NCBI GenBank assembly: GCA_016786485.1
Contig: JAEUWD010000059.1
Location: forward strand, 1-40,504
Source: Bacteriovoracaceae bacterium
Lineage (GTDB): Bacteria; Bdellovibrionota; Bacteriovoracia; Bacteriovoracales; Bacteriovoracaceae
Direction of reading: 5' to 3'
Length of the DNA: 40,504 bases
Each line of letters begins with the position of its first letter. Within the stretch, counting starts at the first letter, position 1. The notes beneath the pieces were generated by a model. It did not search any database. It saw nothing but the letters and a program-made list of their open reading frames with translations, and was not told the DNA's origin. This document shows, in pieces, positions 1 to 40,504 of the stretch. Both the position numbers and the translations under genes were made by a program.

Positions 1-2
1 AT

Positions 3-143
3 AATAATTGTTATATTTTCAACTTGAACTATCGACGGACATTGGCCGATGATCGAATCTCGTTCAATCTCATTCTGAATTTTGGTGATAACACCTTTAA
101 GCGGCAGCAAACCGGCCAGAACATTAAAGAGAAAGTATGGTAA
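3..143 (+). CDS. C-terminal end of an outer-membrane protein, possibly LptD (partial)
   Basis: This reading frame is open from the window edge to TAA at 141-143 and gives about 46 residues, so the gene begins outside the window. The visible end contains a CYIFNLNYRR stretch followed by DDRISFNLILNFGD and a charged tail. A cysteine just before an alternating strand near the C-terminus, with an ISFN...NFG strand, recalls the last beta strands of LPS-assembly protein LptD, whose conserved C-terminal cysteine forms a disulfide. That is an inference from a short piece; another beta-barrel protein is equally possible. Its stop codon lies inside the start of the next gene (7-nt overlap), which suggests co-transcription. 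Confidence 0.5.
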   Translation, partial: NNCYIFNLNYRRTLADDRISFNLILNFGDNTFKRQQTGQNIKEKVW

Positions 144-736
144 TTATTATTGATTTCAATGATAGTTTTACCTTTAATATTGCGGAAGTTGTTTACCGTG
201 AAGTTTCGCAAAAACTCAAAGTCATTCCTTATTCTGACATTGCACAATACCAAGATGAAATTCTCTCACCTGAGCGAAAAGTCATTATCCTGGGGCCTGG
301 ACCGGGTAAAGCACAAGACTATTCAGAAATTTATCCGTACTTAAAAGCTTGGTTAAAGCTAGACCAGATTTTTTTAGTCGGTATTTGTCTGGGACACCAA
401 ATGTTGTGGGACATTTTGGGTTATCCGACGGTGAATTTAGCTAAGCCGATTCATGGCGTGGCCTTCAAATTACGCTTGAATCAGCGTTGGAAACGCTTAT
501 TAAAAGCTCCGGTCGAGCAAATGATGGTCCAGCACTACAATTCTCTCATGGTACAAATGCCATCGGAAAAAACCGAAATCAGTATAGCGAATAAACAATA
601 TTTTTTGGGTTTTAATGAAGGTGTGTTTTGTATGTCTTCGGCGAAATCTTTTTTAACTTATCAATTTCATCCGGAATCAATAGGTACAACTTACCCTTCT
701 GTCTTCTTTACGCCTCTAAAGGAATTCTTCGTATAA
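137..736 (+). CDS. Class I glutamine amidotransferase, TrpG/PabA type
   Basis: This 199-residue protein has the full single-domain layout of the glutaminase subunit of anthranilate or aminodeoxychorismate synthase, which releases ammonia from glutamine for its partner. The N-terminus starts with a DFNDSFT motif (the family's D-YDSFT). GPGPG lies at 53-57, the nucleophile elbow GICLGHQ carries Cys84, HYNSL is at 133-137, and QFHPES supplies His178 and Glu180, so the catalytic triad is complete. No TrpE/PabB synthase subunit lies in the window, so TrpG and PabA cannot be told apart. The gene overlaps the preceding stop by 7 nt, and a TrpF-like gene follows 9 nt later, which makes a tryptophan or folate link plausible but unproven. 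Confidence 0.85.
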   Translation: MVIIIDFNDSFTFNIAEVVYREVSQKLKVIPYSDIAQYQDEILSPERKVIILGPGPGKAQDYSEIYPYLKAWLKLDQIFLVGICLGHQMLWDILGYPTVNLAKPIHGVAFKLRLNQRWKRLLKAPVEQMMVQHYNSLMVQMPSEKTEISIANKQYFLGFNEGVFCMSSAKSFLTYQFHPESIGTTYPSVFFTPLKEFFV

Positions 737-745
737 AATAGAGAG

Positions 746-1402
746 ATGGAACTCTCGGTTTCTGGGGTCTATGGCCCTGAATCATTACATTTGCTCATGA
801 ACTTAGGAATTAAGCGATTCTGCTTTGATCTAAGACCCTTGAGTTTAAATTTTTTGCAGGAATATAAACTGCATCAAATTCTTAAAACTTATGTAACTCC
901 AAATGAACAAATTCTAATCCAATTTGAGAATGAAAAAACATATGTGGTAGAGAAGATTTTGGCGGACTTGAAAAAAAGCCCAGTGCTCGATTTTTCAAAA
1001 CAAGTTTCCCTGGAATTTTCAGATACCCAAGACGTTGAGTATTATGAACAATTTGGCGTTCCCTATTATTGGCATTTTTCGACCAAAATGAATTACCAAG
1101 AATTCTTTCATGCACCAAATTTTCAAGGTTTTATTTTTCAACTGAAAGATTTAATCGACTGGTTTCAAGATGGAAGTCTCTATACCTTTTTCAAATCGCT
1201 GAATGACCAGAACGTTCATAAAAAACATTTTAATTTATGCCTGCCGATACAATCTAATATCCCTGAGTCGATGCTAGATTTTCTGAATTTCCATTCTATA
1301 GAATTGCTCATCAATAAAAGTGTTGAAGATTCATATAGAAATATCAACTTGGAGCAGCTTAAGTCTGTAGTTGTAGGATATCGGCATGCTTTATCGATTT
1401 AA
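746..1402 (+). CDS. Divergent phosphoribosylanthranilate isomerase (TrpF)-like protein
   Basis: This 218-residue cytoplasmic protein has no firm family match by eye. Three features recall TrpF, the TIM-barrel isomerase of tryptophan synthesis: an N-terminal LSVSGVYGPES stretch where TrpF has KICGIT-PED, then a strand like FCFDLRPLS where TrpF has IGFVF-SPR, and a C-terminal SVED...INLEQLKSVV where TrpF has SGVE-PG-KD-KI. The catalytic cysteine of KICG is not present at the matching place (SGVYG), so if homologous it may be inactive or repurposed. It follows the amidotransferase by 9 nt, with GAGAG just before the ATG, and overlaps the next gene by 17 nt, so it is probably in the same operon. 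Homology is tentative; the gene itself is well supported. Confidence 0.6.
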   Translation: MELSVSGVYGPESLHLLMNLGIKRFCFDLRPLSLNFLQEYKLHQILKTYVTPNEQILIQFENEKTYVVEKILADLKKSPVLDFSKQVSLEFSDTQDVEYYEQFGVPYYWHFSTKMNYQEFFHAPNFQGFIFQLKDLIDWFQDGSLYTFFKSLNDQNVHKKHFNLCLPIQSNIPESMLDFLNFHSIELLINKSVEDSYRNINLEQLKSVVVGYRHALSI

Positions 1403-2012
1403 GAAAATCCACCATTCAACGATAAGTATGTATATGAGAAATAAGTTCAAGTTCATCCTATTGGGGTTTCTCTTCTTATCGGCTTGTAGTCACATGCGTT
1501 CTGGTCATTACGTGATGAATGAAAATGGTGAATGGGAATTTATTCCAAGTAATACAGGAATTGCTCAGCTCTTTCGTTCAAATGAATCTTATGGCGTTTG
1601 GGATGGGGGAGAATTTACTTGGCCGGTTCCTTCTAATCGTAGCATTAGTTCTGGTTATGGCGAACGCTGGGGGCGTCCTCATCATGGTATTGATATTCCA
1701 GGTAACTCAGGTGAGGCCGTGATTGCTGCTGATGATGGCGTGGTTGTCTACGCTTCAAATCGTATTCGCGGTTATGGCAATATGGTGATTGTCGATCACG
1801 GAAGTCATATTCGAACAGTCTATGCTCATAATCGTAAAAATTTAGTTCGAAAAGGTCAGCGAGTTGAACGTGGACAGCTTATCGCTCGGGTGGGCAAAAC
1901 GGGTAAAGCGAGTGGAAATCATTTACATTTTGAAGTTAGAAATCGTGAGACGCCACTTGATCCTATGAAATACTTTCGTCGTCCGGTTCGTAGCTTAGCT
2001 AGTCGAAAATAA
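1386..2012 (+). CDS. M23 family metallopeptidase lipoprotein (LytM/NlpD-like)
   Basis: The protein is a probable murein endopeptidase, or an amidase activator, anchored in the envelope. The N-terminus holds a hydrophobic stretch ending in a lipobox, LSAC, so it is likely lipidated. The C-terminal half is an M23 domain: the HHGIDIPG motif (first zinc ligands), YGNMVIVDHG, and HLHFEV with the last histidines. All expected zinc ligands seem present, so it may be a real enzyme. There is no LysM domain. Start choice is uncertain: ATG 1386 has an AGGA at 1375-1378 and overlaps the upstream gene, while ATG 1434 would give a neat 18-residue lipoprotein signal but has no Shine-Dalgarno. Either start leaves the mature protein unchanged. 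Confidence 0.85.
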   Translation: MLYRFKKIHHSTISMYMRNKFKFILLGFLFLSACSHMRSGHYVMNENGEWEFIPSNTGIAQLFRSNESYGVWDGGEFTWPVPSNRSISSGYGERWGRPHHGIDIPGNSGEAVIAADDGVVVYASNRIRGYGNMVIVDHGSHIRTVYAHNRKNLVRKGQRVERGQLIARVGKTGKASGNHLHFEVRNRETPLDPMKYFRRPVRSLASRK

Positions 2013-2013
2013 T

Positions 2014-2592
2014 TTATTTAACAGTATTTAGAATTTTTAAATAAAGCTCAGCGGTGTTGACGGCATCTTCCAGTGCGGTGTGAGCGACGGCCCCCATTCC
2101 AAAATGTTTCATCAATACGGAACCAGAGTCACCATCTTTAGGGAGTTTCCCTAAGTCAACTAAGCCCTTAGCAAAACAAGTCAGGTCGAGCATACGGTGA
2201 TGAAAATATTTGCGCATAAAATCCCAACCCAGATCGCGATTGAGAAAAGGCAGATCGATTGAATTCATCGATTTTCCAAACAGCACCACTTTTTCTTTGT
2301 TAAAATAAGTCGTGATGGCTTCAGATTCCAGATACTCTTTTATTTTTTTCTGAAAGGCCGGAATGGTCAGTCCTGTTTCATTTGCTTTGCGAATCAGTTT
2401 TTCATTGTGCTGAATCACCCAAGGATCAAGACGAGGTTTTAGAATTTCAAAAGCGGGGCATTGAATAAAGTAATGAAAAGCCAAAGATTTCTCAATCCCC
2501 AGTTTTGTATCAAACGGCACACAAGCAAATTCAATAATCAAATCGTGTTCATTTAATCCTGTCGCCTCAATATCAAATGACAAATATCGCAT
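2014..2592 (-). CDS. DEDDh 3'-5' exonuclease (DnaQ/RNase T-like)
   Basis: This is a 192-residue single-domain exonuclease of the DnaQ superfamily. The first motif, SFDIEATG, supplies Asp7 and Glu9. A middle NSIDLPFLNRD stretch holds the second motif, and HTALEDA near the C-terminus gives the histidine and last aspartate of the DEDDh set. These bind two metal ions that cleave single-stranded DNA or RNA ends. The length fits a stand-alone proofreading-like or RNA-processing enzyme, not a polymerase subunit. The gene starts 5 nt after the stop of the upstream secreted nuclease gene, so both are probably co-transcribed. The exact substrate cannot be read from the sequence. Confidence 0.85.
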   Translation of the reverse strand: MRYLSFDIEATGLNEHDLIIEFACVPFDTKLGIEKSLAFHYFIQCPAFEILKPRLDPWVIQHNEKLIRKANETGLTIPAFQKKIKEYLESEAITTYFNKEKVVLFGKSMNSIDLPFLNRDLGWDFMRKYFHHRMLDLTCFAKGLVDLGKLPKDGDSGSVLMKHFGMGAVAHTALEDAVNTAELYLKILNTVK

Positions 2593-2597
2593 AGAGA

Positions 2598-3506
2598 TTA
2601 AATATCACTCAAAATCGGGCAATGGTCACTAACATTCGTATAACTTCGACCTAATCGATCAGCTCGAGTGGTTTGACAACGATTGGCCAAGCAATGAGCA
2701 CCGACGTAAGCCGCTGGTGGGTTTTTTGGTGATACGAAACTTGGTGAACTTAAAATATGATCAAGCATCGAAGGTTCTTCAATCCCATCACGAGTTCCAC
2801 CGTGCCAGTAATTCGTGCATGGTAGATTTTGTGTTAGATCGTAGAGACCTAAGTTCGAAATAATTTGTTTGAAGGCCTGATAATAGGGATTGCTTGGCCC
2901 TAAACTGTACTCCGTCGAATTTAAATCACCGACGATAATAAAGTCGTTATAGCCTCTGACACGGTACTCATTCAAAACGACTTTAAGAACTTCATATTGG
3001 AAGTAACGAGTTTCCATCGCTTTTTGATCACCACCAGCTTTCAGGTGAAGTACCATAAAAATAAACTTTTTCGATGTTTGTTTATCTTCGAAGTAACCAA
3101 TCAGTGCAGGTCTTAAACCTTGATAACAATCTATTTGACTATTCGGACCTGAAGCCGACAAACGCATATCTTCATAAAGGCCAATTAGATTAAAACGTTG
3201 CGGATTGTACATAATGCCTAGATGTTGGCGACCGCGACCCCCACACTGACTGAGGGCCAAAGCATAATATGGAAAGTATCCGGCCACGAACTGAGTGAAT
3301 TGTTGTTTATCAACTATCTCTTCTACACCGAGCATATCGACTTGGAGACCAGCAATCGTTTTCGCTAATTCAACTTTGTCAGTGTCGGGTTGATTGGCTT
3401 CATCACTACCAAAATTTCTAATGTTGTAACTACCAGCTCGGAAAGTGGCCTCAGCATTAAATTGAAAAAGGAACACGAGCAACGAAAGAGCGAGTAGATT
3501 TTTCAT
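2598..3506 (-). CDS. Secreted DNase I-like endonuclease/exonuclease/phosphatase family protein
   Basis: The 302-residue protein begins with a Sec signal (cleavage probably after AEA), followed by a complete DNase I-fold catalytic set: SYNIRNFG, GVEEIVD with the metal-binding glutamate, HLKAGG with the catalytic histidine, VGDLNS, LDHIL, and SDHCPI at the C-terminus. It is probably an exported or periplasmic nuclease that degrades DNA or RNA. In a predatory or scavenging bacterium this would fit digestion of foreign nucleic acid, but that is inference. The start has a CGGAGAAA Shine-Dalgarno about 8 nt upstream. A second nuclease gene follows 5 nt downstream in the same direction. Confidence 0.85.
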   Translation of the reverse strand: MKNLLALSLLVFLFQFNAEATFRAGSYNIRNFGSDEANQPDTDKVELAKTIAGLQVDMLGVEEIVDKQQFTQFVAGYFPYYALALSQCGGRGRQHLGIMYNPQRFNLIGLYEDMRLSASGPNSQIDCYQGLRPALIGYFEDKQTSKKFIFMVLHLKAGGDQKAMETRYFQYEVLKVVLNEYRVRGYNDFIIVGDLNSTEYSLGPSNPYYQAFKQIISNLGLYDLTQNLPCTNYWHGGTRDGIEEPSMLDHILSSPSFVSPKNPPAAYVGAHCLANRCQTTRADRLGRSYTNVSDHCPILSDI

Positions 3507-3735
3507 AGCGATTTCTCCGTTAGTATTAGATACAGTTTAAGAAATAATTAGCTCAGCTAATATGCTTTGTATCAATTCAACCGTTATTTTTCAGGACTGA
3601 CAAGGAATAAAATGCCAATTCTATCAGGTATTTAAATTAATTTTCTTACATTGTTGCACGCGTCAAGATGGTCTTGTTAAGAAAGAGCGTAAGAAGATGA
3701 GATTTTACTGTAAGAAAATAGTTAAGTACTTTTTT

Positions 3736-3771
3736 TATATTCGATCAATCTGATCAATCATCAAGGAGAGA
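3736..3771 (+). promoter_or_regulatory. Possible -10 box, tandem GATCAATC repeat and strong RBS
   Basis: Upstream of the proline-rich secreted protein lie TATATT (3736-3741), two copies of GATCAATC (3743-3750 and 3752-3759, one period of 9 nt) and an AAGGAGAG Shine-Dalgarno ending just before the ATG. I see no convincing -35 hexamer at the right distance. The tandem 8-mer sits where a regulator or the initial transcribed region would be. The rest of the 267-nt gap (3507-3773) is AT-rich and holds no gene that I can support. Confidence 0.35.
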
Positions 3772-3773
3772 AG

Positions 3774-4577
3774 ATGAAAAAATGGATTTTTGCCCTTTTC
3801 CTTTGTACTCAGACCAATTTAGTAACCTATGCCGACGATGCGATTCCCATGGAATTCGATATCGGCGAAGTTGAATTGCGCGACATTACTCATCATGAAG
3901 AAGGTGAAGTTGTACATCTAAGTTCTGAAATGGCTTGTCCTCCAGATTGTACGCCAGGACAACAAAATCCCAACAATCCGTTTCCTCCTACGCCCACGTT
4001 CCCGCCCAATCCGAACTTTCCCCCGGGTGGTGGTTTTCCTTTTCCTCCCACCAATGGTGGTTACGGTGATGTCATTGGTATGGCCCGAAACCTTGTGGCC
4101 CTCGGTCGCGAAATTTACGAACTCGTGAAGTTAGGTCAACCCGTCATCCAGAGTGACTTTCCTGCTATCAGTGTTATGCCTCTTATTAATAAGAGTGATC
4201 CGGCTTCGGTTATTTTAGATACGGCCGGCTGGTCATTTCCTGAAATGAAAGAGTATAGCTTGGACATCAAAAGCAAGATGGGAACCAAAGCGATTGGTGT
4301 GAAATTTCAAATCCTCTATAGTTACGGAGGATCGTACCTTGATAAGGGGAAATATCTGACTGGTGTTCAGATTATCCCAAGTGATGTTTTTGTCGATTAT
4401 GGTTTCGAGTTAAATTCTACTTTCAGACTCCAAAGCATTCAAAACCACGGAAGTGTCGCCGATCCTATCGCTGGTGCGCTGGTCACGCTTCAGTATAAAG
4501 GTGGAAGTATGTTCAAAAAGTTTGAGAAAAATATCGTCATCCACGTAACTGGTGATGGTAAGTATAAAATGTACTAA
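3774..4577 (+). CDS. Secreted protein with proline-rich linker, unknown function
   Basis: The protein has 267 residues: a short Sec signal (cleavage probably after TYA near residue 20), an acidic segment with two cysteines close together (CPPDC), then a low-complexity Pro/Asn/Phe/Gly linker at about residues 62-95, and a C-terminal domain of about 170 residues rich in alternating hydrophobic residues, likely beta sandwich. I do not recognise the family. The linker is typical of exported proteins that tether a domain to the surface or another domain. The start is firm because of an AAGGAGAG ribosome site. A strong hairpin follows the stop, so it is probably monocistronic. Confidence 0.75.
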   Translation: MKKWIFALFLCTQTNLVTYADDAIPMEFDIGEVELRDITHHEEGEVVHLSSEMACPPDCTPGQQNPNNPFPPTPTFPPNPNFPPGGGFPFPPTNGGYGDVIGMARNLVALGREIYELVKLGQPVIQSDFPAISVMPLINKSDPASVILDTAGWSFPEMKEYSLDIKSKMGTKAIGVKFQILYSYGGSYLDKGKYLTGVQIIPSDVFVDYGFELNSTFRLQSIQNHGSVADPIAGALVTLQYKGGSMFKKFEKNIVIHVTGDGKYKMY

Positions 4578-4585
4578 TTGATTTT

Positions 4586-4621
4586 TTATAAAGGGAGAGA
4601 CCCCAATCTCTCCCTTTATAA
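4586..4621. terminator. Bidirectional hairpin between convergent genes
   Basis: A perfect 15-bp stem (arms 4586-4600 and 4607-4621, core AAAGGGAGAGA) closes a six-base CCCCAA loop. It lies right after the stop of the secreted-protein gene and covers the stop codon of the converging ferredoxin gene. Neither side has a long T-run after the stem, so termination may rely on hairpin strength in both directions. Confidence 0.6.
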
Positions 4622-4861
4622 ATATTCGACCACCACGTCTTCTTTTAATGCCACAAAATCTTCTAAGCTAATCTGACATGATACCAAATCACCATTGACC
4701 ATACACTTCTGACAAACCCCTTCACCTAAACAGGAAGATGCAATACGAACAGAGTGGGAATGAAGAAATGCCATCAGACTTATTTTTGGAATGGGTGTAG
4801 GGCAATCAAGAATGCGTACACATTTGCCGCTGGCCTTGCCCATAACCTTTATCATTGGCAT
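4616..4861 (-). CDS. Short [2Fe-2S] ferredoxin-like protein
   Basis: The 81-residue protein has cysteines at 44, 50, 53 and 62 (C-x5-C-x2-C-x8-C). The first three sit in SSCLGEGVCQKC, the cluster loop of plant/adrenodoxin-type [2Fe-2S] ferredoxins, and the last sits in LVSCQ, equivalent to the LACQ of that family. The gap between the third and fourth ligand is much shorter than the 20-35 residues usual in the family, so this is a compressed version. It probably carries electrons in the cytoplasm, partner unknown. Its start lies inside the end of the upstream lipoprotein gene (10-nt overlap), so translation is likely coupled. Confidence 0.75.
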   Translation of the reverse strand: MPMIKVMGKASGKCVRILDCPTPIPKISLMAFLHSHSVRIASSCLGEGVCQKCMVNGDLVSCQISLEDFVALKEDVVVEYL

Positions 4862-6108
4862 GAGAGGTATCCGAGGTTTCGCTCGTCAACGAAGAATTGT
4901 CTAATGCCATTATTAAATTGAATATGACCCCAAACGTTACCTAATGTGAAAGTGTGATAGATCGGAACATTCAGTTTTAGTAATTCGTCCAATTGTTGCT
5001 TTGAACCTCGTTGTGATTCAAATACCAAGCGTAGTGGATCAGTTAAGAAGAGGTGGCGAGAGAATTTTAAAATACTCGTCATATCTTCGGTCGAGTGGAT
5101 ATTTTTCACTCCATATTGATAAAGGTGGTACAGATGCTGGCCTGGATCTCGGCTTTGGTTAGCAACTAACCAGGTTGAATACTGCTTGCTCTGTTCAAAT
5201 TGGCAAACCGCAGGCATGCGAGTTTTGGGATTTCCGTCGAAGAAAAAACTCTCAGGAATATTTTTAAGTTCGCTAATATCTTGGTTGGTGGTGGCGAGGA
5301 AAAAAGCTTTTCCTTTAGAGAGACCAAACATATTTCCCTGTACATCATTTTTTGAAATGAGAAAAAGGGATTTTTCATAAACAGAAACTTCAAAGTTACA
5401 GTTCATGTTGAGGTCATTTGGCATCTTTTTATTGTAGAGCTGGGTACTAATCTTAATATTGTCTGTCGTCGTTTGTTCAAGTAGGCGATTCAAGTTTTCA
5501 AAACGAATTTTTGGTAAACGCTCACCTTTCTTAAGCATCTCGTCCCCACGGGTAAAAGGGGTTTTGGCCCATTCGAGGTTGGTGAGGGCAAGTTCGTTGC
5601 TTTTAAAGAAGCTGGCGAGCTCTTCGCTGACGTACATTTGGTCCGGGAAGTAGAGATCAAGTAGTTGATTTAATTGTCTTAGGCTCTTTTGAGGGGAATT
5701 TTTTTTTAAAATATCATTTAACCCATAGAGAAAGGCATAAGTGTTTTTACTTTTTTGTTGGGGAGAGTAGTCGAGATAAACGGGCTTGCTCCCATTTTGG
5801 TAAATGACTTGAAAGCGAGCAGTCGGTGAAGAGAGATCTGGTCGCAGGTTAATTTGTAATAGTGACCATAGGACCGATGTCTCTACAAAACTTAACTGAA
5901 TTTCCTGCTGTTTAAGATCTTTCAAGAAGTTTAAAAACAAACTTTGAATCAGCTCATTAGAGCCAACTACCACGGTATCGCTCGTAGGAACTTTACAGTA
6001 AGTTTTTTCGTTACGTTTATAGTCGAGTTCGTTTGCTTTTTCAGTTTGAACCTTGTCACTGAAGAAAGTACACGCGGAAAATAGGAATAAAAAAATGAGA
6101 TTTTTCAT
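4852..6108 (-). CDS. Predicted lipoprotein, unknown function
   Basis: The protein has 418 residues. The first 13 residues form a lipoprotein signal with the lipobox FSAC (Cys13), so it is probably anchored in a membrane on the periplasmic side. The remaining 400 residues have no family I recognise. The middle is rich in Lys, Asn and Phe; the last third has a run of aromatic-rich segments and the chain ends with a cysteine two residues from the C-terminus. It begins directly after the stop of the upstream gene and overlaps the ferredoxin gene downstream, so the three form one operon. How an exported lipoprotein relates to a cytoplasmic ferredoxin is unclear. Confidence 0.7.
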   Translation of the reverse strand: MKNLIFLFLFSACTFFSDKVQTEKANELDYKRNEKTYCKVPTSDTVVVGSNELIQSLFLNFLKDLKQQEIQLSFVETSVLWSLLQINLRPDLSSPTARFQVIYQNGSKPVYLDYSPQQKSKNTYAFLYGLNDILKKNSPQKSLRQLNQLLDLYFPDQMYVSEELASFFKSNELALTNLEWAKTPFTRGDEMLKKGERLPKIRFENLNRLLEQTTTDNIKISTQLYNKKMPNDLNMNCNFEVSVYEKSLFLISKNDVQGNMFGLSKGKAFFLATTNQDISELKNIPESFFFDGNPKTRMPAVCQFEQSKQYSTWLVANQSRDPGQHLYHLYQYGVKNIHSTEDMTSILKFSRHLFLTDPLRLVFESQRGSKQQLDELLKLNVPIYHTFTLGNVWGHIQFNNGIRQFFVDERNLGYLSCQ

Positions 6109-6447
6109 TTAGAGTTCGATCACCACGCTACTATCTTCAGAAGCTGATTCTAAACCAAACTTCTCGCAGAAATCTAAATCGAGCTCTGCTGCTTTTTTCG
6201 TCGTCGCTCCTAAAGTACACAGAACCCACATCCCAGCTGTGGTCGACGATGCTATCGCCTGGGTAGAAATCGAAATTATTTCGTGACCGTGCTTTACCAG
6301 TTCATAGGTGAGTTTATCAAATTCTTTTTCTTGGTAGCCCTTTTTACGGTTTGGAGGGGCCGGAATGAAGTAGGTAAAGGTTTTTATCGTGTAGTATTTT
6401 TGTCTGCTTTTGGGGATGAAAGAATTAATTAGATTTAAAAAACTCAA
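6109..6447 (-). CDS. Small cytoplasmic protein of unknown function, TTG start
   Basis: This is a 112-residue protein with no signal peptide. The middle (KLTYELVKHGHEIISISTQ, then a small-residue-rich stretch and WVLCTLGATTKKA) suggests an alpha/beta fold of the kind seen in small DUF4177-like proteins, but I cannot assign it. The start is TTG at 6445-6447, chosen because AGGAGG (6459-6454 on this strand) lies six bases before it and no ATG fits. It is the first gene of the operon with the lipoprotein and ferredoxin, ending directly at the lipoprotein start codon. Confidence 0.65.
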   Translation of the reverse strand: MSFLNLINSFIPKSRQKYYTIKTFTYFIPAPPNRKKGYQEKEFDKLTYELVKHGHEIISISTQAIASSTTAGMWVLCTLGATTKKAAELDLDFCEKFGLESASEDSSVVIEL

Positions 6448-6453
6448 AACTTG

Positions 6454-6485
6454 CCTCCTGTATAAGTATCTGTTTTATCATTATA
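6454..6485 (-). promoter_or_regulatory. Promoter -10 and strong RBS for the lipoprotein-ferredoxin operon
   Basis: Reading the minus strand, a perfect TATAAT (6485-6480) is followed about 20 nt later by AGGAGG (6459-6454), six bases before the TTG start. Transcription would begin near 6473, giving a leader of about 26 nt. The -35 region is only T-rich (TTTTTC at about 6508-6503), so the -35 is weak. Confidence 0.6.
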
Positions 6486-6555
6486 ATAACTGGAATCGAA
6501 AAGAAAAAACAGCAATATAGCTATCATCTTAATCTCGAAGTTTTTGTCGGGAATT

Positions 6556-6574
6556 GAAGGAAAAAAATTCCTTC
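6556..6574. promoter_or_regulatory. Inverted repeat upstream of the small RNA promoter
   Basis: GAAGGAA (6556-6562) and TTCCTTC (6568-6574) form a perfect 7-bp inverted repeat with an AAAAA spacer. It is centred about 56 nt before the predicted start of the small RNA at 6621, the position typical of an activator site. The GacA-bound elements upstream of rsmY/rsmZ lie at a comparable place in Pseudomonas, though their sequence differs. It could instead be a weak hairpin with no role. Confidence 0.4.
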
Positions 6575-6608
6575 CAAGATTTTTACTTTTTATTATTTTC
6601 AGTTTGGG

Positions 6609-6614
6609 TATAAT
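6609..6614 (+). promoter_or_regulatory. -10 box of the intergenic small RNA
   Basis: A perfect TATAAT lies 6 nt before the first base of the predicted RNA. The upstream region is very T-rich; TTTACT at 6582-6587 is the nearest -35-like hexamer but its spacing (21) is too long, so an activator may be needed. Confidence 0.6.
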
Positions 6615-6620
6615 TAAAGT

Positions 6621-6699
6621 GTAGGTGACAGGATGTTGCCGATAGTAGACAGGATGTCTGACAAGTTGGGGAGCCATGCAGGGGCTCCCTTTCTTTTTT
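6621..6699 (+). ncRNA. Predicted CsrA-sequestering small RNA (CsrB/RsmY type)
   Basis: The unit lies between the divergent starts of the 6447 and 6747 genes and belongs to neither. It begins 6 nt after TATAAT and ends in an intrinsic terminator, giving about 79 nt. GACAGGATGT occurs twice (6627-6636, 6648-6657). Each copy sits at the tip of a hairpin: arm 6624-6630 pairs with 6634-6640 (two G-U pairs), and AGACA 6647-6651 pairs with TGTCT 6655-6659, so GGA is in the loop in both. CAGGAUG in hairpin loops is the known repeat of CsrB, and ACA-GGAUGU is close to the CsrA SELEX consensus. The RNA would bind and titrate CsrA/RsmA. It has only two clear sites, so it is smaller than RsmX/Y. Function is inferred from motif and structure; expression is untested. 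Confidence 0.6.
6668..6699 (+). terminator. Intrinsic terminator of the small RNA
   Basis: GGGAGCC (6669-6675) pairs with GGCTCCC (6683-6689) around a 7-nt loop and is followed by TTTCTTTTTT (6690-6699). No plus-strand protein gene lies between 4577 and here, so this terminator needs a separate short transcript to explain it. Confidence 0.8.
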
Positions 6700-6711
6700 A
6701 GGCGAATTAAA

Positions 6712-6740
6712 TTTTCAATCTCAACTTAATTTCATATGAT
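6712..6740 (+). promoter_or_regulatory. Promoter placing the transcript start at the ATG of the SIS-domain gene
   Basis: TTTTCA (6712-6717), 17 nt, TATGAT (6735-6740). The -10 ends exactly six bases before ATG 6747 and there is no Shine-Dalgarno, so the mRNA is probably leaderless. Confidence 0.6.
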
Positions 6741-6746
6741 TCAAGC

Positions 6747-8276
6747 ATGTCTAACAGTCACGATAAAGCCGATAGTTTCTTAGCTATTGCTCCTCAGTTT
6801 CATCTTGGGAAACTTGAGACAGAATCTTTTCACCCTGAGACAAATCTCCTCTCAGAATGGGCGAAAACCGATTTGAAAAAAGCCTACACCGTTCTTAAAA
6901 AAATTGATCAAGATGCGATTGAAAAAATGCAACCAGTACTACGCAATCTCCACACGCTTCACTTAAAAATAAAAGCAACGTTTAAGCATGGGCATAAAAT
7001 TTTTCTTTGTGGTTGTGGTGCCACCGGTAGGCTATCTTTAGCGCTCGAGGCCCTTTGTCGTCAGCAAAACCCTAATGCTCAAGTCATCTCTTTTATGGCC
7101 GGCGGGGACGTGGCACTGATTAAATCCATCGAGAGCTTCGAAGATAAGGTGGATTACGGCGCCAGACAGTTGCGGGAACTAGGTTTTTCAGAAGGTGACC
7201 TGCTCATTAGTTGTACTGAAGGTGGAGAAACTCCATTTGTTATCGGGGCAACCGAGGAAAGTTTAAAAATTTCAAAAAATAATCCTTATTTTCTTTTCTG
7301 TAACCCAATGGAATTACTCTCGAAGCTGGTGGAACGTAGTCGCCAAGTGATTGAAAATCCTCGAATTGAGAAAATTGAAATTCGCACTGGTCCGATGGCT
7401 CTTTCTGGTAGTACTCGCATGCAGGCAAGCACGGTTCTTATGATGGGCGTGGGCTTAGGGTTGATGGGGGATTATCCTGCCTTTGAACTATTTCAAGCTG
7501 AATATGAAAAAACCAAGAATTTTTTAGATAGTCTCGATTATGGAGTGCTAAAAGCTTTTACCGAAGAAGAGTCGGCTTGTTATGCTCGCAAAGAATATAT
7601 TCTCTATAAGACACAGGCCCATTTAGGGATTTCGATTTTGACTGATACTGCTGAACGTTCTCCGACCTTCAGTCTTATTCCTTATGAAAATGAACAGGAT
7701 GCTAACCTTATTCCAAGTTTAAGTTACCTTTGTTTAAAAGATGCGAAAAATAGTGAAGAGGGATGGTTAAAACTTTTAGGTCGAAGGCCACGTTGTTTAG
7801 AGTGGCCAGAATTTAATGGTACGATCGGTATGAAACGCTTTCTTGGTTTTGATATTGGTCAAGGGTCAGAGATGAAACGAGCAGAGCGAGTAGGCGCTAA
7901 ACAGCACCTATTTGAGATTTATCAAGATGGTATGGTTCTTAACTGCCGTTTGAATAATTGCCGGGCCCAGTTGAATTTGCAAGAACAGTCTATTTTAAGT
8001 ATTCACCTTGCGATTAAAGTCCTACTCAATGCTCATTCGACTTTAATTATGGGTAGATTAGGTCGCTTCAATGGAAATATTATGACTTGGGTTCGACCTA
8101 GTAATTATAAACTCATCGATCGCAGTACTCGTTATATTCAAAAAATGCTTTCTGAGCAGAAAATCAAAAAAAGTTATGACGAGATTGTGTATGCTTCATT
8201 TGAAATGATTGAAGAGCTTGGTCCCAGTGAACCAATTGTTTTAAAAGTGGTTGAGAAACTCAAGAAAATAGACTAG
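6747..8276 (+). CDS. Double-length SIS-domain protein, MurQ/GCKR family
   Basis: The protein has 509 residues, much longer than bacterial MurQ (about 300) and nearer the two-SIS layout of animal glucokinase regulatory protein. The phosphosugar-binding loop CGCGATGRLSLALE lies at about 88-101 (MurQ has GAGTSGRL), SCTEGGETPF at about 155-164, and GPMALSGSTRMQAST at 215-229 matches the GPE-ITGSTRLKAGT signature of MurQ. MurQ cleaves the lactyl ether of N-acetylmuramic acid 6-phosphate in murein recycling; GCKR-like proteins bind sugar phosphate to regulate. Which activity applies here cannot be read directly; the conserved glutamate after GRL (Glu101) favours a catalytic or ligand role. Its transcript appears leaderless. 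A small exported protein follows 9 nt later. Confidence 0.8.
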   Translation: MSNSHDKADSFLAIAPQFHLGKLETESFHPETNLLSEWAKTDLKKAYTVLKKIDQDAIEKMQPVLRNLHTLHLKIKATFKHGHKIFLCGCGATGRLSLALEALCRQQNPNAQVISFMAGGDVALIKSIESFEDKVDYGARQLRELGFSEGDLLISCTEGGETPFVIGATEESLKISKNNPYFLFCNPMELLSKLVERSRQVIENPRIEKIEIRTGPMALSGSTRMQASTVLMMGVGLGLMGDYPAFELFQAEYEKTKNFLDSLDYGVLKAFTEEESACYARKEYILYKTQAHLGISILTDTAERSPTFSLIPYENEQDANLIPSLSYLCLKDAKNSEEGWLKLLGRRPRCLEWPEFNGTIGMKRFLGFDIGQGSEMKRAERVGAKQHLFEIYQDGMVLNCRLNNCRAQLNLQEQSILSIHLAIKVLLNAHSTLIMGRLGRFNGNIMTWVRPSNYKLIDRSTRYIQKMLSEQKIKKSYDEIVYASFEMIEELGPSEPIVLKVVEKLKKID

Positions 8277-8285
8277 ATCAGCTAA

Positions 8286-8675
8286 ATGAAAATTCTTACT
8301 ATTCTGCTTTTGTTAGTCTGCTATCAGACCAAAGCTTGTGACAAGCATATCAATCCAAAGTTACCGGTGGTGGTTATCATGAGCGAAGATATGGCGAGCT
8401 TTTGGAGCACGCAAAGTGCTGAAGCTCAATTGGAAACAACTAAGCTCATTGAAAGATTATGGGATCACTATCTAAATCGTTCAAAATTATCGGTGGAAGT
8501 GAATTTAAGTGTTTTCACAGGTTTGATGATGCACAAGTTGGATGGATCATTTCAATCCTGGCCTAAAGGAAAAGATTTTAATTGGGTGAAAATTTTTTTC
8601 GACGACCTGATTAATCATCCCGATACCTATGAGGAAGTCAAACAACGTCTGATTTCTTTACGCCAGAAGTTTTAA
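8286..8675 (+). CDS. Small secreted protein, unknown function
   Basis: The product has 129 residues with a hydrophobic signal sequence (residues 3-14) and a cysteine at about 18, preceded by TKA, which is not a proper lipobox, so ordinary Sec export is more likely. The rest is mostly helical, with WSTQSAEAQ and a conserved-looking DGSFQSWPKGKDFNW segment. I do not recognise the family. It follows the SIS gene by 9 nt and its stop overlaps the next start by one base (TAATG), so translation is probably coupled. Confidence 0.65.
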   Translation: MKILTILLLLVCYQTKACDKHINPKLPVVVIMSEDMASFWSTQSAEAQLETTKLIERLWDHYLNRSKLSVEVNLSVFTGLMMHKLDGSFQSWPKGKDFNWVKIFFDDLINHPDTYEEVKQRLISLRQKF

Positions 8676-9241
8676 TGAAAGAAGACACACCGATTGTTAT
8701 CGATTTATGTAATGACTCAAGTGAGTTCGAACAAATACTGAGCTTACAAAGCTTAAGCCTACCCAAGAATTTAACTCAAGCACAACGGCAGAGTGATGGC
8801 TTTGTGACCCTCAAGCATGATTTGAAATTATTGAATGAAATGAACCAGGTAGCGAAGCAGGTGGTTGCCAAGGTTGGACAGGAAGTTATCGGTTATGCTT
8901 TGGTTATGCCAGTCGAATTTAGGAGCTTGATACCTATACTTGAACCCATGTTTGCGATGATTGAAAAAATTGAATACCAGGGCCGCTTGTTAAAGGATTT
9001 TAGCTATTATGTGATGGGACAAATCTGTATAGGTGAAAAGTATCGAGGCCAAGGAATTTTTGCAAAACTCTATGCAGAACATAAGCGTGTTTATTCGAAA
9101 AAATATGAAGTTTGTTTAACCGAAATATCGACTAGTAATCCTCGTTCGCTTCGGGCGCATGAAAAAGTTGGTTTTAAAATTATTCATACTTTTAAAGACG
9201 AGACTGATGAATGGAATATTGTTTTGTGGGATTGGAAATAG
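8675..9241 (+). CDS. GNAT-family N-acetyltransferase
   Basis: The protein has 188 residues. The acetyl-CoA pyrophosphate-binding motif A is visible as GEKYRGQGIFAKLY, followed by the typical C-terminal SNPRSLRAHEKVGF segment in which Asn, His and Phe are conserved in GNAT enzymes. It would transfer an acetyl group to an amine of an unknown small molecule or protein. The start overlaps the previous stop by one base, and no separate promoter is seen, so it ends an operon that begins with the SIS-domain gene. The N-terminal 60 residues are divergent. Confidence 0.8.
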   Translation: MKEDTPIVIDLCNDSSEFEQILSLQSLSLPKNLTQAQRQSDGFVTLKHDLKLLNEMNQVAKQVVAKVGQEVIGYALVMPVEFRSLIPILEPMFAMIEKIEYQGRLLKDFSYYVMGQICIGEKYRGQGIFAKLYAEHKRVYSKKYEVCLTEISTSNPRSLRAHEKVGFKIIHTFKDETDEWNIVLWDWK

Positions 9242-9243
9242 AT

Positions 9244-9408
9244 TTATTTTTTTGAATCGTCTTTGTCTTCGCCTTGTTTCAGGCCTTTTTTGAATTCACC
9301 TATCGATTCGCCAAGAGAACGACCAAGACCAGGTAAGCGCTTGCCACCGAAGAACAATAGCACTACCACACCAATAATAAGAATTTCACCAAAACCTAGT
9401 CCAAACAT
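9244..9408 (-). CDS. tatA: Twin-arginine translocase subunit TatA
   Basis: This 54-residue protein has the standard TatA layout: a very short periplasmic N-terminus, a single membrane helix (GEILIIGVVVLLFFGG, about residues 7-22), a KRLPGLGRSLG hinge where TatA has the conserved F-G-KLP-L---LG, then an amphipathic helix (ESIGEFKKGLKQG) and an acidic/lysine tail. TatA forms the protein-conducting ring of the Tat pathway for folded proteins. It is shorter than E. coli TatA (89), as is common in small versions. No TatB or TatC lies nearby. There is no Shine-Dalgarno; a promoter at 9443-9415 would start the mRNA at or next to the ATG. Confidence 0.9.
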   Translation of the reverse strand: MFGLGFGEILIIGVVVLLFFGGKRLPGLGRSLGESIGEFKKGLKQGEDKDDSKK

Positions 9409-9414
9409 AATAGG

Positions 9415-9443
9415 AGATTAACAATTAGTGCCGGCTCTGGCAA
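9415..9443 (-). promoter_or_regulatory. Promoter of tatA
   Basis: On the minus strand TTGCCA (9443-9438), 17 nt, TAATCT (9420-9415), ending six bases before the tatA ATG. The -35 matches consensus at five of six positions; the -10 is poorer. The -35 directly abuts the stop codon of queF, so tatA may have its own leaderless transcript in addition to read-through from queF. Confidence 0.5.
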
Positions 9444-9959
9444 TTAGTAGATACGAGAAAGCGGCATTGAATACTTGCCTGGCGCATAGTTGAGCATTCG
9501 TTCGTGCTTTAATTCTTGAAAAATTTTTGATTCATTGGCGTAGCTTGAGTAAGGGTAAATGGCGATGCCACCTCGAGGAGTGAATTCCCCCACAACTTCG
9601 AGGTAACGTGGTTTAATTAATTTTGCGATATCATTACAGATTTTTTGCACACAATCTTCATGGAAGTCACCATGATTGCGGAAGCTAAAGAGATAAAGCT
9701 TCAGCGATTTACTTTCCACCATCTTTTTATCAGCAATATAATTGATAAAAATTTTAGCAAAATCTGGCTGCGAAGTTTTCGGGCAAAGAGAAGTAAACTC
9801 TGTGCAAACGAAGGTGGTCCAAGCATCATACTCTGGGTTTTTGTTCACGAAAGCTTCTAGTAAATCCGGTGAATAAGTCTGTTGATATTTTGTCTCAGAT
9901 CCTAAATGGCTAACACCTTTGAGTTCACTGTCATTTCGGCTATGATTCTTTTTTGCCAT
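9444..9959 (-). CDS. queF: NADPH-dependent 7-cyano-7-deazaguanine (preQ0) reductase QueF
   Basis: The protein has 171 residues, the length of single-domain (type I) QueF. It reduces the nitrile of preQ0 to preQ1 for queuosine in tRNA. The catalytic cysteine is Cys59 in FTSLCPKTSQPDFA, with Asp66 a few residues on. The QueF hallmark ESKSLKLY lies at 82-89, followed by FRNHGDFHED, whose His100 and Glu101 contact substrate. The start has AAGGA eight bases upstream. I saw no preQ1 riboswitch in the short leader. Downstream, tatA follows after 35 nt. Confidence 0.95.
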   Translation of the reverse strand: MAKKNHSRNDSELKGVSHLGSETKYQQTYSPDLLEAFVNKNPEYDAWTTFVCTEFTSLCPKTSQPDFAKIFINYIADKKMVESKSLKLYLFSFRNHGDFHEDCVQKICNDIAKLIKPRYLEVVGEFTPRGGIAIYPYSSYANESKIFQELKHERMLNYAPGKYSMPLSRIY

Positions 9960-10044
9960 AACACATATCCTTCATCTGGCCCTACGAGCTATCTTTTGTT
10001 ACAAATGAGGGTATACAAGACAATTTGCTGCATTGCAAGGTTTT

Positions 10045-12396
10045 ATGAAGACCAAAGTTATTATAGCTCAACTAGGATCGCCTAAGTCACCGAAGGTTAG
10101 TGACGTCAGGACCTTTTTAAAAGAGTTTTTAGGGGACCCGCGGGTCGTCGATATCAATCCTTGGCTTTGGAAGCTGATTTTATACCTTTTTGTCCTGCCT
10201 TTCCGTCCTAAGGCCTCAGCCGAAAAGTATCAGCGTATTTGGGATGGAAACTCTTTTCCTTTAATCCGCATTACCCAAAGTTTTGCGCAAAAGCTGTCTA
10301 GGAAACTCGCACCCAATATTGAAATCAATGTGGCCTTTTTATTAAGCTCACCGCGAGTACGAGATATTTTTAATGCTTGGGAAAAAGAAGATGTCACAAC
10401 GAGAGCTTCGAGTGTGGTGATTTTGCCTCAGTTCCCGCAATACGCCGAAAGCACCGTGGGTAGTGTGAACGATGTCGTGAATGCCGATCTTGCCCGTCGT
10501 GTGAATATTCCTAGTTTGAAATTTGTGAGTTCCTATCATCGTTTCAAGGCCTTTATTGATTTAGGCGCAAAAAAAATTAATGAAACATTAAAGCGTGAGG
10601 ATATTTCAGAGCTCATAATTTCTTTTCATGGCATTCCTCTACGTCGAGTAATCGAGAAAAAAGATGTTTATTATCTGCAATGCTTTGAAACTTTTTGTTT
10701 GCTGAAAGAAAAGATTACTCTGGACGCTAAAAAGATTCATTTCACTTTTCAATCCCGTTTTGGCAGCGAAGTTTGGTTAGGTCCTGATACCGAAGTTATC
10801 GCCCATAAGCTGGCAGAAGCTGGAGCGAAAAAAATCGCAGTCTATTGCCCAAGCTTCACAGTAGATTGTTTGGAAACCACGGATGAAATCGGATATGAAT
10901 TGCAGGAATCCGTTCATGAAGTTGGGGCCAAGATCGTACAGATTCCTTGTTTAAATGATGACGATGAGTGGGTAGATGCTTATGCTCAATACATTAATAC
11001 TTTAGTTAACGGATCACTCTCAGAGCAACAAGCTCTTGAATATCGCGTAGAGGATAAAAAAATGCAGCAGGAATTACCGAAACAAGTGGATACCAATCAA
11101 CTTTCTCCATCGACGAAAAAAACTTTGAAAATCTTATTCGCTACCATTTTTCTTGATATCGTTGGTTTCTCGATTATATTTCCTTTGTTTCCGGCACTAG
11201 CGAAATACTATCTTACTGTTGATCCGAATAATGTGTTCTTAAATCTAATGCTAGGAAGTTTAAATGCTGTCACTAACGACGGACAGTCGGTAGTTCTCTT
11301 TGGAGGTTTACTTGGAGCACTTTATTCACTCTTACAATTTTTAACGGCGCCGCTTTGGGGAACATTATCGGATCGTTACGGTCGCAAACCGATTTTAGTT
11401 TTCACCATGTTTGGGATGTTTATTAGTTATATCTTCTGGTTTTTTGCCGGCTCGTTCTCGATTCTTATCCTCGGTCGCTTCATCGGTGGTGTTATGGGTG
11501 GAAGTATCTCAACTGCCTCAGCAGTGGTGGCCGATATTACGGAACAAAAAAATCGTTCACGTGCCATGGCGGTGGTAGGAATTGCTTTTGCTTTAGGTTT
11601 TATTTTTGGTCCCGCGATTGGTGGTATTTTATCCATGCTGAATTTAGTTGAGATGCTACCAAGTCTTGAAAGCTATGGTGTAAACCCATTTTCGGCGCCA
11701 GCTTTACTCGCAGGAGTGCTGACTCTTTATAATTGTTTTTCACTCATGTTTTTATTCCCTGAAACTTTGCCTATCGAAAAAAGAGGCAAAGGTGAGATTT
11801 TTCGTTCTGCCAATCCGTTACAACTTTTTAAGCCGTTACCTATTCGTGAAGTGAATATTACGAACCTCGCTTATTTTATTTTTATTTTTGCTTTTTCAGG
11901 TATGGAATTTACGCTGACTTTTTTGGCGGTTGAAAGACTGGGTTTTACTTCGCTTCAAAACGGTTACATGTTTATCTTTATTGGTTTAATGATTGCGCTG
12001 GTGCAAGGTGGATACGTACGGCGTCGAGCAAATCAAGTGGGTGAAGTCAAAATGGCGATTCAAGGTTTCATTCTTTTAATCCCTGGACTTTTACTCATTG
12101 CTTGGGCCCACCACGTCGGACTGCTCTATGCTGGTCTTTTCTTTTTGGCGATTGGTTCGGCCATGAGTATTCCAACTTTAACCAGCTTAGTTTCCGTTTA
12201 TACACCAGCAGAGTTACAGGGGAAGAGTCTTGGTATCTTCCGCTCGCTCGGTTCTCTAGGGAGAGTTTTAGGCCCAACCTGTGCGAGTCTCATTTTTTGG
12301 AAATATGGTTCGCAATGGACTTATATTATCGGCACCGCGATTATTATTTATCCGATTTTACTTATGAAAAAATTAGGGAATAAAAAGATCGTCTAA
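10045..12396 (+). CDS. Ferrochelatase fused to an MFS transporter
   Basis: One open frame of 783 residues encodes two proteins. Residues 1 to about 325 are ferrochelatase (HemH), which inserts iron into protoporphyrin: LGSPKSP near the start, SFHGIP with catalytic His195, FQSRFG-EVWLGPDT, and PSFTVDCLETTDEI with Glu277. From about 360 on, an MFS permease follows with roughly 12 membrane helices, opening with FLDIVGFSIIFPLFP and carrying motif A GTLSDRYGRKP, as in TetA-type drug exporters. The linker is hydrophilic. Start ATG 10045 (AAGG just before) fits the family; TTG 10033 is less likely. An in-frame ATG at 11062 has AGAGGA eight bases before it, so the transporter may also be made alone. 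The fusion suggests a porphyrin or haem transport role, which is inference. Confidence 0.9.
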   Translation: MKTKVIIAQLGSPKSPKVSDVRTFLKEFLGDPRVVDINPWLWKLILYLFVLPFRPKASAEKYQRIWDGNSFPLIRITQSFAQKLSRKLAPNIEINVAFLLSSPRVRDIFNAWEKEDVTTRASSVVILPQFPQYAESTVGSVNDVVNADLARRVNIPSLKFVSSYHRFKAFIDLGAKKINETLKREDISELIISFHGIPLRRVIEKKDVYYLQCFETFCLLKEKITLDAKKIHFTFQSRFGSEVWLGPDTEVIAHKLAEAGAKKIAVYCPSFTVDCLETTDEIGYELQESVHEVGAKIVQIPCLNDDDEWVDAYAQYINTLVNGSLSEQQALEYRVEDKKMQQELPKQVDTNQLSPSTKKTLKILFATIFLDIVGFSIIFPLFPALAKYYLTVDPNNVFLNLMLGSLNAVTNDGQSVVLFGGLLGALYSLLQFLTAPLWGTLSDRYGRKPILVFTMFGMFISYIFWFFAGSFSILILGRFIGGVMGGSISTASAVVADITEQKNRSRAMAVVGIAFALGFIFGPAIGGILSMLNLVEMLPSLESYGVNPFSAPALLAGVLTLYNCFSLMFLFPETLPIEKRGKGEIFRSANPLQLFKPLPIREVNITNLAYFIFIFAFSGMEFTLTFLAVERLGFTSLQNGYMFIFIGLMIALVQGGYVRRRANQVGEVKMAIQGFILLIPGLLLIAWAHHVGLLYAGLFFLAIGSAMSIPTLTSLVSVYTPAELQGKSLGIFRSLGSLGRVLGPTCASLIFWKYGSQWTYIIGTAIIIYPILLMKKLGNKKIV

Positions 12397-12404
12397 TCTC
12401 TGCT

Positions 12405-13490
12405 TTAATCTCTGGCAGCTTGTTTTTTTGGTGCCATACGCATGTCATGTTTAATAGCGTAATGCACTGCTGGGCCGAATGTTTCCCAATATTCATTGGT
12501 TTTAGTATGATCTGAAGAGGGCAGTTCTAAGGTATAAGTAGGGATTTCTAATTCTTTTCCGGCCCAATTTCCTAAGCTACCCGGAAAGTGTGGGTAGTTT
12601 GAAACTTTATAACCTTTGGCCTTTTCACTCATCATATAGAGAAGCTCATTAGCTTCAATCGCATGGTGTTCAAGATCTTTGGCCTTGTCACTACGAATGC
12701 TTGGGCCGTCATAATCGATGATGGTCAGTGGAGAGTGAACAGAAACAATTTTACTTGGAGTGTAACGCTTAATCAGATTCACTTGAAAAGTGACTTCTGG
12801 TTCTGAACCAGCTCGCTTACCTGGGTTACGACGTTTATCTGAAGCATGCCTTTTTTTCCATTCTTTAATCGCATTCGCGTTCCAATCTTTAGTCGGGAAA
12901 TTGCGATTCACGTCGACGCCACGAGCGTTAGTGCGAGTTGGTTTTTGAATAAAGAAACTATCAGGATTTACAATAGGGGCCACTACCAGTAATTCATTCT
13001 CCGCTAATTGACCTGGATTTTTCTGTAAATCATGGATCAGATCAAAACAAAACTTCACGGGAGTAATTTCATCACCATGAACACCACACATAACAATTGT
13101 CGTATTCATCGGTTGTTTTTCGATGAGTGTTTCGTTCCCGAAGACTATCCAAATAAGCGGTTTACCTAAAACTGAATTACGAACGTGGAGCCATGAAAAA
13201 TCTTCGCAACTGCTTTTACCCCATTTATATTTTTTAAAAGATTGCTCAATATCTCCACAATATTTTTTAAGTTTAGGCGTCAGTTCTTGAGCTTTGACCG
13301 TTTCGGACGAAACCCCTGATTCTTGTTCACTGACTAGAGTTGTTGAAGCTTCAGTTTCTGGTTCAAAGGTTTTTGAATCATAACTTTCGATGACCGTGAA
13401 TTTATCGCGATTTGAATGATGTGACGAACGTTCGCACAGCTGAGAACAGCTAAAAATACCTAAAAGACATAATATAAAGACTTTTTTCAT
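12405..13490 (-). CDS. M14 family zinc carboxypeptidase lipoprotein (MpaA-like)
   Basis: The product has 361 residues from ATG 13490. The signal ends in the lipobox IFSC, so it is probably a lipoprotein, followed by a Ser/Thr/Glu-rich spacer of about 60 residues. The catalytic domain has GVHGDE (zinc ligands His138, Glu141), NARGVDVNRNFP (substrate-binding Asn-Arg), VSVHSPL (zinc ligand His252) and TLELPSS with the general base Glu322. The pattern is that of the MpaA/amidase branch of M14, which cuts the gamma-D-Glu-diaminopimelate bond of murein peptides. TATGAT (13507-13502) lies 11 nt upstream of the ATG with no clear Shine-Dalgarno, so the leader would be only about 5 nt. It converges on the hemH-MFS gene with an 8-nt gap. 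Confidence 0.85.
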   Translation of the reverse strand: MKKVFILCLLGIFSCSQLCERSSHHSNRDKFTVIESYDSKTFEPETEASTTLVSEQESGVSSETVKAQELTPKLKKYCGDIEQSFKKYKWGKSSCEDFSWLHVRNSVLGKPLIWIVFGNETLIEKQPMNTTIVMCGVHGDEITPVKFCFDLIHDLQKNPGQLAENELLVVAPIVNPDSFFIQKPTRTNARGVDVNRNFPTKDWNANAIKEWKKRHASDKRRNPGKRAGSEPEVTFQVNLIKRYTPSKIVSVHSPLTIIDYDGPSIRSDKAKDLEHHAIEANELLYMMSEKAKGYKVSNYPHFPGSLGNWAGKELEIPTYTLELPSSDHTKTNEYWETFGPAVHYAIKHDMRMAPKKQAARD

Positions 13491-13672
13491 ACTCAATATC
13501 TATCATATTAGAATTTTTTTTTCTTGTCCTGACAGAAAAAAACTTCTTATTTTCCGAGTTGTTTTGTCGGCAATATTAAACCGTCTTTATGACAGATGAC
13601 AATTATTTTTGCCATTTGACTTAATTTTTTACTCAAAACCTTCGAAAAGAATTAAGAGAAGAGGTTTAAAGT

Positions 13673-15667
13673 ATGTTTACCAGTTTAAAAGAGTTCAAAT
13701 TCTTTCAAGCGTTTAGAATCCCTGTTGAATCTAGCGATGACGTTAGATTTCTGGTGGAATGTGAGAACGAAAGTGGGCAATTCGCTTACGTGAAAGAATC
13801 TCGTTTAGTGGATATTAGTTTAAACGGAATCGGATTTTGCACGAAGCATCGCTTTTCCATTGGTGAATCAGTGCGTTTTTCGATTAGCTTTAAAAAGCTC
13901 CGCTTTGATTTAAATGCCATTGTGGTTCGCGCTTTTTCTGCTAATCCTGAAGATGATCAAATTATTTATGGTTCAGAGATTGATGAAGAAGATACAGGGC
14001 ATATGAAGCGTTTCATCGAGCAATATCTTTCATCATTTACGCCTGAGCGAGCACGTGATTGCCTTGTTCAGTTGGCGCTTTCAGAACGTTACAATAGTGC
14101 AACTGAAGGTTTTGAAATGTTCAGTCTGCTTTTAAACCTTTATAAAGACATTACGAAATTTGGAAACCAAGAAAATTTTGTTAATGCGATGTTAGAAGAA
14201 GTCATTCGCATTTTAAACGCTCAAAGAGCTTCGATCTTTTTAATTAATCCAGAGTCAAGTGAACTAGAAGCTGTTGCAGCACTAGGTATCGATAAAAAAT
14301 TATTAAAATTTGATTATCGTAAGGGGATTGCGGGCTCAGTTTTTACGACAGGGGTTTCTTTAAACATTGATACTAAAGCTGATGAGATTCGTTTCTCACA
14401 AAAAATGGATGAAATTACAGGTTTTACCACCAAATCGATTATTTGCAGTCCGATTAATAATCGTGAAGATAAAACGATTGGGGTTATTCAGGTTTTGAAT
14501 AAAAGAAATGAAGACCGATTTACCGAGGAAGATGAAAAAACGATGAAGGTTTTAAGCCTTATTTTTTCTTCAGTTTTTCATAATTTTAATCCACTTTCTG
14601 AAAATACACTGATTCGAAAATTTAGTACTCCATATGATCGTGAACACGTTATTATTGGTCGTTCACAATCAATTACGGATCTACGTCAATCGATTCTGAA
14701 ATTAAAAGATATTGATTCTCCACTCTTAATTACCGGTGAAGTTGGCGTTGGTAAAAGTCTTTACGCTAAGATTTTACACATTGAAGGTAAGCGTGGACTT
14801 AATCCGTGGTTAGAAGTTTACTGTGATGGCGTTGATCCAAGAGTTTTAGAACAAGAAATTTTTGGAGATGGAACAAAAATGAGCAAACTTGAAGAATGCA
14901 AGGGTGGAACGATTCTTTTCCATGAAATTGGTTTCATGCCATTGGAGCTTCAGCGCAAATTAACTAATACGCTAAAAAATCGCAAGATCGAAGGTAGTAA
15001 TTTAACTTTAGACATACGTTGTATTTTTTCTTCGAGCAAGGATATCAAAAAAATGGCGGATGAAACGGGCGAGTTTTATCCAGAATTATTCGATTTGATC
15101 TCTTCGAGTTTAGTCACAATGGATCCTTTGCGTCGTCGTAAACTGGATATGGAAGATCTCGTTAGCTATTTCTTGAAGAAAGAATGTAAAAAGCAAGGTC
15201 TTTTACTAAAAGAACTTTCTCCCGCTGTGATTGATATGTTTAATGATTATGATTGGCCAGGTAACGTAGCTGAATTGGAGCGTGCGATTCATCGTTTAGT
15301 ACTTTATAATCCAAAGGCGCATATTATTTCATCGATTGAAACGGGATCGATGCCACTGTTTGATACAAAAAATAAACAATTACAACTTTTTGACGATATT
15401 CCATTTGCTAACGACTTTAAGGTTGCCCTTAAAGATCGCGTGGCATTGATTGAGCGTGAAATGATCTTAGTCGAGATCAAACGCAATAAGGGTAATAAAT
15501 CGAAAGCGGCCAAAGGCATGGGAATTTCCCGCGAAGCGCTTCGTAAAAAATTACTCCAGAGTCAGGAAGTATTCCAACGACTTTCAGGTATTGAAGGTCC
15601 AGTTGAGGAAATCGAAACATTGATCGATGAAAAAGATCAAGACACAGATTTAAAAGAAGCAGCTTAG
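13673..15667 (+). CDS. PilZ-GAF-AAA+-Fis HTH regulator with degenerate sigma54 motifs
   Basis: The protein has 664 residues in four parts: a PilZ-like domain (about 12-120, with DISLNGIGF but only one arginine of the c-di-GMP RxxxR motif), a GAF domain (150-305), an AAA+ domain (328-555) and a Fis-type HTH (about 595-630, RNKGNKSKAAKGMGISREALRKKL). The AAA+ part keeps Walker A GEVGVGKS (355-362) and WPGNVAELE, but the GAFTGA loop that contacts sigma54 is absent (GDGTKMSKL in its place), Walker B reads GGTILFHEIG with His for Asp, and the arginine-finger region FREDLYYRL reads FYPELFDLI. It probably binds DNA and senses a ligand without activating sigma54. An AGAGAAGAGG ribosome site precedes the ATG. 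Confidence 0.85.
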   Translation: MFTSLKEFKFFQAFRIPVESSDDVRFLVECENESGQFAYVKESRLVDISLNGIGFCTKHRFSIGESVRFSISFKKLRFDLNAIVVRAFSANPEDDQIIYGSEIDEEDTGHMKRFIEQYLSSFTPERARDCLVQLALSERYNSATEGFEMFSLLLNLYKDITKFGNQENFVNAMLEEVIRILNAQRASIFLINPESSELEAVAALGIDKKLLKFDYRKGIAGSVFTTGVSLNIDTKADEIRFSQKMDEITGFTTKSIICSPINNREDKTIGVIQVLNKRNEDRFTEEDEKTMKVLSLIFSSVFHNFNPLSENTLIRKFSTPYDREHVIIGRSQSITDLRQSILKLKDIDSPLLITGEVGVGKSLYAKILHIEGKRGLNPWLEVYCDGVDPRVLEQEIFGDGTKMSKLEECKGGTILFHEIGFMPLELQRKLTNTLKNRKIEGSNLTLDIRCIFSSSKDIKKMADETGEFYPELFDLISSSLVTMDPLRRRKLDMEDLVSYFLKKECKKQGLLLKELSPAVIDMFNDYDWPGNVAELERAIHRLVLYNPKAHIISSIETGSMPLFDTKNKQLQLFDDIPFANDFKVALKDRVALIEREMILVEIKRNKGNKSKAAKGMGISREALRKKLLQSQEVFQRLSGIEGPVEEIETLIDEKDQDTDLKEAA

Positions 15668-15695
15668 TTTTTTTGATATAGACGGCGGATGCGGA

Positions 15696-16499
15696 ATGAA
15701 GCAAATTCTCAGTTTTGTTGGGAATATTTCCTTTACTGATCTTCTCGACATTTTTGTCGTGTCAATAATTGTTTACCGTTTTTTCCGTCTCATCCAAGGT
15801 ACTCGCGCCGTTCAGATTATCATTGGTTTAGTTTCAGTATGTCTGCTTTACTTTGGTAGTATTCGTTACCAGCTTTACACTCTTAATTGGTTGCTGACAC
15901 ATTTTTTTGAATATTTCTTTTTGATTTTGATCATTCTCTTCCAGGATCAAATCCGCAATACGCTGGTGATGATGGGACGCGCTTATCATTTTCGCCGTCA
16001 AACAGCGACGCTTCGTGATGAACAAATCGAAGAAGTTGTGGCCGCTTGTGGTGCCTTGAGCCGGGAACGTACTGGTGCCTTGATACTATTCGAAAAAACC
16101 AACGGTCTTTTGAACTTCACAGAAACCGGGACCAAACTCAATTGTGATATTCATTCTGATATTATTTATTCACTTTTTCAAAATAATTCACCTCTGCATG
16201 ATGGTGCCGTGATCATTTCAGATAAGAAAATTCTCGCTGCCGGTTGCTTTATTCCGCTTTCAAAAAATATCGAAATCGATCGTCACTATGGGACTCGTCA
16301 CCGAGCCGCTCTGGGAGTAAGTGAAATCACTGATGCCGTCGTCGTTATCGTGAGTGAAGAGTCTGGGAAAATTAATATTTGTTTTAATGGTATTTTTTAT
16401 CTCATGAGTGATGAGGCCAAATTACGTAAGTATCTAAGGAAATTTATTTTTAATAATACGGCAGAGGCGTTGACTGAATTAAAAGCTGAGTTGGGTTAA
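15696..16499 (+). CDS. cdaA: Diadenylate cyclase CdaA (c-di-AMP synthase)
   Basis: This 267-residue membrane enzyme makes cyclic di-AMP from two ATP. The N-terminus holds three hydrophobic helices (about 12-30, 38-55 and 65-82), and the C-terminus the DisA_N-type catalytic domain with DGA at 169-171 (LHDGAVII) and GTRHRAALG at 199-207, both intact. It stands directly upstream of cdaR and glmM with a one-base gap to cdaR, the same order as in Firmicutes, where CdaR and GlmM regulate CdaA. The regulator gene ends 28 nt before; co-transcription with it is possible. The GCGGA ribosome site is close to the ATG. Confidence 0.95.
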   Translation: MKQILSFVGNISFTDLLDIFVVSIIVYRFFRLIQGTRAVQIIIGLVSVCLLYFGSIRYQLYTLNWLLTHFFEYFFLILIILFQDQIRNTLVMMGRAYHFRRQTATLRDEQIEEVVAACGALSRERTGALILFEKTNGLLNFTETGTKLNCDIHSDIIYSLFQNNSPLHDGAVIISDKKILAAGCFIPLSKNIEIDRHYGTRHRAALGVSEITDAVVVIVSEESGKINICFNGIFYLMSDEAKLRKYLRKFIFNNTAEALTELKAELG

Positions 16500-16500
16500 G

Positions 16501-17397
16501 ATGAAAAAGTACGGATTAAAATTATTCTCAGTCGTTTTTGCTTTCTTCCTATGGCTTTATGTTATTGGCACCGCCGATATGCAAGTCGAAAAAGAAGTTA
16601 ATATTCGCTATATTTTACCGCAAAATAAAATTATCACAGATACCGATGTGAAAAGTACTATCTACCATCTGTCTGGCCCGCGCGCTTTCATGCGTAACAT
16701 CGAAAAACGCGAAGAAATTATTACCATCGACTTGAATAAATACATGACTAAAAATCCAAATGAAATTGAAGTTCAATTTAATCCTCAAGATTTAAGCCTG
16801 CCATTTGGGATTAAAGTCGGTCGTATCGAACCGAAAAAACTTACGATTCACCTGGAAAAAGCTGTGACGAAAGAACTTTATGTTCGGCCCATTCTGACTG
16901 GCGTCGCCGCTGATAATCAAAAAATTGCTCATGAACAAGTCCTTCCGCCCAAAGTTCGTGTGCAAGGACCTGAATCCATGATGAATAAGTTGCATTCGCT
17001 CGAAACAAAACCCATTTCGCTTAGCACTTTAACCGGTGAAGGAAAACTAAAAGTTGGTCTGCATTTACCGTTTGAGCAATTGCATTTGCTCGATGACGAA
17101 TTTGTGAATTATCAGTATTCGGTTAAGCCAACCAAGGCCAATAAAGTCATCGAAAATATAAAAATTAAATTTCTTTCCAGTCGTCTGATAAAATCAGTTA
17201 GTAAACGCACTGTTTCATTATTAGTTTACGCTGAGGATTTGGACAAGATAGAGTCGCTAACCGATGAAATCGAAGTCATTGCCGAAATCTCCGAAAAACA
17301 TACCGGTAAAGTTGAAATCGAATTAAAGGCCATTATGCCGCAGGGTCTTCTGCTACTCGAAATTCGCCCAAATAGAATATTTGTCACTATAAACTAG
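16501..17397 (+). CDS. cdaR: YbbR-domain protein CdaR
   Basis: The 298-residue protein has one N-terminal membrane helix (LKLFSVVFAFFLWLYVIG, about residues 6-23), with the remainder outside the membrane. It is built from about three YbbR beta-repeats, recognisable by VRVQGPESMMNKLHSLETKPISL and by the repeated segment ends such as GRIEPKKLTIHLEK and RPNRIFVTIN. In Firmicutes CdaR binds CdaA and tunes c-di-AMP output. The gene follows cdaA by one base and is followed by glmM after 41 nt, so the three are an operon. An inverted repeat at its 3' end overlaps the stop codon. Confidence 0.9.
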   Translation: MKKYGLKLFSVVFAFFLWLYVIGTADMQVEKEVNIRYILPQNKIITDTDVKSTIYHLSGPRAFMRNIEKREEIITIDLNKYMTKNPNEIEVQFNPQDLSLPFGIKVGRIEPKKLTIHLEKAVTKELYVRPILTGVAADNQKIAHEQVLPPKVRVQGPESMMNKLHSLETKPISLSTLTGEGKLKVGLHLPFEQLHLLDDEFVNYQYSVKPTKANKVIENIKIKFLSSRLIKSVSKRTVSLLVYAEDLDKIESLTDEIEVIAEISEKHTGKVEIELKAIMPQGLLLLEIRPNRIFVTIN

Positions 17398-17432
17398 ATG
17401 AGTTAATTTAGAAGAAGTAAATTCATCTAGGA
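17394..17432 (+). promoter_or_regulatory. Intercistronic hairpin that reaches the glmM ribosome site
   Basis: CTAGATGA (17394-17401) and TCATCTAG (17423-17430) are perfect complements, and inside them ATTTA (17406-17410) can pair with TAAAT around a GAAGAAG loop. The 5' arm contains the cdaR stop codon; the 3' arm overlaps the AGGA (17429-17432) that serves glmM. Ribosomes finishing cdaR would melt the stem, so it may couple glmM translation to cdaR. Confidence 0.5.
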
Positions 17433-17438
17433 AAATCT

Positions 17439-18806
17439 ATGAAAAACGAAAAACGTGAACTTTTTGGTACTGACGGTATTCGTGGTAAGGCCAACGTCCA
17501 TCCAATGACTTGTGAAATTGCCATGGGTTTAGGTCGTGCAGTGACGAGTTACTTTCAAAAAAAAGAAGCGACTAAACAACCTCTCATTATTATCGGTAAA
17601 GATACTCGTTTAAGTTGTTATACCTTTGAACATGCTTTTTCTGCTGGAGTCTGTTCGCAAGGTGGATACGCCATTTTTACTGGTCCTTTGCCAACTCCAG
17701 GTGTCGCGTTTGTTACCAAATCGATGCGCGCCGATGCTGGTGTTATGATTTCGGCTTCACATAACCCATATTACGATAACGGCATTAAAATTTTTGATCG
17801 CAATGGTTATAAACTTCCTGATGACGTTGAGTATGAATTAGAAAAAATGGTGCTTCAGCCAGAATTACTTAAGGCCAATGTGACTGAGAACTTAGGTCGG
17901 GCACGTCGTTTAGACGAAGTTATCGGTCGTTATATTGAACACGCGAAATCATGTTTTGATAATAGCTACTCTCTCGAAGGGATTAAGCTCGTGGTGGATT
18001 GTGCTAATGGTGCTGCCTATAAATTAGCCCCCATGATTTTTGAAGAATTAGGCGCTGAAATTATTGTGTTAGGTAATACACCGAACGGAAAAAATATTAA
18101 TGAGAATTGTGGTGCCCTTCATCCACAAAATTGTGCCGCTAAGGTGAAAGAAGTTGGCGCTGATATGGGAATCTGTTTGGACGGCGATGCTGATCGTTTG
18201 ATCGTGATTGATGAAAAAGGCGAAGTCATCGACGGAGATAAACTGATTGGATTTTTATCGAAATTTTTATTTCAGAAAAAATTGTTAGGTGGTGTGAACG
18301 AAGTGGTTGGCACTGCCATGTCCAATTTAGGACTTGAAATCTATCTGAAAAAATTAGGCTTAAGCTTATTTCGCACTAAAGTCGGCGATCGTTACGTCAT
18401 TGAACGTATGCGCGAAAGTGGTTCTGTTTTCGGCGGTGAAAATTCTGGTCACTTAATCTTTAATCGTCACTCAACTACTGGGGACGGCATTTTAGCGGCA
18501 CTAAAAGTTATCGAGTGTATGAAATATTTTGATCGCTCGCTCCATGACTTGGCCAAAGAAGTGGAATTGTATCCGCAAGTTTTAAAGAATGTGAAGGTTA
18601 AGACCAAAACGCCTTTTGAAGATGTGCCGGCGATTCAAAAGGGTTTAGCTGAAGTTCAAGCTGAGTTAGGCGATGAGGCGCGAATTTTATTACGCTACTC
18701 AGGTACCGAAGCACTAGCACGAGTTATGATCGAAGGCAAAAATAAAGACCTAGTCGAAAAGTCGTGCCAAAAGTTAGTGCAGATTGTGGAAGCATCACTG
18801 AAATAA
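17439..18806 (+). CDS. glmM: Phosphoglucosamine mutase GlmM
   Basis: The protein has 455 residues, the normal GlmM length. It converts glucosamine-6-phosphate to glucosamine-1-phosphate on the route to UDP-GlcNAc, needed for murein and LPS. The landmarks are FGTDGIRGKAN at the N-terminus, the phosphoserine loop ISASHNP with Ser107, the metal loop DGDADR, GGENSGHL (sugar binding) and RYSGTE near the C-terminus (phosphate binding). All are intact. Translation starts six bases after AGGA. It forms an operon with cdaA and cdaR; GlmM is known to bind and inhibit CdaA in Firmicutes. The stop overlaps the ribosome site of pdxJ. Confidence 0.97.
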   Translation: MKNEKRELFGTDGIRGKANVHPMTCEIAMGLGRAVTSYFQKKEATKQPLIIIGKDTRLSCYTFEHAFSAGVCSQGGYAIFTGPLPTPGVAFVTKSMRADAGVMISASHNPYYDNGIKIFDRNGYKLPDDVEYELEKMVLQPELLKANVTENLGRARRLDEVIGRYIEHAKSCFDNSYSLEGIKLVVDCANGAAYKLAPMIFEELGAEIIVLGNTPNGKNINENCGALHPQNCAAKVKEVGADMGICLDGDADRLIVIDEKGEVIDGDKLIGFLSKFLFQKKLLGGVNEVVGTAMSNLGLEIYLKKLGLSLFRTKVGDRYVIERMRESGSVFGGENSGHLIFNRHSTTGDGILAALKVIECMKYFDRSLHDLAKEVELYPQVLKNVKVKTKTPFEDVPAIQKGLAEVQAELGDEARILLRYSGTEALARVMIEGKNKDLVEKSCQKLVQIVEASLK

Positions 18807-18815
18807 GGAGCAAGT

Positions 18816-19571
18816 TTGAAATCAAGACTCGGAGTAAATATTGATCATGTGGCCACGCTAAGGCAGCAGAGGGATGAGTATTATCCAAGTCTCGTCGAAG
18901 CCGCGAAGATTTCATTAAAAAATGGTGCGGATCAAATTACGATTCATTTACGCGAAGATCGCCGTCATATTCAGGATACTGATGTGGAAGCGATTAAACT
19001 GGTCACACAAGAACTTAAAGGCTTACTGAATTTAGAAATGGGTACGGCCGATGATATTCTGGAAATTGCTAAAGTCACTAAGCCGGATTGGGTTTGTTTG
19101 GTTCCAGAAAAACGCGAAGAAAAAACCACCGAAGGTGGTTTGAATCTTTTGGATAAAACCGTTTATGAAAAATTGAAACGCACTTGCAATGAACTAAAGA
19201 GTGCCAATCCTAAAACTAAGATCTCACTTTTTATCGAAGCTAAAGATGCCATTATTGAATCCGCTTTAACCTTGCCGATGAATGCGGTTGAAATTCATAC
19301 TGGTGATTTTGCTCATGCGGTGAACCAAGGTAATGACTTCCAAAAGTATTTAAAAACTTATATGCAATTTCAAAAAACGATTGAGTCGGCTGGACACGGT
19401 TATCATGCCGGTCATGGGCTGACCGATAAAAGTTTAATGGCGTTAGTCGAAAGAAATTTGTTTAGTGAATATAATATTGGTCATTGGATTATTTGCCAGG
19501 CCGTTTTTGAAGGCCTAGGTCCAGTCGTCACCAATTTGAAAAAAATGATTTTATCCCAGGGGGTCAGATGA
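18816..19571 (+). CDS. pdxJ: Pyridoxine 5'-phosphate synthase PdxJ
   Basis: The protein has 251 residues and condenses 1-deoxyxylulose-5-phosphate with 3-amino-2-oxopropyl phosphate to give vitamin B6 phosphate. The motif RLGVNIDHVATLRQQR opens the TIM barrel, with IHLREDRRHIQ next, VPEKREEKTTEGGLN (substrate loop), and GHGL near the C-terminus. The start is TTG at 18816, chosen because AAGGAG (18805-18810) lies five bases before it and the homologous N-terminus follows at once. It overlaps nnr downstream by 4 nt (ATGA), so both are translated together. Confidence 0.95.
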   Translation: MKSRLGVNIDHVATLRQQRDEYYPSLVEAAKISLKNGADQITIHLREDRRHIQDTDVEAIKLVTQELKGLLNLEMGTADDILEIAKVTKPDWVCLVPEKREEKTTEGGLNLLDKTVYEKLKRTCNELKSANPKTKISLFIEAKDAIIESALTLPMNAVEIHTGDFAHAVNQGNDFQKYLKTYMQFQKTIESAGHGYHAGHGLTDKSLMALVERNLFSEYNIGHWIICQAVFEGLGPVVTNLKKMILSQGVR

Positions 19572-21166
19572 GAATAGTAACCAAAGAAGAAATGCGCGAT
19601 ATCGAAAAATTCGCCCTTGAGAAATATCATTACAATGAAAAACTGATTGTCGAAAATGTTGGAAAATCCGGCGCAGAATACTTATGTGAAGAGCTTCTCA
19701 AAAATACTTATATCAACGACATCTTAGTTCTTTGCGGTAAAGGCAATAACGGTTCCGACGGTCTGGCGATTGCTCGCCATCTTACACAATATGATAAAAA
19801 CGTCAGAGCGTTTGTGCTCTTTCCAAAAGAAGATTGTCAGCGCGAATTACTCGAACAATTGGAAATGGCGCGCGCTTTCGGGGTGAAGGTTTCTTGGATT
19901 CACGACTTTGAACAATTAGTTGCCTTCTTTTCAGAAAATCAAAATAGTACGCTTGTGATAGACGCCATTTTTGGAACTGGCGTACAGTTACCACTTTCTC
20001 AATTTCATTATGATGTGATCAATTTCGTAAATCAAAATGCCGAAGCGATTGTTTCGATTGATATGCCTTCAGGAGTTGAAGGAAACACTGGTCTGATTCA
20101 AGGGAATGCCATCGATGCGGATGTGACTTTAGCAGTGGGATTACCAAAAATTGGTTATTACCTGGGCGACGGAGCACGTTTATGTGGAACAGTCGTCACT
20201 ATCAACGCTGGTTTGCCAAAAGAATTACTAGTTAATGGTGATAAGCATTTATTAAATATCGACGACGTACTTGAGAAGGTTAAAAAGCGTGATAAGTTCG
20301 CCGATAAAAAAGTTTTTGGACATACACTGGTTATCGGTGGTTCGCATGGTTTGACTGGAGCACTGGTTATGGCCAGCCAATCGGCTTTGCGCGTGGGTTC
20401 TGGTTTGGTCACGGGTGCAACGTGGGAAAATCAATACAACGAGTTTATTACCCGTCTCATTCCTGAAGTTATGACAGGATATATCCCGATGGAACAAAAG
20501 ATGTGGGGCCGTTTATTAAAAGAGATTAATAAGTATGACGCCATTGTTATCGGTCCAGGTTTAGGTCGTTCAGCTCGTTCACGTAATTTAGTTTTAGAAA
20601 TTCTCAATAATTTCTCTGGTCCTCTGGTGATGGATGCTGACGCTATTAATGTGCTTTCGATGAAAGAAGATGCAAAAGTTTTCTCGCTTCGAAATGCACC
20701 GACGGTTTTAACTCCGCACTTTGGTGAGTTTTGTCGTTTCACCGGTGTTGCTTATGAAGAGCTGCAAAAAAATCCGGTTCATCACTTAAAACAATGTATG
20801 GAAACCATTCATTGTTCGATTATTTTAAAAGGACCGTGTACTTATATTGGTCTAAGTTCAGGTCAGATTTATTTTAACTATTCACCGAATGATGGTATGG
20901 CCACGGGTGGTGTAGGTGACGTTTTGGCCGGGATTTTAGGCGGCCTTTTAGGTCAGGATCCTTCGATTAAGCGCAACGGTTCACTTTTTAATGCTTACGA
21001 ACACTTTGATAAAACGGTGGCCCTATCGGTTATTATCCACTCCTTGGCGGGTAAAATAGCGGCCGAGAACTTAGGGGTAAGACCCATGATTGCAACTTCG
21101 ATCATTGATAATCTCCCTCTAGTATTTAAAGAAATTGATAATCGTTTAGAACAAATCAACGCTTAA
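19568..21166 (+). CDS. nnr: Bifunctional NAD(P)H-hydrate epimerase / ADP-dependent dehydratase
   Basis: This is a 532-residue fusion that repairs damaged NAD(P)H. The N-terminal YjeF_N epimerase domain (about 1-220) has GKGNNGSDGLAIARHL, DAIFGTG and DMPSGVEGNTG. The C-terminal ribokinase-like dehydratase domain (about 230-530) has VIGGSHGLTGALVMASQSALRVGSG, VIGPGLGRS, LVMDADAINVL, VLTPHFGEF and the NDGMATGGVGDVLAGILGGLL signature with its catalytic aspartate. Both halves look intact. The gene overlaps pdxJ by 4 nt and is followed by tsaE after 3 nt, a common arrangement for YjeF next to TsaE. Confidence 0.95.
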   Translation: MRIVTKEEMRDIEKFALEKYHYNEKLIVENVGKSGAEYLCEELLKNTYINDILVLCGKGNNGSDGLAIARHLTQYDKNVRAFVLFPKEDCQRELLEQLEMARAFGVKVSWIHDFEQLVAFFSENQNSTLVIDAIFGTGVQLPLSQFHYDVINFVNQNAEAIVSIDMPSGVEGNTGLIQGNAIDADVTLAVGLPKIGYYLGDGARLCGTVVTINAGLPKELLVNGDKHLLNIDDVLEKVKKRDKFADKKVFGHTLVIGGSHGLTGALVMASQSALRVGSGLVTGATWENQYNEFITRLIPEVMTGYIPMEQKMWGRLLKEINKYDAIVIGPGLGRSARSRNLVLEILNNFSGPLVMDADAINVLSMKEDAKVFSLRNAPTVLTPHFGEFCRFTGVAYEELQKNPVHHLKQCMETIHCSIILKGPCTYIGLSSGQIYFNYSPNDGMATGGVGDVLAGILGGLLGQDPSIKRNGSLFNAYEHFDKTVALSVIIHSLAGKIAAENLGVRPMIATSIIDNLPLVFKEIDNRLEQINA

Positions 21167-21169
21167 ACT

Positions 21170-21601
21170 ATGAATAAGAATCTGATTAGAAGCTGGAAAA
21201 AAGTCTACGAGAATGATCTCTCGTACATCGCCCACGAGATGAAAGATCTGATGGAATTACCCGCTTTAATTCTCTTGGAAGGTCCCTTGGGCGCGGGAAA
21301 AACCACCTTTGCAAAGGCCCTTTTTAAGGGCGAAGAGACCTTTTCTCCAACGTATTCTATCGTGACCAATCTTTCTCAGGCACTCCATGCGGATTTTTAT
21401 CGTCTGGAATCAGCAAGTGAGATCGAGAACCTGGAATTACCCCTTTATTTGGAAGAAAAGATGTACTTGTTAGTTGAGTGGGGGGCCAAGTATTACTCAC
21501 GTTTAAGCCAAGACATACCTGAAAATTTTCACCATTATTTGATGCAAATTGAAGTCGAAAATGAGCTTAGGAATTTCTCGTTTTATTCAATCTCACATTG
21601 A
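21170..21601 (+). CDS. tsaE: tRNA threonylcarbamoyladenosine biosynthesis ATPase TsaE
   Basis: This 143-residue P-loop protein is needed with TsaB and TsaD for the t6A modification of ANN-decoding tRNAs. Walker A is GPLGAGKTT (38-46); SPTYSIV (59-65), HADFYRLE (73-80) and VEWGAKY (102-108) are the TsaE signatures. The length is usual. It lies 3 nt after nnr and ends the run of co-directional genes that starts with cdaA; no clear terminator follows. Confidence 0.93.
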   Translation: MNKNLIRSWKKVYENDLSYIAHEMKDLMELPALILLEGPLGAGKTTFAKALFKGEETFSPTYSIVTNLSQALHADFYRLESASEIENLELPLYLEEKMYLLVEWGAKYYSRLSQDIPENFHHYLMQIEVENELRNFSFYSISH

Positions 21602-21971
21602 TTCTTAAGCATTTTGAGTGGCAAACATTTCCGACCAAAATATTTTCCTGTTTTTTTTACATCCTGGAGCATTGTGACACTAGCAAGATAAAATCTCGAA
21701 ATTCCAAGATATCGAAACGGTGCTGGAGTCTTTTTGTCACCTAATTTTACGTCCAAAATAATTAAAAAAAAACTTGTTGAAGAATTAGTTGACGAGAATA
21801 AGCCAATAAGGTCATACTAATTGGGAGAGACTTTTGGTCTGAAATGGTGAAAAAGAAATTGAGCCGTGGAAAGACTGAGATATCTTAGAGGTGTAAGCAA
21901 GGAGTGTTTTACCCCAAGCCAAGCTTCTCGAAAATATTAGTAAGACGTTTTAACAAATTATGGAGGATGAA
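21602..21971 (+). other. Intergenic region with long leader of the Rrf2 gene
   Basis: These 370 nt contain no gene that I can support. The first half is AT-rich with T-runs. A promoter at 21789-21818 opens a leader of about 145 nt. Within the leader, AGAC-TTTTG-GTCT (21828-21840) is a small hairpin, and a later segment (GTAAGCAAGGAG...TTTTACC) can also fold. I could not match it to a known riboswitch. Such a long leader before a regulator gene suggests post-transcriptional control. Confidence 0.4.
21789..21818 (+). promoter_or_regulatory. Promoter of the Rrf2 regulator
   Basis: TTGACG (21789-21794), 18 nt, CATACT (21813-21818). The predicted start is near 21825. No other hexamer pair in the 370-nt gap is better. 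Confidence 0.5.
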
Positions 21972-22565
21972 ATGAGACTTACATCTAAAGGACGTTACGC
22001 AGTTAGAGCAATGCTGGATTTAACTTTCCACTCAAGTGGGAACCCAGTAAGACTACAAGAGATTTCTACCAGACAAGCAATCTCTCTTCACTATCTAGAG
22101 CAACTTTTCAGAAAACTAAGAACTGGCAAAGTGGTAAAATCAGTTCGCGGACCAGGCGGCGGATATGTTCTATCTCGCTCAATGGACGAAATTTCAATTA
22201 AAGACATTCTTGAGTGTGTTGGTGAGAACATCAACCCAGCTAAAGATATTCTTGGTATCCCAAGTTCTGGTATTGACCCAGCAACTTTAGGCGAAGGCAA
22301 AGTTAATACAACTGAGTTTGCGCTTACTAAAAATTACTTCAAAAACCTTGGCGTAATTATGCAAGAATACCTTGCTACGACTTCACTAGGTGACTTATTC
22401 AGAGAAGGTAAAGAATCTACATTTGCAGCTACTCATGGTGTGAACAACAACAACACTGCGAACGCTAGTTCAGCAAATGCTAGTTCAGCTTCTTCAAGTT
22501 CATCAAGTGTGAATAGCAATGCTTCTTCAGCTATTAGATCATCAATTGGGGAAATTAATCAGTAA
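21972..22565 (+). CDS. Rrf2-family regulator (IscR-like) without cluster cysteines
   Basis: The protein has 197 residues from ATG 21972 (GGAGG five bases before; the ATG at 21960 overlaps that site). Residues 1-80 are an Rrf2 winged helix: MRLTSKGRYAVRAMLDL, ISLHYLEQLFRKLR and the wing VRGPGGGYVLSR. IscR binds a [2Fe-2S] cluster through three cysteines after about residue 90; here that stretch (NINPAKDILGIPSSG) has none, and Cys82 is the only cysteine in the protein. The last 40 residues are a low-complexity Asn/Ser/Ala tail not usual in the family. It is probably cluster-independent or cluster-less. A cysteine desulfurase gene follows, as iscS follows iscR in E. coli. Confidence 0.88.
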   Translation: MRLTSKGRYAVRAMLDLTFHSSGNPVRLQEISTRQAISLHYLEQLFRKLRTGKVVKSVRGPGGGYVLSRSMDEISIKDILECVGENINPAKDILGIPSSGIDPATLGEGKVNTTEFALTKNYFKNLGVIMQEYLATTSLGDLFREGKESTFAATHGVNNNNTANASSANASSASSSSSSVNSNASSAIRSSIGEINQ

Positions 22566-22585
22566 TTCTGATTACGTAGTCTCGC

Positions 22586-22614
22586 TAGACAACCTCCAAA
22601 TGAGAGTCTATAAG
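22586..22614 (+). promoter_or_regulatory. Promoter of the cysteine desulfurase gene
   Basis: TAGACA (22586-22591), 17 nt, TATAAG (22609-22614). Each hexamer matches consensus at five of six positions and the -10 ends six bases before ATG 22621, with no Shine-Dalgarno, so a leaderless mRNA separate from the Rrf2 transcript is expected. Confidence 0.65.
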
Positions 22615-22620
22615 TAGCCA

Positions 22621-23757
22621 ATGAGCTCTGATAGATTTTATCTCGATTATAATGCAACATCTCCTCTGGCAAATAGTGTAAAAAGCTATCTCACCAGAGG
22701 AGATTTTTTATTTGCAAACCCTTCATCACCACACAGTTCTGGTAAAAGTGCTCGCAAACAAATCAATCAAACCAAAGAGTTTCTGCAAGATTTTTTTTCG
22801 ATTAAACATCCAGTACTTTTTCATTCAGGCGCCACTGAATCCATCAATCTTTGTATTAAAGGTTTTGCGGCCAAAAATAAAAAAATTCACTTTTTTTATT
22901 TCCTAAGTGATCACGCTGCGGTGACAGGAAACGTGGCTTGGTTAAAGTCACGTGGCCATGAGACAACGGCACTTAAAATCGATCAAAATGGAAATTTTGA
23001 CTTGGATGAAGTGATTCAAACCATAAAAAAATCGACGCTGCCGACATTACTAAACTTCACTTGGGTGCATAATGAAACAGGGGTGGAGTGGAAACTTGAG
23101 ACGGCAGCTGAAATTAAGCGCCAGACCCAGTGTTATGTTCATGTGGATGCTGTTCAGTCTGTGGCCAAAATTAAAAATTATCAAAAGCTTTTAGCTGATC
23201 TCGATTTCTATACATATTCCGGTCATAAATTTGGCAGTTTAAAAGGCGTTGGTTTTAGTTTTGTGAAGGAGCTGGAAGCTTTCAATCCCATTTTTCATGG
23301 GGGTGGTCAGCAGCAAGGTCAGCGTTCTGGGACCGAAAATCCGATGGGGGTTTATACGCTTCAATTGGCATTAACCGAGAGACAATCGACCTATCAGTAT
23401 GATGAGAACCTTAAGGCGAAAAAGCAATTTGAGGCCCAATTAAAGGCGGTTTTTGGTGAGGCAATTGAAATTGTCGGAGAAAAAGGTACCCGCAACTCGA
23501 ATACTTCGAATATTATTTTCAAAAAGCATAAAGCTGATGTTTTATTAACGGCCCTGGATTTAGCAGGGATTGAAGTCAGTTCTGGTTCGGCTTGTTCTTC
23601 GGGAAATTTAAAACGCAGTGAAACGCTTTTAGCAATGGGATATGAACAGGAAGCCGATCGCGGTTTACGTTTTTCTTTTGCGCCTGATTTTCATTCATCA
23701 CAAGTTTCTGATCTAATTAATCGTGTAAATATCTCTTTAAAGAATTTCAAGAATTAG
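22621..23757 (+). CDS. Cysteine desulfurase (NifS/IscS family)
   Basis: This 378-residue PLP enzyme takes sulfur from cysteine for iron-sulfur clusters or tRNA thiolation. It has LDYNATSP at the N-terminus, HSGATESINL (PLP phosphate), SDHAAV (the conserved histidine), HVDAVQS (Asp176), the PLP lysine Lys203 in YSGHKFG, RSGTEN and the active-site cysteine Cys325 in SSGSACSSG. All catalytic residues are in place. It follows the Rrf2 gene, which fits control of Fe-S biogenesis, but no IscU scaffold or Isc chaperones follow, so its acceptor is elsewhere. Confidence 0.93.
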   Translation: MSSDRFYLDYNATSPLANSVKSYLTRGDFLFANPSSPHSSGKSARKQINQTKEFLQDFFSIKHPVLFHSGATESINLCIKGFAAKNKKIHFFYFLSDHAAVTGNVAWLKSRGHETTALKIDQNGNFDLDEVIQTIKKSTLPTLLNFTWVHNETGVEWKLETAAEIKRQTQCYVHVDAVQSVAKIKNYQKLLADLDFYTYSGHKFGSLKGVGFSFVKELEAFNPIFHGGGQQQGQRSGTENPMGVYTLQLALTERQSTYQYDENLKAKKQFEAQLKAVFGEAIEIVGEKGTRNSNTSNIIFKKHKADVLLTALDLAGIEVSSGSACSSGNLKRSETLLAMGYEQEADRGLRFSFAPDFHSSQVSDLINRVNISLKNFKN

Positions 23758-23763
23758 TATAAT
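23758..23763 (+). promoter_or_regulatory. TATAAT immediately upstream of the MORN-repeat gene
   Basis: A perfect -10 TATAAT overlaps the end of the desulfurase gene and stops six bases before ATG 23770, with no Shine-Dalgarno. The -35 region has only a weak CTTTAA at 23735-23740. A leaderless transcript is likely, in addition to read-through. Confidence 0.5.
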
Positions 23764-23769
23764 TAAGAA

Positions 23770-24525
23770 ATGCCAAGCATACTTAGAAGAATTAAGAAAA
23801 AAGAATATCAAGGTTTTAAAGAGTTCGTACGAAATCTTGAAACTACTCCGCTTTCTCGTCGTGTAGAAATCATGCAGTCAGCAATCTTGGAAGATCCGGT
23901 CTATATGACTTACGCTTTCAAAAATATGGCAACTCCAGATGAAGTTCTCAATTACGCTAATGATAATATTGATGCCTTCATCAAAACGTTACCGAACGCG
24001 ATCAACACACTGGCCAAGGCATTTTATAAAACTCCAAAAATTGATTTCATTAAAAACACTGTTCTGCCAAAAGGTTTAGCAAAAGATTTTGAAGAAGAAT
24101 TAAATCTGCTCAAAGATCTTAAGCAAGGTGAGAAAGAAGCTGCTGGTTACATGCTAGTGAAGACTTTTCGTGATCTGCAAGAGCAAGAATACGTTTATGG
24201 TAAGGCCTGGAATTTCCCTCCAGCGCATATTTTGAAAGAAGAAACTGGTGCAAAACAAGAAGGTCACACTATTTTGCAATTTGAAAATGGGCAAACCGCA
24301 GCGGAAGGCGAAGTCGTGAAGGCCAATCGCGAAGGCGTATGGGTTCATTACTACGAAAACGGCGTTATTATGGCCCGTGGAAACTGGAAGGGTGGCTCTA
24401 AAGAAGGCGAATGGACCTTTTGGCACTCTAACGGCAAGAAGAAGGCCCAAGGCGTGTATAAAGAAGATGCTAAGGTTGAAGGCTGGCAGTATTTTGATCG
24501 CGAAGGTCAGCCCCAAAAGAAGTAA
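23770..24525 (+). CDS. MORN_2-repeat protein with helical N-terminal domain
   Basis: The protein has 251 residues and no signal peptide, so it is cytoplasmic. The first 155 residues are helical and unlike any family I recognise. From about 165 to 247 there are three MORN_2-type repeats of about 22-25 residues: QTAAEGEVVKANREGVWVHY-ENG, ARGNWKGGSKEGEWTFWHSNG and AQGVYKEDAKVEGWQYFDREG. Such repeats occur in YwqK-like proteins and often form rigid beta hairpins for protein contact. The link to the desulfurase gene may be only positional, since this gene seems to have its own promoter. Confidence 0.75.
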   Translation: MPSILRRIKKKEYQGFKEFVRNLETTPLSRRVEIMQSAILEDPVYMTYAFKNMATPDEVLNYANDNIDAFIKTLPNAINTLAKAFYKTPKIDFIKNTVLPKGLAKDFEEELNLLKDLKQGEKEAAGYMLVKTFRDLQEQEYVYGKAWNFPPAHILKEETGAKQEGHTILQFENGQTAAEGEVVKANREGVWVHYYENGVIMARGNWKGGSKEGEWTFWHSNGKKKAQGVYKEDAKVEGWQYFDREGQPQKK

Positions 24526-24669
24526 AATCAGCTCTAGGAACCTATCTAGGACAATTCTGACACTACTCACCGACACTGGTGGCAAAATGCCCGACTTAAT
24601 TCATCGAGATTTCATGTAGTTGGCCTTAGTCAAACTTGGCCCGAAGCCTGCAATTAGGTTAATCAACAA

Positions 24670-24828
24670 GGTTGGGAGGATAAATAATGTTTATCTGACC
24701 CTGGAGACAAACCTAAAGTTTTTGTCCCCCCTCTACATCCCAACCATCACCGAAGTTGTTACGAAAGTGACAACTTATCAAAAAATCCTCAATACATTCA
24801 CTCAAAAAAGTTAGGATCCAGGGTCAGA
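24670..24828. repeat. Nested inverted-repeat element (structured, non-coding)
   Basis: The 312-nt gap 24526-24837 holds no gene but a compact palindromic element. Its outer arms are TCTGACCCTGGA (24694-24705) and TCCAGGGTCAGA (24817-24828), a perfect 12-bp inverted repeat. GGTTGGGA (24670-24677) pairs with TCCCAACC (24738-24745), enclosing hairpins GATAAA/TTTATC (24679-24695) and GACAAA/TTTGTC (24706-24725). AAGTTGTTAC (24753-24762) pairs with GTGACAACTT (24767-24776) around a GAAA tetraloop. It looks like a MITE or REP-type element, or a structured RNA. The CTGACCCTGG end is reminiscent of repeats linked to Y1 (REP-associated) transposases, from memory. Short open frames here are not convincing. 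Confidence 0.6.
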
Positions 24829-24837
24829 AACTCATTT

Positions 24838-25605
24838 TTAGAATTTGAATTTCTTCTTAGGCACTCCATTCTCGAATTCTTCATGAACACCAGCACATTC
24901 CGGCATCTCGACTAATTTCTCATGACCAATCTTGACTATACCGTCGGAGCTGACCCAGTCTCCGAAAACTTTTTTCTTCACGGAATCATACAAGGCAACT
25001 TCCACTCGATAATCACCCGTCAGTGAAGCACCGCCATTGAAAACTGGTGGCATCAACTGATTGCGTTCAACCACTTTGCGGACGTCACGTATAGGAGTGG
25101 TTTTGAGTGTGGCCTTGCCAAAATTGAGTGAGCGAATTTCATAATCGGTCATGATGGCGCGGTGATTATGAGCTGGACATTGGTAGCGGCGAAGACTGCC
25201 TGAAACTGCCGCAGAATAATTAATTTTAAAAGTAATCTGGACGATTTCGACAAATGAGCGGCCGGTGCGAGCATTGCTAGTGAAAAAAGGGATGTAGGAG
25301 TAACCAATATCCTCAGGTGTTGTATTGTTGATTTTCTGAACGCGCATAATGACGGAGTCGATACCGTAAGTCTTGATCACTTTTTGAGCATCAACTTCGC
25401 TCAGTGGGGTTACGCTGACGGCGACTAAGATTCCGCTATGAACAACCTTGCTGCGAAAAGATCCCACCTTCCATTCTTGGACATCAATTCGTTCAATTTT
25501 GGAGCTGAAATCTTTAATGTAAGCGACACCCTTAGCTTCTTCTAAAGAAGCGTACTCTCGGCATGCAAAAAGAGTCAGCAGTGATACGAATATGAGAAAT
25601 CGCAT
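24838..25605 (-). CDS. Predicted lipoprotein, unknown function
   Basis: The protein has 255 residues from ATG 25605. The signal MRFLIFVSLLTLFAC ends in the lipobox LFAC, so it is probably membrane-anchored. The rest is a beta-rich domain with a two-cysteine pair (QCPAH and PECAG) and a lysine-rich end. The family is not recognised. The start is set by a TATACT box that ends six bases before the ATG: the longer frame from 25620 would begin inside the promoter. The gene ends next to the palindromic element. Confidence 0.65.
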   Translation of the reverse strand: MRFLIFVSLLTLFACREYASLEEAKGVAYIKDFSSKIERIDVQEWKVGSFRSKVVHSGILVAVSVTPLSEVDAQKVIKTYGIDSVIMRVQKINNTTPEDIGYSYIPFFTSNARTGRSFVEIVQITFKINYSAAVSGSLRRYQCPAHNHRAIMTDYEIRSLNFGKATLKTTPIRDVRKVVERNQLMPPVFNGGASLTGDYRVEVALYDSVKKKVFGDWVSSDGIVKIGHEKLVEMPECAGVHEEFENGVPKKKFKF

Positions 25606-25611
25606 ACTTTT

Positions 25612-25639
25612 AGTATACAAGATGAAGAACTAAAAACAA
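25612..25639 (-). promoter_or_regulatory. Promoter of the 25605 lipoprotein gene
   Basis: On the minus strand TTGTTT (25639-25634), 16 nt, TATACT (25617-25612). The -10 ends six bases before the ATG, so the transcript would begin at the start codon. Confidence 0.55.
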
Positions 25640-25646
25640 TGGTTGA

Positions 25647-26273
25647 TTAGTCGAGATCGTTCATGTTGATGTCAGCGGCGATTCTAACACCGTTAATAAC
25701 TTCGGCTGTTTCCTTAATAAATGGAAATTTAACTTCGCTAAGGCCCTCGAAAGTCTGATTAAAAGCGATGGTAATGGTTTTTGGAACAAACTCAGTCAGT
25801 GAGTGAAGGAAATAATCCTTAGGTAGGTCACTTAACATTGCTGCTTCTTCAGGGTTTTCGATAAAAACATTATCATCTAGCGGAGCGTTTGAAGTATTTT
25901 TTACGATGAGGGCTGCGATAACCTTTTCACGTGGTAAATCCTTCGTAATATTCCAAGTATTTAAGTGGAAAAAATCCAAGTGAAAGGTTGAAGCCTGGTA
26001 TTTAAGTCGTCTTGGGAGCAATAATTTTTGGGTAAATTTACGAGTCGTCTCATCTTTTGCTTTGCGGGCCAATTTATCTGCTAAATAACTGTCTTCAACG
26101 CGGATAATATAGTGACCTGGGTCTTTGGTTGAACGATAGAGCAAGTATTGGAAGGCAATACTGAACAACGTGAATAATTTCTGCTGACACAAATGGATGT
26201 GGTTGATGTCGGTTTCAACGAGAGTTTTTACCGCTTCGTACAGCTCAGCTTTGGACAGATCTTTTCGACTCAT
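25647..26273 (-). CDS. Conserved-looking cytoplasmic protein, unknown function
   Basis: The product has 208 residues from ATG 26273 (a longer frame reaches 26321). There is no signal peptide or membrane helix. An N-terminal helical region with KAELYEAVKTLVET is followed by alternating strands such as HYIIRVED and VIAALIVKNTS, and the C-terminus is acidic (AADINMNDLD). I do not recognise the family. The shorter start is preferred because a TTGCCA-16-TATTAT promoter ends eight bases before it and covers the longer start. It lies divergent from fusA. Confidence 0.65.
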   Translation of the reverse strand: MSRKDLSKAELYEAVKTLVETDINHIHLCQQKLFTLFSIAFQYLLYRSTKDPGHYIIRVEDSYLADKLARKAKDETTRKFTQKLLLPRRLKYQASTFHLDFFHLNTWNITKDLPREKVIAALIVKNTSNAPLDDNVFIENPEEAAMLSDLPKDYFLHSLTEFVPKTITIAFNQTFEGLSEVKFPFIKETAEVINGVRIAADINMNDLD

Positions 26274-26281
26274 GTCTTCCA

Positions 26282-26309
26282 ATAATATCCAGCAGGAAAT
26301 AGTTGGCAA
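26282..26309 (-). promoter_or_regulatory. Promoter of the 26273 gene
   Basis: On the minus strand TTGCCA (26309-26304, five of six matches), 16 nt, TATTAT (26287-26282, five of six). It ends eight bases before ATG 26273. A GGAAG also lies just before the ATG, so initiation may be leaderless or very short-leadered. Confidence 0.55.
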
Positions 26310-26346
26310 GTGGTTATTCAATTTTTTCTAAGTTCGGAGGAACTCA

Positions 26347-26375
26347 TTGACTCTACCGGGTAATTCTTCTATGAT
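26347..26375 (+). promoter_or_regulatory. Promoter of fusA
   Basis: TTGACT (26347-26352), 17 nt, TATGAT (26370-26375). Both hexamers match consensus at five of six positions. Transcription would start near 26382, giving a leader of about 54 nt that includes the GGAG ribosome site. Confidence 0.65.
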
Positions 26376-26435
26376 GCCAGCAGATAAATTCATACATATT
26401 AATAGTACTAAAAAGACTTAAACTTTGGAGCCTTC

Positions 26436-28601
26436 ATGAGCAAAGAATTATCGAAAACTAGAAACATTGGGATTTCGGCCCACATTGACTCTGGTAAGAC
26501 AACACTGACAGAAAGAATTCTCTTTTACTGTGATAAAATTCACAAAATTGAAGAAGTAAAAGGTGGCGGCGCTGGTGCGACCATGGACCACATGGAACTT
26601 GAGCGTGAAAAAGGGATCACAATTACTTCAGCTGCAACGACTGTTCAGTGGGACGGTGCTTTTGATGGTGGAATTCCTTATGCTGAAGGTGACCAAAAGA
26701 ATATTAAAATCAACATTATCGATACTCCGGGACACGTTGACTTTACGGTAGAAGTAGAGCGTTCATTACGCGTTCTTGATGGTGCGATTCTGGTTATCTG
26801 TTCGGTTGCTGGTGTTCAATCACAATCAATCACAGTTGACCGTCAGATGAGAAGATACCGTGTTCCACGTTTGGCGTTCTTAAATAAAATGGATCGTATG
26901 GGAGCTAACGCTTTTAACGGAGTTAAAGCTCTACGTGAAAAACTAAATCACAATGCTGTCCTTATGCAATTACCAATTGGATACGAAGATGAATTCAAAG
27001 GGATTATCGATTTAATCAAGATGAAGGCTTATTACTTCCATGGTGAAAACGGGGAAGAAATTGAAACAGCGGACATTCCAGCTGATATGCTAGATCAAGC
27101 TCAAGAGCACCGTGAAGCAATGTTAGATACCATTTCAGAATTCTCTGATGAAATGATGGAAATGCTTCTTGATGGTAAAGATATTCCTGAGGCGATGATT
27201 CATGAAGCGGTTAAAATTGGTGCTCAATCTTTAAAGATGACTCCAGTTTTCCTAGGTTCAGCTTTCAAAAATAAAGGTGTTCAATTATTAATTGATGCCG
27301 TTGCTCGCTACTTGCCTTCACCAGTAAGTTGTGAAAAACCGACTGCTAAAAAAGAAGTAGCTGGCAAAGAAGAAAAAATAACGCTTCAACCAGAAGATTC
27401 ACTACCATTAGTATGTATGGCGTTTAAGATTACTGACGAGCAATTCGGCCAGTTAACTTATACTCGTATTTATCAAGGTAAGATCAATAAAGGCGATACA
27501 GTTATTAACACGAGAACAAAGAAGCGTGTTCGTGTTGGTCGTCTAGTGCGCATGCATGCTAACGATCGTGAGAACATTGAATCAGCAGGCGCTGGTGACA
27601 TTATTGCGATGATCGGTGTTGACTGTGCTTCAGGGGATACATTCGTAGGTGATGATGCATGGGCAAACGTATCGTGTGAAGGTATCCATGTTCCAATTCC
27701 AGTTATCGAACTTTCAGTAAAAGCGAAAGATAAAGACGGCCAAGCTCGTATGAGTAAAGGCCTTCAACGTTTCCGTAAAGAAGATCCAACTTTCCACTTG
27801 TTCACAGATGAAGAATCAGGTGAAACACGTATCGCAGGTATGGGAGAGTTACACTTAGAAATCTACGTTGAACGTCTAAAGCGTGAGTATAAAGTAGAAG
27901 CTGAAGTTGGTGCTCCACAGGTTAACTACCGTGAGACCATTCGTCAGCCAGCGAAGTTTGATTACTTACATAAGAAGCAAACCGGTGGTTCTGGTCAATT
28001 CGGTCACGTTATCGGTGAAGTTCGTCCTCTTACAACTGAGAAGAAAGAGAAAGAAGATCAAATCTTTAAGTTTAATAACAACATTAAGGGTGGATCGATT
28101 CCTAATGAATTTATTGGTGCCTGTGAAAAAGGTTTCCAAGACGTTATGGATAAAGGTCCATTGGCAGCGTTCCCGGTTATCAACGTTGAAGTTGATCTCA
28201 ACGACGGTCGTTACCATGATGTCGACTCTTCAGATATGGCGTTCAGAATTGCTTCTCGTCAAGCGATGAGACAAGCGATTCGTAATGCAAGTCCAGTTAT
28301 TCTTGAACCATATATGAAAGTTGAAGTTGAGTCGCCAGATGAGTTCCAAGGTTTCGTTATCGGAGACTTGTCATCTCGTCGTGGTATCATTCAAGCTTCT
28401 GAATCAACTGAAACAGGTGATGCAATTATTAACGCACTTGTTCCACTTTCAGAAATGTTTGGTTACGCAACTGTTTTACGTTCTGGTTCAGCTGGTAAAG
28501 CTGGATACACGATGGAATTTGCTGAGTACCGTGAGTGTCCTCCAAATATCCAAGAGAACGTTATGAAAGCTCGCGCAGAGAAACTCGCGAAAGACGAATA
28601 A
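26436..28601 (+). CDS. fusA: Elongation factor G, spirochaete/delta/mitochondrial EFG1 type
   Basis: This 721-residue GTPase moves tRNAs and mRNA through the ribosome. P-loop [19 protein letters not shown], switch [40 protein letters not shown] and [12 protein letters not shown] are intact; domains II-V follow with normal length. The P-loop has Ser where canonical EF-G1 has Ala (HIDAGKTT); that Ser is typical of the spdEFG1 and mitochondrial EFG1 group, which is known to be specialised for translocation while a second EF-G recycles ribosomes. A second EF-G gene would then be expected elsewhere. The gene has its own promoter and a strong terminator. Confidence 0.95.
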
Positions 28602-28605
28602 TATT

Positions 28606-28638
28606 AAAAAAAGGCCCCTTATCGGGGCCTTTTTTTTT
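28606..28638 (+). terminator. Intrinsic terminator of fusA
   Basis: GGCCCC (28613-28618) pairs with GGGGCC (28624-28629) around a TTATC loop. It is flanked by A7 before and T9 after, which also pair, so the hairpin could act in both directions. It starts 5 nt after the fusA stop. Confidence 0.95.
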
Positions 28639-28691
28639 GCCTTTTCATTTTTTTAATACCAAGTGATATAAAGCGTGATTTTGGCCAGATC

Positions 28692-28814
28692 ATGGGATTC
28701 TTTAATAAGATGGGTGAATCCTTAAAGCATGCACTGGTGCATAGCGTAGAATCGGGCAAACCCTGTAAAATTTACATGAAAATGCCATCAGAACCATCGT
28801 TCTCATTAATTTAA
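28692..28814 (+). CDS. Possible small protein (40 residues)
   Basis: An open frame from ATG 28692 to TAA encodes a 40-residue protein beginning MGFFNKMGESLKHALVHS, with a likely amphipathic helix, one cysteine and a SEPSFSLI end. A TATAAA at 28667-28672 with TTTTCA 19 nt further up could serve as its promoter. There is no clear Shine-Dalgarno. Against it, the region contains a 14-bp palindrome and the frame could be chance. Conservation would decide. Confidence 0.3.
   Translation: MGFFNKMGESLKHALVHSVESGKPCKIYMKMPSEPSFSLI
28729..28742. promoter_or_regulatory. Palindrome upstream of the LysR gene
   Basis: ATGCAC-TG-GTGCAT is a perfect inverted repeat about 110 nt before the LysR start codon. 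A second inverted repeat, GGATTC (28695-28700) / GAATCC (28716-28721), lies just upstream. Either could be an operator, but LysR sites usually carry T-N11-A, which this does not show clearly. Confidence 0.3.
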
Positions 28815-28833
28815 TGCGGTGTTCTGGCGAGCG

Positions 28834-28842
28834 TGCTATAAG
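28834..28842 (+). promoter_or_regulatory. Extended -10 promoter of the LysR gene
   Basis: TGCTATAAG (28834-28842) is an extended -10 element that ends eight bases before ATG 28851. There is no ribosome site, so the transcript would begin at or one base before the start codon. The -35 region is poor, as is usual with extended -10 promoters. Confidence 0.5.
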
Positions 28843-28850
28843 TTCCACTT

Positions 28851-29777
28851 ATGATCGATACATCATCATTACAGACATTAGTTGCTATCAACAAGACTCG
28901 CAGCTTTTCAAAAGCAGCTGAAGAATTGCATGTTACGCAATCGGCTATCTCGCAAAGTATTAAGAATTTTGAAAAGAAAATCGGCGTAAAACTTATCTCT
29001 CGTAACGGGAAATCAGTTTCTTTGACACATGAAGGGTTGAAGATGTGTTATTTAGCGAAGGATTTTTTCCGTCGTTATGAACTCGTGATGTCACAGATCA
29101 TGGAAGAGCAACAAAAAGTCATGGGGCGCTTAAGCGTTGGAACGCTGACTGGTATTGGTAAATCTTGGGTTGCTAGTAAATCGGTAGAATTTGCGACTAT
29201 CTTCCCTGAAATCGATCTGTCAGTTGTGATGGATTTTCCTGAAAATCTGATTAAGAAATTTGAAAATAACGAATTAGATGTTTTGATTGTGCCGGAATAT
29301 CACATTCCTGCCATGGCGGAACGTCTCGAGCTGGAAGCCGAGTTTTCAACCTTGGTTTATCCGGATTCACCACAGTTTCAAATCGATAAAAATACGGATT
29401 TCCGAACAATTTCGAGTTTCCCGTTAATTTTCTTTGAAGAAAATGACCCTCTTTTCCATCGTTGGTGCCGTGAGAAATTTGGCGCAACGGCAAGACATCT
29501 TAAGCCGCGTATTGTGGTTAATTCGTTTGGACATATGCTCAACGCCGTTCATAATGGCCTAGGTATAGCAGTCATTCCAACTCACGTCTTTGCAAGATCG
29601 TACTTTAAGGATAAAGTTAAAACGTTGGGTGAAGAGTTCCAGATCATGAATGATCGCTTCTACTTTGTGTATCACCAGGAAGCATTTGAGCTGTTAAAAG
29701 TTAAAACTTTCTATGAGTACATCAAGGGCGAATCACTAAGGCTGCAAGAGCAAGATGAGAGAGACAGAGTACACTGA
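28851..29777 (+). CDS. LysR-type transcriptional regulator
   Basis: The product has 308 residues. The N-terminal winged HTH is clear: LQTLVAINKTRSFSKAAEELHVTQSAISQSIKNFEKKIGVKLISRNGKSVSLTHEG in short pieces, with the usual QSAISQSI recognition helix. The co-inducer domain (about 90-300) shows LSVGTLTGIGKSW and GLGIAVIPTHVF, typical of the LysR effector fold. No effector can be guessed. The gene starts with an extended -10 and no leader, and overlaps the next gene by 23 nt, so the regulator and the tRNA enzyme are probably co-transcribed. Confidence 0.92.
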   Translation: MIDTSSLQTLVAINKTRSFSKAAEELHVTQSAISQSIKNFEKKIGVKLISRNGKSVSLTHEGLKMCYLAKDFFRRYELVMSQIMEEQQKVMGRLSVGTLTGIGKSWVASKSVEFATIFPEIDLSVVMDFPENLIKKFENNELDVLIVPEYHIPAMAERLELEAEFSTLVYPDSPQFQIDKNTDFRTISSFPLIFFEENDPLFHRWCREKFGATARHLKPRIVVNSFGHMLNAVHNGLGIAVIPTHVFARSYFKDKVKTLGEEFQIMNDRFYFVYHQEAFELLKVKTFYEYIKGESLRLQEQDERDRVH

Positions 29778-31065
29778 GATCTTTTTAGATGAGCTTCCGG
29801 CGGAAGTTTTTGAATTCCTAAAACTTTTATGGCAAAAAAACTACACCCCGATTTTCGTGGGTGGAGTGGTTAGAGATTTTATTCTTTTGGATGATTTTTC
29901 GACTGATATGGATTTGGAAGTTCACTATGCTACGGAAGTCAGTGAGGCGGAACGTCTGCAAAATTGGAAGAATTTAAAGACCTTTATTGCTGGTCACCAT
30001 CCGATCGAAGAACTTTCCTATGAAGTCTTACGAATTAAGTTACCACATTATGAATTGGAATTATCTCAACCACGCAAAGAAATTTATCCCATAAAAGAAC
30101 AGAAATCCCATCACGATTTTGACTGTAAACTTTTTTCAAAATTACCTGTGACGGAATCATTCAAGCGTCGTGATTTTACTTTTAATGCCATGGGCGTGGC
30201 GATTTATAATGAAGGTTCAGCACAATTTATCGACCCTTTTAAAGGTTTGACCGATTTGGCCACGAAGAAAATCAATTCGTGTAGCGAAGATTTTGTGCAC
30301 GATCCGGTTCGGTTTTTACGAGCAGTACGTTTTTATTTTAAATTAGGTTTCGCTTTTTCTAATACGCTGACAGGTCAGTTATCGACCATGAACCTTGAAA
30401 AGGTGAGTGCCTACTATCTTTGGAATGAAGGGTTAAAATCCCATCGTTTTTTTCCTTTTTTGAAAAAAGTTTTTGAATTGGCCAAACATCCCTGGCCACT
30501 CAAAGAGGCGTTTACTGAATTGATTAAATACAGTGATGAGCTGGATGACTTTCATGGGCGTCTTCAAAAATTTTATAAAAAGAATGAAAAGGCGAAAGTA
30601 CCTTTAGTCGCGATCGCTCTTCACCCCAAGCTCAGTGTGGCGGCCAAACAAATTTTTTGTCAGACGCTCCAGATTTCTTTTGAACTGGTAAAACGAATTG
30701 ATACAGTCAGAACCTTATTATCCAATTGGAAAAGTGGAACCTTTCAAAAATTCCGTACTGAATGTCAGAACAAAACTTTTGAAGAATTATCTCAAGTGAA
30801 AGATTGGAACGCTTTACTGGTTTTAAGAAATGAATTGAATAAATTAGCTTGGCCACTGGCTGGCGATCTGGAGCAGCTGGAAGTTATTTGTGAATTACTA
30901 AGTCCTTCGCAGCCAATTGATGCTAAAGAATTTTTCAGTTTCGCTCAGAAATTGCGTCAGAAAGTTTCATTATCAGAAGATGAATTTAAACGCTTGAAAA
31001 TTCCGACCGAAGCGCGAGCACAATATTTACTCTATTTAGCACTGAGAGTTTCTGATGGACATTAA
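29755..31065 (+). CDS. tRNA nucleotidyltransferase / poly(A) polymerase family
   Basis: This 436-residue class II nucleotidyltransferase probably adds CCA (or its A) to tRNA 3' ends. The head domain has FVGGVVRDFILLDDFSTDMDLEV, where the GG and the DxD pair bind ATP and metal, then KRRDFTFNAMG (flexible loop and template region), IDPFKGLTDL and VHDPVRFLRAVRF. The C-terminal half is helical and divergent, so CCA and poly(A) activities cannot be separated by eye. It starts inside the LysR gene (23-nt overlap) and overlaps the next gene by 11 nt. Confidence 0.85.
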   Translation: MRETEYTEIFLDELPAEVFEFLKLLWQKNYTPIFVGGVVRDFILLDDFSTDMDLEVHYATEVSEAERLQNWKNLKTFIAGHHPIEELSYEVLRIKLPHYELELSQPRKEIYPIKEQKSHHDFDCKLFSKLPVTESFKRRDFTFNAMGVAIYNEGSAQFIDPFKGLTDLATKKINSCSEDFVHDPVRFLRAVRFYFKLGFAFSNTLTGQLSTMNLEKVSAYYLWNEGLKSHRFFPFLKKVFELAKHPWPLKEAFTELIKYSDELDDFHGRLQKFYKKNEKAKVPLVAIALHPKLSVAAKQIFCQTLQISFELVKRIDTVRTLLSNWKSGTFQKFRTECQNKTFEELSQVKDWNALLVLRNELNKLAWPLAGDLEQLEVICELLSPSQPIDAKEFFSFAQKLRQKVSLSEDEFKRLKIPTEARAQYLLYLALRVSDGH

Positions 31066-31567
31066 AACTTATCAGCAATGTGCGAGTGCTAAAGTTGTCA
31101 CTGAAATTCAAAATATTTTCTTCGAAACTTCGACTAAAACTGATTTCAAAAACCCAGAGGAAAAATTGACCTTTTTTGAGAAATACTGTGGATATTATCT
31201 CAAGCATCATCCCAATTTTTTTTTCCTGGCGTTACATGAAAATAAAATTGTCGGTTACCTTTGTGGGGCCGTTAACTCGGCGAGTGAGACCGAACTTTAC
31301 ACCATTCTCAGTCACTACGGGCTTTTTGAAGATCAGTATTTAAAATATCCAGCTCACCTCCATATGAACTTGACCGCAAAGCTACAAGGGCAGGGCATTG
31401 GCACACTTTTGGTTGAAGCTTTTGTGAACAAGCTGAAGGAAACAAAAGTGAAGGGAATGCATATTATTACGGCACCAAAGGCCCGCAATGTAGGTTTCTA
31501 TCAGAAAAATAATTTTGCTTATCAACTTGAGCGTGATGGTAAGTTGTTCATGGGAAAAATGATCTGA
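31055..31567 (+). CDS. GNAT-family N-acetyltransferase
   Basis: The protein has 170 residues. FLALHENKIVGYLCGAV forms the central strand pair, and LTAKLQGQGIGTLLVEAFVNKL contains motif A with QGQGIGT for acetyl-CoA. The C-terminus ARNVGFYQKNNFAYQLE matches the GNAT end motif. The substrate is unknown. The gene overlaps the tRNA nucleotidyltransferase gene by 11 nt, which points to coupled translation but not necessarily a shared function. Confidence 0.85.
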   Translation: MDIKTYQQCASAKVVTEIQNIFFETSTKTDFKNPEEKLTFFEKYCGYYLKHHPNFFFLALHENKIVGYLCGAVNSASETELYTILSHYGLFEDQYLKYPAHLHMNLTAKLQGQGIGTLLVEAFVNKLKETKVKGMHIITAPKARNVGFYQKNNFAYQLERDGKLFMGKMI

Positions 31568-31631
31568 CAATTTCTTACACTATAGAATTCACTCAACGAA
31601 AAGTTTAAAATATTGGAACAAGGTAGGAATC

Positions 31632-32804
31632 ATGATGTTTCCGATTTTTTTACTGGCATTGATGCTGGGCCCACAATCTTTTGCAAATGATAATCTGTTG
31701 GTAACGCCAACTGAACTCGTTCAGCAATCCATCTCGTTTAATGACGATCTTGAATACAAAAATTTATTACTAGCAATCGAACGTCAAAAAGCTTATTTTG
31801 CGCGTGCTCCGCTGAAGGGAAAAATAAAATTTGGTAATGATACTTATGATCGCGACATTCTCGGAAAAAGTTTAAACCAATTAGAATTCATGATTCGTAA
31901 ATATATCTTATGTGTCGAATCGATGCGGGGGTTTAATTTACCTTTTGGAACAGAAAAAACTTACTGCCAAAAAGAATTTAGTAAAGCTGTGAATCAGAAA
32001 TTTAAAATTTATAAACCACAGGAAGATATTCAACGCCGTGAAGATATTTCAGGACCAGGTCGAGCGTTATTTACCGCCTATTACAGTCCTGATTTCAACG
32101 GTTCTTTAACTAAGACTGAAACTTTTAAGAACCCTATTTATTCTTTACCGACTGATCCCGCTTTGAAAAAATTAACTCGCAAAGAGATTGATTTTCAAAA
32201 TAAATTGGACGGTAAAAATCTCGAATTATTTTATGTCGAAGAAAGTCTTTTCGATCTTTATCTTTTGTCGGTGGAAGGCGGCGGACGTGTAAAAGTCGGT
32301 GAGGATTATCACTACATTAGTTATGCTGGGGCCAATGGACATCCTTTTAAATTTTTGTATCACTACTTAATTGATAATGGACTTTTGCCGATGAACCAAG
32401 CAGGTTTAGAAGAGCAGCGACAGTATCTTGAAACCAATCCGCATCAGCAGGAAGCTGTTTATTCGAGTAATCCGAGCTATATCTTCTTTAAAATTACTTT
32501 GGATGAACCAATGGGCGTCGGTAGTATTCCACTCACTTCAGAGCGTTCATTGGCGTTGGATTCAAAAATTTATTCTCAGCCAGGTCTTTTAAACTTTGTC
32601 GTATCAAAGAAGCCGTATTTAGATGAGGCCGGAAAAGTTCGTTACAAAAATTTTAGTCGTTTCTTCTTAGGTCAAGATACAGGTGGTGCTATAAAAGGTC
32701 GGGCCCGCGCTGATTTGTACATGGGATTTGGCCGTGAGGCGCAAATTCAGGCCAATAATATGAAGTATTATGGCGAACAATATTTCTTAGTTTCTAAAGA
32801 ATAA
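31632..32804 (+). CDS. MltA-family lytic transglycosylase
   Basis: The product has 390 residues and cleaves the glycan strands of murein to anhydro-MurNAc ends. The N-terminus is a Sec signal (cleavage probably after SFA near residue 18) with no lipobox, unlike the lipoprotein MltA of E. coli. MltA features are FTAYYSPDF (central groove), VEGGGRVKVG, YISYAGANGHPF and the C-terminal 3D domain, GQDTGGAIKGRARADLYMG, with the catalytic-type aspartates Asp349 and Asp361. AGGTAGGA precedes the ATG. It follows the acetyltransferase after 64 nt and is followed by a convergent gene at once. Confidence 0.92.
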   Translation: MMFPIFLLALMLGPQSFANDNLLVTPTELVQQSISFNDDLEYKNLLLAIERQKAYFARAPLKGKIKFGNDTYDRDILGKSLNQLEFMIRKYILCVESMRGFNLPFGTEKTYCQKEFSKAVNQKFKIYKPQEDIQRREDISGPGRALFTAYYSPDFNGSLTKTETFKNPIYSLPTDPALKKLTRKEIDFQNKLDGKNLELFYVEESLFDLYLLSVEGGGRVKVGEDYHYISYAGANGHPFKFLYHYLIDNGLLPMNQAGLEEQRQYLETNPHQQEAVYSSNPSYIFFKITLDEPMGVGSIPLTSERSLALDSKIYSQPGLLNFVVSKKPYLDEAGKVRYKNFSRFFLGQDTGGAIKGRARADLYMGFGREAQIQANNMKYYGEQYFLVSKE

Positions 32805-33446
32805 TTAACAGCCCCAAACAATGGCCAATTCTTCATTTTGCTCTTTGTGTAAGACGTAATTTGATTCATTGCCTGATTCAAGTAAGCATTGATTGTGGAT
32901 ATCTTCGACTGTCATTTGTAATTCTTGATTGTGTAAAATTTGATCCGGTTCTAAAGTCTTTAGAAAATCATTGAATGCTTCGCGATTGTCTTCATCATTA
33001 AATTTAAGATTTAAATTTTGAACGGCTTTAAGTAGTTTTTCTCGGCCGATGACTTTAATTTTTTTGATACTGACTTTGACTTCAAAACTCGCAATTTGTG
33101 CATCTTCTTGCAAGAGAAAATAATCTAAAGCTTCGGTATGATCAAAGTCCAAAATAGAATATTCACCTTTGATTTTAAAATGATTATTTTCTGAAACATT
33201 AGAAAATTCATTTTCTTTTAAAACCAGATCAAAGAGTTCTGACATCCCATCGTTAGTGTAGAGCATGACTTCGGCTTTGCCTTCAGCTCCGTAATAATAA
33301 TTTTCTTCGCTATCATCGTTCCAATGATTAATGAATTTCTGAAATTCAATATGCTGAATAAAAACTCGGCGCTGCGGAGTTGAAGCCACATGAGCGTGAA
33401 CTGGTAAAGAAGCCAAAATAAAAAGAAGTAGTATGGCTTTTATCAT
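32805..33446 (-). CDS. Secreted protein of unknown function
   Basis: The protein has 213 residues with a signal sequence (MIKAILLLFILASLPVHA, cleavage after HA). The mature part is acidic and shows alternating strands (KAEVMLYTNDG, ASFEVKVSIKKIKVIG) with two cysteines near the C-terminus (NQCLLE and the last residue WGC), perhaps a disulfide. I do not recognise the family. It overlaps the upstream gene by 4 nt (ATGA), so both are made from one mRNA, probably as partner envelope proteins. Confidence 0.7.
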   Translation of the reverse strand: MIKAILLLFILASLPVHAHVASTPQRRVFIQHIEFQKFINHWNDDSEENYYYGAEGKAEVMLYTNDGMSELFDLVLKENEFSNVSENNHFKIKGEYSILDFDHTEALDYFLLQEDAQIASFEVKVSIKKIKVIGREKLLKAVQNLNLKFNDEDNREAFNDFLKTLEPDQILHNQELQMTVEDIHNQCLLESGNESNYVLHKEQNEELAIVWGC

Positions 33447-33727
33447 TTTTTATAATGCAATTTATATTGGCAAAGATGTAGCGAGTGAGCACTATCAGCT
33501 TTACCGCAATCCTTTGTATCGCTTTCTTGAACTTCGGCATGAATGAAGTTGTGGGATTGTTTAAGTGCTTCAATTTCTTCGCCTACACGATTTTTAAAAA
33601 CCTCATGGGATTCGCCCAATTTTTGCTGAACAATTTTGATGGTGGTAATGTCACTTTCATTTAAAGCACCGAGCGCAGTTGTCGTATTCATAAGGGCCAA
33701 TAGAATCAGTAAACTTAGTTTTCTCAT
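33443..33727 (-). CDS. Small secreted protein of unknown function
   Basis: The product has 94 residues from ATG 33727, the first codon after the predicted promoter, with AGGA eight bases before. A signal sequence (MRKLSLLILLALMNTTTALG) is followed by a short helical, coiled-coil-like region and two cysteines (KDCGK and LHLCQ) that may pair. A longer frame up to 33802 is not used, because it begins upstream of the promoter. It forms a two-gene operon with the secreted protein downstream. Confidence 0.7.
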   Translation of the reverse strand: MRKLSLLILLALMNTTTALGALNESDITTIKIVQQKLGESHEVFKNRVGEEIEALKQSHNFIHAEVQESDTKDCGKADSAHSLHLCQYKLHYKK

Positions 33728-33760
33728 GTCGTTAGTCCTTTGTTTCGAATAAGCGACAAT

Positions 33761-33789
33761 ATTGTATCGCAATGCGTTATTGCGAGCAA
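33761..33789 (-). promoter_or_regulatory. Promoter of the secreted-protein operon
   Basis: On the minus strand TTGCTC (33789-33784), 17 nt, TACAAT (33766-33761). The -10 overlaps a perfect 10-bp palindrome, ACAATATTGT (33756-33765), which could be an operator. The start would be near 33754 with a leader of about 27 nt. Confidence 0.6.
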
Positions 33790-33830
33790 GAAATGAGCTC
33801 AAATATGTATTTTTTATCTAGTGCCGGCAT

Positions 33831-33876
33831 ATGATGCGCCTATTCTTGAGCGCCCAAGAATAGGCGCATCATTTTT
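33831..33876 (+). terminator. Orphan 18-bp perfect hairpin with T-run
   Basis: ATGATGCGCCTATTCTTG (33831-33848) pairs perfectly with its complement (33855-33872) around AGCGCC, and TTTTT follows on the plus strand. No plus-strand gene lies upstream: the neighbours on that side run leftward. It may end a very short plus transcript from a weak TTGCGA-18-TATGTA pair (33780-33809), insulate the next gene, or be a mobile palindrome. Confidence 0.5.
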
Positions 33877-33950
33877 CAGTTTTGAAATCCCCCTGAACAT
33901 AAGCAGGACATTTCTAGGGTTTAGCACGTGGTCCATGTTAAGCCTTGCCC

Positions 33951-34787
33951 ATGAATGAATTAAAAAGACTTAGTGATGCCGAAATCCTCAAAAGAACCGA
34001 AGAACTGGTTCTAAAAGAAAAGGAATTTTCTTTTTTGATCTTAAAACACTTGGCCGAAATTGATCGTCGTCGGGTTTATGCTGATTTAGGTTATGCCAGT
34101 TTGTATGACTATTGTTTTCGCTATCTAAAGTATTCTGAATACGAAGCTTATGGTCGTATCTCGGCACTCAAACTCATGCGGGGTTCAACTAACATCGAAA
34201 CGAAGATTAAAACCAATCAAATTTCGCTAACCAATTTAATTCAAGTTGCAAAGTTTATTGGGCAAGAAGAAAAGGAAAAAAAAGTCAGACTTTCGATCAT
34301 GGATAAAGAAGCCTTGGTCGATGAACTCAAAGGCAAAAGTACCAGAGAGGTACGCCACATTTTGCACGAAAAAGCCGCTACACCTAAAACGCTTTATCAT
34401 ATCAAAATCCACGAACCCACCTTGCATAAATTCAGGCAGTATCAAAGTGAAGTTGGTCACTATGGCGAAGAAGATGTGTTGAATTTTCTGTTGGATGAAA
34501 AATTGTATTTTCATGACGGCGGCGAAAAACTAAGTTCTGGTTCTCGTTATCTGCCTCAAAAAATGAAGTACCTTATTTATCAAAGGGCCAAAGGTCAGTG
34601 TGAATACCAACTGCCTGATGGAAAACGCTGTCATGAACACCGTAGATTGCAGTTTGATCATATCCAACCATATGCCTTAGGTGGCAAAACTTCGGTGGAT
34701 AATATCCGTTTGTATTGCCGTGCTCATAATCAACGAGCTGCTATTAAAACCTATGGACAAAAGAAAATACAAACATTTCTAAATTGA
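33951..34787 (+). CDS. HNH endonuclease
   Basis: The product has 278 residues from ATG 33951. The first 150 residues are helical, with HLAEIDRRRVYADLGYASLYDYCFRYL in short pieces, as in DUF222-type HNH proteins. The C-terminus is the nuclease: CEYQLPDGKRC, then LQFDHIQPYALGGKTSVDNIRLYCRAHN, with the first His-Asp pair in FDHI, Asn in DNIRLYC and the last His in RAHN. Cysteines in CEY, KRC and YC could bind zinc. HNH proteins of this type are common in mobile or multi-copy settings. A long hairpin lies just upstream. The gene converges on a secreted-protein gene with a two-base gap. Confidence 0.85.
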   Translation: MNELKRLSDAEILKRTEELVLKEKEFSFLILKHLAEIDRRRVYADLGYASLYDYCFRYLKYSEYEAYGRISALKLMRGSTNIETKIKTNQISLTNLIQVAKFIGQEEKEKKVRLSIMDKEALVDELKGKSTREVRHILHEKAATPKTLYHIKIHEPTLHKFRQYQSEVGHYGEEDVLNFLLDEKLYFHDGGEKLSSGSRYLPQKMKYLIYQRAKGQCEYQLPDGKRCHEHRRLQFDHIQPYALGGKTSVDNIRLYCRAHNQRAAIKTYGQKKIQTFLN

Positions 34788-34789
34788 AA

Positions 34790-35329
34790 TTATTCTACTC
34801 GTCTGAAATATGCCGGGACGAGGGCCGGGTCAGCATCAAAATTCAAGATACACGTAAGTTGGAACTCATTGCTGGAAAGGATAAAACGATATCGAATACT
34901 TGCACCAAGATACTTTTCGATTTGTTTTTGATAATCGGTACGAACGAACTGCCCAATCATGTATGTCTCACGATCGTTTTTTGTATCGATAACTGAAGCA
35001 CTTACTTGTGCAAAAGCATCGGTATAATTCTTGTTCCATTCGGGATCGATATTAACGATTGCGATAGATTGAAAGCTAAAATCTCCCGCATCATTTTTCT
35101 CCACACCTAGCATTTCTCGTTTCAAATCTGGAAAGACACGAGACTCACGTCCGAGGAGCTTTGAAGCTTCAGTTTCTGTTCCTCTAGAGAATAATTCGCA
35201 TTCGTAAGTTGTGACTCGGCCTTCCGGTGGAGAAACTACAGGTCCTAAGGGGCGCTCAGGTTTGGTTTGGGCGTATGCCGAAGCAAGTAAACTAAGTGCA
35301 AAGACAAAGCTTAAGATGATATTTTTCAT
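34790..35329 (-). CDS. Secreted protein of unknown function
   Basis: The product has 179 residues. A signal sequence ends in AYA (cleavage near residue 20), then a short proline-rich segment (KPERPLGPVVSPPEG) leads into a beta-rich domain of about 140 residues with two cysteines (YECELF and LTCIL), possibly disulfide-bonded. It resembles small beta-sandwich or lipocalin-like exported proteins in general layout only. It converges on the HNH gene with no space between. I could not set a clear promoter. Confidence 0.65.
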   Translation of the reverse strand: MKNIILSFVFALSLLASAYAQTKPERPLGPVVSPPEGRVTTYECELFSRGTETEASKLLGRESRVFPDLKREMLGVEKNDAGDFSFQSIAIVNIDPEWNKNYTDAFAQVSASVIDTKNDRETYMIGQFVRTDYQKQIEKYLGASIRYRFILSSNEFQLTCILNFDADPALVPAYFRRVE

Positions 35330-35381
35330 AATGTCTAGCTAACAGAGGAAATGACTCAGGGCAACTAGGACTGTAATTATT

Positions 35382-36143
35382 TTAGGCCGGATTGGCCGAA
35401 TCAATAAAAAGACATTTTATTTTGAACTTAGTTTGTAGATGTTCCATCAGGTTTTGTACTCCAAAGCGCTCTGTGGCGTGATGACCGCCAGCAAAGTAAT
35501 GGATTCCCGCTTCCTGAGCGTCATGCCAGTTATACTCGCTAATTTCGCCGGTTAAATAAGCATCTAGGCCTGCTTGGAGTGCCATTGGCCAATCATTATT
35601 GGCCCCGCCCGTGATAATGCCTAGGCTTTGAATTTTGGAGTTAGTAGGCCCAGCGTAAGTGATTTTGTGGTTTAAAAGGGTCGTAAGCTGAGCTTCAAGT
35701 TCAGCCGGCGTAATGGCCTTTTTAAATGTGCCTTGAACACCTGTGGGTGAACCTTTGTGATCCCCAAAAGGCTTAAGCTTAGTTAGACCCAGTTTATTCG
35801 CAATCCCAGCCGCATTGCCGAGCTCTAAGTGAGCATCGAGTGGTAGGTGGTAGGCGAAGAGATTCATTTCGTTTTTAATCAGCGGCGCTATCCGTTTATG
35901 AAAAGGGCCCGTGATCGTTTTTCCGCTCTGGTATGACCAAAAAAGCCCATGATGCACAATCAACGCGTCAGCACCAAAATTTTGTGCTTGGGTGATTGAG
36001 TCAATGGTAGCAGAGACGGAAAACGCGACTTTTTTGATCTCATCTTTGCCTTCGACTTGTAGACCGTTAGGACAATAGTCCTTAAAGTCACGAGTCTCTA
36101 AAAGTTCGGACAGATATTTATCCAGTTCAGTGCGTTTCACCAT
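35382..36143 (-). CDS. Nif3/YbgI family dinuclear-metal protein
   Basis: The product has 253 residues from ATG 36143. The family is widespread and was long called GTP cyclohydrolase I type 2-like; its role is unsettled. The two metal-site segments are visible: LIVHHGLFWSYQS with the histidine pair and HLPLDAH near the middle, and AGGHHATERFG near the C-terminus, where His and Glu complete the site. PNGLQVEG at the N-terminus is also typical. A longer frame to 36236 would overlap the aldolase leader; a TTGAAA-17-TATCAT promoter ends seven bases before ATG 36143, so that start is preferred and the mRNA is probably leaderless. Confidence 0.9.
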   Translation of the reverse strand: MVKRTELDKYLSELLETRDFKDYCPNGLQVEGKDEIKKVAFSVSATIDSITQAQNFGADALIVHHGLFWSYQSGKTITGPFHKRIAPLIKNEMNLFAYHLPLDAHLELGNAAGIANKLGLTKLKPFGDHKGSPTGVQGTFKKAITPAELEAQLTTLLNHKITYAGPTNSKIQSLGIITGGANNDWPMALQAGLDAYLTGEISEYNWHDAQEAGIHYFAGGHHATERFGVQNLMEHLQTKFKIKCLFIDSANPA

Positions 36144-36150
36144 AGATTTA

Positions 36151-36179
36151 ATGATAGTGAGTCCCACCGACTTTTTCAA
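36151..36179 (-). promoter_or_regulatory. Promoter of the Nif3-family gene
   Basis: On the minus strand TTGAAA (36179-36174), 17 nt, TATCAT (36156-36151). Each hexamer matches at five of six positions. It ends seven bases before the ATG with no Shine-Dalgarno. Confidence 0.7.
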
Positions 36180-36254
36180 ATCATTTGACGACTTGGGCCT
36201 TCGTAGCGAGAATCTGGTATGTTTAAATTCATTCAAAAACTTAGAGGAGCCTAT

Positions 36255-37391
36255 ATGTCACAAGCGCCAAAATTGAATAAGAATCAAAAATTTTCAACCA
36301 ATATGGCCTCGGCCCACGAACTCATGCTTTTAGGAAAACAAGGTAAAAAAGGAAATCAAAGTGTTGCTCGTTACGCGCTTCCGGCGTTTAACGTTACGAC
36401 TTACCAAGGTATCGATGCGGCAGTTGATGCTTTTCAAACTTTGGGTGCTTCAGGCATCGTGGCCTTTTCAAACTCAGCACTAAAACATTTTGGAAATGGC
36501 GATGCCATCAAAGGTTTGGCGCGTGCGAGCGAACATGTAAAAATGTTAGCGAAAGAAGGTAACGTAAAAATTGCCACTCACTTAGACCACGGTGATTATT
36601 TAAGTGATAGTGGAAAAAAAGTCGTCGACGCTGCGATTGAATGTTTGACTTCAGTTATGGCGGATAACTCAACTGATCATAAAAATGAAACGCACACTCC
36701 ACTAGAAGTAAATATCGAAGCGACTCGTGCGGTCGTTGATAAAGCTCATGCCAAAGGCGTTTCAGTTGAAGGTGAATTAGGTGTACTGGCCGGTGTGGAA
36801 GATGAAGATACACAATCAGAAGTCTCAACTTATACGGATCCAGAAGAGTTAAAAGATTTTTTAACCAAGACTGGCGTTCTGATGCTTGCTCCAACTATCG
36901 GAACGATGCACGGACCGAATAAAGGAAAACCAGGTCAGAAAGTAAAATTAAATATTGAGCTCGCCAACGAATGTCTAAAAATCGCAGATAAAATTAACTC
37001 AGATATTATTTTCGTTGCTCATGGTGCTTCAACACTTTATCCAAATGTTATTGAATACGCTGTGAATCAACTTAAAGATATGGGCACTTTGGCGGAAGCG
37101 ACGAAAAAGTGGAACAACTTTGTGGGAACAGACTGGGATCAAATCGAAGGTTTGATAAAAGCTGGTTTCTGCAAAATTAATACCGATACAGAAAATCGAC
37201 AGACTTACTTGGCCGCTCTTCTAGGGGCAGTGAAAGCGGGTCCAGCGACAATTGATATTCGTAATTTTGATAAAGTGACTTATAAAGCTTTATATCATTC
37301 ATACCTGCAAAAGCTTATTATGGCCGGTAACTATGGTGTATGGCATGAGCCAAAAATTGATGTGAAAAACTTTAAATTTACCCTTTCTTAA
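36255..37391 (+). CDS. Class II fructose-bisphosphate aldolase
   Basis: The protein has 378 residues, with ATG 36255 fixed by AGAGGAG five bases before it. Zinc aldolases cleave fructose-1,6-bisphosphate into two trioses in glycolysis. Key motifs: LPAFNVTTYQG at the N-terminus, ATHLDHGDYLS (zinc histidine and the catalytic Asp), VEGELGVLAGVEDE, APTIGTMHG (zinc histidine), VAHGAST (zinc histidine) and KINTDTENRQ (substrate phosphate). The length is longer than E. coli FbaA (359), with a divergent N-terminal 25 residues. A TTGACG at 36185-36190, divergent from the Nif3 promoter, may start it. Confidence 0.93.
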   Translation: MSQAPKLNKNQKFSTNMASAHELMLLGKQGKKGNQSVARYALPAFNVTTYQGIDAAVDAFQTLGASGIVAFSNSALKHFGNGDAIKGLARASEHVKMLAKEGNVKIATHLDHGDYLSDSGKKVVDAAIECLTSVMADNSTDHKNETHTPLEVNIEATRAVVDKAHAKGVSVEGELGVLAGVEDEDTQSEVSTYTDPEELKDFLTKTGVLMLAPTIGTMHGPNKGKPGQKVKLNIELANECLKIADKINSDIIFVAHGASTLYPNVIEYAVNQLKDMGTLAEATKKWNNFVGTDWDQIEGLIKAGFCKINTDTENRQTYLAALLGAVKAGPATIDIRNFDKVTYKALYHSYLQKLIMAGNYGVWHEPKIDVKNFKFTLS

Positions 37392-37451
37392 AGAATGATG
37401 ACGTTATAAACGGCAATTATATCCAAAGAAGTATTTAGCATTTATTTTTAG

Positions 37452-37499
37452 CTCCAATTTCCGAAGGAAGATAGAGATTAATAAAATCGGAGTTTTTTT
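37452..37499 (+). promoter_or_regulatory. Terminator-like hairpin overlapping the RBS of the next gene
   Basis: CTCC (37452-37455) and ATTT (37457-37460) pair with AAAT (37484-37487) and GGAG (37489-37492), with one mismatch, and T7 (37493-37499) follows directly before ATG 37500. GGAG is also the ribosome site of that gene. It could end aldolase transcripts or hide the ribosome site. Confidence 0.35.
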
Positions 37500-38543
37500 A
37501 TGATGTTGAGTCTTTTGCTTGCCTTTACCATGAGTCATACTTGGGCCAAAAAAACCATACGTGAAGAACAGGTAGCTTGTTACCGTGAAATCGTCGAAGC
37601 CAATTTAAAATTTCAAACGAAGTACAGCAGTAATGATATTCACCGCTATGCCAATAGTAATGCGGTTAAAAAATCTGGTGATAAAAATTATTACTGGAAA
37701 CCTTTACCTCAAAATTTAGATGAGAGTTTTTTAACTGAATTTAAAAAAGGCATTGTGCATTTTGAACCTCCCGTTTTTCAAGCTGATAAGGACGGCTTTA
37801 TTACGGAAGTCATTAAAGATAAAAATGGTAATTGTCTCTTGGCCAAAACATACGAGGGCGCCACACACAAAATTACAAAAACAGTCGGTATTGCTGAAAA
37901 AAGTAAAAAAGTACAATCAAGTCCAGACTTAGTTAAAAAAGAAATTGAAGTTTCTCACTGTCAGCGCCGATTAATGAAGCCATTAAAATCGACTGCAAAG
38001 CTAACATTTTATGAAGGTGATCGTACGCGTGAAATTGTTTTTGAACCAGCTTACATGTTGATAGACGAAGCCTTTGAATTTCCTAAGGCCCCTAGCGTTT
38101 ATTATCGTTTTAAGGCAAAAATTCCAGGTATGGGCCCAGAAAACTATTATGAGCTTCATTACAATTCACGTAAAAATGAACACAGCATAAGACCCGTTAT
38201 TCCATCGAAAGCAATGTTAGATGCAATCAAAAATGGAGAAAAAGTTTTTCAAGAGGTCGAGCTTTCTGACAAAATGACGGAAGAAACAGATCGTGAAATG
38301 GGAATGGGCATGTCGTATGCCATGCTTTATTTTAAACATGCAGTACTTTATTCTCATGCATCACCTGAACGTTATAAAAATGATCAGAGACTTATCGAAT
38401 CAGTCCTAAAAAGCTGTCAAAGCATGATAGGCGCTCCAGTCCAAGGGATGGCAGAATTTGTGATGGTTTACCAAGACATCGAAGCACTTTTAAAAGTCGA
38501 CCAATCTTCGAATAAAGAAAAAATCCAGACGAAAGCGAATTAA
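37500..38543 (+). CDS. Secreted protein of unknown function
   Basis: The product has 347 residues with a short signal sequence (MMLSLLLAFTMSHTWA, cleavage after TWA). The mature protein is lysine- and aromatic-rich, with mixed strands and helices, and four cysteines (VACYRE, GNCLLA, SHCQRR, KSCQSM). I do not recognise the family. It has a CGGAG ribosome site seven bases before the ATG inside a possible hairpin. The 150 nt after it hold an inverted repeat, GGATTA/TAATCC at 38609-38628, but no T-run, and I see no further gene there. Confidence 0.7.
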   Translation: MMLSLLLAFTMSHTWAKKTIREEQVACYREIVEANLKFQTKYSSNDIHRYANSNAVKKSGDKNYYWKPLPQNLDESFLTEFKKGIVHFEPPVFQADKDGFITEVIKDKNGNCLLAKTYEGATHKITKTVGIAEKSKKVQSSPDLVKKEIEVSHCQRRLMKPLKSTAKLTFYEGDRTREIVFEPAYMLIDEAFEFPKAPSVYYRFKAKIPGMGPENYYELHYNSRKNEHSIRPVIPSKAMLDAIKNGEKVFQEVELSDKMTEETDREMGMGMSYAMLYFKHAVLYSHASPERYKNDQRLIESVLKSCQSMIGAPVQGMAEFVMVYQDIEALLKVDQSSNKEKIQTKAN

Positions 38544-38693
38544 TCTTTCATGACAGACAGCCTTCGTCGGATAATCCATCAAGCTTGCTGTGCAGAAATT
38601 GTCTAGTTGGATTAAAATTTAATAATCCTTAAAACTCATTTAAAATAACAGATGAAATAATAGTTTAGCCTTATTTTTACAAGGTCGTGCGTT

Positions 38694-40385
38694 ATGTTGA
38701 AGAACAATAACTTGGAAAAATTTATGCTCAGGCTAAAGCAGGTTCTGGGGCAAGACACTCAGATCTATCTATCTATTTTAATTTATGGAATTGGTATTGG
38801 TCTACTAAGCTTGGCCATTCCTATTTCTGTCCAATCACTGGTTAACAATATTGCTTTCGTCGTACTTTACCAACCGATTGTTATTATAAGTGTCATTCTT
38901 CTTTTATTATTAATCATTTCAGGTTTTTTATATGCTGTTCAAGAGTATGTTTCAGAGCAATTTCAAGTAAATTTTTATTACAGAACTAGTCGAGATATCG
39001 CGTTGAGAATGCTTAATGCGGTTAAGAGCTCAGAGTTTTTTGAAAAAAATAAATCATCAAACTTGATCAAAAGATACTTTGAAATAATGAGCGTTCAAAA
39101 AAATTTTTCTTATTTGCTTATCAATGGCTCATTTATGTTGATGCAATTGTTAGTCGGACTTATTGTGCTTATTTTTTATCATCCATATTTTATTGTCTTT
39201 GTTTTATCTTTAATTTTTCTTATTTTTATGATTTGGAAAATTTCTTATGAAAAATCATTACTATCGGCGTATGATGAATCAAAAGCTAAGTATGAAACGG
39301 TTGATTGGCTAGAAAATATGACAAGAGCTTCGGACGTTTTTCAAAGCCAGATCTCATATCATTATGCTGTAAAAAAAACAGCAGCACATATTGAAAAATA
39401 TCTAAATAAAAGAAAGTATCATTTTCATCATATTTTTAGTCAGAAAATAAGTTTTATTTTTATCTACGCCCTCATGAGTGCTGTCATTCTTGCATTAGGC
39501 GGCTGGCTAGTTATTCGTGAACAGCTAACGCTGGGACAATTAGTCGCTTCAGAAATTATAGTGACGTCGATTCTTGTTTCTATTTCCAAATTAGGTAAAT
39601 ACCTAGAAATTTTTTATGACTTAGTTATCTCGCTTGATAAAATTGGCTCATTCTACGATATTCCACAACATGAGCAAATAGGATCACAAAATAGCTTTAC
39701 GCACAAAACGCTCGAGTTCATAAAACTAAAACAAAAGTTTCAAGACTATGATGTGAGTTTTAGTATCAAATTCAAAGAAAATAAAAAATATTTTGTAGCT
39801 TATCGATATAATTCGATAAAGCAAGTTGTCGTCGATCTTATTACGAAAAAAAATAGGATAGATGGTGGTGATGTGCTGCTGGGTGAACACTCAATTGCAG
39901 ACATATCAGTCAGAACGTTGATGGATAATATTTATATTATTGAAGAGCCTATCTTTTTCGAAGGTAGTATTTTAGATAATTTGATTTTTAATAATCAATT
40001 AGAAAAAGCAAAAATTTTCAATGTCTTCACTTCTTTAGCGTTAGATGAATTGTTACAGATTACTGATTTAAATGATCCACTTAATGAACAAACAAAATAT
40101 CATTTTTCAAGAAGCCAACTTATTCGTTTAGAAATGGCACGTGCCGTTTTAAGTGATAACAAAATTATTATTTTGACTTCGATTATTGATGAACTCGATG
40201 ATAGTCGATATCAAAAAGTGTTGAGTTATCTTTTTAGTTTAGAAGATAGGACGGTCATCTATTTAGGCAGAAATTTGCGCTACGAAGTTAAGTTTGATGA
40301 AGGATTTTATCTAACCGGCGAGAGCGTTATTAATTTTGAGAATATAACTGAGCTTAAAAAGTTAAAGGCAAAATATGAACTCTGA
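38694..40385 (+). CDS. ABC exporter with degenerate nucleotide-binding domain
   Basis: The protein has 563 residues: an export-type membrane domain with about six helices (to about 310) and an ATPase-like domain (335-563) that has lost its motifs. Where Walker A (GxxGxGKS/T) should lie, the sequence reads AYRYNSIKQ (369-377). The Q-loop glutamine is Glu (IIEEPIFFEGSI), the LSGGQ signature is FSRSQ (471-475), Walker B ends in ILTS instead of ILDE, and the H-loop histidine is missing. IDGGDVLLG, SILDNL and MARAVL show the fold was once an ABC domain. It is probably inactive alone and may need an active partner. It overlaps the following gene by 11 nt. Confidence 0.85.
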   Translation: MLKNNNLEKFMLRLKQVLGQDTQIYLSILIYGIGIGLLSLAIPISVQSLVNNIAFVVLYQPIVIISVILLLLLIISGFLYAVQEYVSEQFQVNFYYRTSRDIALRMLNAVKSSEFFEKNKSSNLIKRYFEIMSVQKNFSYLLINGSFMLMQLLVGLIVLIFYHPYFIVFVLSLIFLIFMIWKISYEKSLLSAYDESKAKYETVDWLENMTRASDVFQSQISYHYAVKKTAAHIEKYLNKRKYHFHHIFSQKISFIFIYALMSAVILALGGWLVIREQLTLGQLVASEIIVTSILVSISKLGKYLEIFYDLVISLDKIGSFYDIPQHEQIGSQNSFTHKTLEFIKLKQKFQDYDVSFSIKFKENKKYFVAYRYNSIKQVVVDLITKKNRIDGGDVLLGEHSIADISVRTLMDNIYIIEEPIFFEGSILDNLIFNNQLEKAKIFNVFTSLALDELLQITDLNDPLNEQTKYHFSRSQLIRLEMARAVLSDNKIIILTSIIDELDDSRYQKVLSYLFSLEDRTVIYLGRNLRYEVKFDEGFYLTGESVINFENITELKKLKAKYEL

Positions 40386-40504
40386 AACCGATATCTTTAA
40401 AGAACCAAAGCAATTAAATCTCGTTTGGTATTGGATCCTTGCCAAAATGGTAGCAGGTTCAGTTCTTTTATGCTTGGCCTTACTTATTTTAGTTCCATGG
40501 GTCC
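40375..40504 (+). CDS. Start of a membrane protein, probably an HlyD-family adaptor (partial)
   Basis: The frame opens at ATG 40375, overlaps the ABC gene end by 11 nt and runs off the window after 43 codons. It has a hydrophilic 15-residue N-terminus and then a single hydrophobic helix (WYWILAKMVAGSVLLCLALLILVPW). One N-terminal membrane helix directly after an ABC exporter gene fits a periplasmic adaptor (HlyD/MFP) of a type I secretion system, but too little is visible to be sure. Confidence 0.6.
   Translation, partial: MNSETDIFKEPKQLNLVWYWILAKMVAGSVLLCLALLILVPWV

Follow-up and report, generated by a model that had tools for sequence, protein, structure and literature searches.

A probable minimal CsrA-sponge RNA in the Bacteriovoracaceae, a family in which csrA adjoins fliW

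Does a 299-nt gap in the genome of a Bacteriovoracaceae bacterium encode a small RNA that sequesters the translational regulator CsrA? The gap lies in a stretch of 40,504 nucleotides (the window) and is flanked by a minus-strand open reading frame (ORF) of 112 aa at 6109-6447 and a plus-strand ORF of 509 aa at 6747-8276. Gammaproteobacteria are the group in which Csr sponge sRNAs have been documented. In the open literature, which is what our search covered (subscription papers lay outside it), no report of such an RNA was found for Bdellovibrionota. The initial annotation of the window had proposed a CsrB/RsmY-type RNA with two CsrA sites, on the basis of a TATAAT box, two hairpins with CAGGAUG at the tip and an intrinsic terminator. 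When the locus was read directly, folded and scanned for terminators, all of these elements were found where they had been described, and the extent of the gap was correct as well. The candidate sRNA gene is thus intergenic and free-standing, with the following layout:

6109..6447, minus strand: divergent gene for a 112-aa protein, the conserved neighbour on the promoter side (homologue in 75/91 loci)
6559..6571, plus strand: 13-bp imperfect palindrome with the consensus GGAAAnnnnTnCC, conserved across homologous promoters and presumably the site at which an activator of the sRNA promoter binds
about 6586-6591, plus strand: -35 region, CTTTTT, a poor match
6609..6614, plus strand: -10 box TATAAT, by direct reading
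6620..6699, plus strand: sRNA gene (covariance-model match 6620-6698, 78.9 bits)
6624..6640, plus strand: hairpin 1, GGUGAC-AGGAU-GUUGCC, loop AGGAU
6629-6635, plus strand: CsrB-type repeat CAGGAUG of hairpin 1, with GGA at 6631-6633
6647..6659, plus strand: hairpin 2, AGAC-AGGAU-GUCU, loop AGGAU
6650-6656, plus strand: CsrB-type repeat CAGGAUG of hairpin 2, with GGA at 6652-6654
6668..6699, plus strand: intrinsic terminator, loop AUGCAGG, from the terminator scan (stem 6668-6690, T-tract 6690-6699; the helix covaries across homologues)

The transcript would probably start at about 6620-6621 and end within the T-tract of the terminator. Elsewhere in the window (10033-12396, plus strand), a single 787-aa ORF appears by eye to join a ferrochelatase to a major-facilitator transporter, which would be an unusual fusion.

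The single sequence folded moderately better than its shuffled versions (z = -2.2), with 9 of 200 shuffles being equally good. In addition, a plain sigma-70 scan of the sequence did not report the sRNA promoter, because its -35 region is poor. With a fold that is mildly unusual and a poor -35 region, the lone sequence would therefore not settle the matter. The evidence that lifts the arrangement far above chance is comparative and of three kinds: the existence of homologues, the matches of a covariance model, and strong covariation around invariant GGA loops.

When 59 related genomes were searched at the DNA level, 11 clear homologues emerged, all from the same family of predatory bacteria, the Bacteriovoracaceae. 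A covariance model made from 12 sequences was then applied to 369 genomes from the phylum. It gave one strong match, and hence one gene copy per genome, in 114 of the 129 Bacteriovoracaceae genomes (E 1e-17 to 1.7e-6, cut-off E<=2e-6), and no match of that strength in the phylum genomes outside this family. With a refined model and reading by eye two further, divergent copies were recognised (G026 and G140), in which the terminator loop is changed or lost and both GGA hairpins are kept. No copy was detected in 13 of the 129 family genomes; several of these are incomplete assemblies, but one of them, G111, is 98% complete. Weaker covariance matches outside the family (G168, G204, G182 and G163; E 5e-5 to 1e-3) turned out on reading to be unrelated terminators. 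Two genomes showed a second match of equal score at a contig end (G120, C13/C22; G121, C44/C111), and these probably represent overlapping contig ends and not a second copy of the gene. A pattern scan across about 85,000 GTDB species returned 72 loci, including those of Bacteriovorax stolpii, Bacteriovorax sp. BSW11_IV, Halobacteriovorax marinus and many MAGs. All loci that scored with the model were named Bacteriovoracaceae or carried coarser or looser MAG labels (Bdellovibrio, Bdellovibrionales, Deltaproteobacteria etc.), and the 17 other matches were, on inspection, coding sequences or unstructured chance matches.

Pairing in hairpin 1 was examined in an ungapped alignment in which GGA was the sole anchor. 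The six inner pairs were formed in 88% of cells, compared to 38-43% after a shift of the pairing by one or two bases, and up to six pair types occurred per position. In the model-fitted alignment 94.8% of cells were paired, versus 84.2% when shuffled and 36-67% when slid, and the hairpin 2 helix was kept in 91% of cells. Two-sided changes were present in 17 of 19 pairs, and no shuffle reached the observed covariation. Since a model-fitted alignment is biased to its own structure, the ungapped test matters here. The initial annotation had named GGA loops conserved on stems with compensatory changes as support for its reading, and this is what the 91 genomes compared contain: 90 of them retain GGA in the first loop and 84 in the second. 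Loop 2 carries AAGA instead in six genomes that form part of the genus Bacteriovorax, while G012 and G025 have each lost one GGA, in loop 2 and loop 1, respectively.

The letters next to the GGA are also constrained. In the 91 genomes U, A and C occur directly after GGA but G does not, and the next base is nearly always G. The CsrB repeat is CAGGA(U/A/C)G (PMC7652899), and the loop letters match it, down to the exclusion of G from its variable position; the reported context of the CsrA-binding motif is ACARGGAUGU (PMC7652899). The two GGA motifs are 17-24 nt apart in 82 of 83 cases. As a CsrA dimer bridges sites 10-63 nt apart, with an optimum above 18 (PMC7652899), one dimer could, judged from this spacing, hold both sites. 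The stems of the sRNA reach seven or more pairs, and SELEX ligands of CsrA typically have shorter ones (PMC7652899).

These constraints also bear on two other functions that the RNA might have. It could be a structured RNA that binds a protein other than CsrA or a component of the ribosome, for instance as a mimic of the Shine-Dalgarno sequence, which AGGA resembles. However, paired hairpins, the restriction to U, A or C after GGA and a dimer-compatible spacing are specific hallmarks of CsrA sites, and covarying stems spaced in this way would be superfluous in a Shine-Dalgarno mimic; we regard this explanation as highly unlikely. It could also act on mRNAs by antisense pairing while CsrA chaperones or stabilises it, a role that has been reported for SR1 of B. 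subtilis. CsrA is known to bind base-pairing sRNAs with two GGA motifs (PMC7652899), and the geometry seen here is compatible with such a role. On the other hand, no conserved unpaired seed was found, the linker between the hairpins varies in both length (17-24 nt from GGA to GGA) and sequence, and the constant letters are those of the GGA loops and the terminator, which makes antisense pairing an unlikely mode of action.

The terminator loop GCAGG was considered as a third CsrA site and rejected, as it is often without GGA, is absent from G026, one of the divergent copies, and is present in an unrelated terminator of the lineage. This loop, AUGCAGG/AAGCAGG (6676-6684 in the window), recurs at 6290-6315 of locus L213, and therefore looks like a preferred terminator loop and not like a site for CsrA.

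The RNA could in principle be translated, since the ATG in AGGATG at 6633 opens a frame of 22 codons in the window. This ATG is lost in roughly a quarter of the homologues (AGGAAG) and the indels between the hairpins are not multiples of three, so that the probability of a short coding gene is close to nil. Next, the RNA might act in cis on the gene downstream, as its leader, attenuator or riboswitch. In the window the SIS-domain gene at 6747 indeed points in the same direction as the RNA and starts 48 nt beyond its end. Across 91 genomes, however, the downstream gene lies on the opposite strand in 53 and on the same strand in 38, and belongs to at least ten unrelated families. Because the downstream neighbours vary in both family and strand, the sRNA is not a leader, and we give such a cis-acting role only a very small probability. 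From its sequence elements and its variable neighbours, the gene is predicted to be transcribed independently, as a noncoding RNA, between a promoter and a terminator that belong to it alone.

This promoter is conserved. The -10 box reads TATAAT or TATACT in nearly all homologues, and 83 of the 89 homologous promoters carry the 13-bp site GGAAAnnnnTnCC 35-38 nt ahead of this box. In the genome of the window, this site combined with the promoter arrangement occurs only once, at the sRNA promoter. A conserved site together with a weak -35 region suggests control by an activator, and transcription of the sRNA is probably activator-controlled. The initial annotation had mentioned neither this upstream element nor the co-occurrence of the RNA with fliW. 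On the promoter side, the homologue of the 112-aa gene is divergent from the sRNA in every one of the 75 loci (of 91 compared) that have it. The protein matched no Pfam family; its relatives are 110-126 aa long and share the motif YFIPxPPxRKxGYxEKxFDK. The gene may share a regulatory region or a pathway with the sRNA.

A CsrA sponge needs CsrA, and the initial annotation would have been abandoned if the genome lacked csrA. The gene is present as a single copy, in the order flgL-csrA-fliW, and encodes the RNA-contact residues L4 and R44. The csrA loci retrieved from family genomes have the same neighbourhood, although FlgL was not found near csrA in a few reduced genomes and in loci at contig ends. 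L4, R44 and N55 were invariant in all 29 family sequences examined. L4 and R44 are required for RNA binding, and N55 is a reported FliW-contact residue (PMC7652899, PMC13407953). An apparent loss of csrA in genus g18 (G017 and G150) was dismissed: the gene is cut at the contig start in G017, and only a truncated end is present in G150.

To find potential targets of CsrA, the leaders of flagellin genes from six family genomes were compared to control leaders. GGA hairpins of at least 5 bp were present upstream of the Shine-Dalgarno sequence in 13 of 31 flagellin leaders compared to 22 of 290 controls (p = 1.8e-6, which overstates independence because the flagellin leaders are partly paralogous). 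GGA ranked first of the 64 loop trinucleotides in the flagellin leader hairpins. In the window's own genome, one flagellin leader reads GAAUAAAUC-AGGAC-GAUUUAUUC immediately ahead of AAGGAGG. These leaders suggest that flagellin mRNAs are probable CsrA targets. The initial annotation had linked the RNA to lifestyle switching; we found no support for this, and flagellin mRNA is the sole hint at a target.

Two details of the leaders were observed in addition. At L271, L270, L286 and other flagellin loci, the GGA-loop hairpins lie some 30-60 nt ahead of the start codon, just 5′ of Shine-Dalgarno sequences that contain GGA themselves. In G014 (L273) the loop of the flagellin leader reads AAGA, the same letters that some Bacteriovorax genomes have in loop 2 of the sRNA.

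All the comparative data, with conserved GGA loops, covarying stems and csrA in the same genome, strongly support the core of the earlier reading, and the RNA is most likely a minimal two-site CsrA sponge. An activator bound to the 13-bp upstream site would probably switch the promoter on. The resulting RNA of roughly 80 nt would form two short hairpins ahead of its terminator. Both hairpins would display GGA in a CsrB-like loop, and one CsrA dimer could hold the two loops. When abundant, the RNA would bind CsrA and thereby free CsrA-repressed mRNAs, of which the flagellin mRNAs would be the likeliest. As two sites correspond to one dimer per RNA, titration would need a very abundant RNA. The sRNA would act in parallel to FliW, the protein antagonist encoded beside csrA, and both would jointly set the level of free CsrA and hence flagellin translation.

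It is fairly likely that in the Bacteriovoracaceae a single CsrA is antagonised simultaneously by FliW and by a dedicated minimal sponge sRNA, and that sponges arose independently outside the Gammaproteobacteria. A 2020 review stated that joint action of FliW and an sRNA on CsrA was still to be determined in any species (PMC7652899), and a second review called the two mechanisms 'mutually exclusive' (PMC7366521). Given that these reviews either oppose the combination or never saw it, the Bacteriovoracaceae are a natural test case. With a single-copy sponge candidate, a csrA-fliW operon and N55, the question is directly testable in culturable Bacteriovorax and Halobacteriovorax. If true, dual control would disprove the mutual exclusivity of RNA mimicry and FliW, and sponge sRNAs would have an independent origin outside the Gammaproteobacteria. 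For bacteria other than Gammaproteobacteria, we found only unvalidated predictions of such RNAs (PMC4333381). With two sites in 79 nt, the RNA would also come close to a minimal sponge and could serve studies of stoichiometry and structure.

How does this RNA compare to known Csr RNAs? An Rfam scan of the window gave no match at gathering or permissive thresholds. None of the CsrB, CsrC, RsmX, RsmY and PrrB_RsmZ models exceeded its gathering threshold in eight homologous loci; the best score was 20.7 bits for PrrB_RsmZ in one homologue (E 0.83, gathering threshold 44). As no Rfam family tested matched, the RNA would therefore work like CsrB or RsmZ without recognisable homology. The label 'CsrB/RsmY-type' is thus apt for the predicted function, but not for the family, for which there is no match at a curated threshold. 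Like CsrB/CsrC and RsmX/RsmY/RsmZ of Gammaproteobacteria, the gene encodes a free-standing sRNA with its own promoter, probably activator-controlled, and an intrinsic terminator, with GGA hairpin loops, the identical CAGGA(U/A/C)G repeat and csrA in the same genome. It differs in the number of sites, as CsrB carries about 22 GGA, in its upstream site GGAAAnnnnTnCC and in a host that has fliW and an N55-type CsrA. Csr sRNAs under BarA/UvrY (GacS/GacA) control need a response regulator of the UvrY/GacA type bound upstream for their transcription; the present gene likewise has a conserved site upstream.

Similar in shape are TwoAYGGAY (RF01731) and Bacillaceae-1 (RF01690), which likewise have two GGA-loop hairpins and occur outside or partly outside Gammaproteobacteria. 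They were predicted to sequester CsrA from a motif match that was not validated there (PMC4333381). The TwoAYGGAY model, which has 168 positions, gave no match over its cut-off in eight family genomes. In Campylobacter jejuni, which carries fliW, the flaA leader has two GGA hairpins and titrates CsrA (PMC4894983). That RNA is a coding flagellin leader, whereas the RNA of the Bacteriovoracaceae is a separate noncoding gene. Finally, csrA adjoins fliW and encodes an extended CsrA with N55 also in the FliW-CsrA partner-switching systems of B. subtilis, C. difficile and Geobacter (PMC13407953). These have no characterised CsrA-sponge sRNA, whereas the Bacteriovoracaceae appear to have both.
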